Origin: Planctomycetaceae bacterium
GTDB lineage: Bacteria > Planctomycetota > Planctomycetia > Planctomycetales > Planctomycetaceae
DNA: 64,000 nt
NCBI GenBank assembly: GCA_021732785.1
Contig: JAKFUG010000008.1
Location: 62,001-126,000, forward strand
Direction of reading: 5' to 3'
The first letter of the stretch is position 1. Every line of letters starts with the position of its first letter. Positions 1-64,000 of the stretch are shown in pieces. Below the pieces are notes generated by a model. It was not told the origin of the DNA, ran no database searches, and saw only the letters and a program-made list of their open reading frames with translations. Made by a program: the position numbers and the translations under genes.

Positions 1-1023
1 CGACTGGATGAGTTCGTCGAGGTTGCCCTGCATCATCTGGTCGAGCTTGTGCAGCGTCAGGCCGATACGGTGGTCGGTCATCCGGTTCTGCGGAAAGTTG
101 TAGGTGCGAATGCGTTCGCTCCGATCACCCGAGCCGATGAGCGTGCGACGTTGCTCGGCTCGTTCCTTATCGATGGCGGCGGTGCGGGATTCCATCAGCT
201 TGGCCCGCAGCACGCGCATGGCTTTGGCCTTATTTTTGTGCTGACTCTTTTCATCCTGGATCCGCACGACAATGCCCGAAGGCTTGTGCAGAATGCGGAC
301 CGCGGATTCCGTCTTGTTGACCTTCTGACCGCCCGGACCGCCCGCGCGCATCGTGTCGATCTGCAGGTCGTCGTCCTTGATCTCGACATCGACTTCGCTG
401 GCTTCAGGCATCACCGCGACGGTCGCCGCCGAGGTATGCACGCGGCCTTGCGTTTCGGTCTCGGGAACGCGCTGCACCCGGTGGCCGCCGCTCTCGAATT
501 GCAGTTGATGGAATGACGCCGCACCAGTGATGGTGATCACGACTTCTTTCAGCCCGCCGAGTTCCGACGGGGAAAGGTCCATCACTTCGTATTTCCAGCC
601 GACCTTTTCGCAGTAGCGGGTATACATGTCGAACAGGTCGCGGGCAAACAGGGCGGCTTCATCGCCCCCCGTCCCGGCCCGGATTTCCATGATGAGGCTG
701 CCGCGCGTGAGCGAATCCCCCGCGGTCACCATGTCTTCGAGTTCGGCTCGCAGCGGTTCGTACGTCGCTTTCAGTTCGCGGAGTTCTTCCTCGGCGTAAG
801 CTTTTTCTTCTGCGTCAGTCGAAGCATCCGCCATCTCCTGCGCGGAGGCGATGGCAGCCTCCAGTTGATTGAAGCCGCGGATCGTCAGCGCGACTTTCGA
901 GAGCCCGCCGTGTTCCCGCTGGATCTCAACCATTTTGGACGTGTCGTTGAAGACATCCGGATCTTGCAACTGCCGGTCGAGTTCCTCGTACCGCGTGAGT
1001 TTGGCTTGCAGGGTGGGGAACAT
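1..1023 (-). CDS. prfA: Peptide chain release factor 1, C-terminus cut by window edge
   Basis: Class I release factor that recognises UAA/UAG in the ribosomal A site and triggers peptidyl-tRNA hydrolysis. The visible 341 residues run from the ATG at 1023 to the window edge, so roughly the last 20 residues of a ~360-residue family are missing. Seen: helical N-terminal domain (to ~105), the [12 protein letters not shown] segment near 116-126, the codon-recognition tripeptide PET at 187-189 (RF1 type, not the SPF of RF2), and the catalytic GGQ at 231-233 in [11 protein letters not shown]. The ATG fits because MFPTLQAKL resembles family N-termini. It is downstream of the bL31 gene on the same strand, a common order, but a 371-bp repeat-filled gap separates them. 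Confidence 0.97.
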
Positions 1024-1075
1024 GGCAGTGTCTCGTGGGCTTAGGCAGCGTTAAACTGCGCCGATTGAACGAGGA

Positions 1076-1212
1076 AGTTCCAAATTCCAAACACCAAATT
1101 CCAAAAAATTTCAAATTTCAAGTTCCAAACGAAAGACCGAGAATCGGAAGCTCTTCGTTTGGAATTTGGAGCTTGTCTGTTGTTTGGAATTTGGCGCTTG
1201 GAACTTGGACTT
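1076..1212. repeat. Low-complexity inverted repeat built from TTCCAAA / TTTGGAA units
   Basis: The left part (about 1076-1130) is made of repeated CCAAATTCCAAA-like units and the right part (about 1155-1212) of the complementary TTTGGAATTTGG units, so the whole can fold into one long imperfect hairpin. It lies between rpmE and prfA and is much more AT-rich than its surroundings. The short reading frames across it are repeat translations, not genes. Confidence 0.8.
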
Positions 1213-1254
1213 TACTTCGTGGCGCTAGTCTCGTCCTAATCGGACTTGAAAACG

Positions 1255-1370
1255 AACGCGGGGAAACGGCAATCGGGTTCGCGAGGTCGCGCTGGAATCG
1301 AGCCTCTGGCTTCCGCCGGCACCCGATTTGTGCGTGACCCTGCGTCGCCCCATTCCCGTTTCCCCGCGTT
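1255..1370. repeat. Nested inverted repeat downstream of rpmE
   Basis: Perfect 15-bp arms AACGCGGGGAAACGG at 1255-1269 and its complement ending at 1370, with a second nested pair (AATCGGGT near 1271, ACCCGATT near 1321). It starts about 25 bp beyond the rpmE stop codon and could act as a terminator or 3' protective structure for rpmE, although no T-tract follows. With the adjacent repeat it fills the rpmE-prfA gap. Confidence 0.65.
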
Positions 1371-1394
1371 TCCGCGCTGGACGAGTGGCGTTCG

Positions 1395-1655
1395 CTAAGC
1401 TTCCGCCTTCTTTTCGCCCCACTTGTACTTCTTCTGGAATTTTTCCACGCGACCGGCAGTGTCGATGAACTTCTGCTTGCCGGTGAAGAACGGGTGCGAC
1501 GCCGAGCTGATATCGACCGTCGACATCGCCACTTTGCGGCCATCAATCTCGATGGTCTTGTCGGTCTTGAGCGTGGAACGCGTGAGGAACTGGACTCCCG
1601 TGGCGGAATCCACGAAGACCACTTCGTTGTATGCGGGATGAATGTCTGATTTCAT
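1395..1655 (-). CDS. rpmE: 50S ribosomal protein bL31, zinc-independent (type B)
   Basis: Large-subunit ribosomal protein of 86 residues, starting [16 protein letters not shown] and ending in a Lys-rich tail ([12 protein letters not shown]). The FLTRSTL and HPFFTGKQ blocks are characteristic of bL31. No CxxC zinc ribbon is present and the length matches the longer Cys-free type B form. An in-frame upstream extension begins at 1709, but the ATG at 1655 gives the family N-terminus. Same strand as prfA downstream; the repeats at 1076-1370 lie between them. Confidence 0.95.
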
Positions 1656-1815
1656 TGCCGAATCTGCCTGGACAAGCGGTCCCGGAAAACACAATCCGCG
1701 CGGAAACACCGTCGCGCGGCGAGCCGGGCAGTTTACTGGACAATGCCATTTGCTGCAAGGATTGCCCGATGTGATGTGTTTGTATGTTCAGTTTTTGTTG
1801 GAAAGCCAGAGAAAT

Positions 1816-1850
1816 GCAGTGCAAAATGAAGTATGTAAAGTGCAAAATGT
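1816..1850. repeat. AGTGCAAAATG-type low-complexity repeat
   Basis: Two AGTGCAAAATG-like units separated by AAGTATGTAA. The same kind of sequence recurs at 28084-28122 beside the topoisomerase gene. It belongs to the 332-bp gap 1656-1987, which has no convincing gene and also holds the palindrome at 1872-1934. Confidence 0.6.
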
Positions 1851-1871
1851 TGAGTGGAAGAATTCTCGATC

Positions 1872-1934
1872 ATCGCTTGCGCTTTGCAGATCGCACAGAT
1901 CGCGTTGTTTTATCGTCTGCAAAGCGCAAGCGAT
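1872..1934. repeat. Inverted repeat upstream of the TadB-like gene
   Basis: Arms of 20 bp, ATCGCTTGCGCTTTGCAGA(T) at 1872-1891 and its complement at 1915-1934, match at 19 of 20 positions with a 23-nt loop. It ends about 53 bp before the TadB-like start. No T-tract follows on either side, so it is listed as a repeat rather than a terminator. Confidence 0.75.
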
Positions 1935-1987
1935 ATTGAACCCCTTTCGACATTCTGCCTTCCTCACTCGACATTTCCCGAGACCTC

Positions 1988-2830
1988 ATGGAACTCCTCC
2001 TCAGCACTGTTTTGATCGGCACTGGCGTGGGTTACTTCGCCTGGTCGGCGGAGGATCTGATCCAGCGCGGGCTCGATGCCGCCGCGGCGGATTTCCGCGT
2101 CCAACTGCGCCGGTTGCGGATGGGTACGAAGTACGTCCGACAATTGCTCGCCGTCTGGTGGGCGGGGTTAGTCGGACTGGCACTCGTGCTGTGGCTCGTG
2201 TTCGACCTCACGATTCTCGGCATCGTGATCTGCCTGATTCTCGCCGCGGCTCCGTGGTATCTGGTGCGACGCTGGGCTTTTCAACGACGGCAACTCATCG
2301 AAGACCAGATGGCTGACGCGATGGTCGCCCTTGCCAGCGCCATCAAAGCGGGGCTGTCCCTTGCGCAATCGTTGGAAATTCTCGCCCAGCAAAGCCCGCG
2401 GCCGATTTCGCAGGAATTTCAGCAACTCGTCGGTGAGTATCAATTGGGCAAACCGCTGGAGCGTTGTCTTGACGAAGCCCGTGCCCGCCTCCGCAGCGAA
2501 AACTTCGCACTCTTCGCCGCCGCGATGCAGGCCAGTCGCGAAAGCGGCGGCAAGTTGAATGAAACGGTGGAACGGATCGCGATCTCCGTCCGCGAGATGC
2601 AACGCCTCGAACGCAAAATCCAGGCGGATACCTCGCAGGCTCGCACCTCCGCCGTTTATATGGCGCTGGTGCCGTTCGCGATTCTGGCGCTCTACTATTT
2701 CGTGCTCGATCCGATCAACACCGAACGGCTCTTCACCACGGTCTTCGGCCAGTCGCTGCTCTGCGTGGCGATGATTTTCAACATCCTCGCCTACTTATGG
2801 GCACGCCGGATTCTGCATCCGGATATTTGA
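1988..2830 (+). CDS. Type II secretion system F-domain (TadB-like) inner-membrane protein
   Basis: 280-residue membrane protein of the T2SSF/TadB-TadC family, the inner-membrane platform that contacts the assembly ATPase in Tad/type IV pilus-like systems. Seen: N-terminal hydrophobic segment (3-20), a helix pair around 55-90, a cytoplasmic T2SSF domain about 105-215 (MADAMVALASAIKAGLSLAQSLE, then ESGGKLNETVERIA), and two C-terminal transmembrane helices (about 222-240 and 255-273). No ATPase, TadC partner or secretin is adjacent, but a DUF1559 pseudopilin begins 24 bp downstream on the same strand, so the two may be co-expressed. Family call is firm; the machine it serves is not visible here. 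Confidence 0.85.
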   Translation: MELLLSTVLIGTGVGYFAWSAEDLIQRGLDAAAADFRVQLRRLRMGTKYVRQLLAVWWAGLVGLALVLWLVFDLTILGIVICLILAAAPWYLVRRWAFQRRQLIEDQMADAMVALASAIKAGLSLAQSLEILAQQSPRPISQEFQQLVGEYQLGKPLERCLDEARARLRSENFALFAAAMQASRESGGKLNETVERIAISVREMQRLERKIQADTSQARTSAVYMALVPFAILALYYFVLDPINTERLFTTVFGQSLLCVAMIFNILAYLWARRILHPDI

Positions 2831-2854
2831 CATCAAAACTCACGGGGGAGTGCC

Positions 2855-3904
2855 ATGCACACCGGTTTTGCCGCGCGACATCGTCGCGGTTTCACCCGTG
2901 TCGAACTGATCGTCGTCATTGGCGTCATCGCATTAATTGTTGTGCTCGGGTTGCCCGCCATCCAGCAGCAGCGTGAAGCCGCGCGGCGCACGCAGTGCCG
3001 GAACAATCTCAAGCAGATCGGGCTGGCGATGCACAATTATAACGATACGTTTAGCTGCTTTCCGCCGGGTTACGTGATCAATCCGAACGGCACATACCTG
3101 GGTGCGGGCTGGGGCTTTTTCCTGCTTCCGTATTATGACGCTTCCCCTCTTTATAGCCGGGTCGCTTCACAGCTTTGCGATGGTTTGCAATTGAATCCCC
3201 GTGATCAATGGTATGCCACCAAGCCGATGCCAGCGCGGTGTCCCAGTGATGCTGGAGCAATGCTTATCGCCCATGTAACGGTCTGCACTACCGACGTCGT
3301 GGATGGTGAGGTTACGCCGGGGTCGCTGAATGTGACGAACCAATTCGCGCGACAAAACTACTTCGCGAATGCGGGCTATCTGCAAGCCGACGTGGGAGGC
3401 ATCGCTCCGGACGCCAATGGAGAACCGACATCTCGCGATCCCCACGTCAATGCGGGGAGTCTGGGCCACAGTGGCACGACGTTTTCAACCGGGCAGCATT
3501 ACTGCGATCCGAAGAATTTCCGCGGCATGTTCGGACAGAACAGTTCCGTGAAACTCCAGGACATCAAAGACGGCACTTCCAATGTGCTCATCGTGGGCGA
3601 ACGCTACACGCCGAAGAATGAAGCCGCGGGGGCGGTCGGACATGGCACTTGGGTCGGCGTGCCGGATTGTTCCTCTGCCGCCGGGTTGGCCATGGCGCTT
3701 GGTGACACCGCCACCAGGCCAAACGCCGGGGTTCGCACTCGGGCTCAAACAACGGGATTCGGCAGCCCGCACACTGGTGGCGTGCACTTTGTCATGGGGG
3801 ATGGCACGGTCCGCTTCATCGCTGGGACGATTGACATGCAGACCTACCGCGATCTTTCAGCCATCGACGACGGGCGCGAAGTCCGTGAATCGATGGCTTG
3901 GTAA
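2855..3904 (+). CDS. DUF1559 domain protein with pseudopilin-like N-terminus
   Basis: 349-residue secreted or membrane-anchored protein of the DUF1559 family, which is strongly expanded in planctomycetes. Residues 11-50 hold a prepilin-type signal: RRGFT, then Glu five residues after the Gly, a hydrophobic helix, and the typical [25 protein letters not shown] continuation. The C-terminus has the family H-x-DG block ([17 protein letters not shown]). Odd: the usual Leu at position +3 (GFTLVE) is Arg here (GFTRVE). The ATG at 2855 has GGGGGAG 4 nt upstream. It follows the TadB-like gene by 24 bp. Molecular function of DUF1559 is unknown. Confidence 0.92.
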
Positions 3905-3916
3905 TCCACTCACGTT

Positions 3917-3988
3917 TGTGTGCCACGGGCTCTGACAGTGCTGCCTTTTTCTTCCTCAAAAAACACTGGCAGAGCCAGTGGCACACAG
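3917..3988. repeat. REP-pair, family 1 (GTGCCACTGGCTCTGCCAGTG), copy 1
   Basis: Two head-to-head palindromic units. The left arm (3917-3940) is degenerate: TGTGTGCCACGGGCTCTGACAGTG. The right arm (3964-3988) is the intact complement of the consensus. Each unit alone folds as CACTGGC-TCT-GCCAGTG, and the two also pair with each other. Lies between convergent genes. Related pairs are at 10961, 40873 and 56226. Confidence 0.85.
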
Positions 3989-4028
3989 CACGACGGATTT
4001 CACACCCGCATCATCTGAAGAGACGGTG

Positions 4029-4454
4029 TCAAATCACGGCGGGTGACTCGTTGCCCGTTTTAGCGGTCCGAATCAGCAACCCGGTGGCGAGGATGAGATA
4101 CGTCGGGGTCGACACTAACAACGCGGCCAGAACGCTGAACAGGGAATTGGCAAATCCCCCCGCGAGATCGGCGGACGTCACCTGCATTTCCGGAGACGCC
4201 GCCATCACGGTGAGGGATGCGACCATGCCTTTCAATTCGCCGCAGAGGCTCACCAGCAACGGCAGTGGCAACAGCACCATGTATGCGGCAATCACCGCGG
4301 GTCGCCGTTTGGTGGCGATGAGATAACACGCACCGGCGAAGATCATCAGTCCGAGCAGCAATGCCAGCGCGGAAGAAAAACTCAGTGAGCTGATCATCCA
4401 TCCGAGCAGAGATTGTCCGGGAGCGACGGCCTGCGCGACGACGAAATGCGACAT
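4029..4454 (-). CDS. Small polytopic membrane protein, possibly MotA/TolQ/ExbB-related
   Basis: 141 residues, mostly hydrophobic, with about three or four predicted membrane segments (near 15-47, 50-70 and 105-130). The C-terminal stretch (SADLAGGFANSLFSVLAALLVSTPTYL) resembles the last helices of MotA/TolQ/ExbB proton-channel subunits, where a similar run precedes the final membrane passage, but the protein is shorter than that family and no ExbD/TolR partner is adjacent. It is transcribed leftward, divergent from the PQQ-propeller gene at 4728 across a 273-bp gap. The family assignment is a guess; it is safe only to call it an integral membrane protein. Confidence 0.6.
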   Translation of the reverse strand: MSHFVVAQAVAPGQSLLGWMISSLSFSSALALLLGLMIFAGACYLIATKRRPAVIAAYMVLLPLPLLVSLCGELKGMVASLTVMAASPEMQVTSADLAGGFANSLFSVLAALLVSTPTYLILATGLLIRTAKTGNESPAVI

Positions 4455-4727
4455 GATGGGGCCTTCGTGAAGACGGTGTCAGACGATGCCGACACGCAGA
4501 GGAGAGGGGTGGTGTTGCAAGAAATATCGTCACCCGAGTTCATAACCAAGTCAATAGACGTCGCGACTACGATTCTCTTGATCGTGAGGGACGGAACTTG
4601 CCGCCGTATCGGGACCGCGGTATTGTCAGAGCAGGCGGTTTGTCGGACCATGACGACGAAACGCTTCTGCCCGACTGCAATGTGCCTGAGTCCCCTGCCC
4701 CTTTGCCTGCCACTGTGAGGTGCTTCC

Positions 4728-7289
4728 ATGCTGGCTCGTTTCTGGATGTTCGGCCTGTTTGCGGCCGCGATGTTGAGTCTGGCAAGTGCCGACCGACCGG
4801 TGTCAGCGCAGGATCCCCTCGACTGGCCCTACTGGCGCGGTCCGGAAATGAACGGCATCTCACGCGAAAAAAATCTGCCGGCAAGCTGGTCTCCCGAAGG
4901 CGAAAATCTGCTGTGGAAGAGCGAGGCCCTCGGCACGCGCTCCACGCCGATCGTGATGCGGGAAAAGCTCTACACGCTGTGCCGTCACAATCCGGCAACA
5001 CTGCAGGAAGCCGAAAAGGTGGTCTGTGCCGATGCCGAAACCGGCGAGATTTTGTGGGAACACGTTTTCAACGTCTACCTGACCGATGTGCCTGACACGC
5101 GCGTGGGCTGGTCGTCGGTGGTGGGTGATCCGGAGACGGGGAACGTCTTCGCGCAAGGTGTTTGCGGCTACTTTATCTGTTTAGACGGGAATGGAAAACT
5201 CCTCTGGTCCCGGTCGATGAGTGAAGAGTTCGGTCTGCTCACCACGTATGGCGGCCGCACCAATCTTCCCGTCGTGCATGAGAATCTGGTCATCATCAGC
5301 GGTGTGGTCATCGGTTGGGGTGAAATGGCCCGTCCGGCTTACCGGATCATCGCTTTCGATAAGCGCAACGGGGAATGCGTCTGGTTCACCAGTACGCGGC
5401 CCATGCCGGAAGACACCACATACAGCGGTCCTGTGCTGACGGTGATTAACGGGCAAGCCCAATACATCGTCGGTTCGGGCGACGGCAGCGTGTATGGCCT
5501 GCAGCCGCGCACCGGCAAGATCATCTGGAACTACGATGTCTCTCTCCGCGGATTGAACACCCCGCCGGTCGTCGTGAACAACATGGTCCTGTGCGGTCAT
5601 AGCGAAGAAAATCTCGATTCCACGAAGATGGGAGCGCTCTTCGCCATTGACGGGTCCAAGCCGGGCAACATCACCAAGTCGGGCGAAATCTGGCGGACCA
5701 CCGAAGAGTTTATCGGCCGGACGCAACCGGTCGTGGTGGAGAACCGCGTTTACTCGATTGATGACAGTGGCAATTTCTTTGTCAACGATTTGAAGACGGG
5801 GAAAATCGTCGGCAAGCAAAAGCTGGGCACGATGGGCCGCGGCAGCCCGCTCTATGCCGACGGCAAGTTCTACGTCGCCGATGCGACCGGCCGGTGTTAC
5901 ATCTTCGCTCCCGATGAAGCCAAGGGGTTGAAGAAGGTCCATCAGTTGCGGCTCGACTCGGAAGTGAACGGGTCGCCGATTGTTTCTCACGGCCGCATTT
6001 ACCTTCCGGCAGAAGGGGCGATGTACTGCATCGGCATTAAGGATGCCAAGCCGACGGCCGATCCGCTGCCGCCCGTGTCGCCGGAAACACCGTTGTCGGC
6101 CGATCAGAAGGCCGCTCAGGCGTTGCTTGTGCCGGTGGAAGCGTTAATGAAGCCCGGCCAGAAGCAGCGCTATCAGGTGCTGCTCTACAATGCTAACGGC
6201 CAGTACGTCGGTGCGGCCGATCCGACGAAAGTGAAGTTCACCGTGGCTGGCAAAGGGACAGTGGAACCGAATGGCCGGTATGTCTCCGAAGCCGGGAATG
6301 AGCCCTCGGCGTCGATCATTTCGGCTGAAATCGACGGGCTGAAGACACAGGCGCGGATTCGGTTGGTCCCGGACCTGCCATGGTCGTTCACTTTCGATGA
6401 CGGCATTGTGCCAATCACCGCGATCGGCATGCGGTATCGGCATATCGGCCTCGACTTCGATTTGTATCAATCGCTCAAGAAGGCCAACCTGCTGGCCGCA
6501 CGATGTTACATCGCGCTGACGACGCAGTTCACGAACGTCCCCGCTCCGGTCGCCAAGTACGATGACACGACGCCGGCGCAAACCTGGACCGGTTTCAAGC
6601 GGTACCTCGGTCACCTGGAAGACTGGACGAATCAGGACGAAGCCAAAGCCGCGCTCGATCCGGCGCTGAAAGCATTGCAGGACGAAGGCGTCATCGCGAA
6701 ATGGGAATGGACCGGCACCCCGCAAATCGGCACGCAATTGCAAGTGACCAAGGGGATGCGCAAGGTCACCGGCAATGGCGTGATGTGCAAGATTTCCACC
6801 ATTCCCAAGGGCACCCGCAGTCAGGGTTGGCTCGGTCATCCCGGCACGTCGAACTACGAAATCCAGGCGGACATGTTCGCGGAAGGGGTAGTGGTGAGCG
6901 CAGCCGCCGACAAGAATGCCAAGCTCGCCGACATGGGCCTCATCTGTCAGCGCTATCGCTTCGACATGCAGGGGGCCAGCCAGAAACTGAAACTCTACTC
7001 GTGGATTCCGCACGATCAGAAGTATCACGACCAGCCGTTCAACTGGACCGCCGATACGTGGTACACGCTGAAGTTCCGCGTCACGACGTCGAAGAAAGAC
7101 GACGAAGACGTGGCCCTCTTGCAAGGCAAAGTCTGGAACCGCGTTGACGCCGAGCCGAAGGAATGGTCCGTCGAATGGACCGATAGCCCGGCCAACCTGA
7201 TTGGCAGCCCCGGTCTGTTCGGCAATGCCGGCAATGCCGAGGTGTTCATCGATAATGTGAAAGTCACGCCGTTGTCGGCAGGGAAGTAG
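4728..7289 (+). CDS. Secreted PQQ-like beta-propeller protein with C-terminal accessory domains
   Basis: 853-residue exported protein. Residues 1-27 form a signal peptide ending at VSAQD. The next ~400 residues carry propeller blades of the PQQ/BamB type (repeated CADAETGEILWE, CLDGNGKLLWS, GLQPRTGKIIWN patterns) opened by the planctomycete PYWRGPEMNGIS motif. About 450-560 looks like an Ig-like beta domain, and the C-terminus (about 740-850, WYTLKFRV and EVFIDNVKV) resembles a jelly-roll/laminin-G-type module. These propellers usually serve as scaffolds or dehydrogenase-like domains in the periplasm; no catalytic residues could be identified. First of three such genes in 4.7-12.2 kb, followed by a Uma2 gene 26 bp downstream. 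Confidence 0.88.
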   Translation: MLARFWMFGLFAAAMLSLASADRPVSAQDPLDWPYWRGPEMNGISREKNLPASWSPEGENLLWKSEALGTRSTPIVMREKLYTLCRHNPATLQEAEKVVCADAETGEILWEHVFNVYLTDVPDTRVGWSSVVGDPETGNVFAQGVCGYFICLDGNGKLLWSRSMSEEFGLLTTYGGRTNLPVVHENLVIISGVVIGWGEMARPAYRIIAFDKRNGECVWFTSTRPMPEDTTYSGPVLTVINGQAQYIVGSGDGSVYGLQPRTGKIIWNYDVSLRGLNTPPVVVNNMVLCGHSEENLDSTKMGALFAIDGSKPGNITKSGEIWRTTEEFIGRTQPVVVENRVYSIDDSGNFFVNDLKTGKIVGKQKLGTMGRGSPLYADGKFYVADATGRCYIFAPDEAKGLKKVHQLRLDSEVNGSPIVSHGRIYLPAEGAMYCIGIKDAKPTADPLPPVSPETPLSADQKAAQALLVPVEALMKPGQKQRYQVLLYNANGQYVGAADPTKVKFTVAGKGTVEPNGRYVSEAGNEPSASIISAEIDGLKTQARIRLVPDLPWSFTFDDGIVPITAIGMRYRHIGLDFDLYQSLKKANLLAARCYIALTTQFTNVPAPVAKYDDTTPAQTWTGFKRYLGHLEDWTNQDEAKAALDPALKALQDEGVIAKWEWTGTPQIGTQLQVTKGMRKVTGNGVMCKISTIPKGTRSQGWLGHPGTSNYEIQADMFAEGVVVSAAADKNAKLADMGLICQRYRFDMQGASQKLKLYSWIPHDQKYHDQPFNWTADTWYTLKFRVTTSKKDDEDVALLQGKVWNRVDAEPKEWSVEWTDSPANLIGSPGLFGNAGNAEVFIDNVKVTPLSAGK

Positions 7290-7315
7290 TCACACGTTCG
7301 CTGGGAAAGGGGGAA

Positions 7316-7936
7316 ATGATGAGTACCGACCTTGCGCCGCCGCGTCCGATCGGCCCGTGGGCTAACGGCATGATCATGACCCCCGAAGAGTTCGATACCG
7401 CCACCGAGTGGGACTCCGATTATCGCTACGAACTGGTCAACGGAGTGCTGATTGTGAGTCCCCCTGCTGACATCGGCGAACGCGGTCCGAGCAATTACCT
7501 TGGTGGTCTACTCGCAATTTACCAGGCGACGCATCCCCAGGGGCACAACCTTGATGACACCGTGTTTGAGGAAACGGTCGCCACGGCTGTCGGCCGTCGT
7601 CGGATGGATCGAGCCATCTGGGCGGGATTAGGACGTCCTCCGCTGACGATGGAGGATATTCCTGCCATCGCCATCGAGTTCGTGTCCGATTCCTCGCGTG
7701 ACCGCAAGCGAGATTACGTCCATAAGCGTCAGGAATACGAGGAAATTGGCGTTCGCGAATACTGGGTCATCGACCGTTTTCGTCGCCAGATGACGGTGTT
7801 TCACGGCCCCGATACACAGATTCTTTCCGAGACCGAAACCTACCGAACCGAATTGTTGCCCGGCTTTGAGCTCAATCTCGCAAAGTTGTTCACCAAGGCC
7901 GACACCTGGACCCGTAAAAATCCGCCAACTCCCTGA
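7316..7936 (+). CDS. Uma2 family (DUF820) PD-(D/E)XK nuclease-like protein, atypical
   Basis: 206-residue member of the Uma2/DUF820 family. Seen: MTPEEFDTATEWDSDYRYELVNGVLIVSP N-terminal block, Asp in RMDRAIWAG where most members have PD, then AIEFVSDSSRDRKRDYVHKRQEYEEIGVREYWVID, which supplies the Glu and Lys of a PD-(D/E)XK core and the family GVREYW signature. Replacement of PD by MD makes catalytic competence uncertain. ATG at 7316 follows GGGGGA. Inserted between two PQQ-propeller genes on the same strand. These proteins are abundant in planctomycetes and cyanobacteria, with unclear targets. A more canonical copy lies at 24590. Confidence 0.88.
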   Translation: MMSTDLAPPRPIGPWANGMIMTPEEFDTATEWDSDYRYELVNGVLIVSPPADIGERGPSNYLGGLLAIYQATHPQGHNLDDTVFEETVATAVGRRRMDRAIWAGLGRPPLTMEDIPAIAIEFVSDSSRDRKRDYVHKRQEYEEIGVREYWVIDRFRRQMTVFHGPDTQILSETETYRTELLPGFELNLAKLFTKADTWTRKNPPTP

Positions 7937-7966
7937 AATACGTTCATGCACCACAAGGGTTTTGCC

Positions 7967-9676
7967 ATGTTTCGATGGTTGATGCTCACCAGTTTCCTGC
8001 TGACGACGGCGACCGCCTTCGCGCAGGCCAAGTTCGACCCCACCGCGGAAGCGCTCAAGCACATCGCCGGTTGCAAAGTCGGCAAGCTCGATTGGCCGAG
8101 CTGGGGCGGCACGCCGTACCGCAACAACACGCCGGAAGCCAAAGACCTTCCCGATTCGTGGGATCTGACCACCGGCGAGAACATCCTCTGGGCCTCGCCG
8201 CTCGGCTCGCAAACTTATGGCAATCCGGTCATCGCCAACGGGAAAGTGTACGTCGGCACGAACAACAACTTCGGTTACCTCAAACGCTATCCCAAGAACG
8301 TCGATCTGGGCGTCCTGCTCTGTTTCGAGGAAAAGACCGGCAAGTTCCTGTGGCAGGCTTCCAGTCCCAAATTGGCCGCGGGTCGTGTGAATGACTGGCC
8401 GCAACAGGGAATCTGCTCGACAGTGTACTGCGAAGATTCCCGCGTGTGGTACGTCACCAGTCGCGGAGAAGTGATGTGCCTCGACGCGGAGGGTTTTCAC
8501 GACGGCAAAAACAACGGCCCCTTCAAGGCGGAGTCGAACGAAAACAAGGACGAAGCGGACATCATCTGGCGATTCGACATGATGGGTCAGCTCGGCGTCT
8601 CGCAGCACAACATGTGCAGTTGCTCGGTCACCGCGTGGGGGGATTGGCTGTTCGTCGACACCGGTAATGGCGTGGATGAATCGCACATCAACATTCCCGC
8701 ACCAAAGGCTCCCAGCCATCTGTGCATGAACAAGAACACGGGCGAAGTGATCTGGAAGGACGGCTCCCCCGGTACGAACGTACTCCACGGTCAATGGTCG
8801 TCGCCGTGCTGCTTTGAAGTCGACGGCCAGAAGCAGGTTGTCTTCGGTTCGGGAGACGGCTGGATCTACAGCTTCGATCCCGCCGGTGACGGCAAAGGCG
8901 GCACCAAGCTGCTGTGGAAGTTCGACGGGAATCCTAAGGAGTCGATCTACGTCCTCGGCGGCCGGGCGACCCGCAACCACATCATCGGCACCCCGGTCTT
9001 CTACGATGGGCATGTCTATAGTGCCGTGGGTGAAGACCCGGAACACGGTGAAGGGGTCGGTCACCTCTACTGCATCGACCCGAAGAAGCGCGGCGACATC
9101 AGCCTCGAACTCGCGATGGACAAGGACGGCAAAGAACTTGCCCCGCGACGTTTGCAAGCGATCGATACGAAGAAGGGTGAAAAAGCCATTCCGAATCCGA
9201 ACGCCGGGGCGGTCTGGCACTACGACAGCTTCGACGCCAACGGCAACGGCAAAATCGAATTCGAAGAAACCATGCACCGCACCATCGGCAGCGTCGCCAT
9301 CAAGGACGACATCCTCATCGTCGCCGATTTCAGCGGCCTGGTTCACTGCCTCGATGCCAAGAAGCTCAGTTCCAACGGCAAGCCAACCGTCTACTGGACG
9401 CACGACATGTTCGCCGCCTCGTGGGGTTCGCCCCTCATCGCCGACGGCAAGGTTTACATCGGTGACGAAGACGGCGATATCAGCATCTTCAAATTGTCGA
9501 AGGACAAGGAAGACCCGACGGAAGTCAGCATGGTAAACTCGGTTTACAGCACCCCGGTGGCAGCGAACAACACGTTGTACATTGCCAACAAGTCCACGAT
9601 CATGGCGATCAAAAAGGGAGCAAAACTCGAAGGGGGCGTGAAATTCGGCTCCGCCGATTCAAGCGATTCCGAGTAG
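7967..9676 (+). CDS. Secreted PQQ-like beta-propeller protein containing an EF-hand loop
   Basis: 569-residue exported protein, signal peptide MFRWLMLTSFLLTTATAFAQA. Propeller blades are marked by repeats such as CFEEKTGKFLWQ, CMNKNTGEVIWK, VFGSGDGWIYSFD and CLDAKKL. Near residue 425-440 a canonical EF-hand calcium loop interrupts the blades: DANGNGKIEFEE, with Asp/Asn at positions 1, 3 and 5, Gly at 6 and Glu at 12. The start at 7967 has AAGGG 8 nt upstream; an in-frame ATG at 7946 lacks a ribosome site and would add residues before the signal peptide. It follows the Uma2 gene by 30 bp, so co-transcription with 4728 and 7316 is likely. Function beyond a periplasmic propeller is unknown. Confidence 0.88.
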   Translation: MFRWLMLTSFLLTTATAFAQAKFDPTAEALKHIAGCKVGKLDWPSWGGTPYRNNTPEAKDLPDSWDLTTGENILWASPLGSQTYGNPVIANGKVYVGTNNNFGYLKRYPKNVDLGVLLCFEEKTGKFLWQASSPKLAAGRVNDWPQQGICSTVYCEDSRVWYVTSRGEVMCLDAEGFHDGKNNGPFKAESNENKDEADIIWRFDMMGQLGVSQHNMCSCSVTAWGDWLFVDTGNGVDESHINIPAPKAPSHLCMNKNTGEVIWKDGSPGTNVLHGQWSSPCCFEVDGQKQVVFGSGDGWIYSFDPAGDGKGGTKLLWKFDGNPKESIYVLGGRATRNHIIGTPVFYDGHVYSAVGEDPEHGEGVGHLYCIDPKKRGDISLELAMDKDGKELAPRRLQAIDTKKGEKAIPNPNAGAVWHYDSFDANGNGKIEFEETMHRTIGSVAIKDDILIVADFSGLVHCLDAKKLSSNGKPTVYWTHDMFAASWGSPLIADGKVYIGDEDGDISIFKLSKDKEDPTEVSMVNSVYSTPVAANNTLYIANKSTIMAIKKGAKLEGGVKFGSADSSDSE

Positions 9677-9745
9677 TTAAGAAAAGTATCCGACTCCGCT
9701 TGCGGTTTCGCGCCCCGCCCCGAACGCTTGCCAGTGCTCCCGCCC

Positions 9746-10933
9746 ATGCTGTCGACTTCTTCCAACGGTGAAGTGCTCGACCCGTTCGACTACGATCCGC
9801 GCACGCGGGTCGTCTTCGGACCGGGAGTGGTGCATCGTTTGGGCGAGCTGGTTGCCGAGTATGGCGGGAAGCACGTGCTGCTGGTGACCGACCACGGTAT
9901 TGAAGCCGCCGGGCATGTCGCTCCGTGCCTGGCGAGTCTGCACCAGCGCGGCATCGCCTGCACGGTTTTTCGTGACGTTCAACCCAACCCCACTACCGAT
10001 GATGTCGCACGGGGGCTGGCCGTCGCGAAGCACGAGAGGATCGATTTCTTCGTTGCGGTCGGTGGCGGCAGCGCGATGGATTGCGCGAAGGGGGTCAACT
10101 TCCTGCTGACCAACGGCGGGGAGATGCGCGACTACTGGGGCGTCGGCAAGGCCCACGCGCCGATGCTCCCTTTGGTTGCCGTTCCGACCACCGCAGGGAC
10201 GGGGAGCGAAGCCCAGTCATTCGCGCTGATCGCCGATGCCGCCACGCATCGCAAGATGGCCTGCGGCGACAAAAAGGCCGCGTGTCGGGCCGCGCTGCTC
10301 GATCCGGAACTGACCATCAGCATGCCCGCCGGGGTGACCGCCGCCACGGGGATCGACGCCATCAGCCACGCGGTCGAGTCGTTCGTCACGACCAAACGGA
10401 ACCCGATTTCGCAGGTTTTCAGCCGTCGCGCGTGGAAGCTGTTGTCGACCGGTTTCCCCGCTGTGATTGCCGATCGCAGCAGCATTCAGGCTCGCGGAGC
10501 GATGTTGCTGGGAGCACACATGGCCGGGGCGGCGATCGAAAACTCGATGCTCGGCGCGACGCACGCCCTCGCCAATCCGCTGACGGCCCATTACGACATT
10601 ACGCACGGCTTGGCGATTGGTCTGATGTTGCCCCATGTCGTACGGTATAATTCGGAAGTTGTCGCCGCGATGTATGGACGGCTGGCAGCCGATGCGGGCC
10701 TGTGCGAACACGAAGATCCCGTGGCCAGCGAACTGTTGGCGAACCAGATCGCCGGTTGGGTCCGCACCGCCGGGTGTCCGACAGCGCTGCGGGAATGCGG
10801 CGTCGATCGGTCGCGGTTGTCGCACCTCGCGGAAGAAGCGGCGCAGCAATGGACCGGAACGTTCAATCCTCGCCCCGTCGCTGCCCAGCAATTAGAGGAA
10901 CTGTACCGATGCGCCTACGAGCCCGCTGCCTGA
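9746..10933 (+). CDS. Iron-containing alcohol dehydrogenase
   Basis: 395-residue group III (Fe-ADH) dehydrogenase, an NAD(P)-dependent oxidoreductase that interconverts alcohols and aldehydes in the cytoplasm. Seen: N-terminal PRTRVVFGPGV, the dinucleotide motif VGGGSAMDCAKG, the substrate-domain PTTAGTGSEA, and the metal-site residues in GIDAISHAVES (Asp, His) and GATHALANPLTAHYDITHG (His, His). Start set at the ATG at 9746; a TTG lies six codons upstream. It sits 69 bp after a PQQ-like propeller gene and overlaps the next one's likely start by 25 bp, suggesting a single transcript. The substrate cannot be predicted. Confidence 0.93.
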   Translation: MLSTSSNGEVLDPFDYDPRTRVVFGPGVVHRLGELVAEYGGKHVLLVTDHGIEAAGHVAPCLASLHQRGIACTVFRDVQPNPTTDDVARGLAVAKHERIDFFVAVGGGSAMDCAKGVNFLLTNGGEMRDYWGVGKAHAPMLPLVAVPTTAGTGSEAQSFALIADAATHRKMACGDKKAACRAALLDPELTISMPAGVTAATGIDAISHAVESFVTTKRNPISQVFSRRAWKLLSTGFPAVIADRSSIQARGAMLLGAHMAGAAIENSMLGATHALANPLTAHYDITHGLAIGLMLPHVVRYNSEVVAAMYGRLAADAGLCEHEDPVASELLANQIAGWVRTAGCPTALRECGVDRSRLSHLAEEAAQQWTGTFNPRPVAAQQLEELYRCAYEPAA

Positions 10934-12234
10934 GTTTCACGCAACCAACGTCGGGAACTCTGTGTGCCACTGGCTCCGCCAGTGTTCTTTCCACGGGGCC
11001 GGAAAGCTGTCATCAATCAGAATTCAAGACACTGGCTGAGCCAGTGGCACACCGGAACTCGCGAATCGTCTCCACGTGGCGGAATGCGGTTTTGGTGGCG
11101 ATGGTCACGCTCACTTTTGCCGGCTCGTTGCGTGCGGCCGAGCCGCTGAAATCTCCCGACGATGACAGTTGGGCATCGTTCCGCAAGAACATTTCTCAGA
11201 CCGGGGTGGCGCATTCGCCGTTGCCGGACAAACTCGAACTCTTGTGGCACGTGGAACTCGGCGAACAGGTCGTCGCCACCGCGGCCATTGTGGGCGAGCG
11301 GGTCTACGTCCCCTGTTTGTCCGGCGAACTCGTCTGCCTGGATCGCAAAACCGGCCAGCGCGTGTGGACCTACAAATCGGTGGAGAAAGTCGAACCGAAT
11401 TCCTTCGCACCGGGGTTCAAATCGTCGCCCACCGTCACGGCAACCTGCGTGTATCTCGGCGATGAAGACGGCCTCTTCCACGCCATCGATCGGGCCACCG
11501 GTCAGAAGAAGTGGACCTTCGAGACGCAAGGCGAAATCTACAGTTCCGCGGCCGTGGTCAACGGACGCATTCTGTTCGGATCGTACGACAACTATCTCTA
11601 CTGCCTGAAGGAAGCCGACGGCACATTCGCGTGGAAGTTCCAGACGGAGGGTTACGTCCACTGTGCTCCGGCGATTTCGGACAAGTACACGTTCATTGCT
11701 GGATGCGACGAACATCTGCGGGTCATCGACATCGAGACCGGAGAATTGTTCGCCGACACGCCGTTGCAGACGTATCTCATCGCCTCTCCAGCGGTGATTG
11801 GAGACATGCTGTATGTCGGAACGTATGCCAGTGAAGTGGTCGCCGTCGACTGGCGGAAATCCGATGTGAAGTGGCGTTACAAAGCCGGCGCGGGAGATTT
11901 TCCGTTCCACTCCTCCGCCGCCGTGACGGACAAGATGGTGATCGTCGGCGGTCGTGACAAACTCGTCCACGGCATCGATCGCGTCACCGGCGAGAAGCGG
12001 TGGACGTTCGCCAGCCGCGCGAAGATCGACAGTTCTCCCGCCGTGATCGGCGACCGGGTCTTCATCGGTTCCAACGACGGCAATCTCTACGAACTCGGTC
12101 TCGCCGACGGAAAAGAACGCTGGAAATTCAACGCCGGCAAACCAATCTCCGCCGGTCCCGCCATCGGTGAAGGCGTGCTCGTCATCGGCAGCGAATCGCG
12201 CGACGGCAAAGTGTATTGCTTCGGGAAGAAGTAA
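10909..12234 (+). CDS. Secreted PQQ-like beta-propeller (BamB-like) protein; N-terminus crossed by a REP pair
   Basis: Exported propeller with about eight ~40-residue blades ([65 protein letters not shown]), resembling BamB-type scaffolds. The true signal sequence is around [25 protein letters not shown]. The start is uncertain: ATG at 10909 has GAGGAA at good spacing and overlaps the dehydrogenase stop, giving 441 residues, but translation would then run through the REP pair at 10961-11052. An alternative is a GTG near 11045 inside the right REP arm, or an ATG at 11101. Together with 4728 and 7967 this makes three paralogous propellers in 7.5 kb. Confidence 0.85.
10961..11052. repeat. REP-pair, family 1, copy 2
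   Basis: Left unit TGTGTGCCACTGGCTCCGCC-AGTG (10961-10984) and inverted right unit (11030-11052) separated by 45 bp. It lies just after the dehydrogenase stop and is read through in frame by the next propeller gene if that gene starts at 10909. Confidence 0.9.
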
Positions 12235-12278
12235 GCCGCTGTGGTTTTTTGATCCCCAGCGACAGTGAGGTGCAGATT

Positions 12279-13589
12279 ATGTCTCTCGAAATCACCGATA
12301 CGACCGAAGTGGGCAGTTACTTCGTGTCGAATTACCCGCCGTTCTCGCAATGGGACCGGATGTCTGTTCCCGAGATTGACGCCGCGCTCGACGCCGAGCC
12401 CGATAGTTCGATCCCGCTCGGGCTGTACCTGCACATTCCGTTCTGCCGGAAGCGCTGCAAATTCTGCTATTTCCGCGTCTACACGAACCAGAACGCCTCG
12501 GCGATTGAACGCTATGTCAATGCGCTCGCTGCGGAAATCGATCTCGTCAGCCACAAGCGCGGCGTGCAGGGCCGCGAACTGAAGTTCGTTTATTTCGGCG
12601 GGGGAACGCCGTCGTATCTCAGCGCGAAGCAACTGCGGTTCCTGCGGGATTCACTGCATCGCTCCGTCTCGTGGGATCACGCCGACGAAGTCACGTTTGA
12701 ATGCGAACCGGGGACGCTGAGTCTCGAAAAGGTGCAGACGTTGAAAGATATTGGCGTCACGCGCGTGTCGCTCGGCGTCGAAAATTTCAGCGACGCGATC
12801 CTCGAAGAAAACGGCCGGGCTCACCTTTCACCCGAAATCGAAAAAGCCTATGGCTGGCTGCAACAGGTCGGCTTTCCGCAGATCAATGTCGACCTCATCG
12901 CCGGGATGATCGGCGAGACCGACGACAACTGGCGGAACTGCGTCGAGCGCGTGAAGGCGATGGCCCCCGACAACATCACCATGTACCAGATGGAACTGCC
13001 GTTCAACACGCTGATCTCGAAAGACATGCGCGAGCACGGCGTCGAATCGCCGGTCGCAAACTGGGCCACGAAACGCCGGTGGGTGAGCGAAGCGATCGAT
13101 ACGCTTGCCGCGGCGGGGTATCACGTTTCCAGCGGGAACGAAATGGTGCGCGATCCGGTGCGCGACCGGTTCATCTACCGCGACAATCTCTTCCGCGGGA
13201 ACGACATCATTTGCGCGGGCGTGTCGTCCTTCGGGCACTTCCAGGGCGTGCATTATCAGAATGTCGACGGCATCGACGAATACCTGTCGATCGTCGAAGG
13301 GGGCGCATTACCGATCAATCGGGCGCTGCGGCCCACCGAGCATCAACGCCTCATCCGCGAGTTCGTCCTGCAAATGAAAGAAGGGGGCGTGGCCACGGCT
13401 CCGCTTCACGAAAAGTTTGGGATCGATCCCAAAGTGGAATTCGCCGACGCGCTGGCCAACCAGCAGGCGAAGGGGTATCTCGAAGTGCAGGGGGACGACG
13501 TGGTTCTCACCCGCCGCGGGTTGTTGCAGGTGGACAGCCTGCTGACCGAATACTTCGAGCCGCAACACCGGGCCGTTCGATACACCTGA
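12279..13589 (+). CDS. Radical SAM protein of the HemN/HemW (coproporphyrinogen III oxidase-like) family
   Basis: 436-residue radical SAM enzyme. The 4Fe-4S/SAM cysteines are C56, C60 and C63 in [13 protein letters not shown]; a glycine-rich SAM contact ([11 protein letters not shown]) and the [11 protein letters not shown] block typical of HemN/HemW follow, and the C-terminus has the HemN-type winged-helix region. Family roles include anaerobic coproporphyrinogen III decarboxylation (HemN) and heme chaperoning (HemW); which applies here cannot be told from sequence, and HemN-like proteins with other substrates exist. Start ATG at 12279 has GTGAGGTG upstream; the in-frame extension from 12216 overlaps the previous gene. 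It follows the third propeller by 44 bp. Confidence 0.85.
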
Positions 13590-13713
13590 TCCGCAAGATC
13601 GGTATTCCGCAGCGATCCTGTTGTCACGAATCCACTCGGGCCGATATGATTTTGAATTCGGCGGTGATGGTGCGCGGGGGGCCATTTGCCTGAAGTCCAC
13701 GATGGGAAATGGG

Positions 13714-15039
13714 ATGCACGCTCTGTTTGGTTCGCCGCGACGATTCTGCGATGGATTATCGCGTCGGTCCTTCGTGCAGGCCGGGGCCCTGGGCGTGGGC
13801 GGTTTGACCCTTCCGGGACTGTTGCGAGCCGAATCCGCGGCCAAATCGCGATCGCACAAAGCGATCATCATGGTCTATCTCTCCGGCGGGATTGCCCATC
13901 AGGACACGTTCGATCTGAAACCCGATGCTCCTGCCGAAATCCGCGGGGAGTTCAAACCGATTGATTCGTCGGTGCCGGGGATGCAGGTCTGCGAACATCT
14001 GCCGAAGCTGGCCCGGGTGATGGATCGCTGTACGGTGATCCGTTCGGTCGTCGGCCAGCGCGATGAACATTCGAGCTTTCAGAACCTCACCGGTTATACG
14101 ATGGGGGAAACGCAGCGGCTTGAGCTGCCGCACTTCGGTTCGTTCGTGTCGAAAATTCAGGGGCCGACCAACCCGGTGGTGCCGCCGTTTGTCGATCTCT
14201 TTCCCACGATGCAGCATCGCCCCTACAACAGCACCGGGGCGGGGTTCCTTGGCCCAGCGTATCAACAAGTGCGGGCCGACGGTGAAGACGTCGCCAGCAT
14301 GAAGCTGCGGTATATCGAAAGTCCACAGTTCCGCCACCGACGCAGTTTGCTGGAACAACTCGATGCGTTGCGAAATACCGCGAGCCAATCCGGACTCGGG
14401 GCGATGGACGAAAACTATCGTCGCGCGTTCGATGTGTTGACGTCCTCCCGCGTCGTGGAAGCGATGGACGTCGAGCGCGAAGATCCGAAAGTCCGCGATC
14501 GTTACGGCAAAGGATCGTCCAAACATCTCGGCGATGGAGCACCGCTGTGGAATGATCAACTGCTCATCGCGCGGCGATTGATCGAAGCGGGCGTCCGCGT
14601 GGTGACCGTCGGGTATGGCTTCTGGGATACGCACGGCAACAATTTTGCGCACATGAAACAACACTTGCCGACATTCGATACGGGATTATCAGCCCTCATC
14701 GAAGATCTGGTGAATCGCGGCTTGGATCGCGATGTGCAGGTGGTGGTGTGGGGTGAATTCGGTCGCACGCCGAAGATCAACACGAATGCCGGGCGCGATC
14801 ATTGGGCTCCCGTGCAGGCTGCGTTGCTCGCCGGGGGTGACATTCCCCGCGGAATGGTGCTCGGCGCGACGGACAAAACGGGCGGATACGCTTCCGAACG
14901 CCCGGTTCATTACCGTGACGTGCTCGCCACGGTCTATCACCACCTGGGCATCGACCCACACAGTTTCGTGCGCGATCAGAACGACCGCCCGATCACTCCG
15001 CTGCCGGAAGATTGCCGGCCCATTCGCGAGTTGATCTGA
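13714..15039 (+). CDS. DUF1501 domain protein, Tat-type signal
   Basis: 441-residue exported protein of the DUF1501 family (alkaline-phosphatase-like/sulfatase-like fold), found in large numbers in planctomycetes, usually partnered with DUF1553 cytochrome proteins. The N-terminus MHALFGSPRRFCDGLSRRSFVQAGALGVGG is the usual family Tat-like leader (SRRSF), which sets the start at 13714 rather than an in-frame TTG at 13621. Seen: IIMVYLSGGIAHQDTFDLKPDAP, VGQRDEHSSFQNLTGY, WDTHGNNFAHMKQHLP, VVVWGEFGRTPKINTNAGRDHW. No DUF1553/DUF1549 partner is adjacent, which is unusual for the family. Function unknown; periplasmic location expected. Confidence 0.92.
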   Translation: MHALFGSPRRFCDGLSRRSFVQAGALGVGGLTLPGLLRAESAAKSRSHKAIIMVYLSGGIAHQDTFDLKPDAPAEIRGEFKPIDSSVPGMQVCEHLPKLARVMDRCTVIRSVVGQRDEHSSFQNLTGYTMGETQRLELPHFGSFVSKIQGPTNPVVPPFVDLFPTMQHRPYNSTGAGFLGPAYQQVRADGEDVASMKLRYIESPQFRHRRSLLEQLDALRNTASQSGLGAMDENYRRAFDVLTSSRVVEAMDVEREDPKVRDRYGKGSSKHLGDGAPLWNDQLLIARRLIEAGVRVVTVGYGFWDTHGNNFAHMKQHLPTFDTGLSALIEDLVNRGLDRDVQVVVWGEFGRTPKINTNAGRDHWAPVQAALLAGGDIPRGMVLGATDKTGGYASERPVHYRDVLATVYHHLGIDPHSFVRDQNDRPITPLPEDCRPIRELI

Positions 15040-15062
15040 ACCTGTCGTTCGGCTCCGGTCAT

Positions 15063-15151
15063 CGCTTTGCGGTTTCGCGCCTTGCGCAGAGACCAGACAG
15101 TGATCGGCGATCACGCGTTGGGTTCAGTGCGAGGCGCGAAACCGCAAAGCG
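15063..15151. repeat. Inverted repeat between convergent genes
   Basis: 23-bp arms (15063-15085, CGCTTTGCGGTTTCGCGCC-TTGC, and complement at 15129-15151) match at 22 positions, with a nested TGATCGGCGATCA palindrome in the loop (15101-15113). It occupies almost the whole gap between the convergent DUF1501 and ABC-permease genes and may serve as a bidirectional transcription stop. The TTGCGGTTTCGCGCC core also appears unpaired near 9699. Confidence 0.8.
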
Positions 15152-15157
15152 GACAAT

Positions 15158-17272
15158 TCACGCCGATTGTACCGCTGGACGCGGAGTGCGTGTGACGATC
15201 AACGCGGCAATGGAAAGCGGAATCAGCGTGAAAACCGGGATCCACCACGGCAAATGCACGAGGTTTTCCAACCCCGTTGCCCATGAGCCGAGATACGGGG
15301 TGAGCTTCGGTAATGCCAATACGGCGGTGTTGTGAATCGCGTGCATCAGCACGCCGGGCCACAGGCTGCCGCTGCGGTACGCCAACCAGCCGAGGACCAA
15401 CCCCAGCATCGCCGTCGGGGGGAAGCGTTCCAGCAGCAGGGCATCGCGCACCAGCACGTGAAACAGTCCGAACAGCGCCGCAGTGAGGACGATTGCCGCA
15501 CCCGGCCGCATGGCCGAACCAAACGCCTTCAACAGGAAACCGCGGAAAAAGAGTTCCTCGCAGACTGCCGGGCAGAGTGCCAGCGCGAAGAGCTTCAGGG
15601 CAAACGGCGTGCGGTCCAACTCTTCTTTCAGCGGTTTCATCAACTCGACCAGCGAATGGAACCGACTCGGTGCGATCAGCAGCACTTCGATTTCATAGGC
15701 AAGGGGCCACAAGGACAGCCCGGCCAACACGGCTGCGATCAACATCGTGAACGAGGGTGGATTCAACCCGAAGGCCGACACCCAGGGGACGCGACCGTAT
15801 GCCGACAACCATAACGGCCAGACGGCGAACAGCGCGATCAACACCACGGCGTTGGCCATCAACCGGGCGCTGATCGACCACTCGGCAAAGCGCCCCGGCA
15901 CGCTGCTGAGAATAATGAACGCGGGAAACAAGACGACCAGCGCCGTCAGACCCTGTTCCCAGCGCAATCGCGGCTGAACCTCTTCCGGACGACGAAGGGC
16001 ATCGCGCCAACTGCCGTTGCTGCCGTACAGGACGGCATCGGTTCCGAAGATGCGAACGGCGATCGCGAGTGCCACGGCGGTCCACACGCCGTTGGCAATA
16101 AGGGCCACCGACAGGGCGGCCGAACTAACATGCCCATCCAGCAAATCGCGCGTCACCAGCACCATGTTGGCGAGTGGCACCAGCGCCCATCCCAGTGTGA
16201 GTTTGAGTCCCGGCAATAGGGCGAGAATTCCGGGGGTGATGGACAGCATCATCAACGGAATCAGGTACGCCTGGGCTTCTTTGAAACTGCGGGCGACACT
16301 CGTCAGCGCCAGAATCACGGCGGAAAAGAATGCGGCAAACGCGGCGAGCAAACCCAGCACTTGCAGCAAACGGAGCGGACTCAAGCCGCCAGCCCCGAAC
16401 AGCAACTCTTCAAATCCGGTCGAGAACGCGGTGACGACCATCGCGCCCAGGTTGACGAACGCGGTCATCAAGGCGACAAACACGACGGCGGCATACTTCG
16501 CCAGCAGCACGCGGGTGCGGGAAATCGGCGCGGCCATCAAGGCTTCCAGCGTGCCCCGTTCGCGCTCACCGGCGGTCAGATCGATCGCGGGATAAACCGC
16601 CCCGGTCACCGTCATCAAAATGAGAATCAACGGGACCAGTGTCGCCAGGGAAAAGGCCGGCACTGCGACGCCGGGGACCGTTGCCACGGACCAACCGACG
16701 GGAAGTTGGACGATCGGTTGCTGCGCGGCGAAATAACGGGCTACGAAATCATCGTTCACCGCGCGGAATCGCTTCTCGATATGCTCGCGGACTTCGCGAC
16801 CGAGCGGTGAATCCTTGCGAACGATGAACTCGACCGACAACGGCAATTTCCGACCCGCGGGAAATCGCACGGCAATATCGGCCATCTGCGTGCGCACCAT
16901 TTCTTCCAGCGAATGTTCCTCCTTCATCTCGTTCGCTTGAATGAGTTGCAGTCGCGGTTCGATCGGTTCGCCAGGTTTTGCCGGCAAGGGATGCGCCCGG
17001 TCCAACTCGTGTCCGAGGAGTTGATTTCCGCTCGAATACGTGGCGGTGAAGAGTGCCAGATCCTTGGTATTCTCGACTGCGATCTGATATTCCGCGGGCG
17101 ATTGCTGATCGAGTTGCGCAAACAGAAACTTCGAGAACGCCATCCCCAGCAGCGGGTAGACGAGAATCGGCATCAGGATCAACGTGGCAATCGTCCGCCG
17201 ATCGCGCAGTGTTTCCCTTAGTTCCTTCAGTGTCAGCCGGCCCCATGCGGCGAGGTTGTGACCCGCGCTCAT
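15158..17272 (-). CDS. NatB-type ABC permease fused to a CPBP (CAAX-like) intramembrane protease
   Basis: 704-residue membrane protein. Residues 1-~400 resemble ABC-2/NatB permeases: an N-terminal helix ([16 protein letters not shown]), a long extracytoplasmic domain (~45-205), then a helix bundle with the [16 protein letters not shown] loop. Residues ~500-680 form a CPBP protease domain with EELFFRG (EExxxR), FHVL and HAIHN motifs supplying the conserved Glu, Arg and His residues. Known in planctomycetes as a fused ABC permease/CPBP protein; export of Na+ or a peptide, possibly processed by the protease half, is inference. Its start overlaps the ATPase stop (ATGA) at 17269-17272, implying translational coupling. 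Confidence 0.9.
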
Positions 17273-18024
17273 GACGCCCGTCCCAACGCCGGGGCGGCCG
17301 TGCCGAGAAGTTGCAGGAACATATCATGCAATCCGGAACAACCCATAGCGGCTTGCAGTTCGGATAGAGTTCCTTCCTGTTGCAAGCGGCCGCGGTTGAG
17401 CAGGCCCATCCGATCGCAGACACGCGACGCTTCTTCCAGACGGTGTGTGCAGAGGATGATGGCTTTGCCCAGCGTGCGCAGTTGGGCGACGTATTCAAAA
17501 ATGACGTGGGTGCCGATGATGTCGAGCCCGCGCGTCGGTTCATCGAGCAGCATCACCGGCGGGTCGTGCATCAATGCGCGGGCTAACGTGACCCGTTGTT
17601 TTTGTCCGGTGCTGAGAGTGGCACAGCGTTGATCGAGAAACCGACTCAGATCGAGCAACCGGGTCAATTCCTCGATCCGGCGCGTTTTGACGGAGGCGGG
17701 CAGATCGTACAGATCGGCAAAATAATGCAGCGTTTCCCGGGGAGTCAGCCATTGGTACAACCCGGCACTCGCTGAGACGAGGCCGATGAGCCGTTTGACT
17801 TTGTCCGGATGGACAGAGACTCGTTCGCCGCCCACGGTGACATCACCCGCTGTCGGGGTAAGCAGCCCCAGAATCATCCGTAGCGTGGTGGTTTTGCCCG
17901 CGCCGTTCGGGCCGAGCAACCCATACACTTCGCCCGCGGGAACGGTCAATGACAGGCCGTCGACCGCGCGCAGCGTCTGCCCGCCGGTGGAGAATTCTTT
18001 GGTAAGCTCGGAAACGACGATCAT
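17269..18024 (-). CDS. ABC transporter ATP-binding protein, NatA-like
   Basis: 251-residue ATPase partner of the permease-protease downstream. Seen: Walker [12 protein letters not shown]-loop equivalent region with LVSASAGLY, signature LSTGQKQRV, Walker [13 protein letters not shown], and switch His in [17 protein letters not shown] is where most families carry a glutamine. Start at 18024 ([11 protein letters not shown]) matches family N-termini; an in-frame extension from 18126 runs into the upstream spacer. Shares ATGA with the permease. Divergent from the Gfo/Idh/MocA gene across a 311-bp gap that holds the inverted repeat at 18131-18224. Confidence 0.95.
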
Positions 18025-18130
18025 GCGTGGGTCATTGGCGACGGGAGATCCGAACGGAGCACAGCCAAAGCACTTTACGCCGTTCGCCGCCAAAAACGCG
18101 AACGGAAACGGGTCAAATTTTGACAACTTT

Positions 18131-18224
18131 GTTTAGGCGCGACCCAACGGGGAGCGCTGCGCGGAATGCACAACGTGTTCTGACGGTTCAACGCCGCGCT
18201 CCCCCTGTCGGGTCGCGGCTAAAC
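18131..18224. repeat. Inverted repeat in the divergent promoter region
   Basis: Arms GTTTAGGCGCGACCCAACGG... (18131-18157) and the complement ending CGGCTAAAC (18196-18224) pair with a few mismatches around a 38-nt loop. The rest of the 18025-18335 gap has no gene. The element lies between two divergent promoters, so it is not a conventional terminator. Confidence 0.8.
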
Positions 18225-18335
18225 ATCTCGACACAATTCCGAATGGTTGATTGAGCGGCGTTCGTTGATGCACTAGACTGAAGACCTGTGATTTTGCCAA
18301 CGTCGTGCATTCAGTCATCTTTGAGGAATTCTGCC

Positions 18336-19709
18336 GTGAGCGACTTGTTGAAGGACGGCCTTTCGCGCCGTGATTTGTTGAAGACCACGGGACAGGTCGC
18401 TGCGGCCTCGGCACTCGTCGGGAATCTGGCTACGGGCTTGTACGCCGGGCAGAACAGCACGATTCAAATGGCCCTCGTCGGTTGCGGCGGCCGCGGCACA
18501 GGGGCGATTGCCAACGCGCTCTCGCGCAAGCAAGGTCCGACGAAACTCGTGGCGATGGCCGACGTCTTCAAGGATCGCCTCGAAGCCAGTTACTCGGGAA
18601 CCAAAGGTCCGTTCGAAGCGCAGGTCGACGTGCCGGAAGATCGCAAGTTCCTCGGCTTCGATGCCTACAAGCATGCGATGGACGCCCTCAAGCCGGGTGA
18701 CGTCGTGATCCTCACGACGCCGGTGGCGTTCCGTTGGCCGATGTTCGCCTATGCGATTCAGAAGGGTCTGAACGTTTTCATGGAAAAGCCGACGACGGTC
18801 GACGGCCCGAGCACCCGCAAGATGCTCGCGCTCGCCGAAGAAGCGTCGAAGAAGAACCTGAAGGTCGCTGTCGGTTTAATGTGCCGCCACTGTGCGGCCC
18901 GTCAGGAACTGCATGACCGGATCAAGGACGGTGCCATCGGCGACATCACGTTGCTGCGGGCTTACCGCGCGGCGGGCACGACCGGTAATGCCGACGTCAA
19001 ACCGCGTCCGGCCGACAAGAACGAACTCGAATATCAAATTCGCAACTTCCACGGTTTCTTGTGGGCCTCCGGCGGCGGCTTCAGCGATTTCCTCATTCAC
19101 AACATCGATGAATCGTGCTGGATGAAGGACGCCTGGCCGATCGAAGCGAAGGGCTTCGGCGGTCGGCATTATCGCGGCGATTTGATCGATCAGAACTTCG
19201 ATAGCTACACGGTGGAGTACACCTTCGCCGATGGCACGAAGCTGATGCTCGAAGGCCGCACGATGCCCGGCTGTCACAACGAGTTCGCGAGCTATGCCCA
19301 CGGCACCAAGGGTTCGGCGGTCATCTCGACCTCCGGTCACAGCCCGGCTCGCCCGCGGATTTACAGCTCGCAGAAGATTGGCAACAAGGCCGATCTCGTC
19401 TGGGAATACGGTCAGAAAGAACCGAATCCGTACGAGTTGGAATGGGATCACTTCCTCGAAGCGATTCGTTCCAATAAGCCGTACAACGAAGCCAAACGCG
19501 GGGCCGAAGCGAGCCTCGTGACCGCGATGGGTCGCATGGCGTGTCATACGGGCCAGGTCATCACCTGGGATGATATGCTCAACTGCGAACACGAGTTCGC
19601 CCCGAATGTCGACCAACTGAAGCTGGATGGGCCGGCACCAGTGCTGGCTGACGCCGACGGCAAATACCCGCTGCCGCAACCGGGGCTGAAGAAGACCCGC
19701 GAGTATTAA
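18336..19709 (+). CDS. Gfo/Idh/MocA family oxidoreductase, Tat-exported
   Basis: 457-residue NAD(P)-dependent sugar-type oxidoreductase carried by a Tat leader (SRRDLLKTTGQVAAASALVGNLATGLYA), typical of the many periplasmic Gfo/Idh/MocA paralogues in planctomycetes. Seen: Rossmann motif VGCGGRGTGAIANAL, catalytic Lys in MEKPTT, GGGFSDFLIHNIDES in the C-terminal domain. Start taken as GTG at 18336 because GAGGAA lies 7 nt upstream and the leader begins there; an upstream in-frame GTG at 18288 has no such site. A hairpin terminator follows at 19739. The substrate sugar is unknown. Confidence 0.92.
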   Translation: MSDLLKDGLSRRDLLKTTGQVAAASALVGNLATGLYAGQNSTIQMALVGCGGRGTGAIANALSRKQGPTKLVAMADVFKDRLEASYSGTKGPFEAQVDVPEDRKFLGFDAYKHAMDALKPGDVVILTTPVAFRWPMFAYAIQKGLNVFMEKPTTVDGPSTRKMLALAEEASKKNLKVAVGLMCRHCAARQELHDRIKDGAIGDITLLRAYRAAGTTGNADVKPRPADKNELEYQIRNFHGFLWASGGGFSDFLIHNIDESCWMKDAWPIEAKGFGGRHYRGDLIDQNFDSYTVEYTFADGTKLMLEGRTMPGCHNEFASYAHGTKGSAVISTSGHSPARPRIYSSQKIGNKADLVWEYGQKEPNPYELEWDHFLEAIRSNKPYNEAKRGAEASLVTAMGRMACHTGQVITWDDMLNCEHEFAPNVDQLKLDGPAPVLADADGKYPLPQPGLKKTREY

Positions 19710-19738
19710 CGGATCGTAAGAGTCGGACCGTTTTCCAC

Positions 19739-19768
19739 GACGCCCAGGGATTTCCATCCCTGGGCGTC
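19739..19768 (+). terminator. Intrinsic terminator after the Gfo/Idh/MocA gene
   Basis: Perfect 13-bp stem GACGCCCAGGGAT / ATCCCTGGGCGTC with a TTCC-type loop, then TTCATTTCTT. It starts 30 bp past the stop codon. A related hairpin follows the porin gene at 21575. Confidence 0.85.
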
Positions 19769-20027
19769 TTCATTTCTTGAGTCGGAAATGGCTCCCTGAC
19801 GAAACTCGCCGCAGATCATCCCCACGACAACGTAGTAACCGATAAAGTTGTTGCCATTTGCGCTGTTGGAACATTCCGAATCATCCGATCATTTTTACAG
19901 CGTGTCACACAGAAACGACCATTTGTGCTGAAGTTGAGCTCGAACGGATGAGCGCGATCCTGTTTCACGCCTGGCGTTCCACGGACATGGCGTTACGACA
20001 GAAAATGCTTGGGATCGGGGATGGCCG
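19769..20027. other. Intergenic leader of the porin gene
   Basis: Non-coding stretch before the porin. No gene, repeat or recognisable riboswitch is seen; it is more AT-rich than the flanking genes and presumably contains the porin promoter and 5' leader. Confidence 0.4.
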
Positions 20028-21566
20028 ATGATTTCTCCACGCCACTGGATGGCGATCGGGTTAACGACGATCGTGATTGCCGCGAAGGCAACATACGGTG
20101 TGGAACCCGTGCCTGAGTACCTGATCGACAGCGGACCGATGCCTCCCAGTCCGAGTGCAACGGCTTCGGATGAAGGACTCTCGCGACGTGTGGAATTGCT
20201 GGAATCGGAACTCAACGCGCTGCGCAGCCGTCTGGCGGCGGGGTCTCCGGTAGGGCCCGCCAATGGCGATGATGTTCAGCCGGCGAACGCGGAAATGCTA
20301 CCCCCCTCTCCCATTTACGGCAGCGGCTTCAGCAATTTTGCTCCGCCGGCCGCTCCCGCGCCGGCTCCGCCGAAGTATCCGAACGTAACGATTAACGGCT
20401 TCTTTCAGGCCGATAGTTTGTGGTTCGGGCAGGACGCCGAGAACCGGGCGAACGTCGGCGATATTCAGGACGGTTCCGACTTCCGCCGAACGCGACTCTC
20501 AGCAAAAGGAGCGGTCGCGGACAACGTCAACTATTTCGTGCAGATGGACTTCGGTTTCTTCGGGCGTCCGACCTTCACCGACGTCTGGGGCGAAGTGACG
20601 AAAGTCCCCGTGCTCGGTAACGTCCGCGTTGGTCAATGGAAGCAACCGTTCGGCCTCGAAACGGCCACCAGCGTACGCTATCAGCCGTTCCTGGAACGGT
20701 CGCTGTTATTCCAGACGTTCATGCCATTCCGCCACATCGGGACCGGCTTCTACGATGTGAACGAAGAGCAAACGATGACCTGGGCCATGTCCGTCTTTCG
20801 CACTGGGAACGACCAATTCGGCGGCGACATCCAGGACAACGGCGGCTTCTCTTCCGCCGGTCGACTGACTTACCTGCCGTACTTTGAAGATCATCACGAC
20901 AAGACGCTCGACTATATGCACCTGGGCATGGCGTACTGGTTCGGCACCCCCGATAACCAGAAGTTCCGCTATTCGACAATTCCGGAAGCGTATGTCGGCG
21001 CGTTTGGTGTTCCTGCCGGTTCGGTTCCCGGGACGAGCAAAGTCAATATCCCTTCGATTGCCAACGGCACTCCACCGTTCGCCGACACGGGGACCTTTGA
21101 TGTGAACACGTTCTTCCACCTCGGCAGCGAATTCCTGTGGGTCCGTGGTCCGTTCTCCATTCAGACGGAATCGATCCTCGCGAACGTCGAACAAACCGGG
21201 CGTCGACCCCTCTTGTTTTGGGGTTCGTATCTGGAAGGGTCGTACTTTTTCACGGGGGAAAGCCGCACCTATGACCGGAAAGCGGGGGCACTCGACCGGA
21301 TCACGCCCATCCGCCCCTTCACTCGCGAAGGCGACTGCGGGTACGGTCCCGGTGCCTGGGAAGCCTTGTTCCGCGTTTCGCACGTGGATCTCAGCGCCAG
21401 CAACATCCGCGGCGGCACCATGACGGACCTCACGGCCGGGCTGAACTGGTACCTCAACGGCTACACGAAGTTCCAGTTGAACTACATCCGGTCAATGCTC
21501 GACAAAGCTCCCGCCGGACCAAGCCGCGCCGACATCGCGGGCATCCGCATGCAGGTCGATTTCTGA
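20028..21566 (+). CDS. OprO/OprP-type outer-membrane porin
   Basis: 512-residue outer-membrane protein of the phosphate-selective porin O/P family. Seen: signal peptide (1-~25), a short coiled coil (SRRVELLESELNALRSRLAA, about 51-71) likely trimeric or wall-binding, a Pro/Ala linker, then the barrel starting at VTINGFFQADSLWFGQ with the family blocks FRRTRLSAKGAVADNVNYFVQMDFG and VGQWKQPFGLE; it ends with Phe, as outer-membrane barrels do. Solute selectivity cannot be inferred. Monocistronic, between two hairpins at 19739 and 21575. Planctomycetes commonly carry several such porins. Confidence 0.9.
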   Translation: MISPRHWMAIGLTTIVIAAKATYGVEPVPEYLIDSGPMPPSPSATASDEGLSRRVELLESELNALRSRLAAGSPVGPANGDDVQPANAEMLPPSPIYGSGFSNFAPPAAPAPAPPKYPNVTINGFFQADSLWFGQDAENRANVGDIQDGSDFRRTRLSAKGAVADNVNYFVQMDFGFFGRPTFTDVWGEVTKVPVLGNVRVGQWKQPFGLETATSVRYQPFLERSLLFQTFMPFRHIGTGFYDVNEEQTMTWAMSVFRTGNDQFGGDIQDNGGFSSAGRLTYLPYFEDHHDKTLDYMHLGMAYWFGTPDNQKFRYSTIPEAYVGAFGVPAGSVPGTSKVNIPSIANGTPPFADTGTFDVNTFFHLGSEFLWVRGPFSIQTESILANVEQTGRRPLLFWGSYLEGSYFFTGESRTYDRKAGALDRITPIRPFTREGDCGYGPGAWEALFRVSHVDLSASNIRGGTMTDLTAGLNWYLNGYTKFQLNYIRSMLDKAPAGPSRADIAGIRMQVDF

Positions 21567-21574
21567 TCTCACCG

Positions 21575-21604
21575 GACGCCCGGGGATTCCGATCCCTGGG
21601 TCTC
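21575..21604. terminator. Hairpin terminator between porin and DMT transporter genes
   Basis: Imperfect stem GACGCCCGGGGAT / ATCCCTGGGTCTC, a variant of the hairpin at 19739, in the 39-bp gap between two convergent genes. It starts 9 bp past the porin stop and touches the end of the DMT gene, so it probably serves the porin and may serve both. Confidence 0.7.
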
Positions 21605-21605
21605 T

Positions 21606-22472
21606 TCATGATGGTTGCTTCGCGCTGCCGTATTGCACCAGCAGCACCATCAACAGCACGCCGCAGACCGCGAGCACTTGGCGCATCGAAATCTGCTCGG
21701 CATCGACAAAGCCCCAGCCAATCGCGAACAGTGGCACGAGATTCGTCACCATCGCGGCGAACAACGGACCTTCATCCTGAATCAGCCGATTAAATAGACA
21801 GGTCGCGACGCCGGTGCCAAAGACGCCGAGCACGGCGACGGCACCCCACGCGATGTTCCACGATGCGGTCACCGTGGCTGGTCCGGGGGTCATCATGGCC
21901 AGTGGCAGCAAGAGTATGCCGGCACCGAACAGGCACAGAAACGACAGCTCGATCGGTGGAATGTGCATCAACGAGCGACGAATCCAGTTGTTCGCCATCG
22001 CATACGTCAGTGGCACGGAACACGCCAGCAATAGATCGGACCATGGCACCGCGCGCTGCCAGCCGTCCCACATCAACACGCAGAGACACGCCAGTGCGCC
22101 AGTCACGCCGATCACCTGCCGCACGGTCGGAATGGTTCCGAGGACCACGATGGACAGTAACAACGTGAGCAGTGGGGTGAACCCGACGGTCATCCCGATG
22201 AACGCGCTGCCGTGGCGACCGATCAATTCGGGTTGAATGCAATACGGCCAGGCAAAGCCGGTGAGGATGATCCCGATCAACGGTCCCAGGTCTTTGCGAC
22301 GAAACGCACCGGGCCGCCGCATCAACCACAATACCAGCAACAGCACCGCCGCACCGAACAAGACGCGACCGGTCCCAATGGACAATGGCGACAGGCGTCC
22401 CATCGCCCGCTTCATCAAAATGAAGCTGCTGCCCCAAATCGTGCAGATCAAACCAAACCAGACATACGACAT
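21606..22472 (-). CDS. DMT superfamily (EamA) transporter
   Basis: 288-residue inner-membrane protein with ten predicted helices arranged as two EamA repeats, each starting with a WG-type helix (ICTIWGSSFILMKRAM; NIAWGAVAVLGVFGTG). The family exports metabolites such as amino acids or nucleotides; the substrate cannot be told. Start ATG at 22472 has AGGAG about 8 nt upstream; another ATG 5 nt earlier is out of frame. It converges on the porin and is followed upstream by the repeat at 22577. Confidence 0.9.
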   Translation of the reverse strand: MSYVWFGLICTIWGSSFILMKRAMGRLSPLSIGTGRVLFGAAVLLLVLWLMRRPGAFRRKDLGPLIGIILTGFAWPYCIQPELIGRHGSAFIGMTVGFTPLLTLLLSIVVLGTIPTVRQVIGVTGALACLCVLMWDGWQRAVPWSDLLLACSVPLTYAMANNWIRRSLMHIPPIELSFLCLFGAGILLLPLAMMTPGPATVTASWNIAWGAVAVLGVFGTGVATCLFNRLIQDEGPLFAAMVTNLVPLFAIGWGFVDAEQISMRQVLAVCGVLLMVLLVQYGSAKQPS

Positions 22473-22576
22473 TCATCGGCTCCTGACGAGCCGACAATCC
22501 TCGTCGTCGAAAGGTTCGTCCGCAAGTCGAACCGATGGTTGATTTCCGAAGCCAAAATGCAAAGCGCGGATATAGT

Positions 22577-22710
22577 CCCTTCTCCCCCGTCTGCGGGGGA
22601 GAAGGTGGCCGAAGGCCGGATGAGGGGGCCGAGCGTTTCAAGCCGCGTACTTATTTCAATACGCCCCCTCACCCTAACCCTCTCCCCCGTGGACGGGGGA
22701 GAGGGGACCG
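22577..22710. repeat. CCCTCTCCCCC / GGGGGAGAGGG dispersed repeat, copy 1
   Basis: Outer arms TCCCTTCTCCCCCGTCTGC-type (from 22577) and ACGGGGGAGAGGGGACC (to 22710), each itself a hairpin, flank a middle GATGAGGGGGCC...GCCCCCTCACCCTAACCC. A second copy of the whole module lies at 57693-57805. Intergenic, between the divergently read DMT gene and tdh. Confidence 0.85.
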
Positions 22711-22744
22711 GATGTGAATGGCTATGACACTCGTAGCGCGGGGA

Positions 22745-23773
22745 TTAATTCGACCAGTCCAGCACCACTTTGCCGCAATTGCCTTGCAGCATGGCGTCGA
22801 AGCCCTTCTGGAAGTCGGTGTAATGGAAGCGGTGTGTGATGACGGGCTTGAGATTCAGCCCCGATTGCAGCATCACCGTCATCTTGTACCACGTCTCGTA
22901 CATCTCGCGGCCGTAGATGCCCTTGATGGTGAGCATGTTGAAAATGACGGCGTTCCAGTCGATGGCCATCTCTTTTTCCGGGATGCCGAGCATCGCGATT
23001 TTGCCGCCGTGAGCCATGTTGGCTATCAGACTGCTGAACGCCGCCGGGCTGCCGGACATTTCGAGACCGACGTCGAAACCTTCCTTCATGCCGAGCTGCT
23101 TCTGCACGTCGGCAAGACTCGTTTCCCGCGGATCAACGGCCACGGTCGCTCCCATCTTGCGGGCGAGTTCGAGACGATACGGGTTTAGATCGGTCACCAC
23201 GACGAACCGCGCCCCGGCATGTTTCGCGACCGCAGCCCCCATCACGCCAATCGGTCCCGCACCGGTGACCAACACGTCTTCGCCCAGCAGATCGAATGAC
23301 AGCGCCGTATGCACCGCGTTGCCGAACGGGTCAAAGATGGACGCGACTTCGAGATCGATATCCGGCGCGTGATGCCAGACATTGCTCATCGGCAGGCTGA
23401 TGTATTCGGCGAACGCGCCGTCACGATTCACCCCGACGCCTTTGGTGTGCGCACACAAATGCCGCCGTCCCGCAAGACAGTTGCGACATTGCCCACACAC
23501 GACGTGTCCTTCCCCGCTGACGATCTCACCGGGATGGAAATCGGTGACATTGGTCCCGACGGCGACGATCTCGCCCACGAATTCGTGACCGACCGCCATC
23601 GGGACGGGGATGGTCTTCTGGGCCCACGCATCCCACTTGTAGATGTGCAGATCGGTCCCGCAGATACCGGTTTTTTTCACTTGGATGAGCACATCGTTGA
23701 TGCCCACCTTCGGCTCGGGAATGTCGTCGAGCCAGATCCCTGTTTCGGCGTATTTTTTGACGAGTGCTTTCAC
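22745..23773 (-). CDS. tdh: L-threonine 3-dehydrogenase
   Basis: 342-residue zinc-dependent medium-chain dehydrogenase that oxidises L-threonine to 2-amino-3-ketobutyrate with NAD+, the first step of threonine to glycine/acetyl-CoA. Seen: catalytic zinc residues in [13 protein letters not shown] (Cys) and GHEFVGEI (His-Glu), structural zinc cluster [18 protein letters not shown] motif [19 protein letters not shown], and the C-terminal [15 protein letters not shown] block characteristic of Tdh. Length matches the E. coli enzyme closely. Start is GTG at 23773 with AAGGA 6 nt upstream. No kbl partner is adjacent; an XRE-cupin regulator is divergent. Confidence 0.94.
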
Positions 23774-23797
23774 GGCTGGTCCTTGCTGGTCGTGGCA

Positions 23798-23885
23798 GGG
23801 TTGAGAGTTGAGGGTCGAAGGTTGAGGGGAAAACAGGGATCCGACTCTTTTCTGGCCCTCAACCTTCGACTACCAACCCTCAACC
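23798..23885. repeat. GGTTGAGGGT-type inverted repeat
   Basis: Arms of about 30 bp (23798-23828 and 23856-23885), built from GGTTGAGAGTTGAGGGTCGAAG-like units and their complement, in the 205-bp region between tdh and the divergent regulator. A one-sided relative is at 43424-43455. Confidence 0.75.
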
Positions 23886-23978
23886 ACTTCCGTCCTGTAT
23901 TTCGGAATCGATGTGCGGTATCCTAGAATGATCTATTCCGGCTTGCAAGACAAATTTCCAAAATAACGGACGACGGCG

Positions 23979-24563
23979 ATGCCCGTGCGAAAACCAATGG
24001 CCGACGCCGATCCCCTCAACGGCCAAGTGAGCGACCGCGTCAAAGCGCAGCGTCAACAACGGGGCTGGTCGCTGGAACAGCTCGCTTCGGCCAGTGGCGT
24101 GAGCCGGTCGATGCTCAGCCAGATTGAGCGCGGCGAAGCGAATCCCACGCTGGCGGTGACCTGCAAGATCGCGCTCGCCTTTGGGATGTCGCTCGCCGAG
24201 TTCGTCGACGTCCCCGGTGCCGGTGTCGCCATTCACGTGGTTCGCACCGATGACCGGGCCGCGCTGTATCGATCCGATGAGCACTGCGAAATTCGCACGC
24301 TGTCGCCGTTGCATCTGGAGAAAGACGTCGAGTTCTATCAGGTGCGTCTCAAGCCGGGCGGTTCTCTCAACAGCGCCGCCCATTTTCAGGGGACGCGCGA
24401 GTTTCTCACCGTGGAACAGGGCAAGGTGCGTGTCACATCCGGAACCGAGAAATCGGACCTCAATCGCGGTGACTCGGCGAGCTACCGGGCCGACGTCCCG
24501 CACGTCCTCGAAAACCTCGGCAAGTCCGACGCCACCGTGTTTCTGGTGGTGATCTACCAGTAG
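23979..24563 (+). CDS. XRE family transcriptional regulator with C-terminal cupin
   Basis: 194-residue regulator: Cro/CI-type helix-turn-helix at about 18-72 (VKAQRQQRGWSLEQLASASGVSRSMLSQIERGEANPTLAV) followed by a small cupin domain (about 115-190, EFYQVRLKPGGSLNSAAHFQGTREFLTVEQGKVRV). Such proteins often sense small ligands and control nearby amino-acid or sugar genes. It faces tdh across 205 bp, so tdh is a candidate target, but no operator was identified. Start could also be the ATG at 24000. A Uma2 gene begins 26 bp downstream. Confidence 0.9.
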   Translation: MPVRKPMADADPLNGQVSDRVKAQRQQRGWSLEQLASASGVSRSMLSQIERGEANPTLAVTCKIALAFGMSLAEFVDVPGAGVAIHVVRTDDRAALYRSDEHCEIRTLSPLHLEKDVEFYQVRLKPGGSLNSAAHFQGTREFLTVEQGKVRVTSGTEKSDLNRGDSASYRADVPHVLENLGKSDATVFLVVIYQ

Positions 24564-24589
24564 AATGGACGCGTCACCGGAGACCAATC

Positions 24590-25207
24590 ATGTCCACCGT
24601 TCCGATTCGCACATACACACCGGCCGAGTACCTGGAACGCGAACGCCAGGCGCGGACGAAGAGCCAGTATTACCGCGGCGAAATTTTTGCGATGTCCGGC
24701 GCGAGCCGCGAACATCTCCGAATCGCCGGAGACTTGTTCGTGTACCTGTCGAACGCCCTTCGCGATCGCCCCTGTGAAGTCTTCAACAGCGACCTGCGGG
24801 TCAAAGTTCAGGACTCTGGACTGTACACGTACCCGGACCTCACCATCGTCTGTGGCGAACCGCAGTTCGAAGACAAGAATGTTGACACACTCGTAAACCC
24901 GCTCGTGTTGATCGAGGTTCTTTCGGAATCGACGGAATCGTACGATCGCGGCGCGAAATCAGCGCAATATCGGAAATTACCCACGTTGCGAGAACTGGTG
25001 CTCGTTTCCTCAATGGGAGTGCAAGTCGAACACTATCACCGTCGCGATGATGATCAATGGGGGTTTTGGGAAACGACCGATTGCACCGCTTCGCTTTCGC
25101 TGGCATCGGTGGGAATCGCGGTCCCATTGGCAGAAATTTACCGCCGCGTGGAGTTTTCTCCTGCTGCGGCACCGCCTGTCACCGAGGAAACCGGTCGCGA
25201 GTGCTGA
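24590..25207 (+). CDS. Uma2 family (DUF820) PD-(D/E)XK nuclease-like protein
   Basis: 205-residue Uma2 protein with all core residues: Asp of TYPDLTIVCGEPQF (PD), Glu in LVLIEVLSESTESYDRG, Lys in AKSAQYRKLPTLRELVLVSS. Fold is PD-(D/E)XK nuclease-like; biological role is unsettled. It contains the FAMSGASREHLRIAGDLFVYLSNAL block typical of the canonical branch, unlike the MD variant at 7316. Close behind the XRE-cupin gene on the same strand, though a functional link is not apparent. Confidence 0.92.
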   Translation: MSTVPIRTYTPAEYLERERQARTKSQYYRGEIFAMSGASREHLRIAGDLFVYLSNALRDRPCEVFNSDLRVKVQDSGLYTYPDLTIVCGEPQFEDKNVDTLVNPLVLIEVLSESTESYDRGAKSAQYRKLPTLRELVLVSSMGVQVEHYHRRDDDQWGFWETTDCTASLSLASVGIAVPLAEIYRRVEFSPAAAPPVTEETGREC

Positions 25208-25271
25208 CTGGCTGATCCGGCGAGCTTGAGTACAAGTTGATATCACGACACTCCGCGAAGAATACGGCGAC

Positions 25272-25661
25272 ATGAACCCGAACGAAATGGCATTGCGTGA
25301 ACTGCAACAGGAATGGTTTCGGGCCACGGCTGCAGGCGACCTGGATCGTCTGCTCGCGCTGATGGCGGAAGATGTCGTCTTTCTCACGCCGGGACGAGCG
25401 CCGTTTGGGCGGGACGAGTTCGCCGCCAGCTTTCGCGCGGGGGCCACCCAGGTTGCGCTGCAATGCGGCGGGACGATGGAACACGTCGAAGTCCACGGGG
25501 ACATTGCGATCGCCCGCAGTTGTCTGCGCGTGACGATCACGCCGCATAACAACCATCCGCCGCGCGTGATGTCCGGCTATACGCTGACGATCTTCCATCG
25601 CCAACCGACCGGCCAGTGGCTGCTCGCGCAGGATGCCAACCTGCTGACACCGGAAACATGA
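25272..25661 (+). CDS. SnoaL-like / DUF4440 NTF2-fold protein
   Basis: 129-residue cytoplasmic protein of the NTF2-like superfamily (SgcJ/EcaC/DUF4440 group): N-terminal helix LRELQQEWFRATAAGDLDRLLALMAEDVVFLTPGRAPFGRDEF, then beta strands with HVEVHGDIAIARS and MSGYTLTIFHRQPTGQWLLAQDANL. Members form small cone-shaped ligand pockets, and many have no known reaction. Third gene in a rightward set after the regulator and Uma2, ending 14 bp from the convergent topoisomerase gene. Confidence 0.88.
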   Translation: MNPNEMALRELQQEWFRATAAGDLDRLLALMAEDVVFLTPGRAPFGRDEFAASFRAGATQVALQCGGTMEHVEVHGDIAIARSCLRVTITPHNNHPPRVMSGYTLTIFHRQPTGQWLLAQDANLLTPET

Positions 25662-25675
25662 TCGACGTCGGCGAA

Positions 25676-28060
25676 TCAGTTCTTCTCGGCTTCCATCGCG
25701 GCCCAATCGACGAGCGCGATGTCATCGCGCACGACTTCCGTGATGGTGCTGCGGGTGACGGCCCGGTCGCCCTTACCGCCACGGGTGACGAGGGCGTATT
25801 TCATCTGGCCGCACGTGAGGACTTTATCGCCGTCGGTTTTGATCCGCAGGCAATCGCTGGGTCGCACCACCAACTGCAAACCCACGAGATGATCGGCGGC
25901 ATCGAGTTTAATGCCACGCACCCCGCGTCCCGCACCGGACAACAGGGCGACCTCGTCAAGTGCGAAGTGAATGACGCGCCCTTTGTGCGAAGCGAGGAAC
26001 ACCGACGTGGCATCGCCGACAAGTTGCACGGAGAGAACACGGTCTTTGTCCTGCAACCGGCAGAATTTCCGGCCGGATTTCGTCGACGCCAAACGGAACG
26101 GCCCGAGCGGAATCCGCATCACGTTGCCCATCGACGTGGCGACCAGCAGATAGGGCGTCGTAGGCCAGCCTTCCCCGACTTCTTCATCCGCCGGAGTGAA
26201 GCGGGCATCGGTGGTGACGGCGGCGATAATCTGCACGCCGTCGGCCATCTTGACGTACTTCGACAGCGGATCGCCATAACCGGAACTCGGCGGGATGTCC
26301 GCAATCGGGATCGTGTAGGCGACACCGTCGCTGGCGAAGAAGACTGCGGTATTCAGCGTGCTGCCGGGAAGCACATCCAGCACTGAATCCCCTTCCCGCA
26401 CGCGCGTGGTCTCCACGCTCTGCAATCGCCCGACGCGCTTGATCCACCCTTCGCGCGTGACGACGACATTCGTGTTCTCACGGACGATATAGACCGACGC
26501 ATCGTACTCGATGATGTCCTTGCTCTTGCCGAGCGCCGTGCGGCGTTTGTCTCCGTATTGATCGGCAATTTCCTGCAGTTCCGACTGCACGAGGTTCCAC
26601 AGCTTTTTCTCGGAGGCGAGCAGTTTCCGCAGCTTTTCGGCCTGCGCCCGCTTCTCTTCCAACTCGCCGGTGATCGAATTGATTTCCAACTGGGAAATGC
26701 GATAAAGCTGCAATTCGAGAATCGCCATCGTCTGCGGTTCGTCGAGCAGCGGAAACGCTTTCAGTAACTTGTCGCAGGCGTCGCGTTTCCCGGAGCTGTT
26801 GCGAATGATTTTCAAAGCGCGATCGAGATCATTAAAGATGATCGCGAAGCCTTCGAGGATGTGCAGCCGGTTTTCGAGTTGCCTGAGTTGATAACCGATG
26901 CGTTTGCGGACGATTTCCAGCCGGAACGTGAGAAAGTGCCGGAGCATGTCCGCGAGGTTGCATCGCGCGGGGACCAGCGCTCCGGTCGCATCCGGGATGA
27001 GGCACGTCGCGTTATAGGCGAAGTTCTGTTCGAGCGCCGTGTGTTTGTAGAGGTACGCCAGCACAGCGTCGTGATCGGCCCCCGGCTTGATTGTCAGGAC
27101 AATTCGCAGGCCATGTTTGTCGTCGGTCTCATCGTGGACTTCGAGCAATTGCGGCAGCTTGCGGCTCAGCACCACCTGCCCAATTTCTGCCACGAGGGGA
27201 CCGGTCTCGACCCCATAGGGGACCGAGTAAATGATCAACCGGTCTTCGGCAACCACCCCCTTGCGGTCTTTGTCCGGTCGCGTTTCCCCGCGGACTTTAA
27301 TCGAACCGCGGCCCTCTTCGTAGATGGGGATAAGTTCCTTCTGATCGGTCACCATCCGGCCGCCGAGGGGAAAGTCGGGGCCTTTGACCGACTTCATCAG
27401 CGCGGCGGTGTCCGCATTCCAATCCGCGATGAGGTGATGGCACGCGGCAATGATTTCCGTGAGATTGTGCGGCGGGATATTCGTCGCCATGCCGACCGCA
27501 ATGCCCGAGGCTCCGTTGACCAGCAGGTTGGGATACCGCGCGGGCAGCACAACCGGTTCATCGCGGGTGCCGTCGTAGTTGGGGCGCATGCCGACGGTGT
27601 CGAACCGCATTTCGGACATGAGCTGTTCAGCGAGCGCGGTCAGCTTCGCTTCGGTATACCGTTCCGCCGCCGCGGGGAGGCCCATCACAGAGCCGAAGTT
27701 GCCTTGGCCGTTGACGAGTGGATACCGCAGTGTGAAGTCCTGCGCGAGCCGGACCAGCGCTTCGTAGACCGGGACGTTGCCGTGCGGATGGAAGTTCCCG
27801 GTGGTATCGCCGGAGATCTTGGCACACTTGCGGGGCTTGCTGTCGGCGGTGAGACCCAGCCCTTCGTACATCACGTACATGATGCGGCGCTGCACCGGTT
27901 TCAGCCCGTCACGGACGTCGGGCAGGGCGCGCGACGTGATGACCGACATCGCGTAATTCAGGTACCGCCGCCGGGTCTCGGTGCTGATGGGGACATATTG
28001 AATGCGATCGGAACCGTCGGCCGCCGATTCACCGGAACTGTCAGAGGTGCGTTTGGCCAA
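25676..28060 (-). CDS. Type IIA DNA topoisomerase (gyrase/topo IV) subunit A
   Basis: About 794 residues. Breakage-reunion domain starts [42 protein letters not shown]; the catalytic Tyr is Y135 in AAERYTE, preceded by Arg. A beta-pinwheel C-terminal domain follows from about 490. Two oddities: the helix facing quinolones reads [10 protein letters not shown], so the positions equivalent to E. coli GyrA Ser83 and Asp87 are Val and Glu; and no GyrA-box is seen in the first C-terminal blade ([11 protein letters not shown] instead), while RGGKG occurs in the last blade. This leaves gyrase versus ParC-like topo IV open. TTG at 28060 is chosen (GGAG 9 nt upstream); longer frames enter the repeat at 28084. 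The B subunit is not in the window. Confidence 0.9.
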
Positions 28061-28083
28061 CGGGGCGAACTCCAAGGGAGACG

Positions 28084-28122
28084 AGTGCAATGTGAAAAAT
28101 GATAAGTGCAAAGTGCAAAATG
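28084..28122. repeat. AGTGCAAAATG-type low-complexity repeat
   Basis: Units GAGTGCAATGTGAAAAATG and AAGTGCAAAGTGCAAAATG just upstream of the topoisomerase start, like the sequence at 1816-1850. An in-frame TTG lies inside it, which explains spurious N-terminal extensions. Confidence 0.6.
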
Positions 28123-28519
28123 GGAAACCGACAACGCTTGCCGCTTCGCAGGAGGCACAGCGCGATGAGCCTGCTGCGATGCGAGCTGCGTCGTGCGATT
28201 TCGTTCTGCTGATTTAGGCAGATTGGGATGGGTTTGTCACGCAGCGTGAGTTTTCTGATTGCTCAGAAGATCCCGAACGTACCAGATACAACGATGCCGT
28301 AGAATTTTCAACGGATCGCAAGCCGTTATTGTCCAAAAGGTTGTGAAAGGCGGTGCGAGTCGCAAAGCAGTCATAAATAGACTGATTGCGCGGTCTGACG
28401 GTGGCCGAAGTTTGTTATGCGAATGGATCGAATTTCGACCGGCGATTTTGAGGGTGACGGTGCGCCGTCGCCGTTGGTCGTTTCCACGATCTCCATTCAT
28501 CGACCCAGGGAGGGGAACG
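28123..28519. other. Divergent promoter region between topoisomerase and secreted-protein operon
   Basis: About 400 bp without a supportable gene. A reading frame crosses it to join the 28520 gene, but that part is Arg-rich and lacks protein-like composition. It should contain promoters for both directions; no operator or riboswitch is recognised. Confidence 0.4.
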
Positions 28520-29014
28520 ATGTTGCTCCGAATCAGTTGCACCATGCCGGGCACGGTGCTGCTTGCCACGTTGCTGATGCCGTCGACTTGGGCGCAGGAT
28601 GGCTCCGCTCCGGGGCGATTGGACTTGGTGGCGCAACCGATCTCGGCGTCGCAAGGCCTCGTGGCACCGATGCCCGTGGGACCGCAGCCGGGGGCCCCGA
28701 TTGTTGCTCCGATGCAGCAGGGTTATGTCCATCTCGGTGCTCCGCTCTACCCGTCGCCGCGGACGAATATTCCGCCCTGGACCGGGGTGACCGTGGTGCC
28801 AACGCCGGCACTCGCGCCGCACGAAATGCTCTACCCGCACACCTACCGGGCGATCTACCCGCCGTATTACCACCGCGTCAAAGGTGGCTACATCTGGACA
28901 CCGTTCGGGATGCGGTCTCATGAAAAATGGGAACTGCAGGGAACGCAGGTGCAAGTCAAATATCGTTCCGAGTTCCCGGTCTTGAAGCCATTCCACCCGC
29001 CGTATATGAAGTAA
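28520..29014 (+). CDS. Secreted Pro/Tyr-rich protein, first gene of a four-gene set
   Basis: 164 residues; signal peptide MLLRISCTMPGTVLLATLLMPSTWAQ. The mature part opens with a Pro/Ala/Gln-rich linker (about 27-95) and ends in a compact aromatic region: YPHTYRAIYPPYYHRVKGGY, WTPFGMRSHEKWE, KYRSEFPVLKPFHPPYMK. No known domain recognised. ATG at 28520 has AGGGAGGGG upstream, which settles the start over longer frames. Genes at 29067, 29487 and 30153 follow on the same strand with similar export signals, and the set ends in a terminator at 30912. A structural envelope or matrix role is inference only. Confidence 0.78.
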   Translation: MLLRISCTMPGTVLLATLLMPSTWAQDGSAPGRLDLVAQPISASQGLVAPMPVGPQPGAPIVAPMQQGYVHLGAPLYPSPRTNIPPWTGVTVVPTPALAPHEMLYPHTYRAIYPPYYHRVKGGYIWTPFGMRSHEKWELQGTQVQVKYRSEFPVLKPFHPPYMK

Positions 29015-29066
29015 TCTGACGCTGCGGAAAAGGGTCGAGGCGACGCTCCGTTCCGGGGGGAACACG

Positions 29067-29378
29067 ATGCGACGAACATGCTTGCTCTTCGGCTTGATTG
29101 GCTTCGGCCTGATCGCACCCGCGATCACAGAAGCAGGTCCGCCGGTGCATACACCGCGGAAATACGAGTTTCCCGCGAGCGGTCGCTGGGGTTATGTCCC
29201 CACGTGGCGCGATGTCGACCCGGACACGTTGCCTCCCTTGCGGCAACGGACCCTGGCGAAGAGCCTGCGGTGCGAAGATCGGTTCCGCAGCTACTTTGGC
29301 GATTACATTTTCATGCGTCCCGGCACCGAGATGCAGTACACGTGGGATGTCCCTTCGTACAAACGGTCGGCGTATTAA
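29067..29378 (+). CDS. Small secreted aromatic-rich protein, second gene of the set
   Basis: 103 residues: signal peptide (MRRTCLLFGLIGFGLIAPAITEA), then GPPVHTPRKYEFPASGRWGYVPTWRDVDPDTLPPLRQRT and a C-terminal FRSYFGDYIFMRPGTEMQYTWDVPSYKRSAY. Rich in Tyr, Pro, Arg and Trp; a single mature Cys. No family recognised. ATG at 29067 follows GGGGGGAAC. It is 52 bp after the first gene and 108 bp before the third, consistent with one transcript. Confidence 0.75.
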   Translation: MRRTCLLFGLIGFGLIAPAITEAGPPVHTPRKYEFPASGRWGYVPTWRDVDPDTLPPLRQRTLAKSLRCEDRFRSYFGDYIFMRPGTEMQYTWDVPSYKRSAY

Positions 29379-29486
29379 GTTTGCAATCGATTTGGAAGCG
29401 AACCTGCGGGCCGACATTGTTGCCCGATGAAAAACTGCACGAAGCCCCGACGCTCTCCCTGTGGAAGCGTGTTGAAGGAAGAGAAC

Positions 29487-30053
29487 ATGATTCGCGCCTC
29501 GACCAATCCGTGGCGATGCCTGGGAGCCTGCACGCTCTTGCTCGCTGCCGCTGCCGCTGCGCCGTTGCTTGCCGACGATGCTCCCGCCGCGGGGGTGGTG
29601 CGGATCTCGAAGCCGGCGGCGGTCACCGTCCGGGCCCAGTCGGAAATGGTCATGCCCGCTGGCGGCCATTCAGAAGTGATCATGTCGAGCACGGACTGTC
29701 CGAACGGCGATTGCGACTTTGGCGACGGTCATGGTCGCCAATACAAGTACGGCTGGCCGCAACGCAATTACGATACCGGCTATTCGATGAAGCAATACTT
29801 TCGCTGCAAGTTCGGTTACTTCATTCCCACGGGGAATGGGGGAGCCGGGGCACCGTTGATCGGATCGTATGCCCGCGTCTATCCGCAGGATCCGAGCTAC
29901 TTCGATCAACGCGATGGCCAGTTGTGGGCCGCTCAAGGCTACGGCGTGCCGGTGGCAGTGCCTCTCGCGCCGGTCGTGGGACATCAATACAACTATAGCT
30001 GGGGAACGCCTTCGAGCCGGTTGACGCCGATCTCGCGTCTGGCTCCGCAGTAA
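29487..30053 (+). CDS. Secreted protein with GVVRIS motif, third gene of the set
   Basis: 188 residues. Signal peptide with a long Ala run (LGACTLLLAAAAAAPLLADD), then PAAGVVRISKPAAVTV, a DCPNGDC pair of cysteines followed by a Gly/His/Asp stretch, and an aromatic C-terminal half (QYKYGWPQRNYDTGYSMKQYF, VYPQDPSYF, HQYNYSWG). The GVVRI motif after the signal and the DCP cysteine block are shared with the next gene, so the two are probably paralogues. Start is ATG at 29487 with AAGGAAGAG upstream; a longer frame from 29427 adds a poorly signal-like N-terminus. No domain recognised. Confidence 0.75.
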   Translation: MIRASTNPWRCLGACTLLLAAAAAAPLLADDAPAAGVVRISKPAAVTVRAQSEMVMPAGGHSEVIMSSTDCPNGDCDFGDGHGRQYKYGWPQRNYDTGYSMKQYFRCKFGYFIPTGNGGAGAPLIGSYARVYPQDPSYFDQRDGQLWAAQGYGVPVAVPLAPVVGHQYNYSWGTPSSRLTPISRLAPQ

Positions 30054-30152
30054 GACGTCGGGGCGGGGGTCCCGCCCTCCCTTTCTGCTTGAGATTTTGA
30101 ATGAACGATCGGAGCCTTTGCCCCGATTCCTTGCAGATCAAAGGCCGAGTCC

Positions 30153-30881
30153 ATGCCTGGAATGAATTGGAAGCGTTTGAGCGTGCTGGCCTGTGCCGTC
30201 GCTCTCAGCCCGGTGACGGCGCTACTAGCACAAGAGATGCCCGGCGCAGGGGTTGTTCGCATCACCGACCGGGGGGTGAAGAATGTCGGCATGCAGGTGC
30301 CCGGGCAGTACCACGCGATGCCCGCCGCCGCGATGATGGGTCAACCGCAAGGAACCTTCTCCGGCGATTGCCCCGAATGTTATGGCGGCAAACATGGCAA
30401 GATCGGCGGCAGCGGCTCCTTCCAGGAACACTACTGCTCGCACTCGCCAGATCATGGTTTCTCGGTCCCCGGCAAATGGCCGATTCATCGCCGCGGGGTG
30501 CAATACACGAACTTCTATCCCCACACCTGGGCGGGCATGGAAGGACCAGCGACGGGCGAAGTCCCGAATTATCCGATGGTCTACATGCCGACGGATACAA
30601 CCCAGCTTGGGTTCTACTCGCAGCATGTGCCGTTCTGGCAGCCGCAACCCAATCCGATGCCGCGGCGTCCGATTCCGGCTCAGTGGCACAATTATGCCCC
30701 GACCGTGTCCGCTTCGGACTGGGGAAACAGCTATAGCAAAGGTGGCATGAACGGTGGCTATTGCCCCGCCGAGGGGACGACGATCACCACCACGCCCACG
30801 CCCATCGTCACGCAGCCCGCCCCTGTCCAGGCCGCGCCCGAAGCACCGAAGCCGCTGCCGCCCGGTCCGGACGGTGCATAA
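30153..30881 (+). CDS. Secreted protein with GVVRIT motif, fourth gene of the set
   Basis: 242 residues. Signal peptide MPGMNWKRLSVLACAVALSPVTALLAQ, then PGAGVVRITDRGVKNVG, a DCPECYGGKHGKIGG block (Cys pair, Gly/His/Lys), HYCSHSPDHGF, and an aromatic/Pro-rich region (YTNFYPHTWAGMEG, YSQHVPFWQPQPNPMPRR). The C-terminus is a Thr/Pro/Ala tail (TTTPTPIVTQPAPVQAAPEAPK) likely disordered or wall-spanning. Shares GVVRI and DCP blocks with the 29487 product. Followed by the terminator at 30912, closing the set. Confidence 0.77.
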   Translation: MPGMNWKRLSVLACAVALSPVTALLAQEMPGAGVVRITDRGVKNVGMQVPGQYHAMPAAAMMGQPQGTFSGDCPECYGGKHGKIGGSGSFQEHYCSHSPDHGFSVPGKWPIHRRGVQYTNFYPHTWAGMEGPATGEVPNYPMVYMPTDTTQLGFYSQHVPFWQPQPNPMPRRPIPAQWHNYAPTVSASDWGNSYSKGGMNGGYCPAEGTTITTTPTPIVTQPAPVQAAPEAPKPLPPGPDGA

Positions 30882-30911
30882 CCCAAGATTCAACGAAGTC
30901 CGTTTCCCGCG

Positions 30912-30960
30912 AACAGGGGGAGTGTCACTGTGTGTGATGCTCCCCCTGTTTGTTTTTTTT
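30912..30960. terminator. Strong terminator shared by convergent genes and overlapping one coding end
   Basis: 17-bp arms AACAGGGGGAGTGTCAC (30912-30928) and GTGATGCTCCCCCTGTT (30934-30950), two mismatches, 5-nt loop, then TGTTTTTTTT on the plus strand. It closes the secreted-protein set. The last ten codons and stop of the TPR gene on the other strand lie inside it. Confidence 0.9.
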
Positions 30961-33462
30961 CGCCACAGTGATCCGCTCCTGCAAACGGTCCCACTCGGCA
31001 TTGAGCCGGTCATCACCGACCTGCAGCAACCGCGTGAGTTTGAGCAGTTTCTCCGCGTCGTCGAGTTCGCCGAGTGCCAGGCATTGCGTGATCACAGCCT
31101 GCCGCGCGGAGTGCCATGCCGGACTTCCCTCGACGGCGTTTTTCTCGATGCGCTGCCAAGTCTGTTTGGCCAGTCGGTGCGCTTCCAGACGATCCACCTG
31201 CATCAACGATTCGGCCAGTTGGCGCAGGCGGGCGGAATCCTTGCCGAACGTCTTCGCGAGCTGTTCCACCTGTGTGGTGACCACGGCCCAGCGTCCGGTC
31301 CGCATCGTTGATCGCAGCGCGGCGAAGTCGAACGCCGCCTGTTCCGCGGGGGTCAGCTTTTCGCGAACTGCCGACAATCGTTGCACGGCATCATCGAACA
31401 ACCGACTCAGTTCGATCGTTTCTTTCCCACCCTGCGCCGCGGTGAGTTGATCGAGTCCCAGCACGACCGTTAGCAGCGACTGCGGGGGATCTGTCGGGAC
31501 TTTATCCAACAGCGATCGGGCATCGGGTGACTTGCCCGTCCCGGCGAGTGTTGTGAGACGCAGGGGCAATGCCGCCATGCAGACAGCGTTCCACGCGGCC
31601 GATTGCCCCTGATGCTTGAGGACGGCATCGAGCATGCGATCGGTCGCGGCATAATCGGGCGGGTCGGCGCGCAACAGAAACCGGCCGTACGACAGCAGGG
31701 CATCGCCGTGTTCCGGCGTCCAATCGGCCGGTCGCGGGAAGGATTGAATCCGGGCTTCCAACTGTTCGCGAGTGTCCTGATAGAACTCATTCCACGGGCG
31801 ATCATTGGCATGCAGCCGCTGCATGATGACCTCCGCACAACGCGCCGCTCCCGCCAAGGCGGCTAATCCGCGGGCATGGTCGGCGGGGATCGCGAGATAC
31901 AACGGCAGCGCCTGCGTGGCTTGTAAGCGCTGTTCTTCCAAAGCCGCGTACATGAATCGGGCATCGGCCGCGGTCGGGTCGTTGGAGAATCGCTGGAGAT
32001 GTTCCTGCAAAGCGGCGGTGTAGGTTTCCCGTCGCGACTGCGTTTTCTGCTGTTCGTACAACTTGCCGAGAGCGAAGGCTTCCAGCAAGTGAGCCGAAGC
32101 GGCCCGCGCGGACATGGCCGCCGGGGGGGCGATCGCGCGGAATTGCTCGACGGCTTCGTCGTACCGTTCCATTTCCAGCAGGATGGAACCGCGCGTGTAA
32201 GCGAGGTCGTCGATCACTTCCGGTTTCTTGAGTTGGCGTGCCTGGCTTATGGCTTCGGCGTATAAATCAATCGCGGCGGCCGGTCGCTTGCTGAGGTATT
32301 CCGACTTCGCCTTTTGAACGAGGCGTTCGAGTTCCGGGCCGAAGGTTCGTTGAGTTTCATCGCCGCGGAGCAACTTGCGGCCCCAGCGATTCCACGGCGG
32401 TCCGGCTTGCTGATCCATCTTTTCGATGACGGCATTGGCTTCGGCCACCAGTTCGTCCGCGAGTTTGGCATCCTTGCGCTCGGTCGCTGCCTGCCGCATG
32501 GCCTTCAATGTCAACAACTGGGCGTACCACAATTCGCCCTGCCAGACGAGACGCGCCCGCCGGGTCTCCAGCAGGAATTCCGCGGCCGCTAACGGCTGGC
32601 CTTGATCCAGCCAGGTTCGTACTCGCACGGCATCAACGGCGTCGCGCAAGTCACCGGGCAGCGGCGGATCGATTTTTGCCAGCGCGGCGAACATCTTGTC
32701 GGCACTGTCAAAATTTCTTTGTAAGCGCGTGACATCGGCGATGCCCAACTTCGCCTGAATATCCCGCCGCGGGTCGTTCAGCCCGGTAAACGCCGCGCGA
32801 AACGTTCGGTCGGCTTCGATCAAATCCGTTGTCCGTTCGGGGGCGTCTTTCGGCATGAGCACAGCGCGATCGCGCAGGGCTTGCCCGAGAGCAATCCGTA
32901 ACGACTGCACGAATTGTCGGGCTTCGAACAGGGATAACTGCGCCGCTCGTGGACGTCCCTGACGAAGTTGTTCGTCGAGCTGCGCGATGACCGGCTGCAA
33001 CGCTTTGATGGCGGACGTGGCCGCATTCCGCGCGGCATCCCGCAGCATTTCATCGAACGGGGCGAGCTCCGCTTCCTGTCGCAACGCCGCGGCCTGGGCG
33101 GCATAAGCCAGGCCGATTTGTCCGGCAATCAATTCGCCGCGTACGAGTTCCGGCCGTTGTTGAGCTTCCGTCAGCACTTCCCGCGCTTGTTGCCACAGTT
33201 CGTCATCTTGCGGCGGTCCGATCATGACCGCATGCGCGACCAGCGTTTTCGAGAGTTCCACCACGAAGGCGGTTCGCAGCGCGGGTTCCAGTTTTGGATC
33301 GGCCAATCGACCCAGGGCGTAACTTTCCGCGACGGTCAACAACCCTCGCGCTCGCAGACCATCGAAGTACGCCGGGAGTTCCTCCTCGGCAAACGAAGCG
33401 GTGGTGGCAAAAAAGATCGCCATCCCCAGCCACATCCCGCGGACCGCCGTGACGAATCGCAT
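30925..33462 (-). CDS. Secreted TPR-rich protein
   Basis: 845 residues with signal peptide (MRFVTAVRGMWLGMAIFFATTASFAEE) followed almost entirely by helical repeats with TPR character (for example YDEAVEQFRAI, DLYAEAISQARQLKKPE, ALPLYLAIPADHARGLAALAGAARCAE, GELDDAEKLLKL). No catalytic domain seen. Likely a periplasmic protein-interaction scaffold; partners unknown. It is convergent with the secreted aromatic-rich set, and its C-terminal KKNKQGEHHTQ is encoded by that set's terminator, so the tail is probably not conserved. Divergent from the GYF_2 gene across 270 bp. Confidence 0.82.
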   Translation of the reverse strand: MRFVTAVRGMWLGMAIFFATTASFAEEELPAYFDGLRARGLLTVAESYALGRLADPKLEPALRTAFVVELSKTLVAHAVMIGPPQDDELWQQAREVLTEAQQRPELVRGELIAGQIGLAYAAQAAALRQEAELAPFDEMLRDAARNAATSAIKALQPVIAQLDEQLRQGRPRAAQLSLFEARQFVQSLRIALGQALRDRAVLMPKDAPERTTDLIEADRTFRAAFTGLNDPRRDIQAKLGIADVTRLQRNFDSADKMFAALAKIDPPLPGDLRDAVDAVRVRTWLDQGQPLAAAEFLLETRRARLVWQGELWYAQLLTLKAMRQAATERKDAKLADELVAEANAVIEKMDQQAGPPWNRWGRKLLRGDETQRTFGPELERLVQKAKSEYLSKRPAAAIDLYAEAISQARQLKKPEVIDDLAYTRGSILLEMERYDEAVEQFRAIAPPAAMSARAASAHLLEAFALGKLYEQQKTQSRRETYTAALQEHLQRFSNDPTAADARFMYAALEEQRLQATQALPLYLAIPADHARGLAALAGAARCAEVIMQRLHANDRPWNEFYQDTREQLEARIQSFPRPADWTPEHGDALLSYGRFLLRADPPDYAATDRMLDAVLKHQGQSAAWNAVCMAALPLRLTTLAGTGKSPDARSLLDKVPTDPPQSLLTVVLGLDQLTAAQGGKETIELSRLFDDAVQRLSAVREKLTPAEQAAFDFAALRSTMRTGRWAVVTTQVEQLAKTFGKDSARLRQLAESLMQVDRLEAHRLAKQTWQRIEKNAVEGSPAWHSARQAVITQCLALGELDDAEKLLKLTRLLQVGDDRLNAEWDRLQERITVAKKNKQGEHHTQ

Positions 33463-33732
33463 GTCTGCCCCCCGGAATCCCCAGACACATTGGCCTCAGG
33501 ATGTGTCCGAGTCTATCGAATTTCGCGACATGCGCCAGCAGCGGTTTCGATGCCACTCCCGTCACGGGTCGCGATCGAAGTCCGATTGGCAAGTCCGGCG
33601 ACCGCAACTTGGAACTTTCTTACCATCCGACCGCGGAATTCTCTTCGTGAACCAGGAATTCGTGGTTTATTCTGGCGGAGAATTCCGATCCCGCTCGACA
33701 CCGACGGCCTGCGCTGTCCGAAGGAGACTGCC

Positions 33733-34278
33733 ATGGCGAAAGAATGGTACTTTCAGGTGATGGGTGCCGAAGTGGGGCCCGTATCATCGACCGAATTAAA
33801 GCAGCGCGTGTTGCGCGGACAAGTCCAGCCCGACACGCTGGTGCGGGGCGCTCCCGATGGCAAATGGCAAACGGCCGACCGGATTAAAGGCTTGATCGAT
33901 GCGCCGCCTCCGGCACCCATCGCCGCTCCGAGCACGTTGAAATCGGCTTCCTCGCCGATCGATTCACGGCTGGCGATGACCGACACGGCCGACAGCATTC
34001 CGCTCGCGGGAATGTCGACCGGCGAACGGACGTATCATGTGCAGGGAGACACCGCGGTGGAGGTCACCCCTCCCGACGAACCCGTGTCCGGCGAATACGA
34101 CTTCTTTCAGTTCGTGGGGTTTGAGCAGGCGCTCGGCTTGCAATTGCATCGCGCGCTGATGGACCATTGCCGGAAGCAACATCTAACTTTGACGGAAGCC
34201 ACCCGTCGAGCCTTGGCGGACTTTATCGGCCGCAAAGATCTGCTGGAATCCGCGTCGTCCGAACCGCAGCCCGATTGA
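33733..34278 (+). CDS. GYF_2 (DUF4339) domain protein
   Basis: 181 residues. Residues 4-55 are a GYF_2 domain: WYFQVMGAEVGPVSSTELKQRVLRGQVQPDTLVRG...KWQTADRI, a fold that binds proline-rich peptides and in planctomycetes usually sits at the N-terminus of diverse proteins. A Pro/Ala linker follows (about 57-75), then a less clear C-terminal region (SGEYDFFQFVGFEQALGLQLHRALMDHCRKQHLTLTEATRRALADFIGR) that may be helical. No transmembrane helix seen, which is less common for this family. ATG at 33733 has AAGGAG 7 nt upstream. Confidence 0.88.
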   Translation: MAKEWYFQVMGAEVGPVSSTELKQRVLRGQVQPDTLVRGAPDGKWQTADRIKGLIDAPPPAPIAAPSTLKSASSPIDSRLAMTDTADSIPLAGMSTGERTYHVQGDTAVEVTPPDEPVSGEYDFFQFVGFEQALGLQLHRALMDHCRKQHLTLTEATRRALADFIGRKDLLESASSEPQPD

Positions 34279-34354
34279 TTGTGTTGTCCGACGGACTCCG
34301 CTGTAATGGTGGGAGATGCTGTCAACGGAACGGGGTTCCACAGGAGAGTCGGTC

Positions 34355-34636
34355 ATGCCTTTGCCAATGAAGACGCTGCGGGAAGTGGCGGCGGAATTAG
34401 GGATGCCGGAGGCCGAAATCAAAGTCATGGTCGACATGCGCAAGATTCGCGCGGTGTGGAAAAGCAGCAAGCTGATGATCGCCCCGGACGAAATCGCCAA
34501 GTTGCGTCGTCTGCGCAAAACGCTGCCGGAGTCCGAACAGCGCGCGGCCACACCGGAACCAGTGAAACCCGCCGCACCGAAAAAAGTCGTCCCGCGTCAA
34601 CCCGCGGTCAAGTTGCCACCCCCGCCGCCGAAATGA
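34355..34636 (+). CDS. Small helix-turn-helix protein
   Basis: 93 residues. The first ~60 (MKTLREVAAELGMPEAEIKVMVDMRKIRAVWKSSKLMIAPDEIAKLRRLR) look like an excisionase/MerR-type winged helix in which LREVAAELGMPEAEIKVMV forms the helix-turn-helix. The tail is Lys/Pro-rich (PVKPAAPKKVVPRQPAVKLPPPPPK), perhaps a disordered DNA- or partner-binding extension. ATG at 34355 has AGGAG 9 nt upstream. It converges on the ParDE module 19 bp away. Family assignment rests on pattern only. Confidence 0.65.
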   Translation: MPLPMKTLREVAAELGMPEAEIKVMVDMRKIRAVWKSSKLMIAPDEIAKLRRLRKTLPESEQRAATPEPVKPAAPKKVVPRQPAVKLPPPPPK

Positions 34637-34655
34637 GTGGATTTGTCGAGTCTTT

Positions 34656-34958
34656 TCAGATTTCTTCTTCCAGTTGCCTGGCCACATCACGTGCTCCATG
34701 CAACAAGCGAATGATTTCTATGCCATCCTCCAATGGGCGATAGAAAATCAGCCAGTTCTGAAATTCGCGAACGGGCCACACTCGAATGCCGTCAGGGCTC
34801 CACGCAAACCCGCGCTCAGGCGACGAGGCCAGGATTTGAAAAGTCCGGTCGACGGAGTCGAGAAATCGTTCCGCAACAACAGGACTTTGCCGGGCAAGAT
34901 AGACGAGTTGCTCGTCGATATCTCGGTCGGCTCGCTGGCGAATGACCAGCCGGCTCAC
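34656..34958 (-). CDS. parE: RelE/ParE family toxin
   Basis: 100-residue toxin of a type II toxin-antitoxin pair. Seen: MSRLVIRQRADRDIDEQLVYLARQSPVVAERFLDSVDRTFQILASSPERGF and the C-terminal GIRVWPVREFQNWLIFYRPLEDGIEIIRLLHGARD, which is the ParE pattern (ParE members usually target DNA gyrase; RelE members cut mRNA). The REFQNWLIFYR block favours ParE. Its start overlaps the antitoxin stop by 4 nt at 34955-34958, so translation is coupled. Confidence 0.9.
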   Translation of the reverse strand: MSRLVIRQRADRDIDEQLVYLARQSPVVAERFLDSVDRTFQILASSPERGFAWSPDGIRVWPVREFQNWLIFYRPLEDGIEIIRLLHGARDVARQLEEEI

Positions 34959-35209
34959 GGGGCCGACTCCGGCGTAACAGACGCAATCAACTCCCGTTTT
35001 TGCGCTAACCAGTTGGACGGCATGTCGATCGCGGGCGACGCCAATCCCTCTGCCAGTGCGGCTTCAATACTCGCGCGCGTCGAATCGCGGCGATCCGCCT
35101 CGATCAAATGCTCGACGAACGCTGCCGCATCCGTGAACCCACGGGCATGCGCCTGCTCCGCGGCATACTTCGCCAGCGGTTCACGGACGGATAACGTTTC
35201 CTGCGACAT
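34955..35209 (-). CDS. parD: ParD-like antitoxin
   Basis: 84-residue antitoxin directly upstream of the ParE toxin. The N-terminal part (SQETLSVREPLAKYAAEQAHARGFTDAAAFVEHLIEADRRDSTRASIEAALAEGLASP) fits the ParD/CopG ribbon-helix-helix plan; the C-terminal part (~55-84) would be the toxin-binding segment. Start ATG at 35209 has GGGAG 6 nt upstream. ParD proteins usually repress their own promoter; no operator was identified. The pair is intact and without flanking repeats. Confidence 0.85.
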   Translation of the reverse strand: MSQETLSVREPLAKYAAEQAHARGFTDAAAFVEHLIEADRRDSTRASIEAALAEGLASPAIDMPSNWLAQKRELIASVTPESAP

Positions 35210-35288
35210 GACTCACTCCCTTTGGATTCAGTGAGCATATCCCGTCACATCGCTGCGTGTACAGCAAACTTGGCCGCGATCCAGACAG

Positions 35289-36275
35289 CTACGCCGCCTT
35301 CCGGACCGATTCGAACGCCGGGATCGATCGTTGCTCGAAGTTCAGCGTGTTGCGAATCGCATAATTCGGCATGCCGCGGACTTCAAAGTAGATGCGGGCG
35401 CAGAGTTCACCCAGCATCCCGAGCACCAGAAACTGCACGCCAACCATCGCGGCGACGGCGGTGAGCATCAACAGCGGATTGCCGGTCATGTCGACGCCGT
35501 TCATCAGCTTCATCCACAACGTGGCGATGCCGGACAGGCCGCTCGCCGCGCCGCAGAAGAGGCCGATCATGCCGAACAGCTTCATCGGGCTGGCGGAGTA
35601 ATGGATGAAATACTTGACCGTCATCAGGTCGAGAATCACACGGGTCGTGCGCGAGAGCCCGTACTTCGAGACGCCGTGTTGCCGAGCGTGATGGTTGGTG
35701 ACCACTTCGCAACACTTCGCTCCGCGCCAGTGCGCGAGGATGGTGATGAAGCGGTGCATCTCGCCGTAAAGCTGCAATTCCTGGGCGATTTCCGTTTTGA
35801 TGACCTTCAGCGCACAGCCGAGATCCTTCACCGGGAACCCGGTCACCTTCGAGATCAGCCAGTTGGCCATCACCGAGGGTAACCGCCGATGCAGAAACGC
35901 GTCCTGCCGTTTTTTTCGCCAGCCGTGAATCAGGTCATAGCCTTCATCGAGCTTGGCGAGCATCATCGGGATATCGTTGGGGTCGTTCTGCATGTCGCCG
36001 TCGAGAAGCACGGTCACTTCCATCGACGCGGCTTGTATCCCGGCCTGCATCGCCGCGGTCTGGCCGTAATTCTTGCGGAATTCGATGACTTTCACGCACT
36101 GATCTTCGCTCGCCAGCTTGGCCAGGGCTTTGGTCGAGCCGTCTTTCGATCCGTCGTTGACGAGGATCAATTCGTACGGTTGATCCAGCGTCTGGAGCAC
36201 ATCGGTCAGCGCCCGGTGCAACAGCGGGATGTTTTCCTCTTCATTGTAAATCGGTACGACCACCGACACGCCCAT
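35289..36275 (-). CDS. Family 2 glycosyltransferase, polyisoprenyl-phosphate type (DPM1/ArnC-like)
   Basis: 328-residue membrane glycosyltransferase. GT-A domain: VVVPIYNEEENIPLLHRAL, VNDGSKDGSTKAL, YGQTAAMQAGIQ, the metal-binding LLDGDMQNDPND (DxD region) and GWRKKRQD. The C-terminal ~80 residues hold two membrane helices typical of transferases that load a sugar onto undecaprenyl phosphate. Start ATG at 36275 has AGGGA 6 nt upstream; a longer frame starts at 36305. Such enzymes usually feed GT-C transferases or flippases; candidates in this window are at 52672 and 55559, but distant. Confidence 0.92.
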   Translation of the reverse strand: MGVSVVVPIYNEEENIPLLHRALTDVLQTLDQPYELILVNDGSKDGSTKALAKLASEDQCVKVIEFRKNYGQTAAMQAGIQAASMEVTVLLDGDMQNDPNDIPMMLAKLDEGYDLIHGWRKKRQDAFLHRRLPSVMANWLISKVTGFPVKDLGCALKVIKTEIAQELQLYGEMHRFITILAHWRGAKCCEVVTNHHARQHGVSKYGLSRTTRVILDLMTVKYFIHYSASPMKLFGMIGLFCGAASGLSGIATLWMKLMNGVDMTGNPLLMLTAVAAMVGVQFLVLGMLGELCARIYFEVRGMPNYAIRNTLNFEQRSIPAFESVRKAA

Positions 36276-36390
36276 GATGCATCCCTGCGCAATAACCCAC
36301 GGCACCGCCCCAATCCGTGGGCGATGATTTTCCGCCAGTGTGGCAGAAGAGCCGAAATCGGTAAAGACGAATCTGGAGTGGGCATCATTG

Positions 36391-36555
36391 GGGGTGGCTC
36401 AGATGGCGTGCAGCCATCTGGGGCGGCGCAGCCGCAAAGAGGTTTTGTTACAACGGGTCCGAGTTTGGAACAGTGTCGTTATTTGGACGATTTGCGTGAT
36501 GGCCTCTATGTGGCTGCGCCACCCCAGATTGCCAGAGGCAATCTGAGCCACCCGG
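36391..36555. repeat. BIME-like repeat A flanking the RAYT gene
   Basis: 165 bp. The outer left unit (GGGGTGGCTCAGATGGC...GCCATCTGGGGCGGCGCAGCC) and the outer right unit (GGCTGCGCCACCCCAGATTGCC...GGCAATCTGAGCCACCC) are inverted copies of one palindromic REP unit, separated by about 75 bp. About 90 percent identical to repeat B at 37109. Confidence 0.92.
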
Positions 36556-36578
36556 ATTTGTTAATCGCGGAATCTGTC

Positions 36579-37094
36579 ATGTCCGATCGCCGCCGCATTT
36601 TGGACAGCGAACTCCACGCTCACTTCGTTACGTTCTCCTGTTACCGCCGTCGGCAAGCACTGGAAGAAGACCATCCCAAACGGATCGTTCTCGGAACCTT
36701 GAGCAGCCAGCTCCGCGAGCACAACGCCACATGCATCGGCTTCGTGATCATGCCGGAACACGTTCACGCGGTCGTCTGGTTCCCCCAACCGCACCAATTG
36801 AGCCACTTCATGCAGGGTTGGAAACGGCTCAGCAGTCGCACGCTCAAAGAATGGTTCCGCGTCCACCGCCCGCAGTATTACGCGGCTTCCGAAATCGCCG
36901 AACGCTTCTGGCAGCCGAAGTATTATCCGTTCGAGATTGACTCGCAGGAAAAACTGCGCGAGAAGGTGGGGTACATGCACATGAACCCGGTGGTGCGTGG
37001 ACTGGTGCAACGCCCCGAAGATTACCGCTGGAGTTCCGCCCGATGGTGGCTGCAACGCCGGTCCGTGGGCGTGCCACTGGGATGGATCGACTGA
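36579..37094 (+). CDS. REP-associated tyrosine transposase (RAYT, Y1 family)
   Basis: 171-residue Y1 (HUH) transposase, a single-strand DNA nickase. The HUH motif is MPEHVHAVV (H61, H63) and the catalytic Tyr is Y132 in GYMHMNPVVRGLV, followed by the RAYT-type RPEDYRWSSARWWL tail; a conserved HFVTFSCYRRR block opens the domain. Length fits RAYTs rather than full IS200 elements with tnpB. The frame is open upstream to 35889, but the ATG at 36579 gives the family N-terminus (RRILDSELHAHFVTF). Flanked on both sides by REP pairs A and B. Confidence 0.92.
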   Translation: MSDRRRILDSELHAHFVTFSCYRRRQALEEDHPKRIVLGTLSSQLREHNATCIGFVIMPEHVHAVVWFPQPHQLSHFMQGWKRLSSRTLKEWFRVHRPQYYAASEIAERFWQPKYYPFEIDSQEKLREKVGYMHMNPVVRGLVQRPEDYRWSSARWWLQRRSVGVPLGWID

Positions 37095-37108
37095 CAGGCT
37101 CAACAAGA

Positions 37109-37270
37109 GGGGTGGCTCAGATGGCGTCCAGCCATCTGGGGCGGCACAGCCGCAAAGAGGTTCTGTTACAACGGGTTCAAGTCTGGAACCGTGTGGTGAT
37201 TCGGACGATGTGCGTGATGGCCTCTATGTGGCTGCGCCACCCCAGTTTGCCAAAGGCAACTGAGCCACCC
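37109..37270. repeat. BIME-like repeat B flanking the RAYT gene
   Basis: 162-bp near-copy of repeat A in the same orientation, with scattered substitutions (for example GTCCAGCC for GTGCAGCC, CAGTTTGCCAAAGGCAACTG for the right hairpin). The substitutions in the right hairpin are paired (GATTGCC/GGCAATC becomes GTTTGCC/GGCAA-C), keeping the stem. It ends 5 bp before the end of the next gene. Confidence 0.92.
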
Positions 37271-37274
37271 GTCG

Positions 37275-37826
37275 TCATTTGGGTTTTCCTTCCGTCGCTT
37301 GCTCTTGCGATGTCACCACAACGACCAATTCGGATGTGAACGGCCGAAAGTAATAGGGATTCCCAACGATTGGAAAGTCAGCATCCTCGCCACGCTCCAT
37401 AGGTCGGATTTGAACACTCCCGGTTTCATAGACGGTCATCGTCCAGACTTGATTGTCGAGTGACGCCCAATCCTCGAAGTCGGGTAGGGGGTTCTTGCGT
37501 CGGTATGTCGCGGGGCGAATCTGGCCAATGTTGAACTCCACTTTGCCTTCAAACCGAACACCGTCCACTTCTGTCACAGTAAAACGTGGTGAATTGTCTT
37601 TGAGAACGGTTCCCTTCTCTTTGCTGACGGGAATCGACCATCGTCCCCGAACCGTGAGTTTTTGCCCCAGCGGTTTGCCAAGTTGGCCGATCAGAGTCAC
37701 CGTCTTTCCGATATCACTGACACGAATATGGAGCGGCTCGGGCTGCGTTTGAGCGACCAGCATGGGAACCATGATCGAAATTCCGAAGACTGCGGCTGCG
37801 AGTGAAATTCGTGTAATCGGTGACAT
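37275..37826 (-). CDS. Secreted protein of unknown function
   Basis: 183 residues. Signal peptide MSPITRISLAAAVFGISIMVPMLVAQ, then a beta-rich domain of about 155 residues: HIRVSDIGKTVTLIGQLGKPLGQKLTVRGRW, FTVTEVDGVRFEGKVEFNIGQIRP, WTMTVYETGSVQIRPMERGED. The repeated short beta segments and GVRFEGKVEF might indicate an OB- or Ig-like fold; this is inference. No family recognised. Its stop lies right at the edge of repeat B. Divided from sucD by the terminator at 37911. Confidence 0.65.
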   Translation of the reverse strand: MSPITRISLAAAVFGISIMVPMLVAQTQPEPLHIRVSDIGKTVTLIGQLGKPLGQKLTVRGRWSIPVSKEKGTVLKDNSPRFTVTEVDGVRFEGKVEFNIGQIRPATYRRKNPLPDFEDWASLDNQVWTMTVYETGSVQIRPMERGEDADFPIVGNPYYFRPFTSELVVVVTSQEQATEGKPK

Positions 37827-37910
37827 CGTGATGACCTCGGCATGGTGTCGATAGCATTAGAATTACGTTTCTGATCCTAACAATTGCACGGGTTGACCGC
37901 GAAACGCAAA

Positions 37911-37936
37911 ACCCCCGGTTGCGGACAACCGGGGGC
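37911..37936 (-). terminator. Intrinsic terminator downstream of sucD
   Basis: Read leftward: AGCCCCCGGTTG / CAACCGGGGGT stem with a 4-nt loop, then TTTTGCGTTT. It lies 35 bp past the sucD stop and before the next leftward gene. Confidence 0.88.
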
Positions 37937-37970
37937 TAAGTGAGCGGTGTGAAAATGTGGACAAGGGAAC

Positions 37971-38876
37971 TTACTTCCGTCGGGCGATGGCTTCTTTGAC
38001 GGCGGTGCCCATGTCGGCGGGGCTGCGGGCGACGACCACGCCGGCGGCTTCGAGGGCGGCGATCTTTTCTTCTGCCGTTCCCTTGCCACCGGAGATGATC
38101 GCTCCGGCGTGACCCATCCGCTTGCCGGGAGGAGCCGTCTGACCGGCGATAAACGCAGCGACCGGTTTCTTGACGTGGTCGCGGATGTACTCGGCGGCTT
38201 TGATTTCCGCGTTGCCGCCGATTTCGCCGATCATCAGGATTGCTTCGGTCTGGGGATCGTTCTGGAACATTTCGAGGAGTTCGATGTACATCGTGCCGAT
38301 GATCGGGTCGCCGCCGATGCCGACGGCGGTCGATTGTCCCAGGCCGACGTTGCCGAGTTGCCACGCGGCTTCATAGGTGAGAGTGCCGCTCTTGCTGATG
38401 AGGCCGACGCCGCCGGGCTTGTGGATGTAGCCGGGCATGATGCCGATCTTCGCCACGCCGGGGGTGATCACGCCGGGGCAGTTCGGGCCGATGAGCCGGC
38501 TGTTCGGATAGTTATCGTCGAGTTGCTTCTTCGTGCGGGCCATGTCGATGACCGGGATGCCTTCGGTGATCGCCACGATCAACTCAATCCCAGCGTCCGC
38601 GGCTTCGAGGATCGCGTCTCCTGCGAACGGCGGCGGCACGAAAATCAGCGAGCAGTTCGCCCCGGTTTTTTTGCGGGCATCTTCGACGGAATCGAAGACG
38701 GGGAAACCGTCGACCGTGGTGCCTCCTTTGCCCGGCGTGCAACCGCCGACGAACACGTCTTCGCCCGGTCGATGCTCCTGGGCATACGCCCGGCATTGCT
38801 GACTATGAAACAGGCCCGCCTTCCCGGTGATGCCCTGACAAATGATCTTCGTATTGCGGTCAACCAGAATGCTCAT
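37971..38876 (-). CDS. sucD: Succinyl-CoA synthetase subunit alpha
   Basis: 301-residue alpha subunit of the TCA-cycle enzyme that makes ATP (or GTP) from succinyl-CoA, ADP and phosphate. Seen: [21 protein letters not shown] (CoA-binding), [48 protein letters not shown] and the phosphohistidine loop [17 protein letters not shown]. The start ATG at 38876 matches family N-termini; a longer frame exists from 38975. Unusual context: sucC, normally directly upstream, is not here; instead an IS4-type element begins about 175 bp upstream. Terminator downstream at 37911. Confidence 0.96.
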
Positions 38877-39025
38877 ATCGCTGCGATCGCTCTTTCCAGT
38901 CCGAGAAATTTTTCCTATCCGCAGAACGGCGACGCGGTTCAGAAAACCACCGCCGGGAGCGCTTTCGGAAAGCATATCGCTGCGCCGTGGGGATGCCTAG
39001 TCGCGGGGGATGACCTTGTAACCCA

Positions 39026-39045
39026 GCCCGGAGCGCAAGCGACGG
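39026..39045. repeat. GCCCGGAGCGCAAGCGACGG short dispersed repeat
   Basis: One of three copies in the window (others 41201-41221, inverted, and 43473-43494 with one change). Lies six bases outside the left end of the IS4-type element. Confidence 0.7.
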
Positions 39046-39050
39046 CATGA

Positions 39051-40627
39051 CGTGGCACACTACGCCGTTAACCCTTTTTGCATGTCATGTCCGAAGTTGT
39101 TTTGCGTGGGCGACTTGATTGGGAGTGGCCGTGGTGATGACCGGCGGGCCGGGTGGGGGATCGTATTTCTTTCGTGGATAGTCACGACGGGTTTTGTTTC
39201 TCCGTGTGTACTGGTCAATGAGGGCGGCGTCGAGCAGTTCCCCCAGAGATTCGCCGGGTTCGGGAACGCTGTTGTGGTACCGCATGGCGGTGCGGTAGGC
39301 GCGCAACACGCGGGCCACGCTGAGGCGATCGGGCGGAATGTGGCGTCGGGCGAGGTGATGTTCGGCATGCAGCAGCAGAGCCCACAACCCCAACATGGAC
39401 CAGTGTGCCTCACACTCGACATGGTCGGCCTTGTGGCTGCGCAGCTTGTGGCGGTCGAAGGTCCGTTTGAAATGCCGGTAGTACAGTTCGATGCCCCACC
39501 GCAACGTGTAAATTTCGGCGATCTGACGGTCATTGAGCCGCGCTGGGTCGCGCACGGATGTGAGCCAATACCAGGGGTGACGGGCTCCCTGCACGACGAC
39601 CAGCCGCAAGACCAGCGGAGGCTGGTTCTGTGCGGCGGCGCGACAGGGCCAAACGGAGACCGTGCTCCCCGATTCGCGCACGAAGCCGAGCTTCTTCAGC
39701 AGTCGCACGTTGGACCCGACACGAATCACAAACTCCCGCGAGCCGTCCAACATCGCCGTCCAAAACTCGTAGCCGATGAAGTTCGCATCGCAGGCCACCA
39801 ACGCCTCGGGGGGAAGCGCCGCGACCATCTCCCGCAGATGGTGCCGTTCACTGCTGTCAGAAGGGCCGCACCGCCAATCCCAGGGAAGTCCGGTTCCCGC
39901 ATGCCACAGCGTGGTGATCCACAACGGCGGGCTGTCGGCCTTTTTCCCCTTCGCGTGCTTCACTCGGGCCGTCAGCGAACGAGAGCGGTGCTTCCGTGAC
40001 CGCGTTCGACCAGCCTGCTTCCGGCGTTTCCGCCGCGACTTTTTCGGGGAGAAGCGGCCTTCGTTGGAGGCCGTTCGCGGCAACCCCAACCGGCTGCCAT
40101 CACCGCCGAAGATCGCGTCCCCAAACCGCCGGAATCGTGCTCGCAATGCGGTCTGCATCCGCTGGCGTAACGCGACCTTCAGCGCGCCCATCAACGGCGC
40201 GGTCCAACGCACTAGCAGTTTGACAAACGCCTGGTATGAACTGGACGCCGGGACGCTTTGTGGTCGCCATTGAGCCACAATCCTGAGCGCCGTGGAAAAC
40301 CGCAGCAGAAGCGACGGCTCCTCCGCCCAGGCCCACAACAGAGCCGCGGCAATCAACCCCCGCGCGCTCCAGCGACAATCTCCCCGCAACGTAATCGATT
40401 GCAGGTCGATCCCGTCGAACAACCAGTCCACCGCGGCCGACAAGTCTTGAGCGTGCGAACGCGATGAGTTATGAACCTTCCGGTCTCGATGCGACATCCC
40501 CGATTCCTTTCGGGTGAGATTTCGATTGATCCTGCGGTCTTGGTCAACACAGGATGAACGAAACTCTCAATCGCATCGAGACTTGTTTCAGCACCTTCCA
40601 AAAGGGTTAACGGCGTAGCGTGCCACG
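39051..40627 (-). mobile_element. Intact IS4-type insertion sequence
   Basis: 1577-bp element with 28-bp terminal inverted repeats (39051-39078, CGTGGCACACTACGCCGTTA..., and 40600-40627) matching at 27 positions, enclosing one full-length transposase on the minus strand. No clear target-site duplication is visible. Both ends and the gene look intact, so the copy may be recent or active. It lies just upstream of sucD. Confidence 0.9.
39085..40497 (-). CDS. IS4 family DDE transposase
   Basis: 470-residue transposase. DDE residues by position: D133 in GGDGSRLGLP, D237 in ACDANFIGYEF, E337 in YTLRWGIELYYRHFKRT, which is the IS4-type YREK motif (Tyr, Arg, Glu, Lys). An Arg/Lys/Ser-rich segment (KKSRRKRRKQAGRTRSRKHRSRS, about 158-180) lies between the first two acidic residues. 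Length and motif order fit a complete enzyme; no frameshift or internal stop. The 28-bp terminal repeats are its probable substrates. The IS4 subgroup was not assigned. Confidence 0.93.
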   Translation of the reverse strand: MSHRDRKVHNSSRSHAQDLSAAVDWLFDGIDLQSITLRGDCRWSARGLIAAALLWAWAEEPSLLLRFSTALRIVAQWRPQSVPASSSYQAFVKLLVRWTAPLMGALKVALRQRMQTALRARFRRFGDAIFGGDGSRLGLPRTASNEGRFSPKKSRRKRRKQAGRTRSRKHRSRSLTARVKHAKGKKADSPPLWITTLWHAGTGLPWDWRCGPSDSSERHHLREMVAALPPEALVACDANFIGYEFWTAMLDGSREFVIRVGSNVRLLKKLGFVRESGSTVSVWPCRAAAQNQPPLVLRLVVVQGARHPWYWLTSVRDPARLNDRQIAEIYTLRWGIELYYRHFKRTFDRHKLRSHKADHVECEAHWSMLGLWALLLHAEHHLARRHIPPDRLSVARVLRAYRTAMRYHNSVPEPGESLGELLDAALIDQYTRRNKTRRDYPRKKYDPPPGPPVITTATPNQVAHAKQLRT

Positions 40628-40649
40628 GCTGCTGACATCTCGGTGAGAC

Positions 40650-40826
40650 TCAGTAAAAGAAGCCATCTTTGATGATGAAGACTTCTTCCAAGATGATCGC
40701 CGCAATAAAGGCCACGAATCCGGCGAGCAGAAAGAAAATGACGAAGCCGATCTGAAGTGGTAAACCCCATCGCCATGGCGTGAACCAGTTGAAGTTATCC
40801 GGCGGCGAATCGGGATGTTCGTCCGT
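40650..40826 (-). CDS. 58-residue membrane protein, FNWFxPWRW type, apparent ACG start
   Basis: Small single-span protein: short hydrophilic N-terminus (DEHPDSPPDN), then FNWFTPWRWGLPLQ, a 25-residue hydrophobic helix (IGFVIFFLLAGFVAFIAAIIL) and a tail EEVFIIKDGFFY. It aligns with the 52-residue protein at 41005 over the N-terminus, the FNWFxPWRW motif and the helix, and even the DNA before the start aligns (TGATACAATC versus TGATAGAATC). At the place of its paralogue's ATG there is ACG, with an in-frame stop just upstream and no other standard start, so it begins with ACG or has lost its start. No family recognised. Confidence 0.55.
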   Translation of the reverse strand, partial: TDEHPDSPPDNFNWFTPWRWGLPLQIGFVIFFLLAGFVAFIAAIILEEVFIIKDGFFY

Positions 40827-40872
40827 CCCGTGATTGTATCAAAGGAAGACGTGTCGGTGGATGACGGCTGCC

Positions 40873-40956
40873 GCTGTGTGCCACTGGCTCTGCCAGTGTC
40901 TTCTCTCCGGGAATCCTTGTGATGAATCGCACTGGCAGAGCCAGTGGCACACAGCG
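40873..40956. repeat. REP-pair, family 1, copy 3
   Basis: The most regular copy: left unit CTGTGTGCCACTGGCTCTGCC (from 40874) and inverted right unit (40930-40956), 31 bp apart. It lies between the two tandem small membrane genes. Confidence 0.92.
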
Positions 40957-41004
40957 AGGAGCTTAGTCGCACGTCGAAGGTGGATATCGAACGATCGCGT
41001 CGGG

Positions 41005-41163
41005 TTAGAGAAATTTGTCTTCAAACAGCGACAAAAGGAAGAACCATACCATCATCGCGACGATCAGTAGCATGCCGCCCCATGCGAACAAATCTGACCA
41101 CGGCCATCGCCAAGGGGCGAACCAGTTGAATTCTTCTGGTACCTCGGTGCGACATTCGTCCAT
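41005..41163 (-). CDS. 52-residue membrane protein, FNWFxPWRW type
   Basis: Sequence begins MDECRTEVPEEFNWFAPWRWPWSDLF, then a hydrophobic helix (WGGMLLIVAMMVWFFLLSLF) and ends EDKFL. ATG at 41163. Paralogue of the 58-residue protein at 40650; both keep the order acidic N-terminus, FNWFxPWRW, one membrane helix, short acidic or aromatic tail. No SD-like sequence is obvious. Being single-span with a Trp-rich juxtamembrane motif, it could be a small regulator or subunit of a membrane complex; the function is unknown. It lies 77 bp downstream of the MFS/spermidine-synthase-like gene on the same strand. Confidence 0.65.
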   Translation of the reverse strand: MDECRTEVPEEFNWFAPWRWPWSDLFAWGGMLLIVAMMVWFFLLSLFEDKFL

Positions 41164-41200
41164 TCTGCGATTCTATCAAGAGAAAGCAGAGCGGTGTCAT

Positions 41201-41221
41201 CCGTCGCTTGCGCTCCGGACT
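41201..41221. repeat. Short dispersed repeat, inverted copy (CCGTCGCTTGCGCTCCGGAC)
   Basis: Reverse-orientation copy of the 39026 sequence, in the short gap after the MFS/spermidine-synthase-like gene. Confidence 0.65.
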
Positions 41222-41240
41222 GGGACGGGCTTTGTGATGG

Positions 41241-43325
41241 TTACTTCAGAATCCCGACGACGTTGTTGAAGCGGTCGGTCCAGAGTTGCGGTATCCGTGC
41301 GGAAGTCGGCGTCGCGGTGATGGCGGCCTTGATTGTAGGATCGGAAAACTCGGCGGGATCACGGGCGAGGAGCATCCAGTCGCAGCGGGCCTGGGCACGG
41401 TCGGGGCGGTTGTCGGAGTGAATCTTCACCGCGTGCAGGCCGTACCGTTCCGCGGCTCCGGCGATGACCGGCTGCAGGTCGAAATGGCGGTTCGTGATGT
41501 GGAACGCCATCGTGCCGTGGGGCGCGAGGTGCCGGAGATAGATCGCGAAGGCTTCTTCGGTGAGGAGATGGGCCGGGATGGAATCGCTGCTGAAGGCGTC
41601 CAGCACGAGGACATCGAACTGCTGATCGGGCTCGCGTTCCAGTGACAGGCGGGCATCGCCGACGACCATTTCGATCTTCGCCGCGGAGTCTTTCATGTAG
41701 CTGAAATGTTCGTCAGCCAGCCGGATGACATCGGGATTGATCTCATAGAAGCGGAAGACATCACCGGGGCGACCATAAGCCGCGAGGGTGCCGACGCCGA
41801 GACCGACCATGCCGACTTTCCGCGGTCCGGCCAGTTCGGGGCGATTCAGCAGCAGGCCGACGCCGGAGTGTTCTCCGTAGTAGGCCGTGGGGATGTTGCG
41901 TTTCGTGGGTTCGGTGAATTGCATGCCGTGAACAATGCGGCCGTGGACCATGCGGTGCATGGCGTGGTCGGGTTTGTCGGTGTCGGTTTCCACGATGCGG
42001 AGCACGCCGTAGAAATTGCGGGTGATCGCCAGTTCGCCCGGACCGCCCGTGCCTTGAGCGGCGCCGAACGTTTGCAGTCCGCCAAACACAGCGAGCAACA
42101 CGCAGCCCCAAATCCACCGCGGTTTGCCACCGGCCTGCAACCATTCGGGATCGTTCAGGAACAACCACGCGGCAATCGCGCAACAGGCAATCACCGCGGC
42201 GTGCAGTTCGAGATACTGATGAAATATCAGCGGAGCAATCACCCCGACGAGTACACCACCCGCGGCTCCACCGGCACTGGATGCCAGATAGAACGATGTC
42301 AAATACCGCGGCGATGGTTTCAGCCGGACCAGTTCCCCGTGGCAGACCATGCAGCAGAAGAACAGCGACGCAAAATGGACGGTGATCTGCGTGATGATCG
42401 GCACATCACTCGCCGCCCGCATCAACTGGGCGAGACAGACCAGCGTGCCGACGAGGGCGATGGCATACGTCCGCCGCGGGTACCACCATGCGCGATCGAA
42501 GCAGAGAATGAATGACGCCAGGTACAACGTCAGCGGCAGCACCCACAGGAACGGAATTACCGCGACATCAAGGCAGACCTGATTCGTCGTCGCCAGCAAC
42601 ATCACCGAGGCCACAGCCGACAGTCCGAACCATGCCATTCGAGTCGACCAGTTGGGAATTTCTTCAATGCTTGCCGCTTTGCAGTCTCCCCCAGTCGTCT
42701 GCTCTTCAGAAACCTCTTCCTTCCTCCGAGTCATATCCCACGCACAAACCCCGCAACACACCGCAAACGCCACAAATCCCAGCGACCACACCGCGGCTTG
42801 CGATTCCGTCGCCATCCACGGCTCAAACAGGAACGGATACGTCACCAGTCCCAGCACCGAACCGATGTTCGACAACGCATACAATCGATAAACCGCGGTC
42901 CCCGGTCGTCCCTGGCTGAACCATCCCTGCAACAACGGCCCGGTCGCCGAGAGCAGAAAATACGGCAGCCCGACGGTCGCGGCGAGCAGTCCCAGAATGC
43001 GGCCGGTGGGCAACTCCCCGCCGGTCGGTTTCCATGAGGCATCCGGCGTGATGGGCAACGATGTCAATGCAACGACCAGCAGCCCGGCATGCACAATCGC
43101 CTGCCAGCGCGGCGTCAACCAGCGACTACTCGCATGGGCGTACGCATATCCCGCGAAGAGGACCAACTGGAAAAACAGCATGCACGTGGTCCACACGCCC
43201 GGCGTGCCCCCGAACCACGGCAGGATGTACTTGGAAATGAGCGGCTGCACCTGAAAAATCAGGAAGGCACTCATCAAGATGGTGAGGGCATAAGGCCCCG
43301 CCGTCCGTCCGCGCTGTGCCGTCAT
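41241..43325 (-). CDS. Fused MFS-type transporter/spermidine-synthase-like protein
   Basis: 694 residues. The N-terminal ~470 residues hold about a dozen membrane helices beginning SAFLIFQVQPLISKYILPWFGGTPGVWTTCMLFFQ, the signature of this widespread fused family. The C-terminal ~220 residues form a spermidine-synthase-like Rossmann domain: YYGEHSGVGLLL, VGMVGLGVGTLAAYGRPGD, FYEINPDVIRLA, VVGDARLSLE, FDVLVLDAFSSDSIPAHLLTEEAF. Whether it makes polyamines is unknown; many relatives lack tested activity. Start ATG at 43325 chosen because 61 upstream residues are low-complexity repeat translation. The two small FNWF proteins lie downstream on the same strand. Confidence 0.9.
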   Translation of the reverse strand: MTAQRGRTAGPYALTILMSAFLIFQVQPLISKYILPWFGGTPGVWTTCMLFFQLVLFAGYAYAHASSRWLTPRWQAIVHAGLLVVALTSLPITPDASWKPTGGELPTGRILGLLAATVGLPYFLLSATGPLLQGWFSQGRPGTAVYRLYALSNIGSVLGLVTYPFLFEPWMATESQAAVWSLGFVAFAVCCGVCAWDMTRRKEEVSEEQTTGGDCKAASIEEIPNWSTRMAWFGLSAVASVMLLATTNQVCLDVAVIPFLWVLPLTLYLASFILCFDRAWWYPRRTYAIALVGTLVCLAQLMRAASDVPIITQITVHFASLFFCCMVCHGELVRLKPSPRYLTSFYLASSAGGAAGGVLVGVIAPLIFHQYLELHAAVIACCAIAAWLFLNDPEWLQAGGKPRWIWGCVLLAVFGGLQTFGAAQGTGGPGELAITRNFYGVLRIVETDTDKPDHAMHRMVHGRIVHGMQFTEPTKRNIPTAYYGEHSGVGLLLNRPELAGPRKVGMVGLGVGTLAAYGRPGDVFRFYEINPDVIRLADEHFSYMKDSAAKIEMVVGDARLSLEREPDQQFDVLVLDAFSSDSIPAHLLTEEAFAIYLRHLAPHGTMAFHITNRHFDLQPVIAGAAERYGLHAVKIHSDNRPDRAQARCDWMLLARDPAEFSDPTIKAAITATPTSARIPQLWTDRFNNVVGILK

Positions 43326-43423
43326 GTCCGAAAATTCCCAGGATACCGATTCTACCGCCCGTGCGGCGGTCGCAACGATGTCGCGAAAACACCACACGCT
43401 GCGTAACTCTAGCTCGCGAAATC

Positions 43424-43455
43424 GGGTTGAGGGTGAAGGGTTGAAGGTTGAGGGT
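43424..43455. repeat. GGTTGAGGGTGAAGGGTTGA low-complexity repeat
   Basis: G-rich direct repeat of GGTTGAGGGT-type units upstream of the MFS/spermidine-synthase-like gene; resembles one arm of the 23798 element but lacks the partner arm. Confidence 0.6.
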
Positions 43456-43472
43456 AAGATAGTCTCCGTCAC

Positions 43473-43494
43473 AGCCCGGAGCGCAACCGACGGG
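43473..43494. repeat. Short dispersed repeat (AGCCCGGAGCGCAACCGACG)
   Basis: Third copy of the 39026 sequence, with AACC in place of AAGC, about 30 bp before the DUF4375 gene. Confidence 0.65.
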
Positions 43495-43522
43495 TGTCCC
43501 GCTATCATTCGTGGGCTATCGC

Positions 43523-44140
43523 ATGGCAGAACTACCTCGTGAGAACCAACTGTTGGGCTGGATCCAAGGGACGAATGATCCCGAAAAAATCGCCCGGTAC
43601 ATCGCTGAATTGGAGTCGATTCCCGCCAAGTCGTTTCAGTTCCACGAGCGATGGTATTTCATTCACGGCGATTGCAATTACTCAGCGTGTTGGACGGACG
43701 AAGGCTACGATCCCGCACAAAGCCCGATGCCGCGTGACATCCAGCTTCTTTCCGCAACACGCTATGGATATGAAGACATCCTAAATGGTGGGTTTCACCA
43801 GTTTTTCTGGAATCCAGGTGGGGTATTCGCTCCGGAAATGGAGGAGTGGTTTGCTCGCACTGGCCTCTCTGACGTTGCTAGCATCATGCGAAAAGCTATG
43901 AAGTTGCTCCAACCGCTATACTCGCGGTCGCGAGAGCAACGAATGGACTTTCTCGATGCGTACACCCAGGAGCATCTCTCCGATTCGAGTCCAAGCTCCG
44001 ATTGGAATCCATTCGATGGACTCGATGACAAGTTCTACACGGCACTTCCGCGAGCTCGAATTTATCAAGCGGCTGATATCTGGTTGCGTGATGTCTGTGG
44101 AATCACATCGCTTGCCCAATCGTACGATGCCCCGCGATGA
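43523..44140 (+). CDS. DUF4375 (DMP19-like) protein
   Basis: 205 residues. The block LSATRYGYEDILNGGFHQFFWNPGGVFAPEMEEWF matches the DUF4375/DMP19 hallmark NGGFxQFFxN; the surrounding helices agree. DMP19 of Neisseria is a DNA-mimic protein that blocks a transcription factor; most DUF4375 proteins are uncharacterised and that role should not be assumed here. Start taken as ATG at 43523; a GTG four codons earlier is in frame. The C-terminus is Ser/Asp-rich in places (SDSSPSSDWNPFDGLDD). Followed by the 30-bp palindrome at 44151. Confidence 0.75.
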   Translation: MAELPRENQLLGWIQGTNDPEKIARYIAELESIPAKSFQFHERWYFIHGDCNYSACWTDEGYDPAQSPMPRDIQLLSATRYGYEDILNGGFHQFFWNPGGVFAPEMEEWFARTGLSDVASIMRKAMKLLQPLYSRSREQRMDFLDAYTQEHLSDSSPSSDWNPFDGLDDKFYTALPRARIYQAADIWLRDVCGITSLAQSYDAPR

Positions 44141-44150
44141 TCTGAAGAAT

Positions 44151-44230
44151 GTAGGGTTTGCCGAGTCTGCGAGGCGAACCTTTTGACGACGCCTAGAATT
44201 GGTTCGCCTCGCGGACTCGGCAAACCCTAC
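44151..44230. repeat. 30-bp-arm inverted repeat (GTAGGGTTTGCCGAGTCTGC family)
   Basis: Arms 44151-44180 and 44201-44230 pair at 29 of 30 positions around a 20-nt loop. It starts 11 bp after the DUF4375 stop and ends 30 bp before the ferritin-like gene, both on the same strand, so it may terminate one transcript and shield the next. No T-tract follows. Confidence 0.88.
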
Positions 44231-44259
44231 CAGATGCACCAGATGCGAAGAGCCTTTTT

Positions 44260-45666
44260 ATGACTGCCACCGTTCCACCACTCGCGGGTCTATGCACCTT
44301 CACGGAAGCCCAGCGCACGGCGATGTCCGTCGAAGATTGCGTCGCATGGATGAAGCGGCATCACTATGTGTTGCTGCGGTTACATGGCATCTTCACAGCC
44401 CGCATTACGGCGGAACCGTTGTATGAACTGAAGACCACATTCAGTCTGTGCAGTTATCTGTGTGCCGAGCACGTCAGCGCGATTCGCAAACGGGTGAGCG
44501 AACTGCGCGAACCGCCGCTCGGATTGGAGGTCGTTCCGCACGCCGGGCTGAAGTTGTGCGCGGATGAAGTCCTCGCGGCTCCCACAACGGGGGCGTTGTT
44601 GCTGGGATTGTATGAAGTCCTGCTGCCCGCGCTGGCGGAATCGTTGGATGTATACGTCGCCACGACGAATCTGCTCGCCGATGCCCCGAGTGTGCGGGTG
44701 ACGCGGTTCTGCCGGTTGGAAGTTGCGGACATGCTGGCGTTCGGTCAGCAGGCGATTGCCGCCACGGTGACCGCTGCCGAACGGACCCAACTCACTCCGT
44801 GGTTGACGATGTTGCAGACGACTCTCAACGTCGCTGGCGGGTTGGGCGGCCGTGGTACCGTCAGCGAAGAATTGCCGTCGCCAATGTTTACGGCTCAACC
44901 GTATGTTTATGACGCCGTGCCGAAGCGCGATGGAAGATTCCGCGATTCGTACAACGCGGGTGTCAATCCGGAAGCGTTTTTGTATGACGAGCGTTTCTCG
45001 CCGCGCGACAAGGTGTTGATGCTGTATTACAAGCGGCTGCGGGAAATCGATGTTCCCGAGATGATGGCGAGCATCCTGCACGAAACGGTCGGCAAACCGT
45101 GGGGGTTTTACGCCGATATGTCCCGGCAACTCTGGGATGAAGCCCGGCATGCGATGCTCGGCGAAGTCGGCTTCGTTTCGCTCGGTCTCGACTGGTCGCA
45201 GATTCCGATCAACTTCACATGGTCGCTGAATCTCAACACGCAACTCACGCCGCAGGAACGGCATGCGGTGTTGTTCTTTATCGAGCAGGGATTGATGCCC
45301 AAGAGTGGCAAGCGGTACGAATGGGAAATCGGCCAGCAGTCGGGGATTCCGTTGGCGGCGGTGTTTCAGGACTTCGATTGGGCCGATGAAGTTCTGCACG
45401 CGCAGATGGGACGGCAGTGGTATGTGTCATCGTTCGGCGATCTGAAACCCGCGCTCGAATACGGGGATCGCTGCTGGTCGAAGGTGCTCAGCCACTGGCG
45501 GGATTACATCGACCGCGGGCTGACGGAGCATCGCAATTGGTGGCCGGAGGTGTACCGCCAAGCCTGTGAACGGTGGGGTGTAACACCCGACGCTACGGCC
45601 TTGGCGTTCCACGAAACCTATGCGGACCAGCGAGCCGACTTGCGGTCCATTTCCGCATCTGGCTGA
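44260..45666 (+). CDS. Ferritin-like (possible di-iron) protein
   Basis: 468 residues, soluble, mostly helical. Two Glu/His patches typical of ferritin-like helices occur in the C-terminal half: RQLWDEARHAMLGE (ExxH, residues ~292-302) and DWADEVLHAQMGRQW (ExxH, ~373-388). Upstream, YELKTTFSLCSYLCAEHVSAIRKR (~53-76) could supply ligands for an N-terminal bundle. The overall layout resembles DUF455-type ferritin-like proteins, whose substrates are unknown. An oxidase or iron-handling role is inference. ATG at 44260; placed between the palindrome at 44151 and the Cys-rich peptide genes, which are on the other strand. Confidence 0.65.
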   Translation: MTATVPPLAGLCTFTEAQRTAMSVEDCVAWMKRHHYVLLRLHGIFTARITAEPLYELKTTFSLCSYLCAEHVSAIRKRVSELREPPLGLEVVPHAGLKLCADEVLAAPTTGALLLGLYEVLLPALAESLDVYVATTNLLADAPSVRVTRFCRLEVADMLAFGQQAIAATVTAAERTQLTPWLTMLQTTLNVAGGLGGRGTVSEELPSPMFTAQPYVYDAVPKRDGRFRDSYNAGVNPEAFLYDERFSPRDKVLMLYYKRLREIDVPEMMASILHETVGKPWGFYADMSRQLWDEARHAMLGEVGFVSLGLDWSQIPINFTWSLNLNTQLTPQERHAVLFFIEQGLMPKSGKRYEWEIGQQSGIPLAAVFQDFDWADEVLHAQMGRQWYVSSFGDLKPALEYGDRCWSKVLSHWRDYIDRGLTEHRNWWPEVYRQACERWGVTPDATALAFHETYADQRADLRSISASG

Positions 45667-45707
45667 ATCCCAGTCCGGGTTGAAACACAGCCCGCGGGCC
45701 CAAACGC

Positions 45708-45890
45708 CTATTCGCAGTACCAGGTTTGCGATTCCTGACAACAGACACAATTCGACGAGGGAGCTTCGACGCCCCCGCACATCTCACCGCTCGCGTGGGC
45801 CGGGCGTTCCCATGACGCAAACACCATGTTGACAATGGCCAAACTCACCAGGACCGCCGACAGCAAGACGTTAAAAGTATTCGATTTCAC
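45708..45890 (-). CDS. 60-residue Cys-rich secreted or membrane-anchored peptide
   Basis: N-terminal hydrophobic segment (NVLLSAVLVSLAIVNMVFASWERP) followed by a 25-residue tail with five cysteines (MCGGVEAPSSNCVCCQESQTWYCE). Start is GTG at 45890 with GGAG 8 nt upstream. The leader resembles that of the 119-residue Cys-rich protein upstream (AVLxxLxxxN pattern), so the pair are likely relatives. Last gene of the leftward cluster that includes two DUF1573-type proteins. Function unknown; disulphide-bonded secreted peptide is the simplest reading. Confidence 0.6.
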   Translation of the reverse strand: MKSNTFNVLLSAVLVSLAIVNMVFASWERPAHASGEMCGGVEAPSSNCVCCQESQTWYCE

Positions 45891-45951
45891 GATTCAGCTC
45901 CGAGGGGGGAAACCGGCCTGATTTCGGCTGTTGTCGATGGACTGCGAAGGT

Positions 45952-46311
45952 CTAACAGCCTTGCTCAACGCACATGCAGGGCAACAACGTGAGCCTCGTG
46001 GAACCGCTGCATCGGCTTCCCAGCGGACAAATCCCGCAGATGCCGTCGCAATATCCCGTCCACTGGGTGTTGGGGGCCGACACCTGACAAATATCTTCCG
46101 TCCAGACGTAATAAGGGGGTTCGGAACTGGGGCTGACCATCCACACCGAGCAGCTCCCGGGGCACTGTTCCAGACTGCAGACTCCGAAGCCGGCCGACGC
46201 CGCGTTCTGGGCATCGCCCGTCGGTAAAAACCCCGTATTCGCGGCGACGAGGGTCATCAGGACCGCCAGAAAAAGCGTGTCGAGAATGCCCCGGATCATT
46301 TGCCGTCCCAT
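45952..46311 (-). CDS. 119-residue Cys-rich secreted protein
   Basis: Signal-like N-terminus (MGRQMIRGILDTLFLAVLMTLVAANTGF) then a mature region with 11 cysteines: GVCSLEQCPGSCSVW, EDICQV, GYCDGICGICPLGSRC, LPCMCVEQGC. No conserved domain known to me. ATG at 46311 has GAGGGG 8 nt upstream, which supports real translation. 61 bp upstream of the 60-residue Cys-rich gene; DUF1573-type genes precede it 289 bp further. Exported to the periplasm or surface, likely rich in disulphides; role unknown. Confidence 0.65.
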   Translation of the reverse strand: MGRQMIRGILDTLFLAVLMTLVAANTGFLPTGDAQNAASAGFGVCSLEQCPGSCSVWMVSPSSEPPYYVWTEDICQVSAPNTQWTGYCDGICGICPLGSRCSGSTRLTLLPCMCVEQGC

Positions 46312-46600
46312 GCCTGTCCCCCTCGTTTATCAATTCTTCTCAATCGACCGCAATCAACACGATTTGTGTTCTTGCGTGCAGTGGTTCTAATCCCTTCAGC
46401 GCTTGTAGATGACATTCTGCACATCATGATTTCTGTTGTCTATCAAACCTTGAGGAATTCTCTCGACAATCCGGATTTTGAGTGAAACACCGCAACCGCC
46501 ATTGTTTGTTGGTGCGATGCCTGCTGTTTGTTTGCAGTTCCGTTCGCGTCGAATCCGTATGGGTTAGTGCTCGATTTATCCCTATTCGTGCAGCGCCGGC

Positions 46601-47365
46601 TCATCCCGCTTCGGATTCCACGGCGGCGATAATCGGCAGGACCAACGACCCTTGCTCGGTGAGCAGAAGTATACTTGTGCTCAGGCGGCCCAAAGTCAGC
46701 GGCGGGAGGGTCTGGACCACAATCTTTTGCACGCGCGGATTCTCCGTCTCCACCAGCGTGACATCGAACCCCGCATGGCTGCACTGCGCGCTGGTCACCC
46801 GTCGGGAAGGGGATCCTTCCGCAAACGTAATGGTGGCTTCCTGCGCCATCGCCGTATCGGAGGCAATCGTTCCGAAACTGATCTGGGGCGACGAAAGGGT
46901 ATAAGCCGCCTTCACTTCTCCCTCGATCTGCAGCGGCAAACTCCACGCTTTCCATTCTTCGAAATGCACGGCGATCTGTTTGTGTTGTTTTCCTGGCTGC
47001 GCGGCCACATTCCACGTCACCGGGATCGTCAGCCGTTTGCCCGCAGCGACACGTTTGCCGATGAGTTCTTTCGCATAGGTGGTACAGCCGCAGGAGGCGG
47101 TAATCGCTTTCACTGTGACCGCGGTTGTGCCGGTGTTTGCCACGACAAATTCATGCCGCTGCGCCTGGCCGGAGAAGACATCACCCGCATTCCAGAGAGG
47201 GGCCGCGCAGGTGATCTGGGTACCGACCGGAACCGACAAGGGGGGCGGAACCCACGGTTTTACCAGGGACGCCACCAGCAGCACGAGGGACCCGGCTAAC
47301 AGCAGTTGCGACCAGCGGGAAGACGTGGGGGATTTCAAAGGGTCTGCTCTGCCAGGATCACTCAT
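46601..47365 (-). CDS. DUF1573 domain protein, membrane-anchored
   Basis: 254 residues. One N-terminal membrane helix (LLLAGSLVLLVASLVKPWVPPP) then a DUF1573 (immunoglobulin-like) domain: AGDVFSGQAQRHEFVVANTGTTAVTVKAITASCGCTTY with the hallmark SCGCT. A second beta-sandwich repeats from about residue 150. Start ATG at 47365 has GGGG 7 nt upstream and overlaps the upstream gene's stop region by 8 bp, showing tight coupling. Second of a DUF1573-type pair; extracytoplasmic. Biological role unknown. Confidence 0.88.
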   Translation of the reverse strand: MSDPGRADPLKSPTSSRWSQLLLAGSLVLLVASLVKPWVPPPLSVPVGTQITCAAPLWNAGDVFSGQAQRHEFVVANTGTTAVTVKAITASCGCTTYAKELIGKRVAAGKRLTIPVTWNVAAQPGKQHKQIAVHFEEWKAWSLPLQIEGEVKAAYTLSSPQISFGTIASDTAMAQEATITFAEGSPSRRVTSAQCSHAGFDVTLVETENPRVQKIVVQTLPPLTLGRLSTSILLLTEQGSLVLPIIAAVESEAG

Positions 47366-48101
47366 CGACATACCCCACCACGGGGATAATGACCGGCGGG
47401 TCGCTTCCGTTCGTCCGCACCACAATCTGCGATCTATGTTGAGGCTGTGCCAGACCGGCGTCAATCTCAATCAACAATTCGAGCAGGTAATGCCGTCCGT
47501 TTTCCATCGTGTCCAACGGCATGGTCGTGACTCGGACGGCGGGATCGAGGCTCGTCACCTGCAAGCCCGCCGGCGCGGCACTCCCCTGGGCAGACCACAG
47601 TCGCAAACGGGTCGCTGGAATGCTGGCGGTTCGTTTCACGCGCGGAAAACTCACGAGCGGCGGATCGGGATTGATGTGGGCGGCGATCTCCCACAGGACC
47701 ACCGTCGAGACGTCCTGGGAATCTTTCCCGTTGGTGACGACGGCCGTCACCTGCACTTCCTGTTGTCCCCAGTGCGGCGGTTCGGCGACGAGTACAACGG
47801 GCAACGACAGGGTTGATCCCGCGGGAATCCATTGCGGCAGCGTCGTGTCGGGCTGGGTATGCACGAACGGTTGATTGAACCGCACGGCACCGAGGCGCAC
47901 GCGTCCTTTGCCATGATTCTGTAGTTTCAGGACGACTTCGCTTTGCTGCTGATAAGGGACCGGGGCATACGTCCGATCCACCAGTTTCGTGGTGAATGCC
48001 ACCTTCATCGCTGGCAGCGGCAATTGGGAATAGTAAATGGCTCCCGCTGTCGCAGACAGCAGTAAGCCGATGCCCACACCCATGGCATAGCCGCGATTCA
48101 A
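47358..48101 (-). CDS. DUF1573-like membrane-anchored protein
   Basis: About 247 residues: N-terminal helix (MGVGIGLLLSATAGAIYYS), then two beta-sandwich-like units (VVLKLQNHGKGRVRLGAVRFNQPF; PRVKRTASIPATRLRLW; QIVVRTNGSDPPVIIPVVGYVDE). It lacks the SCGCT cysteines of its neighbour but has the same architecture and length, so a divergent partner is likely. Start is set at TTG 48101, which overlaps the preceding stop as TTGA and adds an Arg before the helix; ATG at 48083 is the alternative. Overlaps the next gene as well. Confidence 0.72.
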   Translation of the reverse strand: MNRGYAMGVGIGLLLSATAGAIYYSQLPLPAMKVAFTTKLVDRTYAPVPYQQQSEVVLKLQNHGKGRVRLGAVRFNQPFVHTQPDTTLPQWIPAGSTLSLPVVLVAEPPHWGQQEVQVTAVVTNGKDSQDVSTVVLWEIAAHINPDPPLVSFPRVKRTASIPATRLRLWSAQGSAAPAGLQVTSLDPAVRVTTMPLDTMENGRHYLLELLIEIDAGLAQPQHRSQIVVRTNGSDPPVIIPVVGYVDE

Positions 48102-49204
48102 GGTTTCACCAGATGCTTGCGAAACGTCATTAGTAACAGGAGCGCCGCGATGCCAACAAGATTCACCCACAATAACCAGTTTCCGCCGGCGTTTTCGGGA
48201 CGGATGGGGAGCGGGTTGGCCAATTTCATCTGCGCGGTCTGATACTCCAGAAACTGCGGGAACGATTCAAACGTCCTCGCGGGACCGTTCTTTCCCCACA
48301 GATGCACCCGTTTCGTCAAAACCTCATCGACGCGGGCACCTTCGGGAAAGGCGACGATCAAGTCGGCATCCGCGAGGGGTTCATTGACACGAGCTTCAAG
48401 CCGCTGGGCCACGACGGTGGTTCGGGGCGTTGTCCGGACCACCTTTTCCGGCAACCAGATTCCCTCGCCGAATTCGGTGAAGTCGGTGGCCTCCGCGACC
48501 GTTTTGGCTTCCACGATCTCCAGTCGACGAATCATCGAACCGTGCGTGGTGTCCAGATCGATGAGCCCGCCGGACAAGACGGCTTGGTCGGTGTGAATAA
48601 TCTTGAGACGGACAACGCTGGGATCGGGGGGCTCCGCCAATTCCAACTGGGCGACTTTGGCGAAATCCGCGAGCGGCAGCCCCGGCGTGACTTCCAGCAG
48701 GAACGTGGCCCAATCGGTCGACGTGACGCCTTGCGGATCGCGCGGGCCGATTCCGCCTTTCACACGGCCGAATTCGGTCGCATCGCGTGTCTCATCCAAC
48801 GGCAATTTCAGGGGGGCTTCCGGGTCCCAGCCGCGCAAATTGCGTGATTCTTCATCCGCGAAGCTGAATTGCGTCACTCGATTGGCTTCCGGGATTTCTT
48901 TCAATCCCTTGGCGGTCAGGGCCTGAAACAGCCGTTGCAAGGTTCGGACACGAGTTCCCGAGCGCCAGCTCTCGGACACACTCATTTTTTGCAGCGGTTG
49001 ATCCTGGGTGCCCGAAGCGATTTCGGACCGCAGGTAAATCGTCTCAATTTTGGCAAGGGTCGCCGCATGGGCGGTTACCGCTTCTTCGACCGTCACCGCC
49101 CCCCACGAAAGCGTGGCTGTGAGTACAAACCCGCACGTGACGAGCCCCCGCAACATCCATGAGATGCAGCATCCGGTTGCATTTCGATTTGTGGGGGAGT
49201 TCAT
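48098..49204 (-). CDS. Secreted protein with C-terminal membrane helix
   Basis: 368 residues: signal peptide (CISWMLRGLVTCGFVLTATLSWGA), a ~300-residue extracytoplasmic domain with beta-rich LolA/LolB-like character (TIYLRSEIASGTQDQPLQKMSVSESWRSG; IIHTDQAVLSGGLIDLDTTHGSMIRRLEIVEAKTV; EFGEGIWLPEKVVRTTPR), and a C-terminal helix (NWLLWVNLVGIAALLLLMTF) with a short basic cytoplasmic tail (RKHLVKP). No firm family. First gene of the leftward cluster; its stop overlaps the next start (TTGA). Start ATG at 49204 with AGGA 9 nt upstream. Confidence 0.72.
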   Translation of the reverse strand: MNSPTNRNATGCCISWMLRGLVTCGFVLTATLSWGAVTVEEAVTAHAATLAKIETIYLRSEIASGTQDQPLQKMSVSESWRSGTRVRTLQRLFQALTAKGLKEIPEANRVTQFSFADEESRNLRGWDPEAPLKLPLDETRDATEFGRVKGGIGPRDPQGVTSTDWATFLLEVTPGLPLADFAKVAQLELAEPPDPSVVRLKIIHTDQAVLSGGLIDLDTTHGSMIRRLEIVEAKTVAEATDFTEFGEGIWLPEKVVRTTPRTTVVAQRLEARVNEPLADADLIVAFPEGARVDEVLTKRVHLWGKNGPARTFESFPQFLEYQTAQMKLANPLPIRPENAGGNWLLWVNLVGIAALLLLMTFRKHLVKP

Positions 49205-49509
49205 CAACTCGATTCCTGCTTCAAAGAACTTGGAGGCGTGAAAATCAGAGTAATCCTTGACCGTTCAGTTTCAAAACCCATCTTCAGCAAAAAGCGTTTT
49301 GCCAGTTTGATGGACCGCACTCGATGCGTGCAATTCCGATTGGGAAAACTATTTAGGGAGCCGAGGGAGAGGGGATGTACAAGTCTGTACAGTCGTGTTG
49401 CCTGTTATGATCGCCTCACATTTGTAATAGTGATCGCACCATTTCAGGCAAATCGACTGGTCCGTCACTTCCCTTTCTTCGGGGAGGCGGCCGCGATGAG
49501 GATTTATTC
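49205..49509. promoter_or_regulatory. Divergent promoter region between secreted cluster and two-component system
   Basis: 305 bp with no gene. It separates the leftward Cys-rich/DUF1573 cluster from the rightward histidine-kinase/regulator pair and must hold the promoters of both. A sequence reading TTTGTAATAGTGATCGCACC is seen near 49424-49443, but no operator was proven. Confidence 0.45.
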
Positions 49510-51930
49510 GTGTCCGTCACGACTCCGAATCAGTCCGTAGAGTTACTCATTACGGAGCTCGCTGCGGCGCGTCGGCAGGTTGCGGCGCTCGAAGCGCAGT
49601 TGGCGGGACGAGCGACCGGGCCGCGATCGGCGGCGGAGTTGCTCGAAACCGCGGTCGCCCATTCGCCGATCGTGTTGTGGTGTAGCGACTGCGAAGGCCG
49701 ATTCACGCTGTCCGAAGGCCGTGGCTTAGAGCCCTTGGGGTTGAAACCGGGGCAGGCCGTCGGGCTGTCCGCCTTCGATCTCTACGCGGACTACCCCGAT
49801 GTCATTGCCTCACTGAAACAGGCGCTGCGTGGGAAGGAGGTCATTGCCCGAGTTGATCTGGGCGGTTTGGTTTACGAAAGCTGGACGGCTCCCTTACGAG
49901 ATGCCTCTGGCGAGATGATCGGGCTCATTGGGGTCGCGACGGATATCACTGCCCGGGTGAAAGCCGAAGCCGCCGAGGTGCAATACCGGACGCGTTTTCA
50001 GCGGGTGTTTGAGCGCAGTGCCGCCGGGATCATGCTCACCGATTTTGAAACAGGCCGGTTGATCGATGTGAACCCCTCGCTCTGTCAGCTCCTTGAGCAA
50101 GACCGCGAAAGCATGCTGGGAAAGACGACCGTGGAAATCGGTTTCTGGATCGATGCCGATCAACGGAAATCGGTGTTGTCCTCGGCGGAGAAGATCCGCA
50201 CCGCCCCCTTCAATCGGCATCGCCTGCGAACAGCGACGGGACAAACTCGCATTGTGGAATGCCGCGGGGATGCCATCGACTTCAATGGGCAGGCCTGTTT
50301 GCTCACGGTCGTACACGATGTCACAGCGACGCACCGTTATGCCGAGATGTTGCGTCGCAGCCGGCGGCGGTTGCGGATGTTGACGCGGTTCGCACCGGTC
50401 GGCATCTTTCGCTGCACGGAATCCGGGAAAATCGTGGATTCTAACCGTCAACTGGCGCACATGTGGCACCTCGATGCGCGAGCCATCATCGGGCAGGAAT
50501 GGTGGTGCTTCGTCAGTCCCGACGACCGCGACGTGATCGCGGCGCAATGGCACCATGCCGTGCTCCACAGCGCGCCCTTTGCCGCCGAGTTTCGCGTGGA
50601 AACCGCCGCTTCCGAACAGCGCTGGTTCTTTGCTCAGGCCGATGCCCCGGGAAAAGCCGGGGGGCTCGTGGTCACCGCCACCGACATCACCGCGCGAAAA
50701 AACGGGGAACAGGCGCTCCAGCAACTCAACGAGGAGTTGGAAGCGCGCGTTGCTCAACGGACGTCGCTGCTCGTCAACATGAATCAGACCCTGGAAGAGC
50801 AGATCTATGAACGTCGGAAAGCCGCCGATGAGTTGGCCGCTTCAAATGAAAAATGGCGATCCCTCGTGCAGAACGCGCCCGATCTGATTCTGCTCGTGAA
50901 TCGCAAATATGAAATCACGTTCCTCAATCACACGCAGGTCCGCCCCGAACTGGAAGTGACGGACATCGAAGGGAACTCGGTTTTTGACTTCGTCTTTCCC
51001 GAGTTTCACGATCTTGTCCGCAACGATCTGCACCGCGTTTTCACGCAGGGAGAATCGGTCTCGCACGAGGTGGCGGGTCCCAACCAGACCGGTGACCGCC
51101 TCTGGTTTCAAAGTCATATTGCCCCGGTCTGGCACGACGGTGCCGTCGTCGCGGCAACCGTCGTCTGCCGCGATGTCACCCGGCAGCGACAAGCCGCGGA
51201 CGAACTGAAGCAGAAGCAGGATCTGCTCACCCACGTGGCCCGCGTCAGCATGGTGGGGGAAATGACCGCGGCGATTGCCCACGAGTTGTTTCAACCGCTG
51301 ATGGCCATTTCGAATTACGTCGGCGGCTGCATCATTCGCCTGCAACGCAACGAACCCACCACCATCGAAGTGCTGGAGACTTTGCAGGAAGCCGTCGACG
51401 AAGCCCACCGTGCGAGTGAAATCATTCGGCGGATGCGGCAATTCCTCCAGCATAATGAGTTGAAGCAGGAGCGGGTTCCCGTCCGTGAATTGTTCAGCGA
51501 CGTGCAGAAATTGAGCGAACCGGCTATCCGCCGCGGCCGGGTTCTCTTTCAGATTGAGCTTCCGGGACCGAACGTTATTGTGGATGTCGACCGGATTCAA
51601 ATCGTGCAGGTTTTGCTGAACCTGGTGCTGAATGCGATTGAATCGTTGGAAGAGTCTGCCGATCCATCGCGGAAAATTCGTGTCGTTTCGGCTTGCCCCG
51701 AACCGGGCTGGCTGGAAATGATGGTCGAGGACAATGGTCCCGGCTTGCCGAACGATCTCGGCGATCACATCTTTGACGCATTCGTCACTACGAAAAAAAA
51801 CGGTTTAGGTTTAGGGCTGTCCATCAGCCGCTCCATTGTCGAAGGACACGGAGGCACGATGCGTGCCAGCCGTAACGGCGATCATGGGGCGTCGTTTGTG
51901 TTGCGTTTGCCTATGCGTAATGCTGAATGA
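49510..51930 (+). CDS. PAS-domain sensor histidine kinase
   Basis: 806-residue apparently cytoplasmic sensor with four PAS-like units (about 45-155, 158-275, 280-400 and 445-560), a coiled coil between the last two, a HisKA domain and a HATPase domain (N-box LLNLVLNAIE, VEDNGPGLPNDL, GLGLGLSISR). Phospho-acceptor is H591 in AAIAHELFQPLMAI; the usual HELNQPL has Phe in place of Asn here. Starts with GTG at 49510; N-terminal coiled coil (ITELAAARRQVAALEAQL). Built like FixL/TtrS-type orphan sensors. Forms a rightward pair with the FixJ-type regulator 15 bp downstream, and faces the Cys-rich/DUF1573 cluster. Confidence 0.92.
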   Translation: MSVTTPNQSVELLITELAAARRQVAALEAQLAGRATGPRSAAELLETAVAHSPIVLWCSDCEGRFTLSEGRGLEPLGLKPGQAVGLSAFDLYADYPDVIASLKQALRGKEVIARVDLGGLVYESWTAPLRDASGEMIGLIGVATDITARVKAEAAEVQYRTRFQRVFERSAAGIMLTDFETGRLIDVNPSLCQLLEQDRESMLGKTTVEIGFWIDADQRKSVLSSAEKIRTAPFNRHRLRTATGQTRIVECRGDAIDFNGQACLLTVVHDVTATHRYAEMLRRSRRRLRMLTRFAPVGIFRCTESGKIVDSNRQLAHMWHLDARAIIGQEWWCFVSPDDRDVIAAQWHHAVLHSAPFAAEFRVETAASEQRWFFAQADAPGKAGGLVVTATDITARKNGEQALQQLNEELEARVAQRTSLLVNMNQTLEEQIYERRKAADELAASNEKWRSLVQNAPDLILLVNRKYEITFLNHTQVRPELEVTDIEGNSVFDFVFPEFHDLVRNDLHRVFTQGESVSHEVAGPNQTGDRLWFQSHIAPVWHDGAVVAATVVCRDVTRQRQAADELKQKQDLLTHVARVSMVGEMTAAIAHELFQPLMAISNYVGGCIIRLQRNEPTTIEVLETLQEAVDEAHRASEIIRRMRQFLQHNELKQERVPVRELFSDVQKLSEPAIRRGRVLFQIELPGPNVIVDVDRIQIVQVLLNLVLNAIESLEESADPSRKIRVVSACPEPGWLEMMVEDNGPGLPNDLGDHIFDAFVTTKKNGLGLGLSISRSIVEGHGGTMRASRNGDHGASFVLRLPMRNAE

Positions 51931-51945
51931 TGAAAGGTTTGAATC

Positions 51946-52626
51946 ATGAATCTTGCGCCGCCTGTCGTCGCGAATGAAGCTGCCACGGTATTTGTCGTCG
52001 ACGATGATCCCGCCGTCCGCCGGTCGCTGCGCTGGTTGATTGAGTCGATTGGTTTGCGGGTGCGGACCTACTCGTCGGGCAGCGAATTCCTCGATGAATA
52101 CGATCCGCAGTTGCCGGGGTGTCTGGTGCTGGATGTCCGCATGCCCGGCATGAGCGGCCTCGATTTGCAGGAACGTCTGCACGAGCGCGGCCGTTGTATT
52201 CCTATTATCGTGATGACGGCGTTCGGCGATGTCCCGATGGCGGTCCGCGCCATGAAGTTCGGGGCGGTCCACTTCTTTGAGAAGCCGGTCAAAGATCAGG
52301 AACTGCTCGATCACATTCAGACGGCGCTCGCGGAAGACTTGAAGTGGCGCGAACGGGACCAGCAGGACCAGTCGATTCGCGACCGTTACCAGCGGCTCAC
52401 CAAGCGCGAAAGCGAAGTCCTGGGCTATGTGGTGGATGGGGACTCCAGTAAGGAAATCGGGGGCAAACTCGGCGTGAGTTTCAAGACCGTGGAAGCCCAC
52501 CGTGCCAAGATCATGAAAAAGATGGCGGCGGATAGCGTCCCGCACCTGATTCGCATGGTGCTGACCATCAACGGCCCGGATCAGGGCCGCACGGCGGAGG
52601 AACCGCCGCCTCCGCCTGAGGAATGA
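51946..52626 (+). CDS. FixJ/LuxR-type response regulator
   Basis: 226 residues. Receiver domain (about 12-130): acidic pair VVDDDPAVRRS, phospho-acceptor D63 in LVLDVRMPGMSGLD, switch Thr in VMTAFGDVPMA, Lys in EKPVKD. A LuxR-type DNA-binding domain follows (about 150-205, LTKRESEVLGYVVDGDSSKEIGGKLGVSFKTVEAHRAKIMKKM). Pro/Glu-rich tail (EEPPPPPEE). The partner of the kinase 15 bp upstream. Its targets are unknown; the divergent cluster ending near 49204 is a candidate. Confidence 0.95.
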   Translation: MNLAPPVVANEAATVFVVDDDPAVRRSLRWLIESIGLRVRTYSSGSEFLDEYDPQLPGCLVLDVRMPGMSGLDLQERLHERGRCIPIIVMTAFGDVPMAVRAMKFGAVHFFEKPVKDQELLDHIQTALAEDLKWRERDQQDQSIRDRYQRLTKRESEVLGYVVDGDSSKEIGGKLGVSFKTVEAHRAKIMKKMAADSVPHLIRMVLTINGPDQGRTAEEPPPPPEE

Positions 52627-52671
52627 CGTGGCTGGCAGCGACCCGCACCGACCTGACAGAGTTCCGCCGTT

Positions 52672-54702
52672 ATGATCCCCGATTCCTCACGCGCCGCCGA
52701 TTCGGACTCTCGGCGCGGACTGTGGCCGGCGTTGGTCGCCATCATCGTGGTCGCCGCGGTGATTCATGGCGTGCGCATCGCGCAGGCACCGTCGCTGCAA
52801 AGCGCGAACGATCGTTCCCGCTGGTGTACCGTCTGGTCGTTGATCGAACGGGGCACCTATCGAATCGATGAGATTCGTCAGCAACCCGGCTGGGATACGA
52901 TCGACCTCGTGCGTGTGGACGGTCACTTCTATTCCTCGAAGCCGCCGCTGATGTCGACGTGGGTCGCCGGAGTGACGTGGGCCGTGTGCCGCATCACCGG
53001 TTGGGCATTGCTCGATCATCCGCAAGGGGTGATGTCAACGACATTGTTGTTGGTCAATGGCGTCCCCTTCGTACTGATGTTGTGGCTGCTGGCGAGAATC
53101 CTGCAACACTCGCCGTTGTCACCGACCGCAGCAATAATCGTGCTGACATTCGCGGCGTTTGGCACATTATGGTCGCCGTTTCTCACCAGCTTGAACAACC
53201 ACACGGTGGCGGCGTGCGGCGCGTTTCTGGCCGGTGCGTGCTCGATCTGGGCGGCGGATTCGTTACCGAACGGTTACCGCAGCGGCATCTTCTTCGTGTG
53301 GGGGTTTGCCGCGAGTGCAATGGCGTGCCACGACTTGCCCGCGGGATTGATGACGCTCGTCTTTGCATGGCAGGCGTGTCGGATCGATTTCGGACGGGCG
53401 CTCATCTCCTTCGGTCTGGGAGCGGCGTTGCCGGTGATTGCCTTCTTCGGAACGAACGCGCTGGCCATGGGAACGTTGAAGCCGGCCTACAGTGGGTACG
53501 GTAGCGAAACCTACGTCTTCATCCACGAAGGCATCCCGAGTTACTGGGCCCAACCGCAGGGAGTCGACCGCAATCTCGATTCCCCATTGAGGTACGCTTT
53601 TCATTCCACGATTGGGCACCACGGGTTCCTGTCCCTCACACCGATGTGGCTCGTTGTCTTGTTCGGCGTGTGGCGCTACTCGCCGCACGTCCCCACGGTC
53701 CTGCGCAGCCTCGGTCGCGGTACCGTTGTCGTAACGGGGTTGCTGCTGGCGTTCTATTTGTCTCGCACCGAAAACTACAACTACGGCGGCGTGAGTTGCG
53801 GCTTGCGCTGGGCACTGGTGATGGTGCCGTTGTGGACGCTCGCGCTGATTCCCGCCCTCACCGATTGGCAACCGCGCTGGCCGTCTCTCACGGTGTTCGC
53901 CCTGCTGCTCGGCGGATCGGTTTACTCGGCGTGGGAACCGGGACTGAAGCCGTGGCAGCAGCCGTGGATCTGGAAGGCGATGGAACAATACGGCGGGATG
54001 ACGTATCGCGAAGCGCCCCCGCCGTGGGAGCAACCGCTTTACACCTGGTTCCCGCGCATTCCCACGCCGACGTCGCAGGAACCGCAACCGTGGGTGCAAT
54101 GGGAACACGACGGCGATCCGAACCGAACACTGCGATTGAAGTTGATCGGCGACGAAGTCGACGGCGGGAAAATCATCGCGGTGCTGGAAGTCACGGAAAC
54201 ATTTGCCCCCGGTGACGTCCGGACGCATGAGATTCGAATCGATCGCACCGCGTTTGATTCGGGACGTCCTCCCGGAGAGTTTCTGCGCTGGACGAACAAG
54301 AACGTCACGCCCGCCGAGCAACAGGCCGATCTCGCGTGGGTCCGCAGTTTGCCGCTGCTGAACGCCTACAGTCCGGGGCATGTGCGGTATCTGAAAACCG
54401 CGCTGCGGCCTGATGCCTTCGAATGCCAGCGGACGGCAGCGCAGGTACTCGTCACTTCCGAAGGCCAACCATCCCGCCGTTTTCGTACGGATGTGTGGTT
54501 GACTGCCGAGTTGCCCTTCGGCGTCGCCCGGCGGGATGTCTCCGTGAACGATCCCAGCAGCGGCGCGATTCTGCAGCAAGAATCGTGGATCGTCAGGGCC
54601 TGCTCGCCGCCGATTGCGGAGCATTCGCCGCTGACTGTGGAAATCATCCGCGCCCGCCAAGCGGAACCGGGCCAACCGATCCCCGGGATTCGCAGTCCAT
54701 AA
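52672..54702 (+). CDS. Polytopic membrane protein, GT-C glycosyltransferase-like
   Basis: 676 residues with about ten to twelve membrane helices between residue 20 and 425, then a ~250-residue extracytoplasmic beta-rich C-terminal domain. The first extracytoplasmic loop carries acidic and aromatic residues (IDEIRQQPGWDTIDLVRVDGHFYSSKPPLMSTW), similar to loops of PMT/ArnT-type GT-C enzymes that use polyprenyl-linked sugars, but the match is structural impression only. ATG at 52672. It follows the response regulator by 45 bp, which may be chance. The GT2 at 35289 and YfhO-like protein at 55559 belong to the same broad functional group. Confidence 0.62.
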   Translation: MIPDSSRAADSDSRRGLWPALVAIIVVAAVIHGVRIAQAPSLQSANDRSRWCTVWSLIERGTYRIDEIRQQPGWDTIDLVRVDGHFYSSKPPLMSTWVAGVTWAVCRITGWALLDHPQGVMSTTLLLVNGVPFVLMLWLLARILQHSPLSPTAAIIVLTFAAFGTLWSPFLTSLNNHTVAACGAFLAGACSIWAADSLPNGYRSGIFFVWGFAASAMACHDLPAGLMTLVFAWQACRIDFGRALISFGLGAALPVIAFFGTNALAMGTLKPAYSGYGSETYVFIHEGIPSYWAQPQGVDRNLDSPLRYAFHSTIGHHGFLSLTPMWLVVLFGVWRYSPHVPTVLRSLGRGTVVVTGLLLAFYLSRTENYNYGGVSCGLRWALVMVPLWTLALIPALTDWQPRWPSLTVFALLLGGSVYSAWEPGLKPWQQPWIWKAMEQYGGMTYREAPPPWEQPLYTWFPRIPTPTSQEPQPWVQWEHDGDPNRTLRLKLIGDEVDGGKIIAVLEVTETFAPGDVRTHEIRIDRTAFDSGRPPGEFLRWTNKNVTPAEQQADLAWVRSLPLLNAYSPGHVRYLKTALRPDAFECQRTAAQVLVTSEGQPSRRFRTDVWLTAELPFGVARRDVSVNDPSSGAILQQESWIVRACSPPIAEHSPLTVEIIRARQAEPGQPIPGIRSP

Positions 54703-54738
54703 CGTTTATCGATGTCGCCATTTTGGGTGAGGTGGTGC

Positions 54739-54978
54739 TCAGGCTATATCGGGGAAGGTTTGGCGCAAAAGTTCGATCAATTCTCTAGCAGCCTTTCCAT
54801 CGAATTGAATTGATTGGCTGACTTTATCAGAGATCTGACGTTCATCAGACCCAAGCGTGTCGATTTGAAAATAGCGTTGACCTGAATTCCCTTCTACAAC
54901 AGCATATAGGCATCGAGTCGGCTTGTGGACTGATGTCCGTTCTTTACGGCTTGACTCGAACGCAGTAACTAGGGCCAT
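54739..54978 (-). CDS. Small conserved-looking protein with GQRYFQIDTLGSDERQ motif
   Basis: 79 residues: MALVTAFESSRKERTSVHKPTRCLYAVVEGNSGQRYFQIDTLGSDERQISDKVSQSIQFDGKAARELIELLRQTFPDIA. The FQIDTxGSDxRxxxxKxSQxIQFD pattern is one I associate with a widespread family of small uncharacterised bacterial proteins; I do not know a function. ATG at 54978 has GGGAG 8 nt upstream. Single gene, convergent with the 52672 gene; no mobile features nearby. Confidence 0.72.
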   Translation of the reverse strand: MALVTAFESSRKERTSVHKPTRCLYAVVEGNSGQRYFQIDTLGSDERQISDKVSQSIQFDGKAARELIELLRQTFPDIA

Positions 54979-55035
54979 CTTCTAGCTCCCTTATGTCTGG
55001 TTCTCAACGTCGACATTCCGAGCACTCCGCGCAGC

Positions 55036-55063
55036 AAAAAACCGCGCCCGTTGCGGACGCGGT
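55036..55063 (-). terminator. Intrinsic terminator downstream of rpsN
   Basis: Read leftward: ACCGCGTCCGCAACGGGCGCGGT hairpin followed by six T residues. It starts 33 bp past the rpsN stop. Confidence 0.9.
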
Positions 55064-55095
55064 AATTCAATCGTTGTGATGCAGCGGTAACCGGG

Positions 55096-55365
55096 TTACC
55101 AACTGGCCTTCTTCATCCCCGGGATCAGGCCATCGAGGGCCATATCGCGGAGTTGATGACGGGCCAGTTTGAACTTGCGATAGACGCCCCGCGCCCGGCC
55201 GGTCAGGGCACACAGGCGACGCAAACGAACCGGGCTGGAGTTCCGCGGCAACTTATCGAGGCCGACGAGATCGCCTTTCGCTTTCAGTTCCGCGCGCTTC
55301 GCCGCATACTTCTTCACGAGCGCTTCGACGTGTTTCATGCGCCCGATGGTCGACTTCGTAGCCAT
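55096..55365 (-). CDS. rpsN: 30S ribosomal protein uS14, zinc-independent form
   Basis: 89-residue small-subunit protein: [31 protein letters not shown], then [51 protein letters not shown]. The [20 protein letters not shown] block is the uS14 core. No CxxC pairs, hence the Cys-minus form. It lies outside the usual ribosomal-protein operon, as single-gene unit with terminator at 55036. Start ATG at 55365; longer frame from 55395 has an unlike N-terminus. The bL31 at 1395 is also a zinc-free form. Confidence 0.96.
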
Positions 55366-55558
55366 GCGTTCCAGTTTCCTGCAATTGCTCGACAACAGGG
55401 CGGTCTTCCACCCTCAATCCAGACCAGGAAGCATACGCCAATGTCGGCTTCCAAGTAAAGCGAACCCGCCGGTCCCTCTCTGATGAGATCGGCTACTTAA
55501 GCGGCCAATTTGATCGAGCGAATTGGAATTCATCCCATCTTTGCAGGAATTCTGCTCC

Positions 55559-57688
55559 GTGAATCGCCCGGAACCCAATACGCAGAAAAGACTTCTGCCG
55601 CTGCAAACCGTTTGGTGGTGGATCGGCGGCGTGGGGCTGACGTGGTTGTTCTGGGGCACGCTTTGGACTGGCGGGGGGCTCGTCGGCGGGGATGTTTACA
55701 GCTACTCGCTGCCGCAGAAAGCGTTTCTCGCCGACGGATTGCAGGCCGGCGTGATCCCGCTGTGGAACAATTTGACCGGGCATGGATACCCCGTTCTCGG
55801 GGAAAGTCAGACGGGAGCGCTCTACCCGCTGCATCTTTTGGTGTATTGCCTGTGGGATGTGGGCACCGGCTGGAATGTGGTCCTGATCGTGCATTACATC
55901 GCCGCGTTTGTGGCGATGGCGTGGTGTGCCCGCACGCTCGGCATCCTCGGACCGGGGTCGCTGCTGGCCGCAATGGTGTACGTCTACGGTTGGTTCCCGC
56001 CGCGGGCCTTTCTCGACTGGGCGATCCTCGGCGGCGTGTATCTGCCCCTGGTGATCGGGTCCATTGAACGCTTTCTGCAAACTGGCCGATCGCGCTATGC
56101 GGTGCTGATGAGTGCGTCCCTCGGCGTACAACTCCTCGGCGGGCATTATCAAATTGCGTTCCTCACGTGGCTGGTGAGCGGAGCGGACGTCGTTTTTCGA
56201 TGGCTACAACTTTCGATGCCATCCCGTGTGCCACTGGCTCCGCCAGTGTCTTCTTCTCTGATTGATGAAACACATCCATTTTCAGAAAGACACTGGCAGA
56301 GCCAGTGGCACACAAATCCAACGGCCATGCTCAGTCAATCTGTGCTGACTCTGAGCATCATGTTTCTATTCGGCGTCGCGCTGGCGGCTCCGCAGTTGGC
56401 CGCGTCGTGGGAGTTGAAAGGACGCAGCCAGCGGGCCATCGTCGGCGTGGACCATGATCCCGCGTACGGACACATTCCGCCCGGTTATCTCACACAGATC
56501 GTCGCCCCGTGGTTCTGGTACGCCGCCGATCTCGACATCGACGCGGCTCTGCAACGGATGCCGCTCGGTCAAATCGCTTCCGGCACCAACCGTGTGGAGG
56601 CCCACTGCTACTTCGGCCTCGTGCCGGTGCTGTTGCTCATTGCCGGGGGACTGCTCGCGCTCCGTCGCCGGGCGGTGACGGGGAACGATCTCTTCTGGGT
56701 CGCGGTGATCATTGCGTCATTGGCGTACGCCACCGGATGGTTGATGCCCGTATTGCAGGGACTGCCGGGGTTCAGCTATTTCCGCGGACCGGGGCGGGCG
56801 TCGCTACTGGCCACGTTCGCAGTCGCTGTTCTAACGGGGCGATTGCTTGATGCGCTCATTCAACAATTCGATTCACAAGGTCTGCGCCGCGGCTTGGTGA
56901 CGATCGTGCTGGTCGCCACGACGTGGGATTTGTGGTGGACGCCGACGACGGTGTCGTATGCCGTCGCGGTGACGCCTCCGCCGATTGCGTTTCGCGATGC
57001 GAGTCCGCTTCGAAAACTGTTGCTCACGGAACCCGGTCTCGTGCGGTTGTATGCACCGGGGGCCAATCTGCCGAATGTGCTGGGGGTGGCGTCGACGCCG
57101 GTGTATCTCGGTTTCGGGCCGCGCGAGTATTTCGACCCGCAATTTACGCTGCCGGAGACTGATCCGCCCGACTTTCACGCTTTCACGCCGACGCGATTGC
57201 AGTGGCTACTGGACGCTGGTGTGACGCATATTCTCAGTTTCGAGCCGCTCGAACGGCGCGGCTGGCCGGTCCATTTGATGTGGGCCGGTGTCGATCCGTT
57301 GCTCAACCGCGCCTGGGCCCGACCGGAACCGCTGTTTCTGTACCGCTTGAAAGACGCCCCCGGTCGGTTTCGCTGGGATGCTGTCGGAGCGGGTGCCATC
57401 ACGTTGAAAGAATACGGTCCGCACCGCATCACTGTGCGAGTCGCTGTCGCAACGGCCGGGCAACTGGTCCTGACCGATCTCGCCGATCTCAATTGGTTCG
57501 TCACCGTCGACGGGCAATCCGTGACGCCGAAGGCCTCGGGAATGTACCGCGCCGTGAGTCTCACGGAAGGCGACCACGAAGTGGTTTGGTCCTACCGTCC
57601 GCGTCGCGTATATTGGGGGTTCGCCGTCAGTGGAATTGCCGCGGTGTTGCTTGCGCTGATCCCGTTGTGGCGACGCCGTGGTTTGTAA
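55559..57688 (+). CDS. YfhO-like membrane protein with in-frame REP-pair insertion
   Basis: 709-residue protein with about a dozen membrane helices and a C-terminal extracytoplasmic domain. The first loop matches the YfhO family: GDVYSYSLPQKAFLADGLQAGVIPLWNNLTGHGYPVLGESQTGALYP. Family members are thought to glycosylate lipoteichoic acid or other surface polymers in Firmicutes; a role here is inference. Residues ~223-251 (RVPLAPPVSSSLIDETHPFSERHWQSQWHTN) are the translation of the REP pair at 56226-56313, in frame, lengthening a loop between helices. Start is GTG at 55559 (AGGA about 10 nt upstream), favoured over TTG at 55523. Confidence 0.82.
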   Translation: MNRPEPNTQKRLLPLQTVWWWIGGVGLTWLFWGTLWTGGGLVGGDVYSYSLPQKAFLADGLQAGVIPLWNNLTGHGYPVLGESQTGALYPLHLLVYCLWDVGTGWNVVLIVHYIAAFVAMAWCARTLGILGPGSLLAAMVYVYGWFPPRAFLDWAILGGVYLPLVIGSIERFLQTGRSRYAVLMSASLGVQLLGGHYQIAFLTWLVSGADVVFRWLQLSMPSRVPLAPPVSSSLIDETHPFSERHWQSQWHTNPTAMLSQSVLTLSIMFLFGVALAAPQLAASWELKGRSQRAIVGVDHDPAYGHIPPGYLTQIVAPWFWYAADLDIDAALQRMPLGQIASGTNRVEAHCYFGLVPVLLLIAGGLLALRRRAVTGNDLFWVAVIIASLAYATGWLMPVLQGLPGFSYFRGPGRASLLATFAVAVLTGRLLDALIQQFDSQGLRRGLVTIVLVATTWDLWWTPTTVSYAVAVTPPPIAFRDASPLRKLLLTEPGLVRLYAPGANLPNVLGVASTPVYLGFGPREYFDPQFTLPETDPPDFHAFTPTRLQWLLDAGVTHILSFEPLERRGWPVHLMWAGVDPLLNRAWARPEPLFLYRLKDAPGRFRWDAVGAGAITLKEYGPHRITVRVAVATAGQLVLTDLADLNWFVTVDGQSVTPKASGMYRAVSLTEGDHEVVWSYRPRRVYWGFAVSGIAAVLLALIPLWRRRGL
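56226..56313. repeat. REP-pair, family 1, copy 4, inside the YfhO-like gene
   Basis: Left unit GTGTGCCACTGGCTCCGCC (56226-56248) and inverted right unit (56291-56313), 42 bp apart, lying wholly within the coding frame of the membrane protein without a stop. The translation HWQSQWHT is that of the right arm. Confidence 0.92.
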
Positions 57689-57692
57689 CCGA

Positions 57693-57805
57693 AGCCCCTT
57701 CTCCCCCGTCCGCGGGAGAGAAGGGGATCGATCGGCCCGATGAGGGGGCCGTGTGTTTCAACACGCTCCCTCACCCTCACCCCCGCAGACGGGGGAGAGG
57801 GGACC
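57693..57805. repeat. CCCTCTCCCCC / GGGGGAGAGGG dispersed repeat, copy 2
   Basis: Outer CCCCTTCTCCCCCGTCCGC and GACGGGGGAGAGGGGACC arms with the middle GATGAGGGGGCC and CTCCCTCACCCTCACCCCC segments, the same module as at 22577 but shorter in the centre. It sits between the YfhO-like gene and the quinone oxidoreductase gene on the same strand. Confidence 0.85.
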
Positions 57806-57850
57806 AGAGTCTGTGTTCGCACGAAAAGTTCAGACAGGAGTTCTTGCCCC

Positions 57851-58855
57851 ATGAAGGCCGCGTTTATCCGCCAGGTTGGCGCTCCCAGCATCATTGAATA
57901 CGGGGAACTCCGGGATCCCACGCCGGGACCGCATGATGTGCTCGTTCGCGTCGGGGCCGTGGCGGTGAATCCCATCGATACCTACATCCGCGCCGGGATC
58001 GTTTCGATGGCCTCCAAGTTCCCCTACGTCATTGGCTGCGATGTCGCCGGGACCGTGGAAGCCGTCGGGGCCAGTGTTGCTCGCTTCCAGCGAGGCGACC
58101 GCGTGTGGGGGAGCAACCAGGGCTTGTTCGGCCGGCAGGGAACGTTTTCAGAACTCGCCGCCATTGATGAAAAATGGCTCTACAAGACGCCGGACAATCT
58201 CAGCGATGAAGCCGCTGCCGCCGGGGCCCTGGTCGGACTGACGGCCCATCTCGGCCTGTTCCTGCACAGTGGCTTGCGGGCCGGCGAAGTCGTGTTCGTC
58301 AACGGCGGGGGCGGCGGCGTCGGTTCTGCCGTCATTCAACTGGCGAAAGCCGCGGGAGCGAAAGTCATCGCCTCCGCCGGTCGCGAAGAAACCATGCGCC
58401 TCTGTCACGATCTTGGTGCCGACCTTGTTGTCAACTATCAGGATTCGCACCAGGACGACCAGATTCGCGCGTTCGCCATGCCCCACGGCGGCTTGCAGAT
58501 GTGGTGGGAAACGCAGCGGGAACCCTCCCTCGACCGGACCGTTTCCCTGATGGCACCACGGGGACGCATTGTGATTATGGCCGGTCGTCAGGCCCGCCCG
58601 GAGTTCCCCATCGGCCCGTTCTATGTGAAGGATCTCCGGCTCGTCGGTTTTGCGATGTTCAATGCGACCCCCGAAGAACAACGGACCGCCGCCGAAGATT
58701 TGAACCGTTACGCCACCGCGCAGAAGTGGAAGCCGCAAATCGGAGCGCGGTTCCCGTTCTCACAAGCGGTCGCCGCCCACGAACTCCAGGAAGCGAACAC
58801 GCTGCAAAAAGCGGGGAACCTGTTTGGAAAGATCGTGCTGACACCGGACGCGTAA
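57851..58855 (+). CDS. NADPH:quinone reductase-like (zinc-free medium-chain) oxidoreductase
   Basis: 334 residues of the QOR/MDR family. Seen: MKAAFIRQVGAPSIIEYGELRDPTPGPHDVLVRVGAVAVNPIDTYIRAG, GCDVAGTVEAVGASV, the NAD(P) motif GGGGGVGSAVIQLAKAAGAKVIASA and C-terminal FPFSQAVAAHELQEANTLQKAGNLFGKIVLTPD. No structural zinc cysteine cluster. Quinone or alkenal reduction with NADPH is family knowledge; the substrate is unknown. ATG at 57851, AGGAG 10 nt upstream. Preceded by the repeat at 57693 and followed by the REP pair at 58862. Confidence 0.92.
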   Translation: MKAAFIRQVGAPSIIEYGELRDPTPGPHDVLVRVGAVAVNPIDTYIRAGIVSMASKFPYVIGCDVAGTVEAVGASVARFQRGDRVWGSNQGLFGRQGTFSELAAIDEKWLYKTPDNLSDEAAAAGALVGLTAHLGLFLHSGLRAGEVVFVNGGGGGVGSAVIQLAKAAGAKVIASAGREETMRLCHDLGADLVVNYQDSHQDDQIRAFAMPHGGLQMWWETQREPSLDRTVSLMAPRGRIVIMAGRQARPEFPIGPFYVKDLRLVGFAMFNATPEEQRTAAEDLNRYATAQKWKPQIGARFPFSQAVAAHELQEANTLQKAGNLFGKIVLTPDA

Positions 58856-58861
58856 CGCATT

Positions 58862-58989
58862 CTCGTTCCCACGCTCTGCGTGGGAATGCGGGGCCGAGGT
58901 GCTCTGCGTCGAGTGAAATCCTCGTGTAAAGTTGACCGGCGACGCAGAGCGTTGCGACTGTACGTTCCCATGCGGAGCATGGGAACGAG
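58862..58989. repeat. REP pair of the CTCGTTCCCACGCTCTGCGT family
   Basis: Left hairpin CTCGTTCCCACGCTCTGCGT (58862-58889) and inverted right hairpin ending GCATGGGAACGAG (58963-58989), with a nested GCTCTGCGTCG / CGACGCAGAGC pair inside (around 58901 and 58940). Begins seven bases after the oxidoreductase stop, so may end that transcript. A further CTCGTTCCATGG fragment follows at about 58999. Confidence 0.88.
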
Positions 58990-59026
58990 TTCCGAATCCT
59001 CGTTCCATGGCGAGTGCGAACCGCGA

Positions 59027-60310
59027 ATGACTGTCCATCCCGAGGATCTCGATCGTTCCGCACTCACGGCTCGGCAGCAGGCGCTGTTGCAGGCGTTGCT
59101 GAACGAGTTGATCGCAACCAATCGCTTCTGGCAACCGCGATTGCAGGCGGCGGGATATCGGGCAAACCAAGCGTGGTCGATTGACGATCTGCGCCGGTTG
59201 CCGACGCTGAAAAAGTCCGAACTGGTCGCCGATCAAACCGCACTGCCGCCGTATGGCACGAACCTCACGCGGCCGCTTGCAGAGTACACGCGGCTGCATC
59301 AGACATCGGGCACCACCACCGGGCGGCCGCTCCGTTGGCTCGACACCCCGCGAAGTTGGTCCGCGTTAATGCAGGCCTGGCAGCAGACATACCGGTTGAT
59401 GAATCTGCGGCCGGAAGATCGCTGCTGTTTTCCGTTCTCGTTCGGTCCGTTCCTCGGCTTCTGGGCGGGCTTCGAAGCGGCGGTTTCGCAGGGCCGGTTC
59501 TGTGTCGCCGCCGGGGGCATGAGCAGCGAGGCCCGGCTGCAATTGATCGCCGAAAACGACATCACACTGCTGGGATGCACGCCGACGTATGCCCTGCGGC
59601 TCGCGGAAGTCGCGACGAAGGCAAACATCGACCTGCACGCGCTGAAAGTCCGCACGATTCTGGTGGCAGGCGAACCCGGGGGCAACGTCCCGGCGACACG
59701 GCAACAAATTGAAGCGGCGTGGAACGCACGCATCGTCGATCACTGGGGCATGTCCGAAATTGGTCCGTTGGGAATTGAAGCTGCGGAAACTCCCGGCTCG
59801 CTCACCATTCTTGAAACGGAATGTATCGCCGAGATTCTGCATCTCGATCGCGACGAAGCGGTGATGCCCGGTGAACTCGGCGAGCTGGTGATCACGACGC
59901 TCTCGCGCGTCGATATGCCCGTGCTGCGCTACCGCACCGGCGACCTGGTGCAGGCCGATCTGTCACCGGCCCCGTCGGGACGATGTTTGTTGCGGCTCGC
60001 CGGAGGCATTCGCAGTCGCGTCGATGACATGCTCGTCATCCGCGGCAACAACGTCTTTCCCGCGAGCATTGAAACCGTTGTGCGCGAGTTTCCGTCGATC
60101 GCCGAGTTCCGTATCGTGGTGACAACACAACGCGCGATGACGCATGTCCGGCTGGAAATTGAAACCGGCGATGCGAACACGGCGCAAGCGTTGACGCAGG
60201 CGATCAAAGACCGTCTCAACTTCCAACCGGAAGTCGTGCTCGTCGCCGCGGGGTCATTGCCGCGGTTCGAAATGAAAGCGCGACGTGTGGTGCGTGAGAC
60301 CGGAACCTGA
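59027..60310 (+). CDS. AMP-forming adenylating enzyme, phenylacetate-CoA ligase (PaaK)-like
   Basis: 427-residue ANL-superfamily enzyme of the PaaK branch, activating a carboxylate with ATP and usually CoA. Seen: LHQTSGTTTGRPLRW (phosphate-binding P-loop-like), FPFSFGPFLGFWAGFEAA, GCTPTYALRLAEVA, HWGMSEIGPLGIEA, VLRYRTGDLVQADL and DDMLVIRGNNVFPASIE. It is shorter than most AMP-ligases, as PaaK-type enzymes are. Substrate cannot be assigned. Start ATG at 59027, close to the REP pair, favoured because longer frames contain repeat translation. A convergent methyltransferase gene follows after 4 bp. Confidence 0.9.
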   Translation: MTVHPEDLDRSALTARQQALLQALLNELIATNRFWQPRLQAAGYRANQAWSIDDLRRLPTLKKSELVADQTALPPYGTNLTRPLAEYTRLHQTSGTTTGRPLRWLDTPRSWSALMQAWQQTYRLMNLRPEDRCCFPFSFGPFLGFWAGFEAAVSQGRFCVAAGGMSSEARLQLIAENDITLLGCTPTYALRLAEVATKANIDLHALKVRTILVAGEPGGNVPATRQQIEAAWNARIVDHWGMSEIGPLGIEAAETPGSLTILETECIAEILHLDRDEAVMPGELGELVITTLSRVDMPVLRYRTGDLVQADLSPAPSGRCLLRLAGGIRSRVDDMLVIRGNNVFPASIETVVREFPSIAEFRIVVTTQRAMTHVRLEIETGDANTAQALTQAIKDRLNFQPEVVLVAAGSLPRFEMKARRVVRETGT

Positions 60311-60314
60311 CGGA

Positions 60315-61076
60315 TTACGCCAACACCGCGCGAAAGCGCAGGCGAACGTAATCGACGATCCATTTCTCATCACGGAACAACCGGGGGCGCAATTCGTCCG
60401 CGATTTCGTCGAACATTTCGGTCCGTTCGGTCGGCGACATCCCCACCGTGAATCGCGGGGCGAACGTTTCCAGCCAACCGGTAATATCGCCCGGCAACGG
60501 GGTCGGCCTTGGAAAGAGAATGATCTCGTCCACGCGGAAACCGGCCCGTTCGAGTTTCCCGCGGTATTCGTCGACCGAAGGGTAATACCACGGGTTGACC
60601 GAAGCGAAATTGATGCCGCGCCGCTGCAAGGCGTTCTTCATCGCTGAGACGATGGAGATGACATTTCCTTCGCCGCCGAATTCGCCGACGAAACGCCCGC
60701 CCGGCTTGAGCGCCCGCGCGACCCCCGCCAGGACTTCATCCGGGCGCTGCATCCAATGGAGTGCCGCATTGCTGAAGACGGCGTCGAACTCTCCGTCGAA
60801 CGCGAGTTCGTGACCATCCACCACCAGCGCCCGCAAGCCGCGCCGCCGCGCCGCTTCGATTTGTCGCGGGCTGGCATCCACACCGATGACATTCACGCCG
60901 GTGGCGACCAGATCTTCGGTCAGCACCCCGTCGCCGCAACCGAGATCGAGAATCTGTTCGCCCGGTTGGGGGGACAACCAGTCCATCAACGATTTGCCAT
61001 AATCCGCGACGAATCGGGCGTGGCGCGCATAGGCGGCAGGGTCCCAGTCGGCGGTGGTCGAGGTTGCGTTTGTCAT
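60315..61076 (-). CDS. Class I SAM-dependent methyltransferase
   Basis: 253 residues, Rossmann-fold methyltransferase similar to trans-aconitate/UbiE-like enzymes. Seen: ILDLGCGDGVLTEDLV (motif I), VIGVDASPRQIEAARRRGL, LVVDGHELAFDGEFDAVFSNAALHWMQRPDEVLAGVARALKPGGRFVGEFGG, and a C-terminal FAPRFTVGMSPTERTEMFDEIADELRPRLF. Target unknown. Start ATG at 61076; an upstream frame to 61172 runs toward the perfect palindrome at 61185. Its stop is 4 bp from the PaaK-like stop. Confidence 0.92.
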   Translation of the reverse strand: MTNATSTTADWDPAAYARHARFVADYGKSLMDWLSPQPGEQILDLGCGDGVLTEDLVATGVNVIGVDASPRQIEAARRRGLRALVVDGHELAFDGEFDAVFSNAALHWMQRPDEVLAGVARALKPGGRFVGEFGGEGNVISIVSAMKNALQRRGINFASVNPWYYPSVDEYRGKLERAGFRVDEIILFPRPTPLPGDITGWLETFAPRFTVGMSPTERTEMFDEIADELRPRLFRDEKWIVDYVRLRFRAVLA

Positions 61077-61184
61077 GAATGGATCGTCTTTTTTGTGACC
61101 GACACCGTGGGAATCCCGAAGGTTCGCCTGCCACTGGCAATCCGGAATGCGACGGCAGCGATTTTCAGGCAAGGGGTCGAAAAC

Positions 61185-61255
61185 GTCGGGGCAGGGGCCC
61201 CGACCTATGAAAGTAAAACAAACCGAAAATCATAGGTCGGGGCCCCTGCCCCGAC
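61185..61255. repeat. Perfect 26-bp inverted repeat (GTCGGGGCAGGGGCCCCGAC core)
   Basis: Arms 61185-61210 and 61230-61255 are exact complements; loop of 19 nt, A-rich. Each arm also contains its own GGGGCCCC palindrome. It lies between two leftward genes, beginning 21 bp from the AsmA-like stop. It could stop that transcript, although no T-tract is seen. Confidence 0.92.
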
Positions 61256-61275
61256 TCTTCAAGCTGATTGACTAA

Positions 61276-64000
61276 CTACCGGCGTGGCTCGCGATCGGTT
61301 TCGGTATTGCGCGGCGGGCCGCGAAAGGTCGGCGGCGGTCCGTTCGATCGTGGTTCGAACGCGCCCAGGAATTGTTTCATCGCGGCGTCCAACTCCGGAA
61401 ACGGCACGACGCGGGCATCCGGAGTCGCAATCGAACCCCGCACTTCCACGGCGAGCCATCCCTGACTCATTTGATTCACCAGCCCCACAATTTCCCGCAG
61501 GCCGGGAATGGGGACCGCATTCCGCGGCTGCATCGTGAAGAAGTCGAGATTGATTTTGCCATCGAAGCGGACAATGCCCCGCCCGCGCAAGCTGAGTGAT
61601 GGTCCCACTAAATCGATGGCCTGAAACTCGAAGCGCTCGTTGCGCACGCCGAACAGAAAATTCGCGTAATTGAAGGCGCTGCGATTGACGGGCTGAAACT
61701 GGGGCAACTGAAAAATTTGCAGGAAGACCGGGAGTTCGTACAACGCCGCCGGGCTGATTTGCAGTTGGCCGTCGCCCATGAGCGCACTGGCGGAGTAACC
61801 CGTCCCGCGGAGATCCATCCAGGCATTCATCAAGCCGCGCACGTTGCTGTGACCGCGAAGGTGTTCCTGCGCATACCGCTCGAGACTGGCCCCATTCAAC
61901 TCCAGATGGGCGGTATATTTCACATCCTGCATCAGGTCGACAATGGCATCGAGCTTCGCGTCCCCCTGGTACGCCGTGCCGATGACCCGCGCCGTGGGGG
62001 CGATGGCAAACGCCGCATCGGGTTTGATGGGCCGTGCCAGTTGCGCCGAGCCGACCACCAGTTGCTGGTCGCGCAAGCGGAACGGGCCGGCAATTTTGGT
62101 AATGCGATGGTCTCGAAATACTGCGAGGGAATCGAGATCCATGCGGCCATCGAGCGCGGCTTTCACACCGTCCCATTGGCCTTCGAGGTCTACGCGGCCG
62201 TGGACGTCATCGATTCGCAAGCCCGCGTTGAGACTGCAACCGGCGAGATGAATTCGAAGCTTCCAATCGGCTTGAATCGGACCGTTGAGTTGCGCCGGCC
62301 CATAGAACGTGACCGGACCCTCAAAGGAAAATCGACCGACCGGATTGAGCGTGTCAACCACTTGTTTCAGCGGACCGGCAAGCGTACGGCGGAACGCGGG
62401 CGTGGGCGAAAGGTCGTCCACATGGAGCGTTTTCAGGGCGACCGTCCAGGGCGTCACGCAGTTCGCTTCCCCGGTGGCCCGCACCTGCGTGTCATCGTGC
62501 CGGGCGGACAGCGAGCGGATGGTCACCAGATTTCGTTGAAAGTCATAACCGAAGTCTCCGGCAACATCCTGAAAAGGGAAGGGGAAGTCGCGCATCTGAC
62601 ACGCTCCCTCAGTGAGTGTCAGTTTGGGAACATCGACTCGCGCGGGTTGCCCCGGACTCCAGTCGACTTGCGTGCTGAGTTCGATTCGGCCACTGGGATT
62701 GAAGGCCTCCCACACTTCCTGTAGATGGGGCGATAATGCCGAGTACAAAGCGCGATCGAGCGAGGCATTCGTCGCGGTGACATCCAACTGCAGCCGACCC
62801 GGACCCTGGGCGCGATCGTATTGCCCACTTCCCGACAGGATGGCACCGTCGTGTTGCCCTTTGAGTTCCTGAAACGTGATGAGGTCGCCGATCCAGTTGA
62901 TCTTGCCGCTGAGATCGGTCACGGCATACGGAAAGCCGGTGAACTGCAACGAAGCGCCCTGCACGATGGCGCGCAATTCCACGTCATGCTTCTGATTGAG
63001 CCCCGGCGGCCGGATGACGCGCAGCCAGGCGTTGCCTTTGCCACGCAACCGAAGAGCGACCAGCGTTTGCTGGACCTGCTGCGGTGAGGCGTTGATCAAA
63101 GCGTCATCGATGGGAACGTTGTCGGCGCGAATGTCGTACAGCGCTTCCCCTTCGGGGCCGGGGTTACGGACATTGCCGACCATCGAGACCAGCACCTGCC
63201 CCGCGCGGCCGGTCCCGTGAATCTGCACGACATCATCGTGCCAGGAAAGGGTTCCCTGAACATCCTGCACCGGATACGGGAATCGCTCCTGGGTGACGCG
63301 GCCTTCCGACAAACTGGCATCGGCGGTAAAGATCCACGGCTGGCCCGGAGTCAGCGTCGCTCGTGCTGTGCCATCGCAGAAACCGCTCAAGGCCAGCGAA
63401 TCCACGATTTTCTGTAGCGCCATCGGCAAGCGGTCGACCGTCGCGGCATCGATCGGCAGCTTCGTCGCTTTCAAAGAGAGATCCACCGCCCCGGTGCGAT
63501 CCGCCCGCCCATCGAGGATCAACTGCGTCCGCCCATTCACCGCTTTGAACCCGCGGATCACGACCTGCGATCCATTCGTGGAGATCGATCCCTGCAAGCC
63601 CCGCAGCGGATACGGCACCACCTCATGCGTGAGTTGGCCGTCTTGAATCTTCGCGTGCAGCAGGAACTCGGGTGGCGCTTCGGGATCGGCTTGCCGAGCC
63701 TGCAAACTCAGCGATGTCACCAGATTCAATCCCAGATCGAGTGGTGACTGCGACCGCCGGGCGAGGGCTTCCGGGGCGTTCGCGGCGGGGACTTTCTCGT
63801 GCAGCCATTGATGACCGGCCTGCAAACGCGCCGGTAAATCGGGGATGAATCGCTGCGCCAATTGCAGCGTGGTGGGATCGATCGAGAGCCGCTGCACGTC
63901 GGCCTGCATCTGCCACGCCGCGGCTTCGAGGGGGACGGTTCCCTGTGCCGTCATCAATCCGGTGAGATCGCTGCGGGCCGACACATTCACCGCATACGAT
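61276..64000 (-). CDS. Large AsmA-like protein, N-terminus outside window
   Basis: At least 908 residues, frame open to the window edge. The C-terminal ~200 residues are AsmA-like: MGDGQLQISPAALYELPVFLQIFQLPQFQPVNRSAFNYANFLFGVRNERFEFQAIDLVGPSLSLRGRGIVRFDGKINLDFFTMQPR, typical of AsmA_2/DUF3971-type outer-membrane homeostasis or lipid-transport proteins. The rest is repeating beta segments (VQDVQGTLSWHDDVVQIHGTG, VTDLSGKINWIGDLITFQELKGQHDGA, FQDVAGDFGYDFQRNLVTIRSLSARHDDTQ), i.e. a long beta groove. Family proteins bridge the periplasm and carry lipids. The C-terminal tail is Pro/Arg-rich. Confidence 0.85.
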   Translation of the reverse strand, partial: SYAVNVSARSDLTGLMTAQGTVPLEAAAWQMQADVQRLSIDPTTLQLAQRFIPDLPARLQAGHQWLHEKVPAANAPEALARRSQSPLDLGLNLVTSLSLQARQADPEAPPEFLLHAKIQDGQLTHEVVPYPLRGLQGSISTNGSQVVIRGFKAVNGRTQLILDGRADRTGAVDLSLKATKLPIDAATVDRLPMALQKIVDSLALSGFCDGTARATLTPGQPWIFTADASLSEGRVTQERFPYPVQDVQGTLSWHDDVVQIHGTGRAGQVLVSMVGNVRNPGPEGEALYDIRADNVPIDDALINASPQQVQQTLVALRLRGKGNAWLRVIRPPGLNQKHDVELRAIVQGASLQFTGFPYAVTDLSGKINWIGDLITFQELKGQHDGAILSGSGQYDRAQGPGRLQLDVTATNASLDRALYSALSPHLQEVWEAFNPSGRIELSTQVDWSPGQPARVDVPKLTLTEGACQMRDFPFPFQDVAGDFGYDFQRNLVTIRSLSARHDDTQVRATGEANCVTPWTVALKTLHVDDLSPTPAFRRTLAGPLKQVVDTLNPVGRFSFEGPVTFYGPAQLNGPIQADWKLRIHLAGCSLNAGLRIDDVHGRVDLEGQWDGVKAALDGRMDLDSLAVFRDHRITKIAGPFRLRDQQLVVGSAQLARPIKPDAAFAIAPTARVIGTAYQGDAKLDAIVDLMQDVKYTAHLELNGASLERYAQEHLRGHSNVRGLMNAWMDLRGTGYSASALMGDGQLQISPAALYELPVFLQIFQLPQFQPVNRSAFNYANFLFGVRNERFEFQAIDLVGPSLSLRGRGIVRFDGKINLDFFTMQPRNAVPIPGLREIVGLVNQMSQGWLAVEVRGSIATPDARVVPFPELDAAMKQFLGAFEPRSNGPPPTFRGPPRNTETDREPRR

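Follow-up and report, generated by a model that had tools for sequence, protein, structure and literature searches.

Tiny single-helix proteins can act as accessories of membrane proteins. The membrane toxins of type I toxin–antitoxin systems are also tiny single-helix proteins, sometimes arranged in tandem, and they usually have long structured leaders. A further group, delineated in the present analysis, comprises small, hydrophobic proteins, often in tandem, in which YxLSxGP is followed by YxPL; we know of no established name for these small membrane proteins. Leaderless genes provide a third point of comparison. According to the accessible text of a mycobacterial study (PMC4633059), such genes lack a Shine-Dalgarno word, have a -10 box set for a transcript that starts at the start codon, and include unannotated small proteins; no codon but ATG or GTG initiated leaderless translation there. 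AUG is much the best start on leaderless mRNA in Escherichia coli, and ACG is not named in the accessible parts of these accounts. A survey of 260 prokaryotes that includes one planctomycete reports, in the portion available, base biases for that group that could stem from leaderless mRNA or from binding of S1 (PMC5397173). Among open-licence papers, no literature was found on the family described here or on an ACG start of a bacterial leaderless mRNA.

The window analyzed here, a stretch of 64,000 nucleotides, carries two short open reading frames on the minus strand that would encode small membrane proteins, termed a and b. The first, at 41005..41163, has an ATG start and encodes 52 residues; the second, at 40650..40826, has ACG at the start position and encodes 58 residues. 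Both ranges include the stop codon, and 178 nt separate the two frames. Direct reading agrees with the coordinates, strand and lengths given in an earlier note on this DNA, which had also proposed a common acidic N-terminus, the motif FNWFxPWRW and a single helix. All three are borne out. Both proteins open with M/T-D-E followed by a common proline, FNWFxPWRW occupies residues 12–20 of each, and its core WFxPWxW (residues 14–20) lies within about 25 residues of the start. One hydrophobic helix follows this module directly, as judged by hydrophobicity and by single-sequence AF2 models, which place it at residues 20–51 in a (mean pLDDT 79.6) and 17–55 in b (mean pLDDT 80.4).

The two proteins align in BLASTP with 15 identities over 43 residues (E 2e-8, a value for that single comparison), and pairing by hand with one gap gives 17 identities over 51 residues. 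Among the 802 stop-to-stop frames of 30–80 codons in the window, b ranks first and a second for hydrophobicity, a comparison that is not circular. The DNA in front of the starts also aligns, as previously claimed: 16 of the 24 nt immediately 5′ are identical, an agreement reached by 11 of 200,000 random window pairs, with the length of 24 chosen after the alignment had been seen. Nucleotide differences between a and b number 27, 18 and 31 at codon positions 1, 2 and 3 (51 codons); they are not concentrated at third positions, so the codon-level evidence of selection is weak. On this shared sequence, a and b are tandem paralogues, a relationship unlikely to arise by chance.

Each frame is preceded by an extended -10 box on the same strand. 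In a the box is TGATAGAAT (41170..41178), and in b it is TGATACAAT (40833..40841), with hexamers TAGAAT and TACAAT, respectively, and TGn in front of both. Each box ends exactly 6 nt before the start, so both genes look leaderless, and the predicted +1 falls on ATG in a and on ACG in b. The TGA within the box of b (40841–40839) doubles as an in-frame stop just upstream of the ACG, and the interval from this stop to the motif contains no ATG, GTG or TTG, in agreement with the earlier description. Only one site in the genome, the one in front of a, has TTGATAnAATC at 3–8 nt from an ATG. A -35/-10 promoter scan of 40500–41400 returned no hit, with 0.5 expected. The earlier note was right that these are two paralogous tiny membrane-protein frames that contrast in ATG and ACG; it missed the -10 boxes at 6 nt from both starts, as well as the wider family, most of whose members are longer proteins.

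The explanation that accounts best for these features, with a probability of roughly 0.68 as a whole, is that a and b are lineage-specific tandem paralogues, that a is functional and leaderless, and that b has lost its start. The same estimate covers leaderless transcription of both genes and their place in a family of small membrane proteins that is lineage-specific, multi-copy and centered on one genus. Each copy would encode a stand-alone small inner-membrane protein with one helix. The acidic N-terminus is probably cytoplasmic, an orientation suggested by the basic residues that follow the module in longer family members, and the aromatic WFxPWxW segment would sit at the membrane surface. 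Each copy's own extended -10 promoter would direct a transcript from the first base of the start codon, yielding a leaderless mRNA. The ATG of a would allow translation from such an mRNA; b keeps the promoter, frame and helix, and with ACG at the predicted +1 it would be translated little or not at all. The position of the -10 box, exactly 6 nt before both starts, favors a lost over a working start at the ACG, and start loss is the most likely cause of the presumed silencing of b. We therefore favor a functional a and a start-lost b whose helix and frame have yet to decay. When a quarter of the sites in b were changed at random, the frame stayed stop-free in 24% of runs and was also hydrophobic in 6%, so the intact frame does not date the loss. 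By analogy with other tiny single-helix proteins, our guess is that the role is probably that of an accessory or partner of another membrane protein.

A broader search places the pair within a family. The earlier note had looked to conservation of the motif in relatives, which fails for FNWFxPWRW itself: the corresponding DNA pattern matches only a and b in their own genome, and a slightly looser form, with R, K or one of a few other residues after FNWFxPW, occurs in 1 of 170 genomes of the bacterial family, their own, and in none of the other 169. Conservation does hold for WFxPWxW, which recurs in small frames of the genus. Four genomes, three from the genus and one (G031) from another, contain 22 matches versus 1 for reversed-pattern controls (G000, 7 versus 0; G001, 5 versus 1; G002, 6 versus 0; G031, 4 versus 0), and the other 55 of the 59 genomes searched contain 20 versus 19. 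The 22 matches sit in frames of 55–250 codons, 18 have an ATG 10–17 residues before the motif, and a hydrophobic stretch follows, as judged by eye. The sequence of these relatives runs M..LPxRIAWFAPWTW-helix, in most cases with YxLSxGP and YxPL. Their common plan starts with a short N-terminus, in which LP is frequent, and goes on to RIAWFAPWTW or a similar string; basic residues often follow, then the helix, YPLSxGP in many and a later YxPL.

Short forms with only the module and helix are a, b and a 57-residue relative in G002, which carries EDFDWFTPWTW and has TAGAAT 7 nt before its ATG. YxLSxGP at the helix end is absent from both a and b, and both end before the position of the C-terminal YxPL. 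What places the pair in the family is consequently the N-terminal module, together with the helix and the 5′ DNA. A profile of 19 alignment rows that leaves out a, b and the short G002 relative places only a (E 5.7e-7) and b (2e-6) below E 1 among the 1185 frames of the window; this test is partly circular, as the rows were gathered by the motif itself. One further locus (L124, G000:C1:154732) has FAPWTW and a helix ending a 160-codon frame; it could be another short member that starts at an ATG inside this frame, or it could be where a longer protein ends.

At E 1e-3, the full 22-row alignment of the family (A3) has matches in 74 of 170 genomes of the bacterial family. A class sample yields 62 of 397 and a phylum sample 18 of 392; the samples overlap, and the counts are lower bounds because scoring covered some, not all, of the first-look candidates. 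Beyond the genus and G031, almost all of the listed matches, which were not checked singly, start past the WF module and cover only the helix and tail. At eight loci of other genera (L163–L168, L176 and L177), small YxLSxGP membrane proteins stand in tandem groups of two to four. They share YPLSxGP and YxPL with the longer WFxPWxW members, in contrast to a and b, which have neither part. One of these loci, L168 in G092, has a set of three tandem members; in two of them TACAAT stands about 20 nt ahead of the ATG, with AGGAGG in the interval, and the third is similar. This looks like a short leader with a Shine-Dalgarno word after the promoter.

The start regions of some WF-type members show the promoter placement seen in the pair. 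Reading 26 members gave 22 with ATG and three with only GTG or TTG, while b alone has none of the three; b, L112 and the plus-strand members of L121 and L122, which have no ATG, were thus left out of the 22. L124 does not appear in the start-site list, and L202 and L203 appear there but yielded no row. TAnnnT lies 6–7 nt before the ATG in 9 of the 22, from five genomes (own genome, 4 of 6; G001, 1 of 6; G002, 3 of 6; G031, 0 of 3; G026, 1 of 1); by type, the positives are 8 of 18 members with exact WFxPWxW and 1 of 4 variants. All other distances up to 34 nt yield only three occurrences in the 22 members. As background, 501 kb of the own genome were sampled, where 3 of 318 long genes show this spacing (Fisher p 6.5e-10). 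The comparison is rough, because distances in the control were taken from the first ATG of each long frame, those in the members from whichever suitable ATG was nearest, and the members come from five genomes. The own-genome gene sample shows no clear -10 box peak at 6–7 nt. The arrangement is lacking in 13 of the 22 members, including all three ATG members of G031.

Shine-Dalgarno-like words are distributed the other way. None of the nine TAnnnT-positive members has one ending 4–12 nt before the start, versus 5 of the 13 other ATG members; such a word is present in 17 of the 23 distinct members that lack the WF module. TAnnnT at 6–7 nt is found in 1 of those 23, from G031 (p 0.004 against 9 of 22; some of the 23 are near-copies). 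Related small proteins thus seem to include both Shine-Dalgarno-like members and members whose promoters appear set for leaderless transcripts. The latter resemble the leaderless genes of mycobacteria as far as these are described in the accessible text (PMC4633059), including the unannotated small proteins, but here the +1 is predicted from sequence and b has ACG. The ATG/ACG pair with matching -10 boxes constitutes a natural test of the leaderless start-codon rule, a measurement we did not find for this lineage.

Of the readings that differ from start loss, the one that survives best holds that ACG is a weak working start, which would supply b in a small, constant proportion relative to a. 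This is unlikely, although b retains an intact 58-codon frame, helix and -10 box and has no other standard in-frame start: the ACG would be the first codon of a leaderless mRNA, where only ATG and GTG worked in the available mycobacterial data (PMC4633059) and AUG is much the best in the E. coli account, so far as it was accessible. By eye, no Shine-Dalgarno-like word precedes it, and the other 25 members read all have ATG, GTG or TTG. A more far-reaching form, in which b is translated from ACG at the extreme 5′ end of a leaderless mRNA, the lineage can start leaderless translation without AUG or GUG, and two paralogues are held at a fixed unequal ratio, is less likely again.

A sequencing or assembly error that placed C in the ACG, so that both genes have ATG, is also improbable, to a slightly greater degree than either form of a working ACG. 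It would need a single base, and the remainder of b looks intact; nothing speaks directly against it, with the assembly given as 99.63% complete and 1.21% contaminated. We rate as equally improbable the idea that a and b are small membrane toxins akin to those of type I toxin–antitoxin systems, kept in tandem. Their tiny size, hydrophobicity, tandem arrangement and dispersed relatives fit this idea, as does the REP-like inverted pair between them. However, no Rfam family was found in 40000–42000 (a search for described RNAs, which an undescribed antitoxin RNA would escape), the weak library matches include no toxin family, and the arrangement is unlike the long structured leaders mentioned above. 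Finally, that a and b are chance frames or non-coding repeats that are alike by accident is very improbable: the near-exact motif is absent from the other 169 family genomes, but WFxPWxW is enriched over its control with 22 motif frames in four genomes, and the pair holds the top two ranks for hydrophobicity.

Database searches add a tiny membrane-protein family with only weak, isolated matches in four profile libraries. The 22 A3 members scanned, all WF-type, gave weak matches in one member each: DUF418 (0.0044, below cut-off), VEGFR-2_TMD (0.019), three PHROGs (0.0078–0.033) and PADLOC LmuB (0.047), with a best NCBIfam value of 0.21. A PDB sequence search returned no match at E 1. Protein a alone matches 25 of 59 relatives at E 1, most of it background, the best value outside the pair being 0.0067. 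At E 0.01, a two-row profile (A1) picks out 2 of the 397 genomes of the class: that of the pair itself and G426, whose match sits in a 1508-codon frame and is taken as chance. When contigs were scanned with A1, 55 stretches matched, of which one was confirmed, in Tannerella over residues 1–11; it is also taken as chance.

An insertion sequence at 39051..40627 (minus strand) with 35-nt inverted ends (89%) neighbors the pair without being part of it, its end lying 22 nt beyond the stop of b. Its transposase (39085–40497) matches Pfam DDE_Tnp_1 above cut-off and an NCBIfam IS4 model at 105.9 bits, below the cut-off of 115. The assembly holds one full copy; two other matches are its own ends. The REP pair reported between a and b was found as a REP-like inverted pair at about 40876..40955, with no strand assigned and an 80-nt match at 87.5% in another contig. 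Such pairs (GTGCCACTGGC / GCCAGTGGCAC) lie at 10964–11050, 40876–40955 and 56228–56311 in the window, with paired sites at 10964/11040 and 56228/56301, and single sites number 14 across the 464 kb of examined genome, with 7 inside the window.

The DNA of eight family loci, compared with window positions 36001–46000, gave only short repeat matches of 30–83 nt, in three of the eight. Neighbors of family members (44 of 92 listed frames at 20 loci, the window included) match 52 Pfam families at 1e-5. Among the 25 shown, only AP_endonuc_2 and N_methyl recur, in two proteins each, and PSCyt2, PSD1 and DUF1559 appear once each. These last three are associated with the planctomycetes, and such gene content suggests a planctomycete host. 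No recurrent partner gene is seen among these 44 varied neighbors, suggesting that the proteins probably work on their own or have their partners encoded elsewhere. The neighbor on the other side of the pair, likewise not part of it, is a fused MFS/spermidine-synthase-like protein (41241..43508, minus strand). By eye, no small frame like a or b is seen among the hydrophobic frames listed beside its relatives in nine other genomes, some of these loci being cut at contig ends. Adjoining the fused gene is a 209-residue frame at 43511–44140, which may resemble DMP19/DUF4375.
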